NCBI GenBank assembly: GCA_001872455.1
Contig: MNXJ01000071.1
Location: 1-55,829 of the forward strand
Length of the DNA: 55,829 nucleotides
Direction of reading: 5' to 3'
Source: Anaerolineae bacterium CG2_30_57_67
GTDB taxonomy: Bacteria; Chloroflexota; Anaerolineae; Anaerolineales; Villigracilaceae
Below are positions 1 through 55,829 of this stretch, one piece after another (the stretch's first letter is position 1; each line of letters begins with the position of its first letter). A program made the position numbers and the translations under genes. The notes under the pieces were generated by a model, which made no database searches, had not been told where the DNA came from, and worked only from the letters and a program-made list of their open reading frames with translations.

Positions 1-243
1 CGTTCTGGAATGGCTTGGGCCAAAGATGGTGGTCAAGCTATTCTGACCCTACGAAGCCTCATCCAAAGTAATCGCTGGCATTCTGCTTGGAAATTGCTGA
101 GTGCAGATTTCCGCAAACCGATCAAAATATCCAAGCTGCACAGTTCGAAAAGTATCCGAATCCACAAAACTCAGCCAATCACTTTCTGGAGTTCTCAATC
201 TATTCTAATGCCTGACTATCGTTCTTTGCCGCTTGCCGGGTAA
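1..243 (+). CDS. C-terminal end of a transposase, cut by window edge
   Basis: The reading frame is open from the first base and ends at 243. Its first residues (RSGMAWAKDGGQAILTLRSL, then an SNRW-type stretch) resemble the C-terminal end of ISKra4-type transposases, where a Gly-Met-Trp segment is followed by a Gly-Gln-Ala-Ile-Leu-x-Leu-Arg helix. The last 40 or so residues look like ordinary read-through sequence, so the gene may be decayed or extended. The body lies outside the window. No terminal inverted repeat was recognised before the next gene. The family call rests on one motif and is moderate at best. Confidence 0.45.
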   Translation, partial: RSGMAWAKDGGQAILTLRSLIQSNRWHSAWKLLSADFRKPIKISKLHSSKSIRIHKTQPITFWSSQSILMPDYRSLPLAG

Positions 244-313
244 ACTTTTGCAGTTTGAGAGATGCACCCGTGTTATATTGGCAAAGAGAAAAATTGACTT
301 AAAGGAGATTTCC

Positions 314-2533
314 ATGCCTGTCATCCAGTCGCTTGCAGACCTGAAACAAATCAGCGCCGCCGCCCGGCAAAAACAAAATTCACCCGCCGCGCTGGAAATT
401 TTGGTGGCGATGGGTAGTTGCGGCATCGCTGCCGGAGCGCGCGAGACGCTGAACAGCATTCTCGATTACCTGAAAAACAATCCCGCCGAGGGGGTCAGCG
501 TGCGCCAAACCGGCTGCGTTGGCCTGTGTTCGGAGGAACCGCTGCTGCGCATTCGCGCCGCGGGGCAGCCGGATGTTTTTTATGGCAAGGTTACGCCGTC
601 AATGGCGTTGACCATTTTGCAAAATCATCTTCCCGGCGGAAAAACGCCGAAAAAATCCGTTGGCGCGGCCCCACAAGCGCACACGCTGGAAGCGGGCAGC
701 GTTCAACAGGTGTTGGAAAGCGCGCTGCGCAACCATGGCAACGGACGCGACGCGCTCATTCCCATCCTGGCCGAGGTCAACCAGTCGCTGGGCTACCTGC
801 CCGCCGAGGTGCTGACGACGGTTGCGCGCCAAAGCCACCAGGCGCAATCTACCGCGCCGCTGAGCGCCAGCCAGGCCAACGACGTCGCCACATTTTACAG
901 CATGTTTTCCACGCAGCCACTCGGCGAACATGTTGTCCGCTTTTGTGAAAACGCTCCCTGCCACGTCGTCGGCGGACAGGCGGTTTTTGAAGCGCTGCAA
1001 GACTACCTGAAAATCGGCCCGGGGGAAACCAGCGCAGACGGCAAATGGTCGCTGCAAACCGTCTCTTGCCTGGGGCTGTGCGCCGTCGGCCCGGTTTTCA
1101 TGGTGGACGAGGATATGTATGGCAACGTGACTCCGGAAAAAATTGCGCACATCTTCGAGCGCTACACGGGCAGCGCGCACGAAAACTCCGGCGCAGAACT
1201 GCCGGCGCAGCGAGAAGCGCCGCCCGCCGAAGAGCGCATCGTTTTGCGCCGCGCCGGGCAAATTGACCCCGACAGCCTGAAAGATTATCTGGCCGAGGAC
1301 GGCTATCAGGCGCTGGGCAAGGCGCTCACCGCAATGACCCCACAACAGGTCATCGCCACCCTGGAAGAATCCGGCCTGCAGGGGCGCGGCGGCGCCGGCT
1401 TCCCGACCGGACGCAAATGGAAATTCGTCGCGGCCACGTCATCGGCCAAAAAATACGTCATCTGCAACGCCGATGAAAGCGAACCTGGAACCTTCAAAGA
1501 CCGGCTGGTGCTGGAAGGCGACCCGCACGCCATGCTCGAAGCAATGGCGATTGCCGGCTACGCCGTCGGCGCAGACGAAGGCTACATTTATGTGCGCGGC
1601 GAATACCGCGAAGCCCTGCGCCATCTGGAAACGGCCATCCGCCAGGCCGAAGCCTGGGGGCTGCTGGGCAAAAACATTCTCGGCAGCGGTTTTTCCTTCA
1701 AAATTCACCTGCACGCCGGAGCGGGCGCCTATGTCTGCGGCGAAGAAACCGCGCTGATTGAATCACTGGAAGGCAAGCGCGGCGAACCACGCTCACGCCC
1801 GCCCTACCCGACCACCAATGGCCTGTGGGATAAACCAACCCTGGTCAACAATGTGGAAACACTGGCCAACGTGCCCGCCATTTTGCTGCACGGCGCAGCC
1901 TGGTACCGTCAGTTCGGCACGCCCTCCAGCCCCGGCACCAAAGTTTTCACCATCATGGGCAAGGTCAATCACACCGGCGTCATCGAAGCGCCGATGGGCA
2001 CGACCCTGCGCGAAATTATTGAAACTTACGCGGGCGGAATGCAGCCCGGCGCCACCTTCAAACTGGCGCAAACCGGCGGCTCCAGCGGGTCCATCATTCC
2101 CGCCAGCCTGCAAGATACGCCGCTGGATTTTGAATCTTTCCGCGCGGCAGGCGTCTCGCTGGGTTCGGGCGCGCTGCTGATCTGCGATGAAAAAACCTGC
2201 GTGGTCGATTTGGTCAAGGTGCTGGTCAACTTCTTCCGCGTTGAATCCTGTGGAAAATGCACGCCCTGCCGATTGGGAACGCAGCGCGGCTACGAAATTT
2301 TGACCGCCATCAGCCAGGGGCGTGGCCGCCTGGAAGACCTGGACACGCTCGAAGCCTGGTTCCCGCAACTGGAACTTCTCTCCAACTGCGGGCTGGGTCA
2401 AACCGCGCTCGTCCCCGCGCGCGACATGCTCAAACACTTCCGCGCCGAAGTCGAAGCGCACATCCGCCAGGGCATCTGCCCCAGCGCAATCTGCCCCATG
2501 AAAACCCCCGAAATTACCGAGGAAACACGATGA
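314..2533 (+). CDS. NAD-dependent formate dehydrogenase, fused NuoE/NuoF-type flavin subunit
   Basis: This 739-residue protein is the electron-output module: electrons from formate pass through Fe-S clusters to FMN and then NAD+. Three parts are visible. Residues 25-110 are a thioredoxin-like 2Fe-2S domain (C36, C68, C72). Residues 130-285 match NuoE/HoxE with the cluster cysteines C211, C216, C252 and C256. From about 310 to the end is NuoF, with the nucleotide/FMN loops GRGGAGFPTGRKWK and NADESEPGTF, GAGAYVCGEETALIESLEG, and the 4Fe-4S motif ESCGKCTPCRLGT. NuoE and NuoF are usually separate proteins. The start at 314 is chosen because AAAGGAGA lies five bases upstream; longer in-frame extensions lack a site. 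The stop overlaps the next start as ATGA, so the two subunits are translationally coupled. Confidence 0.9.
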   Translation: MPVIQSLADLKQISAAARQKQNSPAALEILVAMGSCGIAAGARETLNSILDYLKNNPAEGVSVRQTGCVGLCSEEPLLRIRAAGQPDVFYGKVTPSMALTILQNHLPGGKTPKKSVGAAPQAHTLEAGSVQQVLESALRNHGNGRDALIPILAEVNQSLGYLPAEVLTTVARQSHQAQSTAPLSASQANDVATFYSMFSTQPLGEHVVRFCENAPCHVVGGQAVFEALQDYLKIGPGETSADGKWSLQTVSCLGLCAVGPVFMVDEDMYGNVTPEKIAHIFERYTGSAHENSGAELPAQREAPPAEERIVLRRAGQIDPDSLKDYLAEDGYQALGKALTAMTPQQVIATLEESGLQGRGGAGFPTGRKWKFVAATSSAKKYVICNADESEPGTFKDRLVLEGDPHAMLEAMAIAGYAVGADEGYIYVRGEYREALRHLETAIRQAEAWGLLGKNILGSGFSFKIHLHAGAGAYVCGEETALIESLEGKRGEPRSRPPYPTTNGLWDKPTLVNNVETLANVPAILLHGAAWYRQFGTPSSPGTKVFTIMGKVNHTGVIEAPMGTTLREIIETYAGGMQPGATFKLAQTGGSSGSIIPASLQDTPLDFESFRAAGVSLGSGALLICDEKTCVVDLVKVLVNFFRVESCGKCTPCRLGTQRGYEILTAISQGRGRLEDLDTLEAWFPQLELLSNCGLGQTALVPARDMLKHFRAEVEAHIRQGICPSAICPMKTPEITEETR

Positions 2534-5310
2534 TAACCCTGACCATTGATGGAAAACCTGTTGAGGTTACCGAAGGGACCACCGTTCTGCGCGCCGCCGA
2601 ACAGGCCGGAATTGAAATTCCGACCCTGTGCGACCACCCCGACCTGACGCCCTACGGCGGCTGCCGCCTGTGCGTGGTCGAAGTGCAAGGCTTCCGCACG
2701 CCGATGGCCTCCTGCACCCTGCCCGCCAGCGCCGGAATGCAGGTGACCACCGACAGCCCGGCGCTTTTCACCTCACGCCGCACCATTCTCGAACTTTTAC
2801 TGGGAAATTATCACGACAGCGGCTACGACAACGGCCAAGAAAAAGAAACCCAGCTGATGCGCTGGGTGAAACGATTTGGCCTCGACCTGGCCCAGGCGCA
2901 AGCCCCCGCGCCGCGCTACCCGGTCAACAGCGACCCCAACCCGGTCGTCTGGGTGGATTTGAACAAGTGCATTTTGTGCAACCGCTGCATCCGCGCCTGT
3001 GCCGAAGTGCAGGGGCGCTTCGTCTGGGGGCTGGCCCAGCGCGGATTCGACACACACATCTCTGCCGGGGCCGACAGCGACCTGCTGACCGCCCGCTGCG
3101 AATCGTGCGGCGCGTGCGTGGCCTACTGCCCCACCGGCGCGCTGGACAATAAACCCAGCCTGGGCGCCGGTAAGCCCGATAAACTCATCCGCACCACCTG
3201 CGCCTACTGCGGCGTCGGCTGCCAGTTTGATGTCAACGTCAAAGACGGCAAAGTCATCCGCGTCACCTCCGCGCCGGATGCGCCCGTCAATGGCAACCAT
3301 CTCTGCGTCAAGGGGCGCTACGGCTACGACTACGTTCATCACCCCGAACGTTTGCTCAAACCGCGCGTGCGACACTACCTGCTGGAAGGCGGCGCGCGTC
3401 AGGTAGACGGCCCCGGCTGGGAATGGGTCGAAACCGACTGGAACACCGCCCTGACGCTCACCGCGCAAAAATTGAGCGCCGTGCGCCGCGCCTCTGGCCC
3501 CGATTCGATTGGCGTGCTGACCTCGGCCAAATGCACCAACGAAGAAAACTACCTGATGAACAAACTGGCGCGTCAGGTGATTGGCACCAACAACATTGAC
3601 CACTGCGCCCGCCTGTGCCACGCCAGCACCGTCGCCGGGCTGGCAACCAGCTTCGGCTCTGGCGCCATGTCCAATTCCATGGATGATGTCGCCGCCAACG
3701 CCGCGGCGCTCTTCGTCATCGGCTCCAACACCACCGAACAGCACCCGGTTTTCGGGGCCATGCTACGCCAGGCCGTGCTGCAGCGCGGCACAAAATTAGT
3801 TGTCGCCGACCCACGCCGCATCGAATTGACCGAATTCGCCCAAATTCACCTGCGCCAGCGCCCCGGCACCGACATTGCCCTGGTCAACGGCCTGATGAAC
3901 ATCATCCTCGAAAAAGGTTGGGAAGACAAAACCTTCATCGCCGAGCGCTGCGAAAACTTCGACGAATTCCGCGCCACCATCACCAACTACCCACCCGAAA
4001 AAGTCAGCCAGATGACCGGCGTGCCGCTCGACCAACTCTACGCCGCCGCCGAAATCCTCGCCACCGTCAAACCGATGGCCGTCATCTGGGCCATGGGCAT
4101 CACCCAACACATCACCGGCACGCACAACGTGATGACCCTCGCCAACCTGCAAATGCTGACCGGCAACATGGGCATCCCTGGCGGCGGCGTCAACCCGCTG
4201 CGCGGACAAAACAACGTGCAAGGCGCCTGCGATATGGGCGGCCTGCCCAACGTCTTCCCCGCCTACCAGCCAGTGACGGACCCCGCCGCGAGCGAAAAAT
4301 TCAGCGCAGCCTGGCAGGTTTCCGGCGGCGAAAACCCCTTCCAGCTATCAAACAAAGCCGGAAAAACAGCCACCGAAGTCATCCCCCAACTGCTCACCGG
4401 CGAAGTGCGCGCCCTCTACATTCTGGGCGAAGACCCAATCATGTCGGACCCCGACACCAACCATGTGCGCCACTGCCTGGCAGCCGCCGAGTTCATCGCC
4501 CTGCAGGAAATTTTTCCCAGCGAAACCTCGCGCTACGCCGATGTGCTGCTGCCCGGCATGACTTTTATGGAAAAAACCGGCACCTTCACCAACACCGAGC
4601 GGCGCGTGCAGATGGTACGTCAGGCGATTGCGCCGCTGGGCGAAGCGCGCCCCGACTGGCAAATCATCTGCTCTGTGGCGAAAATCATGCTGGCCGAAGC
4701 CGGGCAGCAAGCCAGCGGCCCCTGGTCTGGCTGGGAATACGCCTCGCCCAGCGCCATCATGGACGAAATCAACGCGCTGGCGCCCTCCTACGCCGGAATC
4801 ACCCACGAGCGGCTGGAACGCGGCGAACGCCTGCAATGGCCGGTTCCCAATTTACAGCACCCCGGCACGCCCATTTTGCACGCCAAAGGATTCACACGCG
4901 GTAAAGGGCGCTTCATGCCCATCGAAAACGCACCGCCCGCCGAGCGTGTGGACGCCGACTACCCGTTTGTGCTGTCCAGCGGGCGCGTGCTGTATCACTG
5001 GCACGGCGGCGAAATGACGCGCCGCGCCGAAAGCCTGATGGCGCTCTACGGCCAGGCGCTGATTGAAATCAGCGCCGAAGACGCCGACCGGCTCGGCATC
5101 GCGCCTGATGGCCGGGTGCGCGTCCGCTCGCGGCGCGGCGTCATCGAGGCCCAGGCCTGGGTCACCGAACGCGTCCCCGCCGGAATGGTCTACGCCAACT
5201 TCCACTTCCCACAGGCCTCGGCCAACGAACTAACCCTCGGCAGTCTCGACCCGATTGCCAAAATTCCCGAATACAAAGTAACCGCCGTGCAGGTCGAAAA
5301 AGTGGCGTGA
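2530..5310 (+). CDS. fdhA: Formate dehydrogenase catalytic (alpha) subunit, molybdopterin type
   Basis: The 926-residue enzyme oxidises formate to CO2 at a Mo or W bis-pterin centre. An N-terminal 2Fe-2S ferredoxin domain has C34, C45, C48 and C62. The NuoG-type His/Cys 4Fe-4S segment that normally follows lacks its cysteines (GNYHDSGYDNGQEKE). Next come two 4Fe-4S motifs (CILCNRCIRAC and CESCGACVAYC), the Fe4S4-MGD domain (CAYCGVGC), and the long molybdopterin oxidoreductase domain with a C-terminal dinucleotide-binding domain. The metal ligand is Cys363 in CARLCHAST, where many formate dehydrogenases have selenocysteine, and the adjacent catalytic His is kept. ATG at 2530 overlaps the preceding TGA. 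The flavin subunit upstream and fdhD downstream support a soluble NAD-linked enzyme. Confidence 0.92.
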   Translation: MITLTIDGKPVEVTEGTTVLRAAEQAGIEIPTLCDHPDLTPYGGCRLCVVEVQGFRTPMASCTLPASAGMQVTTDSPALFTSRRTILELLLGNYHDSGYDNGQEKETQLMRWVKRFGLDLAQAQAPAPRYPVNSDPNPVVWVDLNKCILCNRCIRACAEVQGRFVWGLAQRGFDTHISAGADSDLLTARCESCGACVAYCPTGALDNKPSLGAGKPDKLIRTTCAYCGVGCQFDVNVKDGKVIRVTSAPDAPVNGNHLCVKGRYGYDYVHHPERLLKPRVRHYLLEGGARQVDGPGWEWVETDWNTALTLTAQKLSAVRRASGPDSIGVLTSAKCTNEENYLMNKLARQVIGTNNIDHCARLCHASTVAGLATSFGSGAMSNSMDDVAANAAALFVIGSNTTEQHPVFGAMLRQAVLQRGTKLVVADPRRIELTEFAQIHLRQRPGTDIALVNGLMNIILEKGWEDKTFIAERCENFDEFRATITNYPPEKVSQMTGVPLDQLYAAAEILATVKPMAVIWAMGITQHITGTHNVMTLANLQMLTGNMGIPGGGVNPLRGQNNVQGACDMGGLPNVFPAYQPVTDPAASEKFSAAWQVSGGENPFQLSNKAGKTATEVIPQLLTGEVRALYILGEDPIMSDPDTNHVRHCLAAAEFIALQEIFPSETSRYADVLLPGMTFMEKTGTFTNTERRVQMVRQAIAPLGEARPDWQIICSVAKIMLAEAGQQASGPWSGWEYASPSAIMDEINALAPSYAGITHERLERGERLQWPVPNLQHPGTPILHAKGFTRGKGRFMPIENAPPAERVDADYPFVLSSGRVLYHWHGGEMTRRAESLMALYGQALIEISAEDADRLGIAPDGRVRVRSRRGVIEAQAWVTERVPAGMVYANFHFPQASANELTLGSLDPIAKIPEYKVTAVQVEKVA

Positions 5311-5330
5311 GATAAACAGGATAAAAGGGG

Positions 5331-5376
5331 GGATGAAGGGGATGGGGCTTCGCCTTAAAAACCATCCCTTTCATCC
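5331..5376 (+). terminator. Hairpin after fdhA, possible terminator
   Basis: Left arm GGATGAAGGGGATGG (5331-5345) pairs with CCATCCCTTTCATCC (5362-5376), 15 bp with one wobble or mismatch, 20 bases after the fdhA stop. There is no clear T-run after the right arm, so it may be a weak terminator, an RNA-stabilising stem or simply part of a repeat. Confidence 0.4.
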
Positions 5377-5563
5377 CCTTCATCCTGTCAGAAATAGAAG
5401 ACTGTCTGCCGCATACGGCGGACTAAAGTCCTGCCTAATTTCGTCATAGAAGTCCGCTTAAGCGGACTTGTTTCTCCCTGAGGCAGGGCTTCCAGCCAGC
5501 CGAAGAAAGGCGAGCAAATTACAAAAAACATCCCTTTTATCCCCTTCATCCTGTCAGAAACAG
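5363..5563. repeat. Intergenic repeat block between fdhA and fdhD
   Basis: Two 35-base direct repeats, 33/35 identical, lie at 5363-5397 and 5529-5563 and begin CATCCCTTT and CATCCCTTTT. Between them is a perfect 20-base palindrome, AAGTCCGCTTAAGCGGACTT (5450-5469), set inside a weaker CCTGCCT/AGGCAGG inverted repeat. The nested arrangement suggests a small repetitive element that inserted between the two fdh genes. Confidence 0.7.
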
Positions 5564-5572
5564 AGGCAATTC

Positions 5573-6334
5573 GTGTTTAGTGGTATTTACCGACAAAATC
5601 ACGGCTTTTCGGCGCAAGCCCTGCCAACGCCCACAGAAAACCCAATCAGCCTGACGGTGAACGGCGCACCCTGGCTGACGCTGATGTGCACCGCCACCCA
5701 CCTCGAAGCGCTGGCGGTCGGCTTTCTCTTCAACGAGGGCGTCATCGCCAGCCGCGCCGAACTGGCCGATATTCGGCTATGCGAACACGGCGACAACGTG
5801 GATGTCTGGTTAACTCACGCGGCAGAAAAGCCCGCTGCCTGGACAAAAACTTCCGGCTGTGCAGGCGGGATGACGGCGGCGGAAACGCTGCCCGCGCCCA
5901 CGCCGATTCCTGTCGGCGGCGCGCCTCTGCCGCCAGCGCAAATCACCGCGCTGATTGGGATGCTCTTTGACAATCAGGAGTTGTACAAAACTACCGGCGG
6001 AATCCACACCTCGGCCCTGAGCGACGGCGCGACAATTTTACTGACCGCGGAAGATATTGGCCGCCACAACACGCTCGACAAACTGGCCGGGCGCGCCCTA
6101 CTGGAAGGCATTGCCCCGGCGCGAAAAATCCTGCTCACCACCGGACGCGTCAGTTCCGAGATGATACAGAAAGCGGCCCGCTTCGGCGCGGAAATTGTCA
6201 TCAGCCGCACCTCGCCCACTTCGCTTTCAGTGGAACTGGCGCAGCAGAGCGGCATTACGCTCATCGGCTATGCCCACCGTGACCGGTTCAACGTGTACAC
6301 GCACGCAGAAAGAGTGAACGCACAGGGGATATAA
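5573..6334 (+). CDS. fdhD: Formate dehydrogenase accessory sulfurtransferase FdhD
   Basis: FdhD passes sulfur from a cysteine desulfurase to the Mo/W-pterin of formate dehydrogenase and is needed for its activity. The 253-residue product shows the family landmarks: LEALAVGFLFNEGVI near the start, the active-site loop TSGCAGGM with one Cys, GGIHTSAL, AEDIGRHNTLDKL, LTTGRVSSEM and the C-terminal ISRTSPTS. E. coli FdhD has CxxC in the loop; here only one Cys is present, as in many homologues. GTG at 5573 is preferred because the protein then begins where relatives do and no in-frame ATG precedes the conserved core. Position directly after fdhA fits the role. Confidence 0.88.
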   Translation: MFSGIYRQNHGFSAQALPTPTENPISLTVNGAPWLTLMCTATHLEALAVGFLFNEGVIASRAELADIRLCEHGDNVDVWLTHAAEKPAAWTKTSGCAGGMTAAETLPAPTPIPVGGAPLPPAQITALIGMLFDNQELYKTTGGIHTSALSDGATILLTAEDIGRHNTLDKLAGRALLEGIAPARKILLTTGRVSSEMIQKAARFGAEIVISRTSPTSLSVELAQQSGITLIGYAHRDRFNVYTHAERVNAQGI

Positions 6335-6341
6335 TTGCTCC

Positions 6342-7922
6342 ATGTGCCAAAAACCGATTCTTTTCCTTTTCGCCAGCCTGTTACTTTCAGCCTGTACCCG
6401 CTCGGCAGGCAATAGCGCCGCCTGGACGCCCGCCGCTCCGGTGCCGCTGGTCTTACCCGCCATTTCGCCCATTCAAACGTACCTGCCGCCCACCCGCGCG
6501 CCAGGAAGCCCGTTGCTGACCCCCACGCCCAACAACAACCCACCGGGGTTTTCTCCCACCCTCGCGTTCGCCGCGCCGCAAAATTCGGCTGAACCCACCT
6601 CCGGCCCCAATACCTACATCGTCCAGGATGGCGACTACCTGGGCGCAATTGCTGATTCATATGGCATTACGCTGGAAGAACTGGCCGCCGCCAATAACCT
6701 CGACCCCAACGCCGCCGTCATTTACCCCGGCGATACGCTCGTCATTCCAAGCGCAAGTGCAGTTGCGCCGCTGTCTGCCAACGGGCAGGCAACATCTGAC
6801 TACTTCAAAATTATTCCCGATTCTGAACTTTTTTACGGCCCGCTGGCAACCCTGTTGAATGTAGAAACCTACGTCCAGCAAAAAAGCGGCTACCTGGCCT
6901 ACTACACTCAAGATGTAGACGGCGCAACCCTGACCGGGGCGCAAATTGTTCAACGCGTGGCCGAAAACTACTCGGTCAACCCACGCCTGTTGCTGGCCGT
7001 GCTGGAATACCGCAGTCAGTGGGTCAGCAACCCCAATCCGGCGCCATCCACGCTTTACACGCCAGTTGGTTACGTGGATGATTACCGCGTCGGCCTGTAC
7101 CATCAACTTTCCTGGACGGCAGACCGCTTGAACGAAGGCTTTTACCGTTGGCGCGAGGGGAAAATCTCCACCTGGCAGTTGGCCGATGACAGCATGATTG
7201 CTCCCCAACCGGGAATCAACCCCGGCACCGCCAGCCTGCAAAACCTGTTTGCCGACCTGGATGACCAGGCTACCTGGCAGTTTGATACCGGCCCGAATGG
7301 CTTGTATGCCACCTATAACGCCATGTTTGGCTACCCGTTTGATTTCGCCATTGAGCCGATTCTGCCGCCCGGCCTGACGCAACCGGCGCTAATTTTACCC
7401 TTTGCCAAAGGGGAAACCTGGGCCTTCACCGGCGGCCCACACGGCGGCTGGGATACTGGCTCGGCCTGGGCCGCGCTCGACTTTGCCCCGCCTGGCGACC
7501 CGATTGGCTGTGGCGCCAGCGACGCCTGGACAACCGCCGTGGCCGACGGCACCATCCTCAGCGCCAAAAATGGCCGTGTAGTGCAAGATTTGGACAACGA
7601 CGGCCTGGAGCAAACCGGCTGGACAATTCTCTACATGCACATGGAAAGCCGCGACCGGGTACAAGCCGGTACATTTGTGCGCGCCGGGGAACACATCGGG
7701 CATCCATCCTGCGAGGGCGGTTATGCCGAGGCTGATCATCTACACCTGGCGCGCCGCTACAACGGCATGTGGATTTCGGCCACCGCGCCCGGCCTGATTT
7801 TCACGCTGGAAGGCTGGCAAGTGAGCGGCGGAAACAACGAATATGATGGCTTTTTGAACCGCAACGCCCAATCCGTAGAAGCCTGGGGCATCGTCACCCC
7901 GCTCAACCAAATTCAGCGCTAA
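6342..7922 (+). CDS. LysM and M23-peptidase-like lipoprotein
   Basis: A 526-residue exported lipoprotein: signal peptide with lipobox LLLSAC (C18), a Pro/Thr-rich linker, one LysM peptidoglycan-binding domain at about residues 88-140 (starting NTYIVQDGDYLGAIAD), a roughly 200-residue helical middle, and a C-terminal domain resembling M23 endopeptidases. In that domain, GGPHGG with ALDF and the late DHLHLA supply His/Asp/His residues like the M23 zinc ligands, though spacing is not canonical (the family has HxxxD and HxH). Likely a cell-surface wall or glycan hydrolase. It starts 7 bases after fdhD but has no functional link to it. Confidence 0.75.
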   Translation: MCQKPILFLFASLLLSACTRSAGNSAAWTPAAPVPLVLPAISPIQTYLPPTRAPGSPLLTPTPNNNPPGFSPTLAFAAPQNSAEPTSGPNTYIVQDGDYLGAIADSYGITLEELAAANNLDPNAAVIYPGDTLVIPSASAVAPLSANGQATSDYFKIIPDSELFYGPLATLLNVETYVQQKSGYLAYYTQDVDGATLTGAQIVQRVAENYSVNPRLLLAVLEYRSQWVSNPNPAPSTLYTPVGYVDDYRVGLYHQLSWTADRLNEGFYRWREGKISTWQLADDSMIAPQPGINPGTASLQNLFADLDDQATWQFDTGPNGLYATYNAMFGYPFDFAIEPILPPGLTQPALILPFAKGETWAFTGGPHGGWDTGSAWAALDFAPPGDPIGCGASDAWTTAVADGTILSAKNGRVVQDLDNDGLEQTGWTILYMHMESRDRVQAGTFVRAGEHIGHPSCEGGYAEADHLHLARRYNGMWISATAPGLIFTLEGWQVSGGNNEYDGFLNRNAQSVEAWGIVTPLNQIQR

Positions 7923-8130
7923 TCTACACGACGTAAATATCACGCCGCCCGCCGCCCATAGCGCAAACTCGCGCATTCCCGGCGATTGACATGGGAAGAA
8001 AAGCAGAGAAAACAAACTCTTAAGCCAATCAACAATCAAGCAGGAACTATTTCTTCTGCAAAACGTCCAGAGAACACTTCATTCTCGGTCAGACGCCGAA
8101 CCCTGACCACTGTTTCTGCTGGAGGAAAAG
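7923..8130. other. Intergenic stretch
   Basis: About 200 bases with no convincing gene. Near the start, CACGACGTAAATATCACG (about 7926-7943) looks like a decayed member of the GCGACATTTATGTCGC palindrome family found elsewhere in the window. A TTGACA at 7986 has no good -10 partner. The end carries the ribosome-binding site of the next gene. Confidence 0.4.
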
Positions 8131-9078
8131 ATGAAAGCCCTTGCCCGCATTTCCCTGCCACTGCTCGTACTCGCCCTGCTGATTGTCGCCTGCGTCCCGT
8201 CCGCCGCCACAGCGCCGCAAGCGCCCGCCGAAACCTACGACCTGCTGCCCGCCGCGACCGCCGCCCTGCCGCCGATGGCCGCCGCCCCAGAATCTGCCAA
8301 AGCCGCCGACGTAAACTCTGCCCCGGCGGGCGCCCTGCCTGCCGACAGTGTCACCGTCCAAACCGGCGCCGAGGCCCTGACCGGCGCGCAAATCGGGCGG
8401 ATGGTCATCAAAAATGCCGAGGTGCGCCTGCTGGTCAAGGATACCGACACCGCTGTAGACCGCGCCCTGCAAGCCATCGGCGACGTGGACGGCTATGTCG
8501 TCTCCTCGCGGGTCTGGTATCAGATGACCGACGGCGTCAATTACAAATACGCCACGCTGACCATCGGCGTACCCGCCAGCCAGTTTGAAAACGCCCTGCG
8601 CCGCCTGCGCGCCATCGCCCTGAAGGTGCTGGACGAAAACGCCAGCGGCCAGGACGTGAGCAGCGAATTTGTAGATTTGCAAAGCCAGCTGACCAACCTG
8701 CAGGCCACGCGCGACCGCATCCGCAGTTTTTTGGCCGACGCCAAAACCGTGGACGAGTCGCTGCGCATCAATCAGGAATTATCCAACATCGAAGCGCAAA
8801 TTGAGCAGGTACAGGGACGCATGAAATTCCTGTCAAACCGCTCCGCTTTTTCAACCATCACCCTCACGCTGGAGCCGGATATTCCGCCCGCCACGCCCAC
8901 CCCCACCGAAACGTGGAATCCGGGCAAAGCCTTCAACACCGCCAGCCAGTCCATCGTCATCATTTACCAAAAAATTATCGAACTGCTGATTTGGATTCTG
9001 GTTGTGCTGCTACCCCTGCTGATTCCGCCCGCGCTGATTGTGTGGCTCATCTACAAACTGGTGACGCGCAAGAAATAA
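8131..9078 (+). CDS. DUF4349 lipoprotein
   Basis: This 315-residue protein has a signal peptide ending in LIVAC (lipid-modified Cys at 21), an Ala/Pro-rich linker, then the DUF4349 domain at about residues 90-245 (start IGRMVIKNAEVRLLVKD) that includes a coiled-coil hairpin (SSEFVDLQSQLTNLQATRDR). A strongly hydrophobic transmembrane segment follows at about 275-305 and a short basic tail ends LVTRKK. So it is tethered to the membrane at both ends, with the domain outside. The function of DUF4349 is not known. GGAGG lies six bases before the ATG. It ends 2 bases before the convergent gene. Confidence 0.85.
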   Translation: MKALARISLPLLVLALLIVACVPSAATAPQAPAETYDLLPAATAALPPMAAAPESAKAADVNSAPAGALPADSVTVQTGAEALTGAQIGRMVIKNAEVRLLVKDTDTAVDRALQAIGDVDGYVVSSRVWYQMTDGVNYKYATLTIGVPASQFENALRRLRAIALKVLDENASGQDVSSEFVDLQSQLTNLQATRDRIRSFLADAKTVDESLRINQELSNIEAQIEQVQGRMKFLSNRSAFSTITLTLEPDIPPATPTPTETWNPGKAFNTASQSIVIIYQKIIELLIWILVVLLPLLIPPALIVWLIYKLVTRKK

Positions 9079-9080
9079 TC

Positions 9081-9587
9081 TCAGCGCCGCAGCCGCCAGG
9101 CAATTTCTTGTGGCAGCGGAAAAAGCGGCAGTAAATCCACCCGATAGCCTTTGCCCGCGTACTGAATCATCAGTGCGCGGGCTTTTTCTAAAACACCGCG
9201 CTCCAAAACCAGCGGCAGGGCGCACAATTCTTCAATCAGCGGCGAGGGAAACCTGCCAGTGAGCGCGCGCTGAAAGTTAAAATCCACCTGCCAGGCGTCC
9301 AACTCGCCGAAAACGGAGAGCGCCACCAGCGGCCCCTGCTGCAGGTGACGCGCCTCGTGCACCAGCAAACTCAACAGGCGCGGATTTTCCACATCCGCCG
9401 GAGAAAAATAGCGCAAATTGAGGGTAATCGTCCCGCCCAAAAACCACATCGCCCCGGCAGACGGGGAAATTTTTCGGAACCGAATCGGCGTTTTCCGGGC
9501 GGAGAGATAGTCGGCTGTCGCCCAGCCGACCTCCCCGGCGCGGGATAAATTCTGCAGAGCGGCGTCCAGCCAGGCGGGTGAGTCCAT
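9081..9587 (-). CDS. Hypothetical protein with HExxH motif
   Basis: A 168-residue protein with no signal peptide or membrane segment; I do not recognise its family. It carries HEARH (residues 77-81) inside a hydrophobic helix LLSLLVHEARHLQQG, followed by a Glu at 95 in GELDAWQ, the spacing expected for a gluzincin-like third zinc ligand. That suggests a small zinc metallopeptidase-like fold, possibly cytoplasmic, with a basic end (AWRLRR). It is convergent with the DUF4349 gene (2-base gap) and divergent from the lipase gene. The peptidase assignment is inference from the motif only. Confidence 0.7.
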   Translation of the reverse strand: MDSPAWLDAALQNLSRAGEVGWATADYLSARKTPIRFRKISPSAGAMWFLGGTITLNLRYFSPADVENPRLLSLLVHEARHLQQGPLVALSVFGELDAWQVDFNFQRALTGRFPSPLIEELCALPLVLERGVLEKARALMIQYAGKGYRVDLLPLFPLPQEIAWRLRR

Positions 9588-9644
9588 AAAATAGTACCCT
9601 AATATGATATTCTTTGTATAATTATGTTCAGAATCGAGGCTACC

Positions 9645-11495
9645 ATGAAAAACTTTCTGATGATTATAACGTTACTGTTTACAACGGTTGGCGCAACTTT
9701 TGCGCAAACCGCGCCCAGCGTGCATGTTGTCGGGCGCGATGGGACAGAAAAAACAAAAATCACGGACGGGGATGAGATTCGCCTGCGGGCGGTTTTACCT
9801 GCGCTGGCCGGCGAAACTACCCAGGTGGATTTTTTCATCGAGGGGCTGGAAACGCCGCTGACAACCTGTGCCGTCAGCGCCGGAGCGGACGCCTGCCTGA
9901 GTGAACCGGTGCCCACGCTGGGCTGGTTTTGGCTGCCCGGGCATCATCTTTCGGCCACGGTGCGCGGGCAGCCGTTGCCCGGCGGCCTGTTGTTGGAGAT
10001 TGCCCCGCGTCCGGTGGTGATGGTGCATGGTTTTTTGTCCAATTGGGAAACCTGGCAGGCCTACCTGGGTAGCGGCGGCTATCTGGCCGAACTTGGTCTG
10101 TCGGGCTTTGCGGTTGGCGACGGGCAGGCGCCCGGCGTGCTGAACACGGGCAGCCCGACGAACCCGGCAGGCAAAACCAATTCGATTGCCCAAAACGCGC
10201 TGATTTTGGACGGCTACATCCGCGCAGTTCAGCAGCAAACCGGCGCGGAACAGGTGGATTTGCTGGTTCACAGCATGGGCGGCATGATTACCCGCTATTA
10301 CCTTGACCGGGTGATGACAACCGATGTTGTGGCGCAGGTGATTTTTTTGGGTACGCCGCAATCCGGTTCGGCGTGCGTTTACCCGCTGGCCTCGCTTGGC
10401 TTCTTGTTACCGGCCTCGATTGAAATTCAGCCATCCTACATGGACGGCGTCTTTAATCAGCAGGTGACGCACCGCCGGGGGACGCCCTTTCATCTGGTGG
10501 CGGGAACGCGGCTGATTGAGCCCATCACCTCGCCGTGTACGCAGGTTCCCTCCGATATGGTGGTGGACGTGAACAGCGCAACCTCCATCCCGCTCGACAG
10601 CGCCCAAACCATCGCGCTCGTTCATGGCGATTTGACCACCAACCGCGCTGTTTTTGACAGCGCCGTGAAAGCCCTGCTACAGGCCGGGCCGCAAAACTTT
10701 CTGCCCCACGCCGACCCGGCTGCGCCCGCGCTGGCATCTGGCGCAGAACAATTCAGCCGCACTTTTTCGGGCCACATCAACGCCGGAGAAACGCGGGAAA
10801 TCATCCTTCCGATTGAGCCGAACGTCAGCCTGGCAAATTTCAGCCTGTATGACTCTTCGCGCTCGCTGCAAATTGAAGTGCGCGGCGCCAGCGGAAATCT
10901 CATCACGCTTGACCCGCAGAAAAATGGCCTGCTGCTGGTCAACGACCCGGCCACGATGATTTATCTCGGCTACGGCTTTGCCCAGCCCAAACCCGGCGCC
11001 TGGACGGTCAAATTAATCAGCGGCGACAACACCCCCGCCGCCGGAGCCGATTTCGGGCTGAACGCTCGCTACACCGGCGGCGCAACCCTCGAGGCGCAAA
11101 CCAGCCCCACCATTCCAGCCATCGGCCAGGCCGTCACCATTTCGGCAAAATTAACCGCCGATGGACAGGCCATCACCAGCACATCCAGCGAGGCGCGCCT
11201 GCGAAAACCGGATGGCAGCAGCGAAACCTTGACGCTGACAAACACTGACGGCCTGTTTTCGACAACCTACACCCCAGCCACATCCGGGCTGTACGCGCTG
11301 GAACTCGCGGTAACCGCCCAAACCAGCGCTGGATACACCATCAACCGGGCAGCGTACCTGAGCTTTGAAGCCCAGCCTGGCGCGCAGGAAAACCAGTCCA
11401 ATCGAAACAAGTTGCTTTTCGGGCTGGCCGGGTTGGCGGTGTTGCTTTTTCTCTTCATTTCCCTGCGCTGGTTTCGCAAAAAGAAAACCAGTTAA
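9645..11495 (+). CDS. Membrane-anchored lipase/esterase, alpha/beta hydrolase
   Basis: A 616-residue exported hydrolase. The signal peptide is MKNFLMIITLLFTTVGATFA; the start at 9645 is chosen because it begins that peptide and follows GAGG, while an ATG 21 bases earlier would add a charged stretch. The alpha/beta-hydrolase domain (about 120-340) has the oxyanion motif PVVMVHGFLSNW and nucleophile Ser210 in LVHSMGGM, typical of triacylglycerol lipases and PGAP1-like esterases. After it come two beta-rich Ig-like regions, then a C-terminal transmembrane helix and KKK tail. The catalytic domain should face outward. Natural substrate unknown. A TATAAT-like box sits just upstream at about 9616. 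Confidence 0.8.
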   Translation: MKNFLMIITLLFTTVGATFAQTAPSVHVVGRDGTEKTKITDGDEIRLRAVLPALAGETTQVDFFIEGLETPLTTCAVSAGADACLSEPVPTLGWFWLPGHHLSATVRGQPLPGGLLLEIAPRPVVMVHGFLSNWETWQAYLGSGGYLAELGLSGFAVGDGQAPGVLNTGSPTNPAGKTNSIAQNALILDGYIRAVQQQTGAEQVDLLVHSMGGMITRYYLDRVMTTDVVAQVIFLGTPQSGSACVYPLASLGFLLPASIEIQPSYMDGVFNQQVTHRRGTPFHLVAGTRLIEPITSPCTQVPSDMVVDVNSATSIPLDSAQTIALVHGDLTTNRAVFDSAVKALLQAGPQNFLPHADPAAPALASGAEQFSRTFSGHINAGETREIILPIEPNVSLANFSLYDSSRSLQIEVRGASGNLITLDPQKNGLLLVNDPATMIYLGYGFAQPKPGAWTVKLISGDNTPAAGADFGLNARYTGGATLEAQTSPTIPAIGQAVTISAKLTADGQAITSTSSEARLRKPDGSSETLTLTNTDGLFSTTYTPATSGLYALELAVTAQTSAGYTINRAAYLSFEAQPGAQENQSNRNKLLFGLAGLAVLLFLFISLRWFRKKKTS

Positions 11496-11558
11496 GTCGG
11501 ATAGTTCCTGACAGCGCAAGCGATTAGAATACAGCCACCTTAAAAAACGGAGATTCGT

Positions 11559-12716
11559 ATGCGCCAAGTGGCTGTTTTGGGAATTGGACAAACCAAAGTT
11601 GACGAACACTGGGACAAGGCCCTTAAAGAGCTGGTTCTGGAAGCCGCATTTGCCGCCCTTCAGGAGGCCGGAATTGACCGCCCCGACACGCTGTACGTGG
11701 GCAACATGCTCTCGCCCATCGTCAGCGGACAAAATCACCTGGGAACCCTGGCCGCCGATTGGCTGGGACTGCGCGGCATCGAAGCCGCCAAAGTCGAAGC
11801 CGCCTGCGGCTCGGGAGCGGCAGCCTTTCGCGCCGGGCTGATGGCAGTCGCCTCCGGCGAAGCCGATTCGGCGCTGGTGATCGGCGCCGAAAAAATGAGC
11901 GACCGCGCCGGGCATGACGTGACCGCCGCGCTGGCAACCGCCGCCGACGCCGATTACGAAGTAGACCAGGGCGTTTCGTTTGTCGGGCTAAACGCGCTGG
12001 TCATGCGCCGCTACATGCACGAATACGGCTGGAAACACGTCGATTTTGCCCCGTTTTCGATTAACGCCCACGCCAACGCCCTGCACAATCCATTTGCGCG
12101 CCTGCACGAAGCGATTACGCTGGAAAAGTTTGAAAAATCGAGCATGGTCGCCACGCCGATTAATTTGCTGGATGCTTCGCCGACGGGCGATGGCGCCGCC
12201 GCCATGATTCTCGTCCCCGCCGAGAGAGTTTACTCGCTGCCGGGGCGCAGAAAAATCATCGTGGCTGGTTCGGCCTCGGCCACCGACCGGCTCGCCATCC
12301 ACTCGCGGAGCGACCCGCTCTGGCTAACGGCGGCCTACGCTTCGGCGCAGAAAGCCTATCAGATGGCCGGAATCTCGCCCGCAGAGGTGGATGTTTTCGA
12401 GCTGCACGACGCTTTTTCGATTATGACGGCGCTCTCGCTGGAGGCGTGCGGCTTCGCGGAACGCGGTCAGGGGCCGCGTCTCGGCCTGGAAGGAGCGACC
12501 GCCATCGGCGGGAAAATTCCGGTTTGCACGCGCGGCGGGCTGAAGGCGCGCGGGCATCCCGTGGGCGCAACCGGCATGTATCAACTGGTGGAAGTCGTTC
12601 AGCAGTTGCGCGGCGAATGTGGCAAAACCCAGGTGGAGGGCGCGCGCATCGGTCTGGCGCAAAATATCGGCGGCAGCGGCGCGACAATTTTGACGCACGT
12701 ACTGCAGGCAGTCTGA
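11559..12716 (+). CDS. Thiolase, SCP2/archaeal acetoacetyl-CoA type (catalytically complete)
   Basis: A 385-residue thiolase of the SCP2-like family used by archaea to make acetoacetyl-CoA. All expected catalytic features are visible: nucleophile Cys83 in VEAACGSGAAAF, the HD pair in ELHDAFS, and His333 in ARGHPVGATG, with a C-terminal NIGGSG loop. Such thiolases usually act with a DUF35 zinc-ribbon/OB protein and, in archaea, HMG-CoA synthase. No DUF35 gene lies next to it, but one does at 49.3 kb beside a homologue that has lost the Cys and this His. Beta-oxidation or mevalonate roles are both possible. ACGGAG precedes the ATG by 6 bases. Confidence 0.85.
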   Translation: MRQVAVLGIGQTKVDEHWDKALKELVLEAAFAALQEAGIDRPDTLYVGNMLSPIVSGQNHLGTLAADWLGLRGIEAAKVEAACGSGAAAFRAGLMAVASGEADSALVIGAEKMSDRAGHDVTAALATAADADYEVDQGVSFVGLNALVMRRYMHEYGWKHVDFAPFSINAHANALHNPFARLHEAITLEKFEKSSMVATPINLLDASPTGDGAAAMILVPAERVYSLPGRRKIIVAGSASATDRLAIHSRSDPLWLTAAYASAQKAYQMAGISPAEVDVFELHDAFSIMTALSLEACGFAERGQGPRLGLEGATAIGGKIPVCTRGGLKARGHPVGATGMYQLVEVVQQLRGECGKTQVEGARIGLAQNIGGSGATILTHVLQAV

Positions 12717-12782
12717 GGAAAAATCAGAATTCAAGGCACCCGAGGCTTCTGAATTTCAGCGCGACGGCCAGTGGAGATGCAG

Positions 12783-12788
12783 TATAAT
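12783..12788 (+). promoter_or_regulatory. Possible -10 box for tRNA-Val
   Basis: A perfect TATAAT lies 40 bases before the tRNA. No convincing -35 hexamer is seen at 16-18 bases upstream, so the assignment rests on the -10 and position alone. Confidence 0.4.
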
Positions 12789-12795
12789 TTGCGTT

Positions 12796-12827
12796 GCGCA
12801 TCACCCTTACGGGCGCATCACCCTTAC

Positions 12828-12829
<2 letters not shown>
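12796..12829 (+). repeat. Two tandem 17-base repeats abutting the tRNA
   Basis: GCGCATCACCCTTACGG occurs at 12796-12812 and 12813-12829, perfectly tandem, and the next bases, GCGCATAGC, are the start of the tRNA. The repeat thus overlaps and partly duplicates the tRNA 5' acceptor sequence. Confidence 0.85.
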
Positions 12830-12901
<72 letters not shown>

Positions 12902-12967
12902 CACTTGCAGGGCGGGAAAATTATCTTCCCGCCCTGCCGCGCAATTTTATACAGCGATTTATCATCC

Positions 12968-14314
12968 ATGCTCATCATCATCAGCGACCTGCATCTTTTG
13001 GACACCAGCGTTGGTCTGGTACCCAGCCCACAAACGTTCACCCTTTTTGCCAGCCGCCTGCGCGAGTTAGCTTATCGCGCCTCGTGGCGCACAGATGGCC
13101 GCTACCACCCGCTCGAAAGTGTGGATATTCTCCTGCTGGGTGATATTCTTGACCCGCTCCAATCTACCGGCTGGTTGCAGCGCGACGCACAAGATACCTC
13201 GTATATTCGACCCTGGCACGACACACGCAACCCGCTGTTTGCGCTCACCGTGCGCCGCATCACTCACAAAATTTTGGAGCAAAACGCCCACGCCGGAGAA
13301 GTTTTTCGCCATCTGGCAGAGGGCGCGGCGATTCGCCTGCCACCTGCAAATCGGCTCGGCCAACCCGATTTCGAGACGCGTGAACGCATCGCACCGCGTG
13401 TCCGCATTCACTACATGGTTGGCAATCACGACTGGTACTATCACCTACCCGGCGCCGCTTTTGATGAAATTCGGCGCGAGATTATTGCCGCTTTTGCGCT
13501 GAGCAACAGCCCCGCGCCGTTTCCGCACGACTCGAGCGAATCGGGTTTGCTGACCGGCTTATTCATAGAATACGGTCTGGTAGCGCGGCATGGCGATATT
13601 TTCGATGGCTATTCCTACAATCGCAGCCTGGGACGAAATGCCGCCTCGCTGGCCGATATTTGCGCCTGCGAAGTTGTTTTCCGCTTTCCGTTGGAACTGA
13701 AGCGCCGTTATGGCAGTCAGTTGCCCGCTGCCATTCTGACCGCTGCCCGCGAGATGACGCATGTTCACCCGGCGCTGGCCGCGCCGCTATGGATGAACCG
13801 TCAAATGCAAGCGCTGACCACCTCGCGCCGTTTGGAAAAAATGGTAAAAACAAGTTGGAACGAAGTCGTTGAGCGTTTTTTGCATCTGGACGAAGTGCGC
13901 CAGCAATTTCTCGCTCTGGACACTGGTGAGTTGCAGGCGCTGCGGCTGTTGTTGATGGTCTCCAAAAGCGCCTCGGTCGCCGCCATCTCCGACATCAGCG
14001 CCTGGCTGGCCGACCGCTATGGGGAAAGCGGGCGCTCGCTGGTGCAACACGCCCGCCGCGAGCAAGATATTCTCGAAAACCGCGCCCGCTTTGTGGTTTA
14101 TGGTCACACCCATAAGCACGAAGTGATTGCCCTGGACAATGCCAATCTGCCACCTGAGAAAGCGCGGCAGGTCTACATCAATACCGGCTCGTGGGGAACG
14201 TTTTACAACATTCAACAAGGCACAAAAATGAACCTGCTCACCTGCGCGGCAATTTATCACAATGACGAGCGCCGTGGACGTTCTTTTGAAAGTTGGCAGG
14301 TCAATTTCACCTAA
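12968..14314 (+). CDS. Calcineurin-like metallophosphoesterase
   Basis: A 448-residue cytoplasmic protein with the full set of metallophosphoesterase motifs: ISDLHL (DxH), LLGDILD (GDxxD), MVGNHDWYYH (GNHD) and VVYGHTHKHE (GHTH). These hold a two-metal centre that cleaves phosphomono- or diesters. A roughly 200-residue mostly helical insertion sits between GNHD and GHTH, longer than in small phosphodiesterases, so substrate is not predictable. The start is the ATG at 12968, since the protein must begin close to the first beta strand (MLIIISDLHL). No operon partner is seen; it follows tRNA-Val. Confidence 0.85.
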   Translation: MLIIISDLHLLDTSVGLVPSPQTFTLFASRLRELAYRASWRTDGRYHPLESVDILLLGDILDPLQSTGWLQRDAQDTSYIRPWHDTRNPLFALTVRRITHKILEQNAHAGEVFRHLAEGAAIRLPPANRLGQPDFETRERIAPRVRIHYMVGNHDWYYHLPGAAFDEIRREIIAAFALSNSPAPFPHDSSESGLLTGLFIEYGLVARHGDIFDGYSYNRSLGRNAASLADICACEVVFRFPLELKRRYGSQLPAAILTAAREMTHVHPALAAPLWMNRQMQALTTSRRLEKMVKTSWNEVVERFLHLDEVRQQFLALDTGELQALRLLLMVSKSASVAAISDISAWLADRYGESGRSLVQHARREQDILENRARFVVYGHTHKHEVIALDNANLPPEKARQVYINTGSWGTFYNIQQGTKMNLLTCAAIYHNDERRGRSFESWQVNFT

Positions 14315-14350
14315 TTCTCCGCACGCTTGTTCTATGCTATACTGGGGGCA

Positions 14351-14398
14351 TATCATTCTGCATTCATCATTCCATATTCCGCATTCATCATTTCTTTT
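14351..14398. repeat. Low-complexity CATTCATCATT repeat
   Basis: CATTCTGCATTCATCATT and CCGCATTCATCATTTC-type units fill the leader of the next gene. Inverted, the same units (GAATGATGAATGCAGAATG) occur at about 20970-21015, 26409-26440 and 40660-40700. Confidence 0.65.
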
Positions 14399-15295
14399 AT
14401 GCCCTACATCTGTGAACTCTCTGCACTGTTTACGTCCTTTTGCTGGGCGCTTTCGGCGGTTGGATTTAGCAACGCCACCGAGCGCCTCGGTTCACAGGTC
14501 ACCAACCGTTTGCGCGTTGCGCTGGCCTTTGCCGCCCTGCTGATTATCAACGGTCTGCTCTACGGGCAGCCCATCCCACTCCACGCCGGGGCAGAGCGGT
14601 GGGGCTGGCTGGCGCTTTCAGGGCTGATTGGCCTGGCAATCGGCGACGCGTTTTTATTCAAATCTTATCAATGCCTTGGCCCACGCCTGGGCTTGCTCCT
14701 GCTCAGCCTGGCGCCCGTCTTTGGGGCGTTGATTGCCTGGTTGTTGTTTGGCGAAACGCTGACCTGGCTGCAAATTACAGGGATGACCGTGACGCTGGCA
14801 GGCATTTCGTGGGTCGTGATGATTCGTCCGGCAGAAAATGGCACATCTGCCGCCTGCGCGCCGGGACGCGGGGTGTTTTATGGAATTTTGGCCGCGCTCG
14901 GCCAGACCGCTGGGCTGGTGCTTTCCAAACAAGGCATGGCGGGCGATTTTTCACCCTTCGCCGGAACACTGATTCGGATGCTGGCCGCGCTGATCAGCCT
15001 GTGGGGTCTAGCCGTTTTACAGGGGCAGGCCGTCAAAACGGTGCAAACCATCCGACAAAACCCTGCCGGGGTACGTTGGGCGCTCTTCGGCGCGTTCTTC
15101 GGCCCGGTGATTGGCGTTTCCGCCTCGCTGCTCGCCATTCAGCACACCAGCATTGGCGTTGCCAGCACGCTGATGGCGCTGCCGCCGGTGGTAATGCTGC
15201 CGATTAGTTACTTTTTCTACAAGGAAAGTATCAACTGGCAGTCCATCACCGGGACATTGCTCGCCATTGGCGGGGTGGCGTTGCTTTTTCTATGA
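14399..15295 (+). CDS. EamA-family (DMT) transporter
   Basis: A 298-residue integral membrane protein of about ten transmembrane helices arranged as two EamA repeats (roughly residues 1-140 and 155-298), the drug/metabolite transporter fold that exports or takes up small metabolites; the substrate cannot be read from sequence. ATG 14399 is the first ATG in frame; the leader upstream is repeat sequence, no Shine-Dalgarno is visible, and a TTG start 72 bases earlier would translate the repeat. TTCTCC-17-TATACT at 14315-14343 is a possible promoter. It overlaps the following glycosylase gene by 4 bases (ATGA), so the two are co-translated. Confidence 0.82.
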   Translation: MPYICELSALFTSFCWALSAVGFSNATERLGSQVTNRLRVALAFAALLIINGLLYGQPIPLHAGAERWGWLALSGLIGLAIGDAFLFKSYQCLGPRLGLLLLSLAPVFGALIAWLLFGETLTWLQITGMTVTLAGISWVVMIRPAENGTSAACAPGRGVFYGILAALGQTAGLVLSKQGMAGDFSPFAGTLIRMLAALISLWGLAVLQGQAVKTVQTIRQNPAGVRWALFGAFFGPVIGVSASLLAIQHTSIGVASTLMALPPVVMLPISYFFYKESINWQSITGTLLAIGGVALLFL

Positions 15296-16530
15296 ATATT
15301 TACCCGCTTTCAGCCCTGCGCGCCCTGGCATTACACTGCCAGCAACTGGACACGCCCAACACGAGCGAACCCGCCTCCAGCCGGGATGCGCTCTACGAGA
15401 CGATTAACGCCATCGGCGGGGTGCAGATTGACACCCTTCAGCGGGTGGCGCGCGCTCAAATGCTGGCGCTCTGGTCGCGGCGCGGAACCTATCCCGCGCA
15501 TTTGCTCGAAGACCTGGCTTATAGCCCGGCTGACCGCAAACTGTTTGAGGGCTGGTATCACGCGGCTTGTTATTTGCCCATTTCCGAATACCGTTATCAG
15601 ATGCCGCGTCAGCGCAAAACGCGCGAAGCGCCCCACGTCTGGTACATCGAGTGGAACCGCTCGCCGGAAAATCGCGCTCTGGCTGAGGCGGTTTTGGCGC
15701 GCATTCGCGCCGATGGCGGCCTGCTCGTGCGCGATTTTGAAAATCCGGCGCAAAAACGCGGCAGCTGGTGGGATTGGAAACCCGCTAAAATTGCGCTGGA
15801 ATATCTTTATGCTCGTGGCGACCTGGCGATTGCCAGACGGGTTAATTTTCAGCGCGTGTACGATTTAACCGAGCGTGTCTTGCCCGATGGCATTGATTTG
15901 AGCGAACCCGACGCCGATGAACGTGACCGCTTTTGGATAAAGCGTGGGGCGAAAGCGATTGGCGTCGGCCTGCCGCGCAACCCCGGCGATTACACCTGGA
16001 TGAATATCACCCGCAGCCGCCCGCTGGTGAAGGAATTGGTGGCGGCAGGTGAGCTGCTCGAAATTACGGGCGAGACGATGGACGGGGCGCAAACGCTGAT
16101 TATTCATCGCGACAACCTGCCGTTGTTGGAACGCGCCGCCAGCGGCGAACTGCCCGCCCGGCGCACGACTTTCCTCAACCCCTGGGATAATTTTTGGTGG
16201 GCGCAAGACCGCGATGAGGTTTTGTGGGGGTTTCGCCACGTCATTGAGGCGTATGTCCCCGCGCCCAAACGAGTGTACGGCTATTATTCCATGCCAATTT
16301 TGCACAAAGACCGCCTGGTCGGGCGCTTTGACCCAAAACTGGAACGAAAAACTGGCCTGCTGCGCCTGGAAGCCTTGCATCTGGAGCCAGGAATTGCGCC
16401 GGACGAAGAACTGGCGCAAGATGTGGCCGTTGCCATGCGCGATTTTATAAAATTTCATCGGGCGACAGACTTGCACATCGCAACCAGCAACCCGCCCACC
16501 TTTGGCGTGATGCTGGAAAAAATACTTTAA
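15292..16530 (+). CDS. YcaQ/AlkX-like winged-helix DNA glycosylase
   Basis: A 412-residue member of the HTH_42 family, whose studied members (YcaQ, AlkZ) unhook interstrand crosslinks or excise alkylated bases. The catalytic segment GGVQIDTLQRVARAQ is present; the QxD form (Q-I-D) matches YcaQ-type rather than the QxQ of AlkZ. Conserved blocks further on include SWWDWKPAKIALEYL and TTFLNPWDNFWWAQDR. It lacks any signal or membrane segment. ATG overlaps the transporter stop, so it is the second gene of a two-gene unit. It converges with comEC (7-base gap). Confidence 0.85.
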   Translation: MNIYPLSALRALALHCQQLDTPNTSEPASSRDALYETINAIGGVQIDTLQRVARAQMLALWSRRGTYPAHLLEDLAYSPADRKLFEGWYHAACYLPISEYRYQMPRQRKTREAPHVWYIEWNRSPENRALAEAVLARIRADGGLLVRDFENPAQKRGSWWDWKPAKIALEYLYARGDLAIARRVNFQRVYDLTERVLPDGIDLSEPDADERDRFWIKRGAKAIGVGLPRNPGDYTWMNITRSRPLVKELVAAGELLEITGETMDGAQTLIIHRDNLPLLERAASGELPARRTTFLNPWDNFWWAQDRDEVLWGFRHVIEAYVPAPKRVYGYYSMPILHKDRLVGRFDPKLERKTGLLRLEALHLEPGIAPDEELAQDVAVAMRDFIKFHRATDLHIATSNPPTFGVMLEKIL

Positions 16531-16537
16531 AGGCTTT

Positions 16538-18904
16538 TTACTTTCGTTCGGTTTCGAGCCACATTTGCTTACCGTCAGTAGAGATGGAAATCCAGCCATT
16601 CCTATCGGTTCGCAGGATATTTTGGCCTTCCAGCAATTTCATCAGCGCCGGGTCGGGCAGACCGTTGATGTCAGCGGATGCAACGCTAAGCAGGTAGACC
16701 TGCGGCGCAAGGTTGGTCAGCCATTCGGGCGGGTTGGCGGGGGCGTAACCACTTTCAGCTAGCAGAAGCGCGTTGACGGGGCCCAACTCGCGGCCATTGT
16801 TCAGACTTTTGAAGGCGTCAAAATCTACGCCAAGCGGCAGAACGGCGCGAAACATGCCCCATTCCACCAGCCAGATAGCGCCCCGCGGCGAAACAGCCAG
16901 TACACGCATGACCGCGCCCTTGCCCAAATCCAGTTGTGCGCCGACTTCAGCGCGTTGAATGGAAATGCCGCGTCCGTTGAGCAGAGCGTCGAGCTGCGCC
17001 GAAGAGTACGATGCCTGCGGGTTGCCACTCCACAACACGAGTTTGGGCGGCATGCGGTCAAGCATACCGGTCAACGCCGCGACATCGTTCTCCTGCGTGG
17101 AGCCGACAATCAGGGCGTTCAGGTGGCGATTAAACGGAGAAATTCTGCGCCCGATTGCGTCGGAAAGGCGCGGCAGGCTGGGGCCGCCGTTGATGAGAAT
17201 CTCGCCGCCGCTGGGGGTTTGAAGCAGGATGGCGTTGCCAGAGCCAACATCAAAAAACGTCAGGCGCAGATTGCCATCGGGAACAGTCAGCGCTCCCCGC
17301 CAGGTGAGCGCGGTCAGGACGATCAGCGCCGAGAAAATCATCGTCGGGCGAAAAACGGGTCGCAGCGCGGCGCGGGTTGCATTCCCTGCCAGCGCCAGGC
17401 CAAGCAGAAGAGCGTAGTAAATCACCACAGCCAGCGTGGAAAATTCTCCAAAATCCAGCGTGACAACTCCGTTGGGAATCTTGCTAAAAAGTTCAACCAT
17501 GCGGATGGTGTAGGCTGGGAAGGGCAAAGTGATGTAGGCCAACGCCTGACCGAGCGGAAAATAGATTCGGCTGGCAAGCGCGGCCAGCCCGCCGAGAATC
17601 ATGATGGGAGGTTGGACGGGTAAAATGAGCGGATTGACCAGCAGAGAGACGAACGATAGCCGTTTGAAGTGGTACACCATCACCGGCACGGTGGTGATTT
17701 GCGCCGCCAGCGTCAGCAAAACGTAGTCGGAGAGCGGCCCGGTCAGTTTTTCGACAATTTCGAGCGAGAGAAAACGCCGCAAAAAAGCAGAAAGGCCGTC
17801 TTGCATAGATTGAGCATACAGTACCAGGCCAAGCGTGGCGGCAAAGGAGAGTTGAAAGCCAACATCGCCAAGGATGAGTGGATTCACGCAGGCCATGATG
17901 AAAGCCACCCCCAGCAGGGTGTTGAGCGCAAAGTTTCGCCGTCCGGCCTGCGCGGCCAAAATAGAGAGGGTTCCCATGATGGCGGCACGCACCACGGATG
18001 GGTCTGCGCCGACCAGAATGGTGTAGCCCACAATGGCGAGAATGGACAAAACTCCGCCAATGCGCTTGCCAAACAAGCGGCTAAAAAGGGTGAGGAAAAT
18101 TCCGGCAATGATGGCAATGTTAAAGCCTGAAATGGCGATGATGTGCGATGTGCCGGTATTCTTGAAGGCTTCAGTAAGCGCAACCGTCATACCCCGGTCT
18201 TCGCCGAGGAGAATTCCGGCCATGAGTGAGGCTTCGGGGTCTGGGAAAAGCCGGTAGGTGCGCTGAAGCAAGCCTTTTTTGGCGCGGAACAAGAGCGCAG
18301 CGAGCGGGTTGGCCTCGTTGAAGGGCAGAAGCGTGGCCTGGTAAACGTTCATGATGGAGTGAATATCCTGCCGCGCCAGGTATTCGCGGTAGGAAAATTC
18401 TTCGCTTTCGGGCGGGGTTTTGATCAGGCCGCGGGCGCGGATGACGCTGCCGTAGCGTAAGTCTTCGGCGATATTGACACGCAGGAGCAAGGTTCCATGG
18501 ACGGGCTGATCTCCCGCGCCGAAATCGAGGGCAGTGACGCGCAGTTTGACCAAAACGTAGGTTTCACGCACGTCCAGCGGCGCATCAATCACACCCGTCA
18601 CCCAGGCTTTGCGGGATGTGTCGTTGTAGTAGGCCAGGTCGCCAGGGACGGGGGGCGTCATCACCAGCGCCAGGCGCGTCGCTCCCAGCAAAAAGGCCAG
18701 GGGTAGAAAAACCTGCCAACGTTTGCCGCGCAGGAAGAAAATCAGTAGTACACCCAGCAGGGCGATGCCGGTCAACGCCAGCCAGAGAGTCAACGGCAGG
18801 TTAGCCTGTTCGGCCAGAACGATGCCGCCCAGAAAGGCCAGCGCCAGCCAGAAAAAAGGCAGGCGTTTTAGCGTTTCAAACGTGATGGTAGGCAAGGTGG
18901 ACAA
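16538..18904 (-). CDS. comEC: ComEC/Rec2-family DNA-uptake channel with degenerate C-terminal domain
   Basis: A 788-residue polytopic protein. N-terminal helices and an OB-like DUF4131 region (about 30-190) precede the competence channel domain (about 210-500) with the signature TSHIIAISGFNIAIIAG; most homologues read SGLH here. The C-terminal metallo-beta-lactamase-like domain begins FFDVGSGNAILLQTPSGG, but where active ComEC has HxHxDH this protein has GSTQENDVAALTG, so metal ligands are gone. In other bacteria this domain is thought to degrade the non-transported DNA strand. It would import single-stranded DNA; whether this organism is competent is unknown. Last gene of a minus-strand cluster, 18 bases after the methyltransferase. 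Confidence 0.85.
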   Translation of the reverse strand: MSTLPTITFETLKRLPFFWLALAFLGGIVLAEQANLPLTLWLALTGIALLGVLLIFFLRGKRWQVFLPLAFLLGATRLALVMTPPVPGDLAYYNDTSRKAWVTGVIDAPLDVRETYVLVKLRVTALDFGAGDQPVHGTLLLRVNIAEDLRYGSVIRARGLIKTPPESEEFSYREYLARQDIHSIMNVYQATLLPFNEANPLAALLFRAKKGLLQRTYRLFPDPEASLMAGILLGEDRGMTVALTEAFKNTGTSHIIAISGFNIAIIAGIFLTLFSRLFGKRIGGVLSILAIVGYTILVGADPSVVRAAIMGTLSILAAQAGRRNFALNTLLGVAFIMACVNPLILGDVGFQLSFAATLGLVLYAQSMQDGLSAFLRRFLSLEIVEKLTGPLSDYVLLTLAAQITTVPVMVYHFKRLSFVSLLVNPLILPVQPPIMILGGLAALASRIYFPLGQALAYITLPFPAYTIRMVELFSKIPNGVVTLDFGEFSTLAVVIYYALLLGLALAGNATRAALRPVFRPTMIFSALIVLTALTWRGALTVPDGNLRLTFFDVGSGNAILLQTPSGGEILINGGPSLPRLSDAIGRRISPFNRHLNALIVGSTQENDVAALTGMLDRMPPKLVLWSGNPQASYSSAQLDALLNGRGISIQRAEVGAQLDLGKGAVMRVLAVSPRGAIWLVEWGMFRAVLPLGVDFDAFKSLNNGRELGPVNALLLAESGYAPANPPEWLTNLAPQVYLLSVASADINGLPDPALMKLLEGQNILRTDRNGWISISTDGKQMWLETERK

Positions 18905-18922
18905 TGGTTTAAAGTTTGAAGG

Positions 18923-19540
18923 TCAGAGCAGGGGTTTTCTCGCGCGCGTCAAACGGGCAAAGCCAGGGCCAACACGCAAGATTGTTTCAGACAGTTCAAA
19001 ACCGCAGGACATATGCAGATTATATGCGACTTCTGCACTCCAGCCGCCGTATTTTTCAGCGTTGTGCGCCCAGCCAAGCAGCGACGCGCGGCTTTTGCCA
19101 GCCAATCCGCGCGTATCGGCCAGCGCCAAAGCCGCCGAGACGGTTAACTTTTCAGACGGGTTGAGTAACATCAGCGCGCCGCCAGGCCGCAGGACGCGAT
19201 ACACTTCCATCAGCGCCTGGCGCGGGTCGGCAAGCAGAAAAATAAGATTGGCGGCAGTGACAAAGTCAAAGGCAGCGGGTGAAAACGGCAAAAAATTGGC
19301 GTCGGCCTGGGTAGCGGAAAATTTTGCCGGGGCCGAGCGCAACAAGCCAAAGTCAGCATCCAACCCAATGGCCTGAACCCGGTAGCGGCTGGTGAGCAGT
19401 TGCGGGAAAAGCCCCGGGCCGCAGCCAACGTCCAAAGCGCGAGTTCCGGCTTGCGGCGCGCACCATTCCGCAAATTCTGCCAGCGTGCGTCCCCAGGCCG
19501 TGCGGGTTTGAATTTCGAGAAAGTCAGAGAAATCGCTCAT
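18923..19540 (-). CDS. Class I SAM-dependent methyltransferase
   Basis: A 205-residue soluble methyltransferase of the Methyltransf_11 type. The SAM-binding loop is ALDVGCGPGLFPQLL, the acidic end of strand 2 is GLDAD, and the post-motif region has TAANLIFLLADPRQAL and VLRPGGALMLLNPSE. UbiE-like proteins share this pattern, but the substrate is not evident. It overlaps the GT-C protein upstream by 4 bases (ATGA), so it is probably translated with it and may act in envelope glycolipid or quinone metabolism; this is inference. Confidence 0.82.
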   Translation of the reverse strand: MSDFSDFLEIQTRTAWGRTLAEFAEWCAPQAGTRALDVGCGPGLFPQLLTSRYRVQAIGLDADFGLLRSAPAKFSATQADANFLPFSPAAFDFVTAANLIFLLADPRQALMEVYRVLRPGGALMLLNPSEKLTVSAALALADTRGLAGKSRASLLGWAHNAEKYGGWSAEVAYNLHMSCGFELSETILRVGPGFARLTRARKPLL

Positions 19541-20970
19541 CGGGGAGAAAAAAGATAGACCTGCACCTGACCCGACTCGCCCAAAAACTCACCGGGGAAG
19601 GCAAACAGGGCCGGGTCGAGGTGATTGGCGCGCATTACTTTGGCCGGGTCTGGCTCAAAACTGGTTGTCACCAACACATACGCGCGTGAAAACGTCTCAC
19701 GCGCGCGCCAGGTTGCTTCTGGCACGCCCAGGCGCGAAAGGTAGTACCAGAGCGGCGCATCGTTGGGGTAACCGGCCAACACCAGGTCGCCGGGGCGCAA
19801 GTCGCGCGCCAACTCTCCGGCCAGGTACTCAACATTGCCAAGTTTGTTCCATCTTTGGGGAAAAGTGAGCAGACTGCTGGCTGAAGTGTAGACCAGAACT
19901 GAAAGCGTCAGCGCCGCGAGAAAATTCCGCTGAAGGCGGGGCCCCGTCTGTGGGCAGATGCGCCACGGAAACCACTGCTCCGCGCCCAGGCGTTGCGCCG
20001 TTTCGACATAGCCAGCAGCGGCCCAGAGCAGGCCCAACGGCAAGAGAAACGCCCAAAAACGGTCGTAGGCATCGGGACGGCGCAGGATGACGTAGCACAA
20101 CAACCAGGCCAACAGCGCCGCCAAAAGTGAAATCTGCTGTCGGGCAATTTGGCGGTGCAATGCCAGGGAGAGAATCACGCCCGCCAGCAAAATCCAACCC
20201 AGGGCGGGCGGGGTTTGCATCGTCCAAATCTCCCAGGTTTGCGTCAGGCGCTCCCACAACACGCGCGAGAAATAGAGTCCCGGCTCGACCGGTAAGACGA
20301 AATTGTTAGCAAACAGTTTGCGCCAGCCACTGACTCGTAACACCGGGCTGTACAGCGTCAGGGTGAGTGCAACTGAGAGCAAGCCCGCGCCCAGCAGCGC
20401 GGGAATGCGCCGCCAGGCTTTCTGCGCCGCCAGGGTGAGCAGCGCCCACAGGAAAATTCCGCCCGCTGGAAGCAGCATGGTTGGGATGGTGAACATCCCC
20501 AGCGTGACGGCGACAGCCAACCCCAACCAGGCGCGGCGGCGCGAGGTTTCAAGCCAGTCCGCGGCGGCCAACCAGGCCAGGAGAGTGAAGAGCGCCACGA
20601 GGCTGTAGCCGCGCGCGGCGCTATCGTAGCGAATCAACACCGGGCAAACGGCGGCCAGCATCGCGGCGACCAGGCCGGTGGTAGAACTGTAAATGCGCTT
20701 TCCCAGTAAATAAATCAGCGGCAGAGAGGCTGTTCCGGCCAGGAGAGCGGGCAGGCGCAAGGACCAGGGTTGATTGCCCAGCAAGGAAACGCTGATTTTG
20801 ACCAGCAGGGTATGAAAAATATGGTTATTGGGCAGGCTGTAATCAGAAAGTACTCCCCACCACGAGCGCGAGACGAAGGCAACGTAGGTATAAGCCTCGT
20901 CGTAAGTGACGGGGTCGTTGAGCGCGGCCAACCGCAGGAAAAGGCCAAAAAAAGTGATCAGAATGGGCAT
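19537..20970 (-). CDS. GT-C fold membrane glycosyltransferase (family 39-like)
   Basis: A 477-residue membrane protein of about ten helices. The first loop carries DPVTYDEAYTY with Asp24-Glu25, the acidic catalytic motif of PMT/ArnT-like polyprenyl-phosphate-dependent glycosyltransferases, followed by the NNHIFHT segment common in Chloroflexota homologues and ARGYS after helix 4. These enzymes move a sugar from a lipid carrier to an acceptor on the outer face of the membrane. Acceptor and sugar are unknown. The methyltransferase downstream overlaps it; a short repeat-rich gap separates it from coaX upstream. Confidence 0.8.
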   Translation of the reverse strand: MPILITFFGLFLRLAALNDPVTYDEAYTYVAFVSRSWWGVLSDYSLPNNHIFHTLLVKISVSLLGNQPWSLRLPALLAGTASLPLIYLLGKRIYSSTTGLVAAMLAAVCPVLIRYDSAARGYSLVALFTLLAWLAAADWLETSRRRAWLGLAVAVTLGMFTIPTMLLPAGGIFLWALLTLAAQKAWRRIPALLGAGLLSVALTLTLYSPVLRVSGWRKLFANNFVLPVEPGLYFSRVLWERLTQTWEIWTMQTPPALGWILLAGVILSLALHRQIARQQISLLAALLAWLLCYVILRRPDAYDRFWAFLLPLGLLWAAAGYVETAQRLGAEQWFPWRICPQTGPRLQRNFLAALTLSVLVYTSASSLLTFPQRWNKLGNVEYLAGELARDLRPGDLVLAGYPNDAPLWYYLSRLGVPEATWRARETFSRAYVLVTTSFEPDPAKVMRANHLDPALFAFPGEFLGESGQVQVYLFSPR

Positions 20971-21015
20971 GGAGAAAAATGATGAATGCAGAAGAAAGAA
21001 TGGAAAAGCGGATAA
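20970..21015. repeat. GATGAATGCAGAA-type low-complexity repeat
   Basis: The gap between coaX and the GT-C gene contains AATGATGAATGCAGAAG and GAATGGAAAAGCGG, units like those at 14351-14398, 26409-26440 and 40660-40700. Confidence 0.5.
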
Positions 21016-21025
21016 CCGCCAACCA

Positions 21026-21793
21026 TTAGCTACGATTTAATTCCCAGATAATTCGCAGGCCATCCAGCGTCAGCCAGGGAGCAATGTGCTGAATGACGGG
21101 AGTTTCGTGAGCAATGCTTTCGGCCAGGCCGCCGGTGACGATGACTTTCATTTCCGCGCCGAGTTCGCCGCGAAAACGTTCCACCATGCCTTCCACCATG
21201 CTGACGTAACCAAACAACAGGCCGGATTGCATGGCGTGGATGGTGTTGCGCCCGATGACGTTGGGAGGACGCTGCAGGTCAATGCGTGGAAGTTTGGCGG
21301 CGTGCGTGTAAAGCGCTTCGGCGGCCAGGTTGATGCCGGCGGTGATAGCGCCGCCGAGGTAGTCGCCTTCACGGGTAATGGCATTGAAGGTGGTGGCGGT
21401 GCCAAAATCAATGACGCAGGCCGGGCCGCCGTAAAGTTTCAGCACAGCGGCGGCGTCGCAGACACGGTCAGCGCCGACAGCGCGCGGGTCTTCGTAGCGA
21501 ATCCGCACGCCGGTTTTGACACCCGCATCTACGACCAGCGGTTCGGTTTTTAAGTATTCGCGGCAGGCTTGCAGCACCCGCCCGGTGAGTGGCGGAACGA
21601 CCGAAGCCAGGGCGACGCCCGTCAGCGAGGCGGGATTGTGCCCGGCATGGGTAAGCAAGCCAAGTAATTGCAAGCCATATTCATCGGGCATGCGATTGTT
21701 GTCGGTGGCGAGCCGCCAGTGCCAGGCAAGTTTTTCGCCTTCGTAGAGGCCGATGGTAATGTTGGTGTTACCGAGGTCGAGGGTGAGGAGCAT
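21026..21793 (-). CDS. coaX: Type III pantothenate kinase
   Basis: A 255-residue enzyme that phosphorylates pantothenate, the first step of coenzyme A synthesis, using the ASKHA fold. Motifs are intact: phosphate loop LTLDLGNTNITIGLYE, the middle block RAVGADRVCDAAAV, and VIDFGTATTFNAI, plus GGAITAGINLAAEAL and VTGGLAE. Length is usual for the family. It sits 4 bases after a methyltransferase gene in a minus-strand cluster of envelope genes, so co-transcription seems likely without an obvious functional link. Confidence 0.95.
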   Translation of the reverse strand: MLLTLDLGNTNITIGLYEGEKLAWHWRLATDNNRMPDEYGLQLLGLLTHAGHNPASLTGVALASVVPPLTGRVLQACREYLKTEPLVVDAGVKTGVRIRYEDPRAVGADRVCDAAAVLKLYGGPACVIDFGTATTFNAITREGDYLGGAITAGINLAAEALYTHAAKLPRIDLQRPPNVIGRNTIHAMQSGLLFGYVSMVEGMVERFRGELGAEMKVIVTGGLAESIAHETPVIQHIAPWLTLDGLRIIWELNRS

Positions 21794-21797
21794 GGGC

Positions 21798-22499
21798 TTA
21801 TTTTACCTTTTCCCAGATGCCGATAATCGAACGGCCAAAACGAAAACCTACCAGTCGATCGAAAAAGCGCGAGATGGGCACCAACTTCTGGTCCCAAAAT
21901 AAGATTTGGGCGTGAGTGGGCAAAGACTGGCGCAGAAAAAGTTTATTCGCCAGGGACGTGAACAGCCCAATCGAGTCGAGATACTGTATTTTGACGATTT
22001 TATATCCAGGCGGGGTACAGGCCGACAGGCTAGCGTGGTCATAACGGCGATAATGCCCAATGGATTGATCAAAAGGGCTGTAAAGAAATGGGTAGGCCGG
22101 GGAAAGTACCAACAGTTTTCCGCCCGGCGCCAGATGCTGTCCGGCACGCTCCAGTTCGGCGCGGTCATCTTCGATGTGTTCCAACACATCAATGTAAAGG
22201 ATGCTATCGAACAGAACCTCTGGCGCGAGCGTGGAGACAAAGCCAAGTTGCGGGTGACAGCAAGCAGGAAGCGTCTTCTCCTGTATCCGAGCGAGAAGTT
22301 GCAGGTCTGGTTCGAGACAAATCCACTCATCCTGTAACCCGTCACATAGCGCGAGCGTGGTCGCACCGAGACCGGCACCCACTTCCAGTACGCGCTTTCC
22401 GAAAAACGGGAGCAAGATGCTCTTGAAGTAGGCCTTCCAGCACAGAGCGTGAGCGAAAATCTCCAGTTCAGAGCCGATGTAAGCCTGATTTACACTCAT
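21798..22499 (-). CDS. Class I SAM-dependent methyltransferase
   Basis: A 233-residue protein with a SAM-binding motif VLEVGAGLGATTLAL, acidic CLEPD at strand 2, and YIDVLEHIEDDRAELER followed by APGGKLLVLSPAYPFLYSP. The DQSIGHYRRY block is typical of Methyltransf_23 proteins found beside glycosyltransferase family 2 genes in polysaccharide or lipid-linked sugar clusters. It overlaps the GT2 gene upstream by 4 bases (ATGA). A role in modifying a lipid-linked glycan is inference from that coupling. Confidence 0.85.
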   Translation of the reverse strand: MSVNQAYIGSELEIFAHALCWKAYFKSILLPFFGKRVLEVGAGLGATTLALCDGLQDEWICLEPDLQLLARIQEKTLPACCHPQLGFVSTLAPEVLFDSILYIDVLEHIEDDRAELERAGQHLAPGGKLLVLSPAYPFLYSPFDQSIGHYRRYDHASLSACTPPGYKIVKIQYLDSIGLFTSLANKLFLRQSLPTHAQILFWDQKLVPISRFFDRLVGFRFGRSIIGIWEKVK

Positions 22500-23431
22500 T
22501 TTTTTGGCCCTTCAATATCAAGTACAAATTCTTTGTAATCCACAGCCGGAATAAACATTTTAGCGCTGCGGTAGCTTAACACCACGAAAGACAACAGAGC
22601 CAGGAAGAACAACGCCTGCGCCATGACCATCGTCAGGCCAATGGCGACGTTGGTTGCCCAACCGGGGATAGCCAGCGGGGTAAAAAACCGGATGTAGACG
22701 ATGACCAGAAACCCAGCCAGGTCCAATCCTATCAGTATCAGGGCGGCAAATATCAGGCGCACATAAACGATTTCAATATAAACCGAGACGGCGCTCAGAC
22801 CATGCAAAACGAGCGAGACCAGATTCATGTGTGAACGTCCAGCGTAGCGTTTGCCGCGTGCAGTGGAGACGCTCTTCCATGGCAAACCAGAGCGCATCAC
22901 CCCGGCAGCAAAGTGGTTCCAAATCTCTTGAAAATAAACCACGCGCTTCAGATTTGCGGGTGGAATGACGCAAAAATTCCCAAAATTGATGCTTTTTCCG
23001 GTCAATAAGCGGAAAATGAGTTTAAAAAAAAAGTAAAAGGCGCGAAACAGTCCTCCCTCAGAGCGTTTGGCGCGTCGCGCGAAGATGATATTGCCTGGTT
23101 GCTGGTCATACTCCGCCAGCAGGGTCGGAATATCTTCTGGGCGGTCTTCCCCGTCGCAGTCCATAACGATGACGGGGACATTCAGATCCAGCGTTTGCGC
23201 TACCGCCAGCCCAACGGCGATGGCACGTTGGTGTCCCAAGTTACGCGCCAGGCGGACAATTCGCAGATTTCCGGGCAAGTCAACCTCGGGCTGAAAAGTC
23301 GAGCCGTCATCCACGGCCAGCAGGTGAATCTGTAACGCATGGGCAACCGCAACATTTTCGAGCGTGTCCATCAACAATGCTAGCGACTGCCAATCATTAT
23401 AAACCGGAGTGACGACCAGAATTTCGCGCAT
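22496..23431 (-). CDS. Family 2 glycosyltransferase with membrane tail
   Basis: A 311-residue GT-A enzyme related to DPM1/GtrB, which charge polyprenyl phosphate with a sugar. The catalytic domain (about 1-220) shows VTPVYNDWQ, AVDDGST and MDCDGEDRPEDI, the nucleotide-sugar and metal-binding Asp residues. Two transmembrane helices follow at about 232-260 and 270-298. It would make the lipid-linked donor that GT-C enzymes such as those beside it use. It lies 57 bases after the larger GT-C gene and is coupled to a methyltransferase. Confidence 0.87.
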   Translation of the reverse strand: MREILVVTPVYNDWQSLALLMDTLENVAVAHALQIHLLAVDDGSTFQPEVDLPGNLRIVRLARNLGHQRAIAVGLAVAQTLDLNVPVIVMDCDGEDRPEDIPTLLAEYDQQPGNIIFARRAKRSEGGLFRAFYFFFKLIFRLLTGKSINFGNFCVIPPANLKRVVYFQEIWNHFAAGVMRSGLPWKSVSTARGKRYAGRSHMNLVSLVLHGLSAVSVYIEIVYVRLIFAALILIGLDLAGFLVIVYIRFFTPLAIPGWATNVAIGLTMVMAQALFFLALLSFVVLSYRSAKMFIPAVDYKEFVLDIEGPKK

Positions 23432-23487
23432 GGCTCAGCGCACCTTTTCTACGGCTTCGGCTTTCAGACCAAAACTTAACCAGAATT

Positions 23488-25401
23488 TTACGGTTCAATA
23501 TAACGCAACACCGCCAGAATCGCCCCACCCTTTTTGACCTGATAGACGATAGGCGCGCTGGGATAAACATCCAGATCGGCATCATTGCGGGTGTTTGCAA
23601 GGGCATAAAAAGCCCCGCCGGGTTGATGCGCTTGTTGCGAATTGTAAATGAGAATATCGGGGCGCGTGTAACGCCAAATTGTCGTCGGCGGCCCCCAAAC
23701 CAGCACTTCTGCACCCAAATCAGCTTTTTGATTGAGAAACTCGGCTACTTCGCGGAAGGATGTTCCCCAGTAGTCCATCTCGTACTGGCGGAAAGCCCCG
23801 GACGTTCCACCTACCAGACGATTGTAATAGACATACGGATACGGATACAGGCTGACGATACCCGCCACCCCAGGCAAAATCACAAAAACGAGCAGTGCTA
23901 CCTGCGCCCAAGGGCAGCGCAATCGTTCCAACAATGCATCCAACCCCAGCCCGGCGACCAAAAACAACGGTGGCAAGATGAACAACATCTGACGGAAGTT
24001 GTCGTAAAGATAAGGCCGTCCAAAAATCGCCGCGCCAAGCGGCAGACCGAACCAGGTCAGAGAAAGCCAGAGCATTTCCAGCGGCGCCCGTCTTTGCGCC
24101 AGTTTCCAGGCGGCGATGAGCAACCCCACGAACAGGAGCATCAGAAGCGGTTCTGTCAATTGAATGCTGAACAGGGTGGGCAAGTAGCTGCGCGGAAGTT
24201 CGTTCCCGGCATAGTAAACGCCGCCAAACAGCACCTTGCCCGGCCATGGAAAGGAGGTCATCAAGCGAAAGGTGATAAGCAAACGCAGAAGCGGTTCGCC
24301 CCACAGGTAGGGCCAGGTAGGATAAAGAAAAACCACAGACACCAGGCCATAGGCAACGACGGGCAGGAAGGCTTCTCGTTTAATACGCGTAAAAGCATGG
24401 ATAACGACCAGCCCAGCGGCCATGATTCCCATGATGCGGGTGCCCATCGTCAACGCCAGAGACATACTCGCCAGCCAGAAAGTCGGGGAACGTAAAAGTT
24501 GGCGGAGTTGGCGCGCATAGGGGCGCAATTCCACTTCCAAAAATTGGGCGCGAAGTTGGGGTTGAAACGGAAATATCAGAAGCCCTGACCAGACCATGGT
24601 CAGGACGACAAAAATTATCCCAGCCCAAAATTTTGCCAACACGGGACGCAGGTACAGGTCAATAGCGCGCGCACCGCTGGTATCTGCCAAGAGCGGAACG
24701 GCCTCCAGCCATGCCGCCGCCAGTTTGACGGCCAGTAGACCGAATCCAATTGCTCCCAACAAAATCAAAACGAGGGCGATAGGCGAAATTTTTATTTTTC
24801 CCGGCTTGCTCGTATTGTCGCCAATCTTTGGCGAAGCGCTAATTTGACTTGGATAAACCTTCGGGGCGGTTTGCGTTGTTGGAAGGCTGGACAGCCTATC
24901 GTTCATCCGCAGACCAAAATAGATGGTGGCGATAAACCCAACTTGGAAGGGAATGTCGCGGGCGTTGATAAAGGCGTGTCCGTAGAAAACCGGCTGCGTG
25001 GCGTAGAGCAAGGCTACGCCGAGGGAGGTCCAGGCGCCAAGCCAGCGTCGGGACAACGCGTACATCAACACAATTCCGCCCTGAAAAACGAGAAAAGTCA
25101 AAAAATGGGCGACATCGGAGACGTAAATGTTTGGGAACAAGTGCGCCACACTGACACAGAGCATCAAAAACCAGGCGCCATAATGTCGCAGAGTCGGGTC
25201 ACTAAAAGTAAGGTGAAATCCGGGCTGGAAGAGACCAGGGTAAGCGGCCAGGGATTCTTCAGCGTATTGGAAAAAGTTATATTCGTCCCATGACTCGCCG
25301 TAACCGGTAAGAGTCAACAGGCCGATGATGAGATTAACGGCCAGGAAGAGGGACAACCAGGCAGAGGGAGAACGGATGATTTTGGATATTTTGTGGTTCA
25401 T
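23488..25401 (-). CDS. GT-C fold membrane glycosyltransferase, PMT-like
   Basis: A 637-residue polytopic protein with around ten or more helices. The first extracytoplasmic loop contains GYGESWDEYNF with Asp39-Glu40, the PMT-type acidic motif, and later FYGHAFINARDIPF, a block seen in mannosyltransferase-like proteins. A soluble Pro/Ser/Thr-rich insertion lies around residues 170-205, inside the protein. It overlaps the next upstream gene by 4 bases (25398-25401), so it is coupled to another membrane protein. Sugar donor and acceptor are unknown. Confidence 0.8.
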   Translation of the reverse strand: MNHKISKIIRSPSAWLSLFLAVNLIIGLLTLTGYGESWDEYNFFQYAEESLAAYPGLFQPGFHLTFSDPTLRHYGAWFLMLCVSVAHLFPNIYVSDVAHFLTFLVFQGGIVLMYALSRRWLGAWTSLGVALLYATQPVFYGHAFINARDIPFQVGFIATIYFGLRMNDRLSSLPTTQTAPKVYPSQISASPKIGDNTSKPGKIKISPIALVLILLGAIGFGLLAVKLAAAWLEAVPLLADTSGARAIDLYLRPVLAKFWAGIIFVVLTMVWSGLLIFPFQPQLRAQFLEVELRPYARQLRQLLRSPTFWLASMSLALTMGTRIMGIMAAGLVVIHAFTRIKREAFLPVVAYGLVSVVFLYPTWPYLWGEPLLRLLITFRLMTSFPWPGKVLFGGVYYAGNELPRSYLPTLFSIQLTEPLLMLLFVGLLIAAWKLAQRRAPLEMLWLSLTWFGLPLGAAIFGRPYLYDNFRQMLFILPPLFLVAGLGLDALLERLRCPWAQVALLVFVILPGVAGIVSLYPYPYVYYNRLVGGTSGAFRQYEMDYWGTSFREVAEFLNQKADLGAEVLVWGPPTTIWRYTRPDILIYNSQQAHQPGGAFYALANTRNDADLDVYPSAPIVYQVKKGGAILAVLRYIEP

Positions 25402-26720
25402 GCTTCAACATCTTTCAAACTGGCAAAGAGCGCAAAAACCGCCAGCGGAAAAATCTGCATCAGCAGGCGCGCCAGCGAGGTGCGCAAGTGCCAGGCCAGG
25501 TCGTGCGGGGTAATCAGGTAAATCGCAAAGTACCCGGCCAGTTGAATGAAAATCAACAGCCAGAGCCAGGCGGTTTGGCGCAGAGCCGAACGGCGAAAAC
25601 CCATCAGCAGGGCGTAGACCAGCAGCACCCCAAAAATCCCCAGCCGCCAGCCGCCGAAGGCGCCGATTTGCTGCGCAAAGGCGGCCAAAATTTGCCCGTA
25701 ACGCGCCGGGTCGAGCAAGTGCTGCCAGCGGCTGGAATTTTCCACAAACAAGTCGTTGGCGGGCGCCAGAAAAACTTTGAAGGCCAGCGCCGCTGTCAGC
25801 GGCGGCAGGCTGCCGAGCAGGAAGAAAGCGGGCGGTTTTTGCTGTCGGGCGAGGATGATGCAAATCAGCAGGCAGGCGGCCCAAAACAGCCAGCCTTCGT
25901 TTTTCGTCCACGCGCCGAACCCGGCCAGCAGGCCGTTGAAAATCAGCAGGCGCAAATTGCCCGTTTGCGCGAACAGCCAGAGGAAAATCGCTGCGCCGAG
26001 GAAATAGGCCGCCAGTGGAATATCCGCCATTTGCTGTGTGCCATACTCAAGGAAAGCGGGCGTCAGCAGCAGCAGGCTCGCCGCGCTGAGGGCGTGAACT
26101 TTTTGCCCGCTAAAACGCAGCGCCGAAAAAATCAGGCCGGGGATGGCGAAGGTGAAGAGCGCCGCCATCGTCAGCGGCACGCGCGTCGTCTCGCCCAGCG
26201 CAAACCAGCCCTGCGCCACGTTGAGCGGAATCAGCAGCGGGTAGTCGGGATGCCAGAGCGCAGATTGGCTGGTGAAGCGCAGCGTCCAATCGGCGGCGCG
26301 GTAGAGAAAGCGCGCGGCCATGTTCCAGATGAACCAGGCGTCTTCGTAGCCGTGCGAAAATTGGAGCGCCCGGCGGAAGAAGAAAAACACGGCGATGGCA
26401 AGAGCAATGCAGAATGCGGAATAATGAATGATGAATTTTTTTGGGAAAGGTGAAAAGCGAAAAGCGGAAAGTGGCAGGCGGAAGGTGAAGAAGAGCAGCA
26501 GGGCGGCGGCCAGGGCTTCCAGCGGCGGATAAAGTTTGGCGGGCAGCCCCAGCCAGAGCCAGGCGAAAAAGAAAAGGGAGGAAATTCCCAGCCCCAGCGG
26601 AATCGCCACGAAAAACTTCAACCCCGCCGCCGGGGATTTTTCCTGCCACAGCCAGTGCGCGGCGGTCAGACCCAGCCCAACCTTCGGCAGCCAGAGCAGA
26701 AAAGCCAGCAGTAGCGTCAT
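25398..26720 (-). CDS. GT-C-like polytopic membrane protein
   Basis: A 440-residue protein with about ten helices. SHGYEDAWFIWN after an early helix resembles the acidic loop of GT-C glycosyltransferases, and TKNEGWLF and ITPHDLAWHL are conserved with a degraded relative just upstream. ATG at 26720 is chosen since it forms an ATGA overlap with the preceding stop; a GTG lies 9 bases earlier. Residues around KKFIIHYSAFCIALAI are encoded by a stretch that matches the dispersed intergenic GAATGATGAAT repeat, so repeat sequence has entered this coding region in frame. Function inferred only from fold and context. Confidence 0.75.
   Translation of the reverse strand: MTLLLAFLLWLPKVGLGLTAAHWLWQEKSPAAGLKFFVAIPLGLGISSLFFFAWLWLGLPAKLYPPLEALAAALLLFFTFRLPLSAFRFSPFPKKFIIHYSAFCIALAIAVFFFFRRALQFSHGYEDAWFIWNMAARFLYRAADWTLRFTSQSALWHPDYPLLIPLNVAQGWFALGETTRVPLTMAALFTFAIPGLIFSALRFSGQKVHALSAASLLLLTPAFLEYGTQQMADIPLAAYFLGAAIFLWLFAQTGNLRLLIFNGLLAGFGAWTKNEGWLFWAACLLICIILARQQKPPAFFLLGSLPPLTAALAFKVFLAPANDLFVENSSRWQHLLDPARYGQILAAFAQQIGAFGGWRLGIFGVLLVYALLMGFRRSALRQTAWLWLLIFIQLAGYFAIYLITPHDLAWHLRTSLARLLMQIFPLAVFALFASLKDVEA
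26409..26440. repeat. Intragenic copy of the GAATGATGAAT repeat
   Basis: GCAGAATGCGGAATAATGAA continuing TGATGAATTTTT lies within a membrane-protein gene. It resembles units at 14351-14398 (inverse orientation), 20970-21015 and 40660-40700. It is followed by AAGCGAAAAGCGGAAAG low-complexity sequence. Confidence 0.6.
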
Positions 26721-27136
26721 GGCTGGCACTCCAACAGCGTCAGGCCGCCGCCCAGTTTTTCGGCGCGGCAGCCAGGCAGGTGACTTTGCAGCCAGTCCGC
26801 CGTCTGCGGCGCGGCGGAATTGACAATCACCCAGCCGTCCGCCGCGCCGCGCTGAACGATACGCGGCGCCAGGCTGTACTGTGTCAGGTAATATTCAATG
26901 TAATCATCGGGCGCGGGTGCGCCGGGCAGAATATCGGCCTCGGAAAAGTAGCCAACTTGCGTCACCCCGGCGGGCAGGCGGCGGCTGACGGCGCTCATTT
27001 TGGCGTCCCAGGCGCTGACGTAGTCGCTGGGCGGCACAGGCGAAAGGGGAAAAAGCAGCCCGTTCAGGCCGAGCGCCAGCGCGAGGGCCGTCAGCGCGGC
27101 GGAAAGTGCGCGGCGGGCAAGGGGGTTTTTCAACAT
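26717..27136 (-). CDS. Hypothetical membrane-anchored protein
   Basis: A 139-residue protein I do not recognise. One N-terminal hydrophobic helix (about residues 8-33, ALSAALTALALALGLNGLLF) could be an anchor or uncleaved signal, with about 105 residues outside the membrane that include DDYIEYYLTQY and a Cys pair near the end. It is sandwiched between the degraded GT-C copy (7-base overlap) and the intact GT-C-like gene (ATGA overlap), so it likely belonged to the same translated unit, perhaps as an accessory subunit. Confidence 0.6.
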   Translation of the reverse strand: MLKNPLARRALSAALTALALALGLNGLLFPLSPVPPSDYVSAWDAKMSAVSRRLPAGVTQVGYFSEADILPGAPAPDDYIEYYLTQYSLAPRIVQRGAADGWVIVNSAAPQTADWLQSHLPGCRAEKLGGGLTLLECQP

Positions 27137-27736
27137 GGCGAATTTTTCGACAGCGTAAAAAAGGTAAAAAGCGTCAGCGGGTAGGTTTGGTAGAGCAACC
27201 GTACCAGCGATGTGTCGAGATGCAATTGTAAATCGTGCGGCGTGATGACATAAATGAAGAAATACCCGGCCTGCTGCAGCGCAATCAACGCCAGTAGCGC
27301 CTGGCTGAGCGGCCAGCCGCCGAAATCCCAGATTTCACGCAGGTAATTGGCGGCAATCAGGCCGTAGCGCGAAAAATCCAGCGGGCGCGTCAAATCACTT
27401 TGCGCGGCGACATTCGTTTTGAAGAAGAAAACCGTCAGCAGCGGGAAAATCAGCCCGGTCAGGAAGAGCGGCAGGCGGCGGGTAGAACCGTCAGCAGGGC
27501 GAACAGCAGACCCTCGTTTTTTATCCATGCCGAAAACCAGGCCAGCAGGCCGGGCGCGCGGGTTTAGGCGTACAGGAACAAAAAACGCCCGCCAGCAAAA
27601 ACGTCAGCACCGAGGGCAGCGTCAGCCAACAAGGAAACCAGTGTCCGCTGAGCAGAACAGCCAGACAAAACGTAAGGAAAATCCAGCGGGAAGCGGGACG
27701 CATTTTTCCCTTTGGTGGGCGCGAGTAACACGACAT
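27130..27736 (-). pseudogene. Degraded paralogue of the 25.4-26.7 kb GT-C-like protein
   Basis: The last 110 codons read through as an open frame and align with the neighbour's C-terminus: FKTN/FKVF, RYG, AGYFFIYVITPHDLQLHL against AGYFAIYLITPHDLAWHL, then TSLVRLL against TSLARLL. Upstream, the homologous block GAWIKNEGLLFALLTV (against GAWTKNEGWLF) is in another frame, and LPSVLTFLLAGVF is in a third, so at least two frameshifts separate pieces; the first two thirds of the gene are missing or unrecognisable. This is a decayed tandem duplicate. The ATG in the open part is an artefact of the shifted frame. Confidence 0.75.
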
Positions 27737-27777
27737 TTATGTCGTGCGAGGGTGTATAGCGCGAAATTTATCTCGCG
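27729..27777. repeat. Palindromic repeats of the CGACATTTATGTCG family
   Basis: CACGACATTTATGTCGTG (27729-27746) is a perfect 7-bp stem with a TTTA centre, followed by CGCGA/TCGCG around AATTTATC (27760-27777). The surrounding 27737-27951 segment, between metH and the pseudogene, holds no gene I can support. Confidence 0.7.
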
Positions 27778-27951
27778 GGCAGGCGCGTGATTCTCGTCAA
27801 AATGACGTTCTGACGCTGAAAGACAAATTTGGCACGCACTGCGGAAAATTGCGCGGCACGTCAAAAAAAGTATCCGCGCCAAGGCTGGTTCGCTCCACTA
27901 CCAGCCAGCAGGCGCGGGTAGGCGTACCAGAGGCCGGCGCGGGAGGACATG

Positions 27952-30900
27952 CTATCTCATCAATTGTTCCACGCGGCTTTCGCCAACGCTGTAATACTTG
28001 GCGTTTTTGTGGTGCAAAATGATGGCGGCGGTGGATTGTTCGGGGATTAACTGGTAGGCCGGGCTGAGCGTCATGCCGAGGACTTTCTCCGCGCCGGGCA
28101 GCAGGTCGAAGACTTTGCGGTGGTCTTCCAACTCGGGGATGGCGGGGTAGCCCCACGAATAGCGTTTGCCCTGCTCCTCGGCAATGCCCAACTCGCGGCG
28201 GATGTGGTTGTGCAGGTAGGCGGCGGTCGCCTCGGCGGTTTGCACGGCCAGCCCGTGGGTGAAGTAGGCTTCGGAGAAGTTGTTTTCCGCCTGGAGCTTT
28301 TCAAATTTTTCGGTGGCGGCCTGCCCGACGGTGACAATTTGAAAGGCGACCACGTCCATTTTGCCGGAGTCAACCGGTGCAAAGTAATCGGAGAGCGCCA
28401 GATGTTCGTCGTAGGGCTGGCGAGGGAAATGGAAGCGAGTCAATTCGGCGGCGGCAGCGGATTCGGGAGCGGATTGGGAAGCGGAAAAACGGAGGTCGGC
28501 GGGGTTGTAGATAATCAGGTCGTCGCCGTCGGCCTGGCAGGGGAAGAATCCATAGACGGCCTGCGGCGCGAGCCATTTTTCGCGCAGGGCGGCTTTTTTC
28601 ATCTGCTCCAGGCGGGCGTCAAATTCGGCTTTGAGTTTTTCCCATTCGGCGCCGTGGGTGTTTTTAGCGCCCCACGAAAGGCGGTAGAGTTCGTTGAGGT
28701 TGAGATGCCGGAAGATGATTTCCAGCGGCATTTGCAGCGTCAGGCGTTCGCCCAGTTTTTCGGGCAGGGCAATCGGCGCCGGGATGATGGCGGAGCGTTC
28801 TCCCGTTTTTGGAGCTTGCGGCTGGGCGGCGGCGGCGCGGCCCACTTCCATCTCGGCTTCTTTTTGAATTTTGGTGCGCAGGTCGGCGCGTTTTTCGGGG
28901 ACGATCAGGGCGTCCATCGTTTCCAGGCCCTCGAAGGCGTCTTTGCAGTAGAAAACACCCGGCGCGTAGGGTTGTCCCTCTTCGGTGAAGAGAATGCGGC
29001 GGCCAAAGCGGCGGTTGATGGCGGCGCCGCCAATCAGCACCGGGAAGTTCAGCCCGCGCCGCTGTAGTTCGTTGATGATGAGCGGCATTTGTTTGGATGT
29101 GGAAACCAGCAGCGCCGAAAGGCCGATGGCTGTGGCGTTGATTTCGACGGCTTTGCTGATGATGGTTTCGGCGGGGGTTTGTTTGCCCAAATCCACCACG
29201 GTGTAGCCGTTGTTGGAGAGAATCGTCTTGACCAGATTTTTGCCGATGTCGTGCACGTCGCCATAGACGGTGGCGAGCACGACCGTGCCTTTGGTGACGC
29301 CTTCTTGTTTTTCGAGATAGGTTTCCAGTCGGGCGACGGCTTTTTTCATCACCTCGGCGGATTGCAGGACGAAGGGCAAAATCAACTCTCCGGCGCCGAA
29401 TTTGTCGCCGACTTCTTTCATGGCGGGCAGCAGGACGGTGTTGAGGACGTGGACGGCGGTTTCGTGTTTGCTGGGCTGGGTGCCTTGCGCGATGATTTCG
29501 TCCACATCGGCTTCGATGTTTTCTTTGTGGCGCGCCAAAATGCGCCAGTGCAGGCGCTCGGCGACGGTCATACCTTCGGTTGGGTCGGCCTGGCTGGTCG
29601 CCTCGACGCTGCCAGTGTTGACGTCAAAATATTCGATGTAGCGCTGCAGCGCGTCTGGGCGGCGGTTAAAAATCAGGTCTTCGGCCAGGTCGCGCTCGGC
29701 GGGTGAGATTTCGGCGTAGGGGCGGACGTGCGCCGGGTTGATGATGGCCATATCCAGGCCGGCGCGCACGCAGTGGTAGAGCATGACCGAGTTGAGCGTG
29801 GGGCGGGCGTTGGCCGAAAGCCCAAACGACAGGTTGCTGACGCCGAGCGAGGTCAGCACGCCCGGCAGCGCTTCTTTAATCAGTCGGATGCCTTCGATGG
29901 TTTCGATGGCCGAGGCCGAGAATTCCGGGTCGCCGGTGGCGAGGGTGAAGGTCAGGTCGTCGAAGACCAGCGCGTCGGGGCGCAGGCCGTGTTCGTTGAC
30001 GGCGATGTCGTAGATGCGGCGCGCCACTTCCAATTTGCGCTCGCGGGTTTTTGCCATGCCCTGCTCGTCAATCGTCAGCGTGATGACGGCGGCGTTGTAG
30101 GTTTTTGCCAGCGCGAAGATTTTATCGGCTTTGGCGCGGCCACTTTCGAGGTGAGTCGAGTTAATCAGACAGCGCCCCGGCGCGGTTTTGAGCGCCACTT
30201 CCAGCACGTCCACTTCGGTCGAGTCAATCACCAGCGGCAGGTCAATGCCCGCCGTCACCAGTTTGCGCACCACCTGACGCATCAGGTACGGCTCATCGCC
30301 GCGTTCCGTCACCGCCACTGAAATATCCAGGCCGTGCGCGCCCTTATCCAGCTGGTCGCGCGCCACCGTCAGCACGCCATCCCAATCTTCGGCCAAAATC
30401 ATGCGTTTGAAGGCGCGGCTGCCCTGCGCGTTGCAGCGTTCGCCAATCAGAAACGGCGCGGGGTCCTGGTGCATGTTCATGGCCTTGATGCCCGACGCCA
30501 GGCGCGCATTTTCGGGAGCGGGACGCTGCGGGTGGCTGAGGCCGTGGATTTTTTCGACCAGTTTTTTGAGGTGCTCGGGGGTGGTGCCGCAGCAGCCGCC
30601 CACCACGGAAACGTGGTTGCGCTCGACGAATTCGTACAAAGCTGCGGCGAAAGGCTCCGGTTCCAGCGGGTAGACCGCCTGCCCGTCTACGTTGAGCGGC
30701 AGCCCGGCGTTGGGGATGCAGGACACCGGCAGCCGGGTCTGCTCGCCGAGGATTTCAATCGGCTCGCGCATGTGTTCCGGCCCGGTGGAGCAGTTGACGC
30801 CGATGACATCAATTGGCAGTTCTTCCAAAATGGCGATGGCGGCCTGGGCGTCGGTGCCGAGCAACATGCGTCCGGTGGTGTCGAGCGTAATCTGCGCCTG

Positions 30901-31500
30901 AATCGGCAGCCAGATGCCGGTTTCGGCAAAGGCTTGGGTCACGCCGTGAATGGCGGCTTTGACTTCGAGAATATCCTGCGAGGTTTCGATGAGAATCACG
31001 TCCACGCCGCCCTGCAGCAGGCCGATGGCTTGTTCGCGGAACAGGTCGGCCAGTTCGTCAAACTGCATGTTGGAAAGTTCCGGGTCGTCGGCGGAGGGCA
31101 GTTTGCCGCTGGGGCCGATGGAACCGGCCACGAAGCGCGGCTGTCCGGTTTTGGCGGCGAATTCGTCTGCCAGGCGGCGCGCCAGGCTGGCGGCGGCGCG
31201 GTTGATTTCCAGAACGCGCTCGGCCAAGCCGTATTCGCCCATCGTCAGGCGGTTGGAGCGGAAGGTGTCGGTTTCCAGCACATCTACGCCGACTTCCAAA
31301 AAGGAGCGGTGAACTTTTTCGACGGCTTCAGGGCGGGAAATGACCAGAAAATCGTTGCAGCCGTTGTATTTTTCGCCGCCAAAATCGGCGGCGGTGAGAT
31401 TTTGTTTTTGCAGGCTGGTGCCCATGGCGCCATCAAAAACGAGTACGCGCTGGTTGAGCGCGTCGAGGTAGCGGCGGTTGGTGTAGGTACGGGTGGTCAT
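27952..31500 (-). CDS. metH: Cobalamin-dependent methionine synthase
   Basis: A 1182-residue enzyme that moves a methyl group from methyltetrahydrofolate to homocysteine through B12. Modules in order: homocysteine domain (about 1-320) with GAMGTSL and zinc Cys residues in GVNCSTG and VGGCCGTT; pterin domain (about 350-610); B12 cap and Rossmann domain (about 650-890) with DVHDIGKN, His750 being the lower cobalt ligand; and the activation domain (about 950-1182) with RYSWGYPAIPELEDH for reactivation by SAM. All four modules of the full-length type are present. GGAGA lies just before the ATG. No B12 or SAM riboswitch was recognised in the 300 bases upstream. Transcribed alone, divergent from gnd. 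Confidence 0.95.
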   Translation of the reverse strand: MTTRTYTNRRYLDALNQRVLVFDGAMGTSLQKQNLTAADFGGEKYNGCNDFLVISRPEAVEKVHRSFLEVGVDVLETDTFRSNRLTMGEYGLAERVLEINRAAASLARRLADEFAAKTGQPRFVAGSIGPSGKLPSADDPELSNMQFDELADLFREQAIGLLQGGVDVILIETSQDILEVKAAIHGVTQAFAETGIWLPIQAQITLDTTGRMLLGTDAQAAIAILEELPIDVIGVNCSTGPEHMREPIEILGEQTRLPVSCIPNAGLPLNVDGQAVYPLEPEPFAAALYEFVERNHVSVVGGCCGTTPEHLKKLVEKIHGLSHPQRPAPENARLASGIKAMNMHQDPAPFLIGERCNAQGSRAFKRMILAEDWDGVLTVARDQLDKGAHGLDISVAVTERGDEPYLMRQVVRKLVTAGIDLPLVIDSTEVDVLEVALKTAPGRCLINSTHLESGRAKADKIFALAKTYNAAVITLTIDEQGMAKTRERKLEVARRIYDIAVNEHGLRPDALVFDDLTFTLATGDPEFSASAIETIEGIRLIKEALPGVLTSLGVSNLSFGLSANARPTLNSVMLYHCVRAGLDMAIINPAHVRPYAEISPAERDLAEDLIFNRRPDALQRYIEYFDVNTGSVEATSQADPTEGMTVAERLHWRILARHKENIEADVDEIIAQGTQPSKHETAVHVLNTVLLPAMKEVGDKFGAGELILPFVLQSAEVMKKAVARLETYLEKQEGVTKGTVVLATVYGDVHDIGKNLVKTILSNNGYTVVDLGKQTPAETIISKAVEINATAIGLSALLVSTSKQMPLIINELQRRGLNFPVLIGGAAINRRFGRRILFTEEGQPYAPGVFYCKDAFEGLETMDALIVPEKRADLRTKIQKEAEMEVGRAAAAQPQAPKTGERSAIIPAPIALPEKLGERLTLQMPLEIIFRHLNLNELYRLSWGAKNTHGAEWEKLKAEFDARLEQMKKAALREKWLAPQAVYGFFPCQADGDDLIIYNPADLRFSASQSAPESAAAAELTRFHFPRQPYDEHLALSDYFAPVDSGKMDVVAFQIVTVGQAATEKFEKLQAENNFSEAYFTHGLAVQTAEATAAYLHNHIRRELGIAEEQGKRYSWGYPAIPELEDHRKVFDLLPGAEKVLGMTLSPAYQLIPEQSTAAIILHHKNAKYYSVGESRVEQLMR

Positions 31501-31899
31501 ACGGTCTCCTTATTGATAAAACGCTGGTCTGCAGCGATATGTCATTTTTTGACGTTCTGGTATCACTGGATACCATTTCAAAGATGGACGCCATTATACA
31601 GTTTTTCTGGGCAACTGTTTGCGTAACGTTGCGTCACATCACCTTTAGCCGCACAGTAGCGAGATTCGTAACCTCTTTACATTTTTGGCAACGTAATTAA
31701 AAGCCAATTTATGCTATCCTTATCATAGCGCGGCTTCCAACCGCAGAAAAATTGTAGCGCGACATTACGTCGCCTTTGCCTGTCGGGAGCGACATAAATG
31801 TCGCGCTACAGATTTGCACATTCAATGCAAGTCCTGCACGGTAATACTATAGAAAACGTTAAAAATAATTCAGAAGGGTTAAACAAAGGAGAATTTTCA
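31501..31899. other. Divergent metH/gnd intergenic region
   Basis: About 400 bases serving two divergent genes. It contains a small perfect hairpin GGTATCACTGGATACC (31559-31574), a minus-strand TATAAT near 31598-31603 that could serve metH, and the inverted-repeat element at 31753-31810. The gnd start is preceded by AAAGGAGA. I see no riboswitch core. Confidence 0.45.
31753..31810. repeat. Inverted-repeat element with two GCGACAT palindromes
   Basis: TGTAGCGCGACA and TGTCGCGCTACA form perfect 12-bp outer arms at the ends of this 58-base block. Inside are GCGACATTACGTCGC (31759-31773) and GCGACATAAATGTCGC (31789-31804). It belongs to the dispersed palindrome family also seen at 27.7, 45.3, 47.3, 47.4 and 49.2 kb. 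Confidence 0.8.
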
Positions 31900-32811
31900 A
31901 TGGATATTGCCATCATCGGTTTAGGAAAAATGGGCGCGAACATGGCGCGCCGCCTGGTCAAGGGCGGGCACCGCGTCGTCGCATTCAACAAATCGCCCGA
32001 AACAACCCGGAATCTGGCAGCAGAAACTGGGCTGGTTGCCACCACCTCGCTGAAGGAAGTTGTCGCCGCCCTATCTGCGCCGCGCACCGTCTGGGTCATG
32101 GTTCCATCAGGCGCAGCCACAGAAGCCGTCATCGGCGAATTAGCGAGTTTGCTCACCTCCGGCGACACCATCATTGACGGCGGAAATACTTTTTACAAGG
32201 ATGATATTCGGCGCGCGGCAACGCTCCAGGAAAAAGGCATTCAGTATGTGGATGTCGGCACCAGCGGCGGCGTCTGGGGGCTGACCGAAGGCTACAGCCT
32301 GATGATTGGCGGCGAAACGGAAGCAATCTCCCGGCTGAATCCAATTTTCGAGACGCTCGCCCCGGCGGCAGATCAGGGCTGGGGGCGCGTTGGGCCTGTC
32401 GGCGCAGGACATTTCGTTAAAATGGTTCATAACGGGATTGAATACGGCCTGATGCAGGCCTACGCCGAAGGTTTTGAAATTATGCACGCCAAGAAAGATT
32501 TCAACCTCGACCTGCACCAAATTGCGGAACTATGGCGGGTGGGCAGTGTCGTGCGTTCGTGGCTGCTTGACCTGACCGCAGACGCGCTGAAAAGCGATCA
32601 GGAACTGAGCGAAATCGCCGGATATGTGGCCGATAGCGGCGAGGGCCGCTGGACGGTCTTTGAGGCGATTGACCTGGATGTTCCCGCGCCGGTGATTACG
32701 CTTTCGCTCCAGCAACGCTTCATCAGCCGCCAAAAAGAAAGTTACGCCGCGAAACTACTGGCGGCCATGCGCAATCAGTTCGGCGGGCACGCCATCAAAA
32801 AGGCAGAATAA
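31900..32811 (+). CDS. gnd: 6-phosphogluconate dehydrogenase, short (YqeC/GntZ-like) type
   Basis: A 303-residue decarboxylating dehydrogenase that turns 6-phosphogluconate into ribulose 5-phosphate. The Rossmann motif GLGKMG opens the protein, and family blocks DVGTSGGVWGLTEGYSLMIG and KMVHNGIEYG (catalytic Lys and substrate loop) follow. Length near 300 rather than 470 marks the short class, often NAD-preferring; cofactor is inference. Start at 31900 follows AAAGGAGAA. The TAATG overlap with zwf makes a coupled pair covering two oxidative pentose phosphate steps. Confidence 0.93.
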   Translation: MDIAIIGLGKMGANMARRLVKGGHRVVAFNKSPETTRNLAAETGLVATTSLKEVVAALSAPRTVWVMVPSGAATEAVIGELASLLTSGDTIIDGGNTFYKDDIRRAATLQEKGIQYVDVGTSGGVWGLTEGYSLMIGGETEAISRLNPIFETLAPAADQGWGRVGPVGAGHFVKMVHNGIEYGLMQAYAEGFEIMHAKKDFNLDLHQIAELWRVGSVVRSWLLDLTADALKSDQELSEIAGYVADSGEGRWTVFEAIDLDVPAPVITLSLQQRFISRQKESYAAKLLAAMRNQFGGHAIKKAE

Positions 32812-34277
32812 TGAGTTCCATATGCGAATCGTCCAGCATCGTCATCTTTGGCGCTTCCGGCGACCTGACCTGGCGCAAACTCATCCCGGCGCTGTACAAC
32901 AACTTCAAAAAGGGACGGCTTTCGACCTGCGCCAACATTGTCGGCTTTGCGCGCCGCGAGTACAGCGATGATGCTTTTCGCACACGGCTGCGCGAGGGCG
33001 CGGCCAAGTTTAGCCCGGAGACGTTTGACGTGGCAGTCTGGGAAAAATTCGCCGTCAACATCCACTATTTTCAAGGCGACCTCGACACCGCGGAAGATTT
33101 TCCAAAACTGGAGACTTTTCTGCGTGGTCTGGAGAACGCCCCGGCCAACCGCCTGTATTACCTGGCAACCGCCCCTGAATATTACGCTCCCATCGCCAGA
33201 CATCTTGGCGCGGCGGGCATGTCGCGCGACGAGGATGTCTCCTCCGGGCTGCGTCAACGCCGCATCATCATCGAAAAACCTTTTGGGCACGACCTGGCTT
33301 CGGCGCAAGAGCTCAACCGCGCGGTGCATACTACCTTTGACGAAAAACAAATCTACCGCATTGACCACTATCTCGGCAAAGAAACTGCCCAGAACATTCT
33401 GTTTTTTCGTTTTGCCAATACCATTTTTGAGCCGGTCTGGAATCGCCGCTACGTCAGCAACATTCAAATCAGCGTCAGCGAAACCGTAGACGTGGGCAAC
33501 CGCGCCGGATATTACGACACGGCTGGCGTGGTGCGCGATATGTTTCAGAATCACCTGTTTCAGCTGCTCTCGCTGGTAGCCATGGAGCCGCCTGCCTCAT
33601 TCAGCGCCGATGCCATCCGCAACGAAAAAGTCAAGGTTTTTGACAGCATCCGCCCGATTGCGCTGGCAGATACCGTCCGTGCCCAATACGACGGCTACCG
33701 CGCCACGCCCAACATCGCCCCCGACTCGCAAACCCCAACCTACGCCGCACTCAAACTATTTGTAGATAACTGGCGCTGGAAAGGCGTCCCGTTCTACCTG
33801 CGCTCGGGCAAGGCGCTCCAGCGAAAAGCGTCCGAAATCATCATCGAATTTCAGCGCCCGCCGCACATGATGTTTCACCTGCCCGAAGGCAACGACTTCA
33901 CCCCCAATATTCTCTCGCTCTGCATTCAACCTGACGAAGGTATTCACCTGCGTTTTGAAGCCAAAGTACCCGACTCTGATCAGGAAATGCGTTCGGTGGA
34001 TATGGATTTTCACTACCGCGACTCGTTTGTGGGGAAAAGTATTCCCGAAGCTTACGAGCGTCTCCTGCTCGAGGCGCTGAAAGGTGACGCCTCGCTGTTT
34101 ACCCGTTCCGACGGAATCGAATCTTCCTGGCGGGTGATTGACCCCATTTTGCAGGGTTGGATTGAGCAAAACACGCCCGCACTGGTAACGTACCAACGTG
34201 GCACGTCGGGCCCCACCGAAGCAGATGCGTTGCTGGCGCGCGCCGGTCATCAGTGGCGCTTAGGCTGCGTGGAGTAA
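32811..34277 (+). CDS. zwf: Glucose-6-phosphate 1-dehydrogenase
   Basis: A 488-residue enzyme catalysing the first step of the oxidative pentose phosphate route. The NADP-binding loop is IFGASGDLTWRKLIPAL, where the usual TKRKL reads TWRKL. The active-site block is RIDHYLGKE, with the conserved His-Tyr and Lys, preceded by IIEKPFG. Length is normal. Its start overlaps the gnd stop by one base. It converges with xylulokinase, leaving 3 bases between stops, so the pentose pathway genes and the xylose operon meet here. Confidence 0.95.
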   Translation: MSSICESSSIVIFGASGDLTWRKLIPALYNNFKKGRLSTCANIVGFARREYSDDAFRTRLREGAAKFSPETFDVAVWEKFAVNIHYFQGDLDTAEDFPKLETFLRGLENAPANRLYYLATAPEYYAPIARHLGAAGMSRDEDVSSGLRQRRIIIEKPFGHDLASAQELNRAVHTTFDEKQIYRIDHYLGKETAQNILFFRFANTIFEPVWNRRYVSNIQISVSETVDVGNRAGYYDTAGVVRDMFQNHLFQLLSLVAMEPPASFSADAIRNEKVKVFDSIRPIALADTVRAQYDGYRATPNIAPDSQTPTYAALKLFVDNWRWKGVPFYLRSGKALQRKASEIIIEFQRPPHMMFHLPEGNDFTPNILSLCIQPDEGIHLRFEAKVPDSDQEMRSVDMDFHYRDSFVGKSIPEAYERLLLEALKGDASLFTRSDGIESSWRVIDPILQGWIEQNTPALVTYQRGTSGPTEADALLARAGHQWRLGCVE

Positions 34278-34280
34278 CCG

Positions 34281-35777
34281 TCACGCTCCAGCCAGTGCGC
34301 CAAAAAACGGTTTGAGCGCCGGATACAATTCCCGGTACACTGCATACGCTGAACGATACGCCGCCACCTGCGCCAAATCTGGCCGGGTGGCGGCGCTCGT
34401 TTTAACCGTCGCCTGACAGGCAGAAACCACATTCGGCCACGCGCCTGCCCCAACCGCCGCCAGCAGCGCCGCGCCATACGCGCCCGCCTCAGCCGTGTTG
34501 ACCGTTGCCAGTTCCGCGCCCAATACCGAAGCCAAAATCTGCCGCCACAGGGCGCTTTTCGTTCCGCCGCCCGAAGCCCGCACCTGCCGAATTTCCCCCA
34601 GCCCGGCCTGTTCCATCAGCCCAAAACTATCCTTCAGCCCAAAAGCCACGCCCTCCAGCACCGCGCGGGTGAGATGCCCGCGCCCGTGGCGCAGCGTCAG
34701 CCCGATGAACGCGCCGCGCGCCAGCGGGTCGGGGTGCGGGGTGCGCTCGCCGCTTAAATATGGCAAAAATTGCAGGCCCTCGCTCCCGGCGGGGACGCTT
34801 TCGGCTTCCTTTAATAAGTCATCAAAGCCAATTCCGGGCGCCAGTGTGTCGCGGTACCATTGCAGCGACCCGGCTGCCGAAAGCATGACGCCCATCAGAT
34901 GCCACAGCCCCGGCGCGGCGTGACAAAAAGCGTGCAGGCGGCCCTGCGGCTCAATTAGCGCCGAGGGCGTGGTGGCGAAAACCACCCCGCTTGTGCCCAC
35001 CGTCAGCCCGATGATGCCGGGTTCGACCACGCCCATGCCCACTGCGCCCGCCGCCTGGTCGCCGCCGCCCGCCGCCACCGGTGTCCCCGCTTTCAGCCCG
35101 GTGATTTTGGCCGCTTCGGCGCTGATTGTGCCGGTGAAGGTCGTTCCTTCAAAGGTGGGCGGCATCCAGGCGCGAGGAATTTCCAGCGCCGCCAGAATTT
35201 TCTCGCTCCACGCGCGGGTTTTCAGGTCAAACAGGGCGGTGCCCGAGCCGTCGGCTTTGTCCATGGCAAAATCGCCGGTCAGCCGGTAGCGGATGGTATC
35301 TTTGGGCAGCAAAATATGGCGGGCGCGGGCGTAAATTTCCGGCTCGTTTTGGGCCACCCACAAAATTTTCGGCGCGGTGAAACCGGTGAGAGCCACGTTG
35401 CCACTGATTTGGATGAATGCTTCGCGCCCCAGGCGGCGGTGAATTTCGTCACACTGGCTTTGGCTGCGGCCATCGTTCCAGAGAATGGCGGGACGCAAAA
35501 CTTGCCCGGCCTCGTCGAGCAGAACCAGCCCGTGCATTTGGCCGGTGAGGCCCACGGCAGCGATTTCTTCCCCGCGGATGGCGGCTTGCGCCAACGCGGC
35601 GCGGATGCTGGCGGCAACCGCGTCCCACCATTCGGCGGGGTCCTGTTCGGACCAGAGCGGGTGCGGCGTCTGCAGGCTGTGCGGCTGCGCGGCGACGCTG
35701 ACGACGCTGCCAGTTTCATCCATCAGCAGGGCTTTGCTGGCGGTGGTGGAGATGTCGAGGCCAAGAAAATAAGTCAT
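34281..35777 (-). CDS. xylB: Xylulokinase
   Basis: A 498-residue FGGY-family kinase that phosphorylates D-xylulose to enter the pentose phosphate pathway. GLDISTTASKALLMD is the N-terminal phosphate loop, LTGQMHGLVLLD and ILWNDGRSQ are the xylulokinase-specific blocks, GGGDQAAGAVG carries the catalytic Asp, and ASGGGTKSALWRQI is the FGGY nucleotide block. It is the last gene of the sugar operon, after a 207-base repeat-rich gap from xylA. Confidence 0.94.
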   Translation of the reverse strand: MTYFLGLDISTTASKALLMDETGSVVSVAAQPHSLQTPHPLWSEQDPAEWWDAVAASIRAALAQAAIRGEEIAAVGLTGQMHGLVLLDEAGQVLRPAILWNDGRSQSQCDEIHRRLGREAFIQISGNVALTGFTAPKILWVAQNEPEIYARARHILLPKDTIRYRLTGDFAMDKADGSGTALFDLKTRAWSEKILAALEIPRAWMPPTFEGTTFTGTISAEAAKITGLKAGTPVAAGGGDQAAGAVGMGVVEPGIIGLTVGTSGVVFATTPSALIEPQGRLHAFCHAAPGLWHLMGVMLSAAGSLQWYRDTLAPGIGFDDLLKEAESVPAGSEGLQFLPYLSGERTPHPDPLARGAFIGLTLRHGRGHLTRAVLEGVAFGLKDSFGLMEQAGLGEIRQVRASGGGTKSALWRQILASVLGAELATVNTAEAGAYGAALLAAVGAGAWPNVVSACQATVKTSAATRPDLAQVAAYRSAYAVYRELYPALKPFFGALAGA

Positions 35778-35783
35778 GTGATC

Positions 35784-35980
35784 CAGTTGTCCAGTTAACC
35801 AGTTGTCCAGTTAACCAGTTATTCAGTTAACCAGTTGTCCAGTTATTCAGTTGTCCAGTTAACCAGTTGACCAGCTATTCAGTTAACCGAGTAACCGAAT
35901 AACCGGATAACCTGGAGAGTCTGACGCCTGATGCAAATAAATACCATTCAGTTAACCGAGTAACCGAATAACCGGATAAC
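35784..35980. repeat. Tandem CCAGTTAAC/CCAGTTGTC array and 35-base duplication
   Basis: From 35784 to about 35890, 9-base units CCAGTTGTC, CCAGTTAAC and related TTCAGTTAAC alternate about a dozen times. A 35-base sequence beginning ATTCAGTTAACCGAGTAACC then occurs twice, perfectly, at 35877-35911 and 35946-35980. It fills the xylA-xylB spacer. Unit length and lack of spacers rule out CRISPR. Confidence 0.85.
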
Positions 35981-35984
35981 TGCA

Positions 35985-37151
35985 TCACCGAACGCCCGTC
36001 AAAACTTCGATGGTCAGTTGGTCGAGACGCTCGTATTGCAGGCCGCGGCTGGCGATGGCGGTGCGGTCGAAGGCGGCGGCTTGCAGGGCGGCGGCTTTTT
36101 CGGCAGAGAATTTGCCGAAGAGCGGTGTCAGGGTTTCGTCGGGGGCGTTGATTTCGGCCAGAATCGCCTGAATTTCCGGGTCGGCGTTGAAGCGGGCGGC
36201 TTTTTCTTTCAGAATGAGATAGGTGCGCATACAGCCGCGCGCGAAATCCTTTACACCGTTGAAGTCTTCGGTGCGGTAGGCGTGCGCGTCAAAGTGGCGG
36301 CTGCCGCTGTAACCGACATCTTCCAAAAATTTAACGAGAAAGAAGGCGGCTTTCAGGTCGCGCGAGCCGAAGCGCAGGTCCTGGTCGTAGCGTCCGGGGT
36401 ATTGGTCGTTCAGGTCAATGTGGAAAAGTTTGCCCGCTTCCCAGGCCTGGGCCACGCTGTGCATGAAGTTCAGCCCCGACATTTGTTCGTGGGCGACTTC
36501 GGGGTTGACGCCGACCATTTCGGGGTGGTCGAGGCTGGTGATGAAGGCCAGCATGTGACCGGTGGTGGGGTTGTAGATGTCGCCGCGCGGTTCGTTGGGT
36601 TTGGCTTCGAGCGCAAATTTCAGGTCATATTTCTGGTGCAGGGCGTATTCGCAGAGGAAGTTCATTGCCTCGCGGCTGCGCTGAATGGCGGTCACAGTGC
36701 TTTTGCTGGAATCAGTTTCAGTTCCTTCGCGCCCGCCCCAAAAGACGTAGGTTTTTGCGCCAAATTCGACGCCCAAATCCATCGCTTGCATGGTTTTTTG
36801 CAGGGCGTAGGCGCGCACTTGCGGGTCGTTGCTGGTGAAAGCGCCGTCTTTGAAAACCGGGTCGCTGAACAGGTTGGTGGTTGCCATCGGCACGACCAGA
36901 CCGGTGTCGTCCAGGGCTTTACGAAAGGCCTTTTTGATGGATTCGGCTTCAGCAGGGGTGGCGTCAATCGGAATCAGGTCGTTGTCGTGGAAGTTGACGC
37001 CATACGCGCCGACTTCGCCCAGCAGGTAGACCAGTTCGGCGGGGGTTTTGTGCTCGCGGGTGGCGGAACCAAACGGGTCAGCGCCGCGGTTGCCAACCGT
37101 CCACAGGCCAAAGGTGAATTTATGTTCGGGTTTGGGGGAGTAGTCAGACAT
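35985..37151 (-). CDS. xylA: Xylose isomerase
   Basis: A 388-residue TIM-barrel enzyme, the short class I form, converting D-xylose to D-xylulose (and glucose to fructose). [11 protein letters not shown] holds the catalytic His55-Asp58 pair, VFWGGREG and [13 protein letters not shown] supply metal and substrate ligands, and HIDLNDQ and FDAHAYR follow in the usual order. Short class enzymes are typical of Actinobacteria, Deinococcus and Chloroflexota. It lies 21 bases after the GH3 gene and should act on the xylose that it releases. Confidence 0.95.
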
Positions 37152-37172
37152 GGGAATCCTTTCGGAAATTAT

Positions 37173-40738
<3,566 letters not shown>

Positions 40739-40744
40739 TTCCAC

Positions 40745-41584
40745 CTATTCTTTGACCGAGCCCATGGCAATACCGCTGACGATGTAGCGGGAGAAGAGGG
40801 CATAGATGATGATGATGGGAACAACTGTAATCGCCAGGCCGAGGTAAATGCTGCCGTATTCGGTGCGGTACACATCCCCGCGCAGGGTCTGGACGAGCAT
40901 CGGCAGGGTGTACTTTTTGATGGAAGAGATGAGAATGAAGGGCGTGAAAAAGTTGTTCCACGAGGCGATGAAGGCAAAAATCGCCATGGTGAACGCGCCG
41001 GGGGTGGCGATGGGCAACATGACGCGGTGGAAAATGCCCAATTCGCTGGCGCCGTCAATCCGCGCGGCGTCAATCAGGTCGCTGATGACGACCGATTCGA
41101 GGTACTGCTTGCCAAAGAAGACCGCGCCCGCCGAGGCGACGCTGGGCAAAATCAGCGCCCAGTACGAGTCGGTCAGCCCAAGTTTGGACATGTACTGGTA
41201 AAAACCGATGATGGATAACTGCATCGGCAGCATGACCAGTACCAGGATGAAATTGTAAAAGATTTTTTTGCCGGGGAAGTCATAAACAACCATGCCGTAG
41301 GCCGTCAACAGCGAAAAATAAACGCTGACCACGGTGGTGGCGATTGCCAGAAACATGCTGTTCATAAAGCCGCGCGGCATGTCCAGCCCGCGTCCGATTA
41401 GAATGCCATAATTTTCAAAGACGTGCGTGCTGGGCAAAAAAGCGACGCCCTGTTGAATTTCAACCGTCGAGCGCGTGGCGTTGACAATCAACAGCCAAAT
41501 CGGCGCCAGCGTGACCAGCAGCAGGACGAACAAAAATAGGTAAATCAGCGCGCGGAAGAGGGTGGTGGTAAATTTGTACGCCAT
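40745..41584 (-). CDS. Carbohydrate ABC transporter permease, MalG-like
   Basis: A 279-residue inner-membrane permease with six helices. The cytoplasmic EAA loop, which contacts the ATPase, is DAARIDGASELGIFHRVMLP. With its partner it forms the translocation pore of a CUT1-type sugar importer. RBS AGGAGAAC precedes the ATG, 12 bases after the first permease gene. No ATPase gene lies in the operon, so a shared MsiK/UgpC-type ATPase encoded elsewhere is expected. Confidence 0.93.
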   Translation of the reverse strand: MAYKFTTTLFRALIYLFLFVLLLVTLAPIWLLIVNATRSTVEIQQGVAFLPSTHVFENYGILIGRGLDMPRGFMNSMFLAIATTVVSVYFSLLTAYGMVVYDFPGKKIFYNFILVLVMLPMQLSIIGFYQYMSKLGLTDSYWALILPSVASAGAVFFGKQYLESVVISDLIDAARIDGASELGIFHRVMLPIATPGAFTMAIFAFIASWNNFFTPFILISSIKKYTLPMLVQTLRGDVYRTEYGSIYLGLAITVVPIIIIYALFSRYIVSGIAMGSVKE

Positions 41585-41596
41585 GTCTCAGTTCTC

Positions 41597-42520
41597 CTAA
41601 AACTTCATCTGATGGCTGATTTTGCTGTCTTTATCGCGCAAAAAGTAGAAAATTCCCAGCGAGCAGACGCTGGTCATCAGGAAAATCATCACGCCGACCG
41701 AAGACGCCGCGCCGATGTGTCCCTGGCTGCTGCTGAATTTCAGATACATCAGCATGTTGTTGGTCAAAATGGACGAAGCCGGTGCGCCGCGGCCATCCGT
41801 CAGCAGGTAGGGAATGTCAAACATCTGCATGCCGCCGACCAGCGAGGTGACGAAAATGTAAATCAGAATCGGTTTCAGCAGCGGCAGCGTGATGTGGCGG
41901 AACATCTGCGTGGCACTTGCGCCGTCCACCATGGCCGCCTCGTACAGCGTCAGCGGAACGGAGGTCATGCCGGCCATCAGGATGATGATTGTATTGCCAA
42001 ACCACATCCACCACTGAATAAAAATCACCAGCCCACGGGCGATTTCCTTGCTCTGCAAAAACTGCATCGCCTCGGGCAGAAAACCATTGCGGACGAGAAA
42101 CTGGTTCATCGGGCCGAAATAGGAGAACAGGCTGAAAAAGAGCGAGGCCACCGCCGCCGGCATCAGCAGGTTGGGCAGAAAAAACAGCGCGCGCCACACG
42201 CCGACGGCTTTAATCCGCAGCCGGGCGTTGGTGAACCAGACCGACAGCAGCATGGCAATCCCAATTTGCGGGATGAAGTTCAAAATCCACAACAGCCAGG
42301 TATTTTTGATGGCGTTGATAAAAACGCCATCCGCAAACAGGCGCTGAAAGTTTTTCAGGCCGATGAAGTTGGCGTTGGAGGTCATCAGCGTCGTGTCGGT
42401 GAAACTGAGCGCGATGGTGTTGTAGACCGGAAACAGCCCAAACAAGAGAAAAGCCAGAATGAAGGGGACGAGAAAAAGAACCCCAAAATAATTTCTGCGA
42501 AATTTGGCTAAAGTTTGCAT
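41597..42520 (-). CDS. Carbohydrate ABC transporter permease, MalF-like
   Basis: A 307-residue permease with six helices and the EAA loop YEAAMVDGASATQMFRHITL. ATG at 42520 is chosen: GGAGCAAAGAG sits just before it, whereas a longer frame to 42559 would start inside a strong hairpin and has no binding site. It pairs with the MalG-like permease 12 bases downstream and follows the binding-protein gene after a 69-base spacer that includes the hairpin. Confidence 0.92.
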   Translation of the reverse strand: MQTLAKFRRNYFGVLFLVPFILAFLLFGLFPVYNTIALSFTDTTLMTSNANFIGLKNFQRLFADGVFINAIKNTWLLWILNFIPQIGIAMLLSVWFTNARLRIKAVGVWRALFFLPNLLMPAAVASLFFSLFSYFGPMNQFLVRNGFLPEAMQFLQSKEIARGLVIFIQWWMWFGNTIIILMAGMTSVPLTLYEAAMVDGASATQMFRHITLPLLKPILIYIFVTSLVGGMQMFDIPYLLTDGRGAPASSILTNNMLMYLKFSSSQGHIGAASSVGVMIFLMTSVCSLGIFYFLRDKDSKISHQMKF

Positions 42521-42535
42521 GTCTCTTTGCTCCAA

Positions 42536-42569
42536 ATGGGTCAGTGTATCGGACGACACACTGACCCAT
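42536..42569 (-). terminator. Strong hairpin between binding-protein and permease genes
   Basis: ATGGGTCAGTGT (42536-42547) and ACACTGACCCAT (42558-42569) form a perfect 12-bp stem with a 10-base loop, 20 bases after the binding-protein stop. Without a T-run it is probably a partial terminator or 3' stabiliser, allowing more binding protein than permease. Confidence 0.65.
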
Positions 42570-42589
42570 GATAAACCATTCTTGCCGAA

Positions 42590-44005
42590 TTACGGAATAA
42601 TCAAATCAGGAAATTCGTTGCGGACGGCGTCTTTCCAGGCGGCCCACATTTCGTCGAGCGTCATTGCGCCGTTCAGGTATTGGTTGATGGGGTCATTCAG
42701 CGCGCGCTGGATGGCATCATCCGAACCCTGCAGCAGCTTGGCATTGACACTCGGAGCGGCGGCGGCGAAGCCGGCGTAGGAGTTCTGTCCGCCCAGGAAC
42801 TTGCTCAGGTCAGAGTTATCGAAGGAAGCGGTGATTTTCTCCACCACGTTCTGGCTGGAGACAAAGTCGCCGGGGGCCTGTTGCTGGTCGGGGGCCACGT
42901 TCGGGTCAATCGCCTTCAGGTAATCGTTGGTGTAGACGCCGGTTGCCCAGTTGGTCAGGGTTTCTTCATCCAGGGTCGAGAAGCGGATGAATTCCTTGGC
43001 GAGGTCCATGTTCGGGCTGTCTTTGAGGATACCCAACCAGGTGCCGCCCCACTGATAAGGCAGCGGCCCGGTGATGACGGCCCAGTCGCCGCTGGTGTCG
43101 TGCGCGCCGTCAGCCGATTTGGCATTCGGGGCCAGAACGTAGGGCAGGCCCCAGGTCGGCAGGAAGTACGAGAAGACCTTCTTGGCGTTGCCATTGGCGT
43201 CCACCAGGCTGTCGTTCATCCCGGCGAACCAGCCTTCCTGCCACTGCTGCGCCTGGGCTTCGTAGCCGTTGTCGCGGAAGAGTTTGGCAGTGGCGATGTA
43301 TTTCTCGACCATCGGGTCAACCACCAGATTGCCATCCACCACCCACGGCTGAGCGCGGTTGCTGAAGAACGGGTTCTGGAAGTCGCCGCTGGAAGCGACC
43401 ATGTAGGTGTTACCGCCCGATTTTTCTTTGACGGTGGCGGCAGCGGCGGCGTATTTATCCATATCCGAGAGCAGTTCCTGGATTTTGGCGGGGTCATCGG
43501 TGCCGAAGTATTCAATCGCCAGGCTGCGGCGATAGAACAGCGCGCCGGGGGTCGCCTGGTAGGCGAACGCCTTGGTCACGCCAGCATTCGAACCAACGTC
43601 GGTCACGAAGGTGTAGGTGTTGGCGGCTTTGGCATCGGGCAGCAGGCTGCCCAGGTCGGCCAGCATATCGCTTTCGACGTAGCTTTTGACGAAGGAGGCT
43701 TCCAGAGCGATGACATCGGGCGCGTCAGCGGTGCCGAGGGCGGCCTTCAGTTTGGTCTGATATTCGCCGTTGGTCATCGGGATCATGGTGTACTGGACAT
43801 CCACGTCGGGGTGCTTGCCCTCAAAGGCAATCGCTACCGTGTTGATTTCGTTGGTGAACGACCAGACTTTGAGAACAGTTTTACCGGTGGCGGGCGCCGG
43901 AGCGACAGGCGCTTCGGTGGCGGTAACTGCCGCAGGGGCGCAGGCGGCCAAAACAAATGAAACGGCGAGCAGAATGCTCAAAAGGGTGCTAATCTTGCGG
44001 GTCAT
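42590..44005 (-). CDS. Sugar ABC transporter substrate-binding lipoprotein
   Basis: A 471-residue extracellular binding protein of the SBP_bac_1 family. Lipobox VLAAC places the lipidated Cys at 22, followed by an Ala/Pro/Thr linker and a two-lobe domain starting TVLKVWSFTNEINTVA. DAPDVIALEASF and late WATGVYTNDYL are typical of CUT1 oligosaccharide binders. GGAGAAG precedes the ATG. It is the first gene of the operon, 100 bases downstream of a palindromic LacI-type operator. Likely ligand is a beta-linked xylo- or gluco-oligosaccharide, inferred from GH1, GH3, xylA and xylB downstream. Confidence 0.92.
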   Translation of the reverse strand: MTRKISTLLSILLAVSFVLAACAPAAVTATEAPVAPAPATGKTVLKVWSFTNEINTVAIAFEGKHPDVDVQYTMIPMTNGEYQTKLKAALGTADAPDVIALEASFVKSYVESDMLADLGSLLPDAKAANTYTFVTDVGSNAGVTKAFAYQATPGALFYRRSLAIEYFGTDDPAKIQELLSDMDKYAAAAATVKEKSGGNTYMVASSGDFQNPFFSNRAQPWVVDGNLVVDPMVEKYIATAKLFRDNGYEAQAQQWQEGWFAGMNDSLVDANGNAKKVFSYFLPTWGLPYVLAPNAKSADGAHDTSGDWAVITGPLPYQWGGTWLGILKDSPNMDLAKEFIRFSTLDEETLTNWATGVYTNDYLKAIDPNVAPDQQQAPGDFVSSQNVVEKITASFDNSDLSKFLGGQNSYAGFAAAAPSVNAKLLQGSDDAIQRALNDPINQYLNGAMTLDEMWAAWKDAVRNEFPDLIIP

Positions 44006-44108
44006 TTTCTTCTCCTTAAAGGTGAAAAATGAACGGATGGAAGGGAAATGTGGAAAAGCTAAGAAAAAGTTTGGGTGAGCGCCTCCAGTTTTTATATTTT
44101 GTTTTCTA

Positions 44109-44135
44109 TATCGTTACCGGTAACGATACCGGTAA
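44109..44135 (-). promoter_or_regulatory. LacI-type operator upstream of sugar operon
   Basis: TATCGTTACCGGTAACGATA (44109-44128) is a perfect 20-base palindrome, and an additional half-site runs to 44135. Bases 44118-44135, read on the minus strand (TTACCGGTATCGTTACCG), match 45235-45252 upstream of the repressor gene exactly. LacI-family repressors bind such CG-centred palindromes. Confidence 0.82.
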
Positions 44136-44168
44136 GAGCAAAAAGAAAACGCAAGTCAAAAAGTTTCT

Positions 44169-45200
44169 TTAACTTGCGCTTGCTCGTTCGGAAAGGAGAA
44201 CTTGGCAGGAGCCGCGTATCACCAGCTGGGTGGGGAGTTGCTGAATTTTTGTCTCCAGCGTTTCGCCCTCGATTAACCGGAACAGGATTTTGGCGGCCTG
44301 GTAACCCATCTCGGCGATGAACTGGTCGACGGTGGTCAGGTTCAAATAGGCGGCTTCGGGAATATTGTCGAAGCCCACCAAGGACAGGTCTTCGGGAATG
44401 CGCAGATTCATCTCCTGCGCCGCCTGGTAGACCCCCATCGCCGATTGGTCGTTGGCGGCGAAGATGGCGCTGGGCGGTTGGGGCAGGTTCAGCAATTGTT
44501 TGGCATACGTGTAGCCGGTGGCGGTGGTGTAATCGCCGGGGGCGATCAGATTTTGGTCGAGGCTGATTCCGGCTTCGGCCAGGGCGTCGTGATAGGCTTG
44601 GAAACGCCGGTTGGAGCTGATCAGTTCTTGCCGCCCGGAGATGAATCCAATCCGCCGATGCCCCAGCGAGAGCAGGTAGCGCACCGCTTCCAGTGCGCCC
44701 TCGTAGTTGGTGGAATGTACCGAGGGGTAGCCCGGTCTGACGGCGAGGTGGTCCACCGAGACAATCGGCGCATTGGAGAAAAATTCTTCGGAGACCGGGG
44801 CGACAATCAGCAGCCCGTCGGTGATGGAGCCGTTGAGCAGGGAGACGATTTGCTGTTCATGGGCGGCGGTGCCATATTTCCGCACGTCGCCGCGCGTGTA
44901 CACCAGCAAATCATATTCCGACTCGGCGATGGCGCGGTTGACGCCTTTCATCACTTCCCAGGCAAACGGGTAGGCGATATCGGGCATAATCAGCCCAACA
45001 AGGTGATTGCGCTTGCTGCGCATACTGCGCGCCGCCAGGTTGGATGTATAGCCAAGTTGCTGAATAGTTTCTTCGATATGCTCTTGGGTCACCGACGACA
45101 CGTCCACTTTGCCGTTGAGAACGCGGGAAACAGTGGAGACAGAAACCCCCGCTGCTTTGGCGACATCTTGAATGGTTACCGACTGTTTTTTAGGACACAT
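44169..45200 (-). CDS. LacI-family transcriptional repressor
   Basis: A 343-residue regulator with a DNA-binding helix-turn-helix and hinge at the N-terminus (VTIQDVAKAAGVSVSTVSRV) and a periplasmic-binding-protein-like sensor domain from about residue 60 (LVGLIMPDIAYPFAWEV, ending VIRGSCQVLL). It should repress the transporter-glycosidase-xylose operon that follows on the same strand and respond to an imported sugar. Its likely operators lie at 44109-44135 and 45231-45254, so it probably also controls itself. ATG 45200 is preferred; a GTG 12 bases earlier is possible. Neither has a strong ribosome-binding site. Confidence 0.92.
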   Translation of the reverse strand: MCPKKQSVTIQDVAKAAGVSVSTVSRVLNGKVDVSSVTQEHIEETIQQLGYTSNLAARSMRSKRNHLVGLIMPDIAYPFAWEVMKGVNRAIAESEYDLLVYTRGDVRKYGTAAHEQQIVSLLNGSITDGLLIVAPVSEEFFSNAPIVSVDHLAVRPGYPSVHSTNYEGALEAVRYLLSLGHRRIGFISGRQELISSNRRFQAYHDALAEAGISLDQNLIAPGDYTTATGYTYAKQLLNLPQPPSAIFAANDQSAMGVYQAAQEMNLRIPEDLSLVGFDNIPEAAYLNLTTVDQFIAEMGYQAAKILFRLIEGETLETKIQQLPTQLVIRGSCQVLLSERASAS

Positions 45201-45230
45201 GGAAACCAGCACTGAAAATTTTCTATCGGC

Positions 45231-45254
45231 ATCGTTACCGGTATCGTTACCGAT
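45231..45254 (-). promoter_or_regulatory. LacI-type operator upstream of the repressor gene
   Basis: ATCGTTACCGGT followed directly by ATCGTTACCGAT makes two near-identical half-sites 30 bases before the repressor start. Positions 45235-45252 are identical to the minus strand of 44118-44135. This points to autoregulation. Confidence 0.78.
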
Positions 45255-45315
45255 TATTTATTATCGCATATTTCCCACCGAAAGTCAAGTACTATTATTT
45301 TGAAATTGCCCACAT

Positions 45316-45355
45316 CTTTGCTCCACCCTGCAAAGCGACATTTATGTCGCTTTTG
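45316..45355. repeat. 40-base repeat with GCGACATTTATGTCGC hairpin, copy 1
   Basis: Bases 45316-45355 match 49141-49180 at 39 of 40 positions. The core AAAGCGACATTTATGTCGCTTT (45332-45353) is an inverted repeat with a 9-bp stem. It lies just past the prfC stop and may act as its terminator. Confidence 0.85.
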
Positions 45356-45372
45356 GACGAAAAAACAGGGCG

Positions 45373-46977
45373 TCAGGGTGAAACAATTTCAAATTCCACA
45401 AAACGCAATTCGGGGTATTTTTCAGCGTAGTATTTGCAAAAAAACGCGCTGCTGAACAAGGCCACCCAGTCATTACGCGAGTCGCGCGCGATGATGGCGT
45501 CGTTGCGCTCAGGTAACGCTTCAATGGCCGCTTCAGGACCTTTAATCCAGCGCAAATGCGTATGCGGCATTCGTTCCAGCGTGGTAGGCACGCCATATTC
45601 GGTTTTCAGACGCGACTGAACAACATCAAATTGCAACTGTCCAACCACCGCCAAAATTGGCTCACGCTTGAAGGCGTTGATATTGTAAAGTACCTGCACC
45701 GCGCCTTCGCTTTCGAGTTGTAACAAACCCTTGGAAAATTGTTTTTGCTTGTTCAGGTCGGTGTTGCGCAGCATGGCAAAATGTTCAGGCTGAAAGCGCG
45801 GAATAGGCGCGAAGCGAATTGGCGCGCCGGAACAGAGCGTGTCGCCAATGGCGAAATCGCCGCTATTGGGCAGGCCAAGCACGTCGCCGGGGTAGGCTTC
45901 GTCAATGATTTCACGTTCGCTGGCGAAGAGTTTATAGGGGCGTAACAGGCGCAGGGTTTTTCCGCTCTGCGCGTGAAGCAAGTCCATGCCGCGCTCAAAG
46001 TGCCCGGAGCAGATGCGCAGAAAAGCGACGCTGTCACGGTGCTTGGGATTCATGTTGGCCTGAATTTTGAAGATGAAGCCGGAAAATTCAGGCATGTCGG
46101 GCGAGATGATGCCTACGTCGCTCAGGTAGGGTTGCGGCGGCGGGGCAATTTTTACGAACGCTTCGAGAAACAGGCGCACGCCAAAGTTAGTCAGCGCGCT
46201 GCCAAAAAAAACGGGGGTTTGTTTTTCCTGTAAAACGCTCTGATGATCAAAAATCATACCAACTTCATCCAGCAAGTCCACGCTCTCTTTCAGCGCCGTC
46301 ACCCGCGCCGGGGAGAGCAATCCGCTGGAAGCAAGTTCTTCGAGCGGGATGAATGTTTCAGCGGCGGCGCGCTCGTTGCGCTCAGTGCGCTCGTAAACGT
46401 AGACTCCGCCCGAGGCGCGGTCATAGACTCCCTTGAAATCAATTCCATCGCCCAGCGGCCAGTTCATCGGCACGGGTTCCATCCCCAGTATTTTTTTGAT
46501 TTCGTCAAGCAAATCGAACGGGTCAAGCACCGGGCGATCCATCTTGTTGATAAAGGTAAAAATGGGAATGCCGCGCTTGCGGCAGACTTCAAAAAGTTTC
46601 AGGGTTTGGGGTTCAATGCCTTTGGCGGCGTCAATCACCATGACGGCGCTATCCACTGCCGCCAGGGTGCGGTAGGTGTCTTCGGAAAAATCCTGGTGTC
46701 CGGGCGTATCAAGCAGGTTGATGATGTGGTTTTTGTAGGGGAATTGCAAAATGGTGGAGGTGATGGAAATGCCGCGCTCGCGCTCCATCTCCATCCAATC
46801 AGAAGTGGTGGCGCGCTGACTGCGCCGGGCGCGGACGTTGCCCGCCAGTTCGATGGCGTTGCCGTAGAGCAGAAGTTTTTCTGTGAGTGTGGTTTTGCCC
46901 GCGTCGGGGTGCGAGATGATGGCGAAGGTTTTTCGCGGGGCGCAGGTTGGCAGGGAAGAGGGGATTTCAGGTTGCAT
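45373..46977 (-). CDS. prfC: Peptide chain release factor 3
   Basis: A 534-residue translational GTPase that recycles RF1/RF2 from the ribosome. The G domain has SHPDAGKTTLTEKLLLYG (P-loop), the RF3-type switch ATTSDWMEMERERGISITS, DTPGHQDF and FINKMD. Domains II and III follow, with the RF3-specific blocks FSGFIFKIQANM and VVGQLQFDVVQSRL. ATG at 46977 gives the usual 529-535-residue size; an upstream extension adds a non-conserved stretch. The gene is not functionally tied to its neighbours. Confidence 0.95.
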   Translation of the reverse strand: MQPEIPSSLPTCAPRKTFAIISHPDAGKTTLTEKLLLYGNAIELAGNVRARRSQRATTSDWMEMERERGISITSTILQFPYKNHIINLLDTPGHQDFSEDTYRTLAAVDSAVMVIDAAKGIEPQTLKLFEVCRKRGIPIFTFINKMDRPVLDPFDLLDEIKKILGMEPVPMNWPLGDGIDFKGVYDRASGGVYVYERTERNERAAAETFIPLEELASSGLLSPARVTALKESVDLLDEVGMIFDHQSVLQEKQTPVFFGSALTNFGVRLFLEAFVKIAPPPQPYLSDVGIISPDMPEFSGFIFKIQANMNPKHRDSVAFLRICSGHFERGMDLLHAQSGKTLRLLRPYKLFASEREIIDEAYPGDVLGLPNSGDFAIGDTLCSGAPIRFAPIPRFQPEHFAMLRNTDLNKQKQFSKGLLQLESEGAVQVLYNINAFKREPILAVVGQLQFDVVQSRLKTEYGVPTTLERMPHTHLRWIKGPEAAIEALPERNDAIIARDSRNDWVALFSSAFFCKYYAEKYPELRFVEFEIVSP

Positions 46978-47245
46978 TAATTGTGGCTCATTGGGAATTA
47001 GCGTGGTAGCCCCATATCGGGGGTGTAAAATAGCAGGAAAAAGCAAAGGTTAACATGCCAAAAGCCCAAGTCATAATTTCGTTAACCATACCTTAATCAC
47101 GGCAATTCCCAATAACCCTAAATTTAGCAGGTTTGATGGCATAGACCGTTTTCAAACAACCCTTACTCTACGCTTGTTGGGCCTTCTCAATCTTTACCAA
47201 TTTTGGAACGACCACCATGTTTGCCTTCCGGGCTATGACCTATTG
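46978..47245. other. Intergenic stretch before the inverted-repeat element
   Basis: Roughly 270 bases upstream of prfC. The sequence is more AT-rich than the genes and contains no open frame, RNA gene or strong promoter that I can support. Confidence 0.4.
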
Positions 47246-47470
47246 ACTGATGTTACGCGATACACCGTAGCACGACATTTATGTCGTGCTAAAGCCAATA
47301 TTGTTTAGATAAGGAGTCCAACGTCGGGAGACGTTGGACTCCGAAACCGCTAACTAAACAGTATTGGTGCTAAAGCCTGTCAAACGGCTCTAAAATGCAC
47401 TTCTCCGGTTTCTTTGGCGCAACCGCGACATAAATATCGCGTCACAGGGTTCTTGCTGCGTAACATCAGT
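47246..47470. mobile_element. 225-bp nested inverted-repeat (MITE-like) element
   Basis: Perfect 13-bp terminal inverted repeats, ACTGATGTTACGC (47246-47258) and GCGTAACATCAGT (47458-47470), bound a non-coding block. Inside are palindrome A at 47268-47291 (10-bp stem, TAGCACGACA/TGTCGTGCTA); a nested unit whose outer arms are CCAATATTGTTTAG (47295-47308) and CTAAACAGTATTGG (47354-47367), and whose core is a perfect 13-bp hairpin GGAGTCCAACGTC/GACGTTGGACTCC with loop GGGA (47313-47342); and a fourth palindrome at 47424-47441. GTGCTAAAGCC occurs on both sides of the nested unit (47286-47296, 47367-47377), like a target-site duplication. It has no transposase and would need one in trans. Confidence 0.78.
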
Positions 47471-47493
47471 TATTGAAAAGATACAACCGAATC

Positions 47494-48369
47494 CTATTTT
47501 GGGGTCTCCAGTTGAATCTTGACCCGTTTGTCCATGTTGAGATTGGCAAAACTATCGGCCCAGTATTTTTGGACCAACTCATCGATCAGCCCATCTGCTT
47601 TGGCTTTGAGCAGTGCATTCTCGATGGTGCCCTTGTAGGACTTGGCAGTGCTGCTCAAGTAGTAGTAGAAGTCGCGGTCATAGATCAAGACCAGATGCTC
47701 TTCGATTTGCAAGTTTGGGTGCGCTAGCGCATCCCCGAGAATTTCAGTAAAGCCTCGCGAGAAATAGTCCATGTCGCGATTACCTGCGGCGACCATATCG
47801 TAAATCACGCGCCATTCCCCGTCAATTTCCTGATATTTCAGGTCATTCGCCGCCCAGACTTTTACATCGAACCAGTTCTTGCCGAAACCGCCGACCTTGC
47901 CCAATTTACGGAAATCATCCAGAGTTTGGACGTTGGCGTAGTCTGCTTGTTTATCCGGGGAAATCAGCAGGATGCGTTGACCGATCAGGCCGCTGGTCAA
48001 GCCCACATCGACGCGGGTATACTTCGCGTCCCGTTCGGCGCTGGCCAACAGCCATATCAGGCTCAACTGGCCTTCATCAACCATTTGGACGGCGCGATTT
48101 TGGGGCAGATCCTTTTGAAGTTCGACGGTGTACTTGACTCCGGCTGCATCCAGGGATTTTTGAAGCAACTCAATGTAAAACTCGTGGGTGTTATCCGTGT
48201 AAGTGGGAAGAATCAGTTTCAGCCCTTCTTCGACTGGCACGGGGGTGGAGACGGGTGCCGTGGTAGGGGATGGCACTACCGTCGGCTCAAGAGTGGCAGG
48301 TGAACCGCAGGCAGTCAAAAGGATCAAACTAATGAGAAGGATGGAGATGAAAAAGCGAACTTTTAACAT
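47494..48369 (-). CDS. Solute-binding lipoprotein, amino-acid-binding (SBP_bac_3) like
   Basis: A 291-residue lipoprotein: signal peptide with lipobox LLTAC (Cys21), then a Pro/Thr/Val linker, then a two-lobe periplasmic-binding-like domain from about residue 50 (GLKLILPTYTDNTHEFYIEL). QTLDDFRKLGKVGGF and the C-terminal ALLKAKADGLIDELVQKYW resemble the end of type-3 solute-binding proteins. There is no permease or ATPase gene beside it, so it may be an orphan receptor for signalling or feed a transporter elsewhere; ligand unknown. GGAGAT precedes the ATG. Confidence 0.8.
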   Translation of the reverse strand: MLKVRFFISILLISLILLTACGSPATLEPTVVPSPTTAPVSTPVPVEEGLKLILPTYTDNTHEFYIELLQKSLDAAGVKYTVELQKDLPQNRAVQMVDEGQLSLIWLLASAERDAKYTRVDVGLTSGLIGQRILLISPDKQADYANVQTLDDFRKLGKVGGFGKNWFDVKVWAANDLKYQEIDGEWRVIYDMVAAGNRDMDYFSRGFTEILGDALAHPNLQIEEHLVLIYDRDFYYYLSSTAKSYKGTIENALLKAKADGLIDELVQKYWADSFANLNMDKRVKIQLETPK

Positions 48370-48827
48370 GGGAATCTCCTTGTCTAATTAGTCAAACGAA
48401 CTATGTTGGAAACTGATTTTATTATAGCAGATTCACATGCGTTTTGAGCGCTAAACACAGTTCCCCACAATTTTTATTATGAATAGGAGTGTGGCGGTCA
48501 TATTTCGTAAAACTGGCAAAATTCGGTCCAAGTGAAAAATCAGGCTTATTTTAGACCAATTTTTGGCACAGTTCACGAGTAAGAATTAGCGTCTTTACAA
48601 ATTCAGGCTCTCTGGGAATCTTCGTGGTATACCCCTAACTCGGACAAGCCGAAAGAGATTTGACCACGAAGGCCACGAAGCAACACAAAGGGAAATCAAA
48701 AAACTTCGTGACTCTTTGTGACCCTTTGTGGTTAATTTCCTTGCTTTTTGTGCAAGAATTTCACTGATAAGATACTAAATACGGCACTCTTCACGGAAAG
48801 TTCTGGTGAAACCGCGAATTTTCTTTT
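48370..48827. other. Intergenic stretch with imperfect CCACGAAG hairpin
   Basis: No gene is supported. At about 48659-48735, TGACCACGAAGGCCACGAAG and downstream CTTTGTGACCCTTTGTGGTT form an imperfect long inverted repeat of the CCACGAAGGCACGAAG kind common as a repeat in environmental bacteria. The rest is AT-rich with no clear feature. Confidence 0.5.
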
Positions 48828-49105
48828 GCCGAAGGTGCCGCCATCTGGTTGACGCACATTTTGACCGAGGGCGATCATCGCAAGTTGCCTGTACAGGCCT
48901 GGGTGCTCAGGCTGGCGAAACGATTGAGACAGAATTGCGACGGAGCAAGTCTCCCTTGTGCGCTCGGAAAGCTATCGTCAGACCATGCAGAAGGGATTGG
49001 ACGGACGCCTGCAACGCGCCACAGACAAATTACTGGCGCTCACCCCGCCACCAACACGTGGCAAGCGTCAAATTCGGGATGAGTGGTTGATCAAATTCAG
49101 ACCAA
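48828..49105 (+). pseudogene. Remnant of an IS1634-like (DUF4277) transposase
   Basis: One frame gives AEGAAIWLTHILTEGDHRKL continuing VQAWVLRLAKRL, matching the N-terminal region of DUF4277/IS1634-type transposases. About 120 bases later a different frame gives RSESYRQTMQKGLDGRLQRA continuing TDKLLALTPP and a basic GKRQIRDE, matching a later region. The two pieces are out of frame and the intervening and C-terminal parts are missing, so the gene is dead. It ends just before repeat copy 2. Confidence 0.55.
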
Positions 49106-49140
49106 ACCATTCGCCACATCACGCTGGTGACATCCCCCAT

Positions 49141-49180
49141 CTTTTCTCCACCCTGCAAAGCGACATTTATGTCGCTTTTG
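49141..49180. repeat. 40-base repeat with GCGACATTTATGTCGC hairpin, copy 2
   Basis: Near-identical to 45316-45355 (39/40). The hairpin core at 49157-49178 lies about 70 bases past the stop of the DUF35 gene, in position to end the mevalonate operon transcript. Confidence 0.85.
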
Positions 49181-49251
49181 TCCGCTGGCCGAAAATTGAG
49201 AAAAGTCAAAACCATTTCAGCGAATGGACAGTGATCAGGATGCCAAATCAA

Positions 49252-49665
49252 CTATGCTTGGCTTGGCATCTTCCAGGCCGGTCTAAACTTATACCCGTAC
49301 ACAATCACCCCGCGTTCGTCACCGTCGTTGCGCAGTTTGCGCGTGACCATCTCTACCGGCATGCCAATTTCCACCGGTTGTTCGCCCAGGTCAGTCAACT
49401 GTGCGGTAATCATCGGACCTTCGTCCAGCTTTACCAGTGCAATTGTATAAGGCACAGTTTGGTCATAGCCGGTTGGCGCTTCGTAAATTGTCGTATACGA
49501 AAACACCTCCCCTTTTCCACTGAATGCAAAAGTCGTCTTGGCCTCGCCGCCGCAAACCGGGCAAACATCGCGCGGTGGAAAGATTTTTACGTCGCAATGC
49601 GGGCAAACTTCGCCTACCAGGGCATAACGTTGTTGTTTTAAGCGCCAATGGCGTGAAATTTCCAT
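49252..49665 (-). CDS. DUF35 zinc-ribbon/OB-fold protein (thiolase partner)
   Basis: A 137-residue protein with a rubredoxin-like zinc ribbon (C21, C24, C35, C38 in CPHC and CPVC) and a C-terminal OB fold (about 45-130) containing FSYTTIYEAP. DUF35 proteins bind acyl-CoA and bridge SCP2-type thiolases with partner enzymes; in archaea one links acetoacetyl-CoA thiolase to HMG-CoA synthase so that the intermediate is channelled. Last gene of the operon, 75 bases after a thiolase homologue, with HMG-CoA synthase two genes further upstream, which supports the same role. GGAGATAA precedes the ATG. Confidence 0.9.
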   Translation of the reverse strand: MEISRHWRLKQQRYALVGEVCPHCDVKIFPPRDVCPVCGGEAKTTFAFSGKGEVFSYTTIYEAPTGYDQTVPYTIALVKLDEGPMITAQLTDLGEQPVEIGMPVEMVTRKLRNDGDERGVIVYGYKFRPAWKMPSQA

Positions 49666-49740
49666 AAAATTTATCTCCTTTTTGCAAGTCCAATTTTATT
49701 CGCCGCCGCTATCAGTAGCTATCAGGGTTGGAAATGAGCG

Positions 49741-50913
49741 CTAAATATCGATTCTTTCCAGAATATGCGTCACGGCAGTGGATGCCGGGCCGCCCAGAGA
49801 TTGAATCATGCCCATCTGAACTCCGTTTAATTGGTTTTTTCCTGCCGCTCCCCGCAGTTGAGTCGCCGCTTCGACGGCCTGATAGACGCCGGTAGCACCC
49901 CCGGCAAAACCACGCGCCTTCAGCCCGCCCATTGTCGCGCACGGGAATTTCCCATTCAGCGCCAGCGCGCCTTCAGCGGCCAGTTTCCAGCCCACACCGC
50001 GTTGAGCGAAACCGTTGGCTTCCAGCGAAAGCGCCGCATAAATGCTAAAAGAGTCGTGATATTCAAAAAAATCAATTGCGTCCAGTGAAGCGCCGGCCTG
50101 CTTCAACGCTCGCGCAGTTGCCAGGTGCGCCGCATCGAACCAGAGCAAATCGGCCCGGTCGTGCAGGGCCAGCGTATCCGTCGCCACACCCGCCCCAGCA
50201 ATGCGTACCAGCGGATGTTGAAAATTTTTCGATAATAGGTCGCGTCGGGTGAGCAAAACCGCCGCCGCGCCATCTGCATTTGGGGCGACATCGAACAGAT
50301 TGAGCGGTTCGCAGACCATTTCGGCTCTGGCGTACGTTTCGGGTTTGATTGCTTTCTGAAACATGGCAAACTTGTTGCCCGCGCCATGCGCGTGCGCTGT
50401 CAGCGCAAAACCAGCAAAGCCGTCGGCGGGAACCCGGTATTCGGTCATGTAGCGCCGCATTACCAATGCCGCCTGCGCCGCCAAAGTCAGCCCAGCCACA
50501 GCCTCGTAATCGCTGTCGGTGGTGGTTGCCAGCGCTTCTTCCACACCAAAACCAACCTGATCGGTCATTTTTTCCACGCCGACTACCAGCGCCACGTCTA
50601 CCAGCCCGCTCTGGATGGCGAGATAGCCCTGACGCAACGCCGCCCCGCCCGACGCCCCCGCCGCCTCGACGGTGACGGCTTCCACGCCGGTCAGGTCGGA
50701 AAAATCGGCTACCAGCGCCCCCAGATGCGCCTGCCGTGAAAGGATGGGCGCGAACATATTGCCCACAAACAGCGCCTGCGGTCTCAGCCCGCCGCTGTCG
50801 CTCAGCGCCTGACGCACCGCCTCGGCGGCCAAACTGCGCAAGGAACGATCCCAATGTTCGCCAACTTCGGTTTGCCCAATTCCTGCAAGAATAACGTCGC
50901 TCATAAAACTCAC
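49741..50913 (-). CDS. SCP2-type thiolase homologue lacking catalytic Cys and His
   Basis: A 390-residue protein aligned along its whole length with the thiolase at 11559-12716. Where that enzyme has Cys83 (VEAACGSG), this one has Gly86 (VEAAGASG, codon GGG), and where it has His333 in GHPVGATG this one has Phe336 in GFAGGATG. The HD pair (EYHDSFS) is kept. It therefore cannot use the ordinary thiolase mechanism. It may be a structural partner of an active thiolase, or a different DUF35-dependent C-C enzyme such as the SCP2-like aldolases of steroid side-chain breakdown. GTG at 50913 overlaps the upstream stop (GTGA); an ATG at 50904 is possible. The frame is intact, so it is not decayed. Confidence 0.88.
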   Translation of the reverse strand: MSFMSDVILAGIGQTEVGEHWDRSLRSLAAEAVRQALSDSGGLRPQALFVGNMFAPILSRQAHLGALVADFSDLTGVEAVTVEAAGASGGAALRQGYLAIQSGLVDVALVVGVEKMTDQVGFGVEEALATTTDSDYEAVAGLTLAAQAALVMRRYMTEYRVPADGFAGFALTAHAHGAGNKFAMFQKAIKPETYARAEMVCEPLNLFDVAPNADGAAAVLLTRRDLLSKNFQHPLVRIAGAGVATDTLALHDRADLLWFDAAHLATARALKQAGASLDAIDFFEYHDSFSIYAALSLEANGFAQRGVGWKLAAEGALALNGKFPCATMGGLKARGFAGGATGVYQAVEAATQLRGAAGKNQLNGVQMGMIQSLGGPASTAVTHILERIDI

Positions 50914-51305
50914 TTTTTTGAGAAAAGAAAGGAAATGGTTTCACCACTGGCAGAATCCAGCCGCACGCGGACGGGTTCACGCAAAATCAGGTCGCTTTCG
51001 GCGGGAGCCTGCATCGTCAGGCTGACGGGGTACTGCGCTCCGCCCGGCACGCTGACGAAGGCGTGCCCTTCGGCGTTGCTTTTGCTGCCGAATTCTGTCC
51101 CGCCCTCCAGCCGGACAATCAGGGTGGCGTTTTCGATGGGCGTGTCTGCCGCGTCCAACTGGCCGTTGGCGTTTTCATCCAGCCAGGCTTGCGCCGAAAA
51201 GAAGGAATCGCTTTGCGCCGGGGGCGGGGTTGCGCTGGTTTTCGCCGCACAACCGCCGAGGGCGACAGCCAAAATCAGCATAAAAACGATTTTTATCCGT
51301 TTCAT
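50910..51305 (-). CDS. Small lipoprotein with SdrD-B-like domain
   Basis: A 131-residue lipoprotein: signal peptide ending ALGGC (lipidated Cys19), a short Pro-rich linker, and one beta-sandwich of the SdrD B/Cna-B kind. The stretch AWLDENANGQLDAADTPIEN fits the calcium-binding DxNxNGxxDxxD pattern, followed by SNAEGHAFVSVPGG. Such domains are surface stalks or carbohydrate-facing modules. It sits between HMG-CoA synthase and the thiolase homologue and overlaps the latter by 4 bases, an odd place for a surface protein in a biosynthetic operon. Confidence 0.8.
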   Translation of the reverse strand: MKRIKIVFMLILAVALGGCAAKTSATPPPAQSDSFFSAQAWLDENANGQLDAADTPIENATLIVRLEGGTEFGSKSNAEGHAFVSVPGGAQYPVSLTMQAPAESDLILREPVRVRLDSASGETISFLFSKK

Positions 51306-51338
51306 CCGTTTATCCGTTCTGCGCCAGCCATCCGCTGA

Positions 51339-52415
51339 CTATTTCATCGTAATCTTGCCGCGATAGCGGGCGTAGGTGGCGTAATCAATTTCTGTGCGCC
51401 GGGCGATGTATTCCTGCGTTTTGACTGCCAGGTCGCGCCGCGCGTCAATTTTCTCGGTCACGGTGATGTCCATCGCATCTGACCCGGCGCCAGAGCCAAA
51501 AGATGCCAGCAAAATGCGGTCACCCGGCTCGGCGATGTCGAGAATAGCCGTCAATCCGATGATGGATGCCCCTGAATACGTATTGCCGATGACGGGCGAG
51601 AGTAACCCCGGCGCGGTTTGTTCTGGCGTGAAGCCGAGCATTTGCGCCGCCCTTTGTGGAAATTTGGCGTTGGGCTGATGAAAGACTGCCCAACGATAGT
51701 CTTTGGCGCTCACGCCAAGTTCTTCCATCAGCGTTCGTGAAGACGATAAAATATGCTGAAAGTAGGCCGGTTCGCCGGTGAAGCGCACGCCATGCTCTGG
51801 ATATTTCTGATATTCGCGCCGCCAAAAGTCGGGCGTATCGGTGACGTAGGAGTAGGTGGCGTTGATGGTTGCCAGACCATTTTCGGCTGGCCCCAGCACG
51901 AAGGCCGCGCCGCCCGCCGCAGCAGTGTATTCGAGCGCGTCGCCGGGTTTGCCCTGGGCGGTATCCATGCCAATCGCCAGAGCGTACTCAGCCATGCCAG
52001 AGCCGACAAAACCGATGGCGGCGACAATCGCCTCGGTGCCAGCCTTGCAGGCGAATTCCCAGTCACCGGCCTGAATGTGCGGCACCGCGCCGATGGCTTC
52101 AGCCACGACGGTGGAGGTCGGTTTGACGGCGTAGGGATGCGATTCCGAGCCGACCCACACGGCGCGCAATTCTTGCGGGTCAATTTGCGCCCGCGCCATG
52201 GCGTTGCGCGCCGCCTCGATGGACATGGTAATCACGTCCTCGTCCAGGCCGGGGACGGCTTTTTCTTTAATCGGCAGGCCGCCTTTGCCACCGGCCCACA
52301 CACGGGCAATTTCGCGCGCTGGAATGCGGTAACGCGGCACATACGCTCCGTAGCCGGTAATGCCGACGGGGCGGTTGGGCTTGAGAAGGGTGTGGGAAGA
52401 TTGAGAGGTTGTCAT
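51339..52415 (-). CDS. Hydroxymethylglutaryl-CoA synthase, archaeal type
   Basis: A 358-residue enzyme that condenses acetyl-CoA with acetoacetyl-CoA to HMG-CoA. It begins [15 protein letters not shown], has the nucleophile Cys123 in [24 protein letters not shown] with the catalytic His, and [16 protein letters not shown]. The size and these blocks match the archaeal/UPF0219 group rather than the eukaryote-like bacterial MvaS. HMG-CoA reductase lies two genes upstream and DUF35 and a thiolase homologue downstream, which fits the archaeal thiolase-DUF35-HMGS arrangement. The product feeds isoprenoid synthesis. Confidence 0.92.
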
Positions 52416-52443
52416 GGTTTATTTCCTTCAGGAACGAACTTTT

Positions 52444-52938
52444 TTATCTTTTCCATAAATCCGTCAGACCGATGATGCCAGTGGAAAGGCAGAGACAGGT
52501 GGGCAGGAAAACTATCAGACCGAGGAATACCCCCTCCGCCAGACCGGCATGACGCTGTTCGAGGGTGCTTTGAGCGGGTTGGGCTGGGTTGTAATAAACG
52601 CTGACAGCGGTATGTATCGGATAACGAGCGAGAACAGCTGCAGCTTCCTTTTTCCAAAAAATAGGGGCGAATGAGAAATTAATGCGATCGCTTTCGTATT
52701 TGGTTCCATTAACTTGATAGGTATAGGTGATGTGAGGGCGCGCCCTGGAGCTTTTCACGCCTTCATAGATGATTTTACTGGTTTGGATGGCGCCTGGTAC
52801 GCTGGCCCAATTGCGACTCTGCCGCGCCAATCGCCAGGCTTGTATCTGTTCAAACAGGTTGCGCAGGGCCAAATAGGCAAACAAGAGTCCGATGGCAACC
52901 AGCATCAGGGCGGTAACTGTGGAGAGGATGTTTTCCAT
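52444..52938 (-). CDS. DUF3592 membrane protein
   Basis: A 164-residue protein with one N-terminal helix (about residues 8-28), a soluble beta-rich DUF3592 domain (ITYTYQVNGTKYESDRI and VSVYYNPAQPAQSTLE are family-typical), and a C-terminal helix (about 136-158). The domain likely faces outside. Function of DUF3592 is unknown. It lies 28 bases before HMG-CoA synthase and 70 after HMG-CoA reductase, in line with the operon. Confidence 0.85.
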   Translation of the reverse strand: MENILSTVTALMLVAIGLLFAYLALRNLFEQIQAWRLARQSRNWASVPGAIQTSKIIYEGVKSSRARPHITYTYQVNGTKYESDRINFSFAPIFWKKEAAAVLARYPIHTAVSVYYNPAQPAQSTLEQRHAGLAEGVFLGLIVFLPTCLCLSTGIIGLTDLWKR

Positions 52939-53008
52939 CAGACTGATTTTTTTCCTTCGCTTTGACGGAAGCCAGATTCAGCCTGCTTCCATGAACCCAG
53001 GCATGAAT

Positions 53009-54289
<1,281 letters not shown>

Positions 54290-54361
54290 TTCTATCCTAA
54301 AAAATTGATTTTTTTTACTTTACAACTATTTTACAGATGGCTTCTGGCAAAACCTATCAAC

Positions 54362-54390
54362 TTGTCCGAATTAGATAAGGCGAGTAGAAT
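54362..54390 (+). promoter_or_regulatory. Possible sigma-70-like promoter of the sensor kinase
   Basis: TTGTCC (54362-54367) and TAGAAT (54385-54390) are spaced by 17 bases, about 20 bases before the kinase start. Spacing and both hexamers fit the vegetative consensus, but a leader this short leaves little room for a ribosome-binding site. Confidence 0.45.
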
Positions 54391-54412
54391 ACTCCGATAT
54401 GAAGAGAGTGAG

Positions 54413-55829
54413 ATGCTTCTAACACGGCAACAGTTGGAAGAACGTTTGATTGCGCTTCACCAGGCAAGTTTAACGCTGGTGGGCGATATTTCGCTTGAGA
54501 CGCTGCTGGAACGAATTGCCACAGTTGCCTGTGAGCAGGCTGGCGCGCAGTACGCGGCCTTGGGGGTTTTGGACGCGGATGGCAATTTGAAACAATTTAT
54601 TTCGGTGGGCATGAGCGCGGAGGAGATTCACCGGATGCCACATCCACCGGTTGGTCACGGGCTGATTGGGGCGTTGATGGATACGGAAGCGCCGATTCGC
54701 GTGCCTGATATTGCCATGGATGAGCGCAGCAGCGGCTTTCCGCCGCATCACCCGGCGATGAGATCCTTTTTGGGCGTGCCGATTCGCTATGGCGATATTC
54801 AACTCGGCCAGATTTACCTGACCCAAAAGATAGAAACCCCCGAATTTACCCGTGATGACGAGCAAATTATTCAGATGCTGGCGGCCTATGCCGCTGTGGC
54901 GATTCACAATGCGCGCTTGTATGACGAATTACAAGAACGAGACCGCGCGCTGACGCGCCGCAATCAGGATTTGGCGCTTCTAAATAACATCGCCGAAACG
55001 CTGACTTCCTCGCTGGAATTGGACCAGATTTTGAACAAGACTCTGGCGCAGGTGATGGATTATCTAAAAGTGGAAGCCGGGGAAATTTTTCTTCTGGAAG
55101 ATGATAAACAAACCCTGCGGATGGTCTTGCACCGCGGCCAGGCCGCCGAGGCCTTTTGGACGCGCAATCGTTTTGACCTGGGCGAGGGCATCATCGGCCT
55201 GGTGGCAAAAAATGGCGAGGCCATTGTCAGCCACGACCTGGCGCGCGATGTGCGCTACCTGCGCCCGGCGGTGGTGCAAGCCGGGTTTCGTCAAATGGCG
55301 TGCATGCCAGTTACCAGCAACGGCCAGGTGATTGGGGTGTTGAGTGCGGTAACTCGCAGTCATCACCCGATTGACGACCATGACGTTCAGCTGGTGACGG
55401 CGGTGGGCAGTTGGGCCGGGCTGGCAATTGAAAACGCTCGCCTGCACGATAATGCCCGCCGTCTGGCGGTGCTGGAAGAACGCGAGCGCATCGGCATGGA
55501 CCTGCACGACGGCATTATTCAATCCATCTACGGCGTCGGCCTGGTGCTGGAACATGCCCGCCTGCTGGCAATGGAAAACCCGGCGCAATCGGCGGAGCAG
55601 ATGCAACAGGCCATTGACCGGCTCAATCATACCATCCGCGATATTCGCTCCTATATTTTGGATTTACGTCCGCGCCAACTGGGCGATGAAAATCTGACAG
55701 ACGGCTTGCGCCGCCTGCTGATGGAATTTCGCATCAACACCCTGGCCGAGGCTACCCTGACGGGTCAACCCGATGACGTTGCCAACTTGCCGCAGAGTCA
55801 TTCGCTGGCGCTGTTTCATATCTGTCAGG
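54413..55829 (+). CDS. GAF-GAF sensor histidine kinase (HisKA_3), 3' end outside window
   Basis: The frame is open to the last base, giving 472 residues. Two GAF domains (about residues 15-165, with GLIGALMDTEAPIRVPDIAM, and 190-340, with GEGIIGLVAKNGEAIVSHDL) precede a HisKA_3 dimerisation box, ERERIGMDLHDGIIQSIYGV, with phospho-acceptor His365. The ATPase domain is cut by the window edge. HisKA_3 kinases pair with NarL/LuxR-type response regulators; the gene for one may lie just outside. No transmembrane helix is seen, so it should sense a cytoplasmic small molecule, redox or gas signal. ATG 54413 is the first in frame. Confidence 0.88.
   Translation, partial: MLLTRQQLEERLIALHQASLTLVGDISLETLLERIATVACEQAGAQYAALGVLDADGNLKQFISVGMSAEEIHRMPHPPVGHGLIGALMDTEAPIRVPDIAMDERSSGFPPHHPAMRSFLGVPIRYGDIQLGQIYLTQKIETPEFTRDDEQIIQMLAAYAAVAIHNARLYDELQERDRALTRRNQDLALLNNIAETLTSSLELDQILNKTLAQVMDYLKVEAGEIFLLEDDKQTLRMVLHRGQAAEAFWTRNRFDLGEGIIGLVAKNGEAIVSHDLARDVRYLRPAVVQAGFRQMACMPVTSNGQVIGVLSAVTRSHHPIDDHDVQLVTAVGSWAGLAIENARLHDNARRLAVLEERERIGMDLHDGIIQSIYGVGLVLEHARLLAMENPAQSAEQMQQAIDRLNHTIRDIRSYILDLRPRQLGDENLTDGLRRLLMEFRINTLAEATLTGQPDDVANLPQSHSLALFHICQ

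Follow-up and report, generated by a model that had tools for sequence, protein, structure and literature searches.

The locus described here raises the question of why a mevalonate operon would keep a thiolase that has lost the residues of thiolase chemistry. It lies in a stretch of 55,829 nucleotides (hereafter the window) of contig MNXJ01000071.1 from Anaerolineae bacterium CG2_30_57_67, in which a homologue of the SCP2-type thiolases adjoins an archaeal-type HMG-CoA synthase (HMGS) and a DUF35 protein. We refer to this homologue as the pseudothiolase, and to counterparts that have lost catalytic residues as dead copies.

The pseudothiolase and its operon

The features of the operon, and of an intact paralogue elsewhere in the window, are as follows.

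49252–49665, minus strand: DUF35 protein (zinc ribbon and OB fold), Pfam zf-ChsH2 and OB_ChsH2_C, closest solved structure 6esq_E
49741–50904, minus strand: pseudothiolase, 387 amino acids from ATG, Pfam Thiolase_N and Thiolase_C_1
49906–49908, minus strand: TTT codon of Phe336, at the position of the GHP-motif His (paralogue alignment, codons and relatives)
50056–50058, minus strand: His286 of the HDAF-type motif, retained in the pseudothiolase and variable among relatives
50656–50658, minus strand: GGG codon of Gly86, at the position of the nucleophilic Cys (paralogue alignment, codons and relatives)
50910–51305, minus strand: predicted lipoprotein of 131 amino acids between HMGS and pseudothiolase, an open reading frame with homologues in the same place
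51339–52415, minus strand: archaeal-type HMGS with Glu91, Cys123 and His246 intact, TIGR00748 above cut-off, closest solved structure 6esq_I
52444–52938, minus strand: DUF3592 protein
53009–54289, minus strand: HMG-CoA reductase (HMGR), PF00368 and TIGR00532
11559–12716, plus strand: intact paralogous thiolase with Cys83, His283 and His333, about 39 kb from the HMGS operon and in the orphan clade of the tree

The initial annotation described a 390-residue protein at 49741–50913. The reading frame is indeed full length, its start is more likely to be the ATG at 50904 than the GTG at 50913, as relatives begin at the ATG position. We have kept residue numbers counted from the GTG, which are three higher than from the ATG. 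The same annotation reported Gly86 in place of the nucleophilic Cys and Phe336 in place of the GHP His, in a protein otherwise collinear with the thiolase at 11559–12716. Codons and alignment bear this out: the paralogue has TGC for Cys83 (11805) and CAT for His333 (12555) at the matching sites, and the two proteins align without a gap over 385 residues with 48% identity.

With Gly86 and Phe336 the pseudothiolase lacks residues expected of a working thiolase. Its HDAF-type motif reads HDSF, and further near-invariant positions of the intact copies are altered (Asn148 to Ala, Pro337 to Ala, Val338 to Gly and Asn372 to Ser). It falls below the curated cut-offs for acetyl-CoA acetyltransferase (NF053570, 316.5 against 600 bits) and for a thiolase subfamily (NF004720, 391.4 against 420 bits), the latter being passed by the intact paralogue with 445.4 bits. 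The SCP2-type thiolase fold is present along the whole length of the protein. The AlphaFold2 model has a mean pLDDT of 90.5 and a pTM of 0.92, and its best structural match is 6esq_A (Z 60.1, rmsd 1.5 over 383 residues). In the archaeal thiolase/HMGS/DUF35 complex (6ESQ) this chain is the thiolase, and the entry is within the two best solved sequence relatives for all three operon products. Fold and gene context suggest that the pseudothiolase is the thiolase-fold member of a similar assembly, in which it is predicted to bind.

The predicted lipoprotein has no match in a Pfam search. It occupies the same spot in many operons of the window's family, though not in others.

Loss of catalytic residues in Chloroflexota

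A scan of genome contigs from 84,980 species, with one genome per species, found 80 relatives, and the Cys is lost in all but one of those where it could be read. Larger samples were then taken within Chloroflexota from the window's order, class and phylum, giving 273 locus records with archaeal-type HMGS in view; some of these share a genome and many of the named genomes are metagenome assemblies. The Cys is missing in 228 records, both residues are intact in 44, and one has the Cys with Asn for the His. Seven residues replace the nucleophile in dead copies (G, D, E, N, S, Q and A), and the GHP His position is occupied by F, N, D, E, Y, S or the unchanged H. Intermediate states occur in both directions, with the Cys lost and GHP kept in G271, G405, G301, G276 and genus g30, and with GHP lost and the Cys kept in G306. 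In every one of the 273 readable records the adjacent HMGS has retained Glu-Cys-His; three more records are partial. Among copies without HMGS in view 42 of 55 are intact, most of the others being dead copies whose loci are short or truncated.

Because the same losses recur in well over a hundred genomes, chance and sequencing error are excluded, the latter having already been thought unlikely in the initial annotation. Relatives with equal losses also rule out local decay, a change peculiar to the source genome, which the initial annotation had named as grounds for refuting its reading. The alignment and tree of Chloroflexota thiolases beside HMGS, which that annotation had proposed, reveal several independent losses.

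The tree was inferred without the catalytic columns. Most dead copies form one large clade, which takes in the window's order together with further orders of its class and also other classes, and there are separate losses elsewhere. A careful tree of 56 rows has five changes; bootstrap trees have four to six (5–95% range), none has only one, and well supported branches force at least three. A single origin of the dead copies is rejected by the AU test (p = 0.0135), and families f74 and f107 each contain an intact copy and a dead one that pair as supported sisters. The catalytic residues have been lost at least three separate times in Chloroflexota, with the protein kept intact. The dead copy of the single-contig genome G042 (L339) stands out by a branch length of 2.0, which is very long and may reflect faster evolution or a shift in role.

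Purifying selection acts on the dead gene. Within the genus its dN/dS is 0.07–0.18, compared with 0.06–0.19 for the intact paralogue and 0.03–0.06 for HMGS, with dS near saturation. Of the 112 positions near-invariant in intact copies, 54 remain near-invariant in dead ones, and release of constraint is greater in the four catalytic motifs than elsewhere (Mann-Whitney p 0.017), an enrichment that is modest. When conservation was compared between intact and dead copies, only Ala87, beside the former Cys, and the replacement of Ser by Thr at 143 were newly fixed in the dead group, and no newly fixed polar residue was found.

A second partner has also lost a feature. In a set of loci outside the class (L229–L238, L247–L253 and L258) the DUF35 protein lacks its four zinc-ligand Cys, while the HMGS catalytic residues are kept. 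This loss goes with dead thiolases of the G-S/T-D pattern and a few near relatives.

Co-occurrence with HMGS and other thiolases

No dead copy was found among the complete matches in HMGS-less genomes that were followed up (G100, G115, G231, G280, G295, G413 and others), several of which carry intact thiolases. Linkage between HMGS and thiolase is not universal. HMGS stands without a linked thiolase in some genomes, from families f104 and f105 as well as G414, each of which has a thiolase of SCP2 type elsewhere. In f104 the dead copy and HMGS are on different contigs in four of four genomes, and L297 shows the HMGS without a linked thiolase. Two further loci (L289 and L290, in G472 and G359) have HMGS followed by a DUF35 that matches in two pieces, by frame change or insert, with no thiolase after it; the sole SCP2-type thiolase of each genome is intact and unlinked. 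In family f2, HMGR, HMGS and DUF35 are followed by an intact orphan-type thiolase, and the dead copy is absent. Genome G008 (L161, 1733–5516) has HMGS, a dead thiolase, DUF35 and an intact thiolase in tandem, which suggests how the arrangement arose and may be the ancestral arrangement for the orphan paralogue.

The source genome contains two close SCP2-type thiolases, three classical thiolases, one DUF35 and one HMGS, where the PF01796 and TIGR01930 counts are of profile matches only and classical thiolases are counted irrespective of their catalytic residues. All 126 dead-copy genomes checked have another thiolase, a classical one in 125 and an intact orphan instead in G122, the search for classical thiolases having covered families other than f104. 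Eight other tested genomes are without a classical thiolase, and in each of them the HMGS operon carries an intact copy. The association between dead copy and classical thiolase (Fisher p 4e-5) ignores shared ancestry and we do not take it as proof; it is a weak test because most intact-copy genomes (31 of 39) also have classical thiolases.

A probable structural role for the retained subunit

The closest known system is the archaeal complex, in which DUF35 joins thiolase and HMGS (PMC12329534) and the CoA site is built from residues of all three proteins (PMC6392133). It shares with the Chloroflexota operon the three types of protein, the thiolase fold and an HMGS with intact catalytic residues. 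It differs in that its thiolase keeps Cys85. With neither the Cys nor the GHP His, the pseudothiolase would not be expected to make acetoacetyl-CoA for direct channelling.

The PhlABC Friedel-Crafts acylase (PMC6392133) also has thiolase-like, DUF35-like and HMGS-like subunits. One of its two condensing subunits is without catalytic residues, and this subunit is thought to be necessary for assembly. It is the mirror image of the Chloroflexota case: the HMGS-like PhlA is dead and PhlC keeps Cys88, whereas here HMGS is intact and the thiolase has Gly at that position. Other thiolases show parts of the pattern. The best sequence match among solved structures is Pyrococcus furiosus PFC_04095 (PDB 7YVY), with 48% identity in the structural alignment, but it keeps the Cys and the GHP His. 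In the alignment the thiolase-like ST0096 of Sulfolobus tokodaii (PDB 4YZO) has Ser at the Cys position, although it keeps GHP, and is a possible parallel case in archaea.

We consider it likely that the pseudothiolase is a pseudoenzyme subunit, an inactive thiolase fold that would complete an assembly of HMGS and DUF35. The thiolase-fold subunit would no longer make acetoacetyl-CoA. Archaeal-type HMGS would work within a thiolase/DUF35/HMGS assembly with all three proteins lining the CoA site, which would account for retention of the subunit. Acetoacetyl-CoA would be supplied by the paralogue at 11559 and by classical thiolases, and HMGS would take it from solution. The operon copy would then be freed from chemistry with its structural duty kept, in a presumed change from channelled to free acetoacetyl-CoA. 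If HMGS keeps its dependence on the shared site, the thiolase subunit would have to stay even where its chemistry has gone. HMGS thus probably needs the dead thiolase as a structural partner while other thiolases do the chemistry. A more active part for the subunit is conceivable, and we put it forward tentatively: it might bind free acetoacetyl-CoA from other thiolases in the shared CoA site and hand it to HMGS, or control HMGS, and the repeated loss of thiolase chemistry would then mark the point at which sealed channelling gave way to an open but regulated entry into the mevalonate pathway.

Other explanations have to be set against a structural subunit. The dead protein and an intact paralogue could together form a heterodimer or heterotetramer that serves HMGS with one DUF35, the dead subunit docking the active one. 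The source genome, with its single DUF35 and HMGS and two close SCP2-type thiolases, would fit this, as would the tandem in G008. However, in about 20 genomes of the order a dead copy occurs with classical thiolases only and no intact SCP2-type paralogue, which disfavours obligate pairing, and we regard a mixed oligomer as unlikely. Slow decay of an operon passenger drifting to loss could be read from the very long G042 branch and from an internal stop in a few matches (G084, G038 and G039). It is highly improbable: nearly all copies are open frames, dN/dS is well below 1, and the gene is kept across the depth of a phylum and also when unlinked, the unlinked dead copies of f104 speaking against a passenger in particular.

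The fold might alternatively have been repurposed as a DUF35-dependent aldolase or another lyase that uses other residues, as in the steroid aldolases Ltp2-ChsH2(DUF35) and Sal-Shy(DUF35) (PDB 6OK1 and 9MYR), which combine a thiolase fold and DUF35 with a rebuilt active site. In Sal, Gly occupies the position of the lost Cys and the enzyme acts with a DUF35 domain (PMC12329534), and some relatives of the pseudothiolase have Tyr at the HDAF His position. In Ltp2 and Sal it is the Tyr of YDxF/YDCY that carries out retro-aldol cleavage, whereas the pseudothiolase has His there and the dead group as a whole takes ten residues (H, Y, F, D, S, T, N, C, W or A). The absence of any newly fixed polar residue argues against a new enzyme, as do the variety at the nucleophile position and the gene's continued place beside HMGS and HMGR, where nothing points to a pathway for a new substrate. 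This reading therefore has little probability. The initial annotation had offered both roles, a scaffold subunit and an aldolase-like enzyme; the aldolase is disfavoured, and the scaffold is supported at the level of sequence by retention with HMGS, by purifying selection and by constraint released more near the active site, a physical complex being presumed.

Isoprenoids are essential. The DXP route is absent from members of the class Chloroflexi (PMC3857490), and in them the mevalonate entry must therefore still work. A literature search, with many subscription papers outside its reach, found no report of a dead thiolase in an HMGS operon, and thiolase goes unmentioned in the eLife study of the mevalonate pathway in Chloroflexi. 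Family resemblance would label such genes acetyl-CoA acetyltransferases, which would mislead pathway models and attempts at expressing a Chloroflexota mevalonate operon. Channelling of an unfavourable intermediate is the explanation given for the archaeal complex; across much of the Chloroflexota the thiolase half has been disabled on several occasions, and the protein has stayed. The sister intact and dead copies of f74 and f107 offer a direct test of channelling against dependence of HMGS on its partners.
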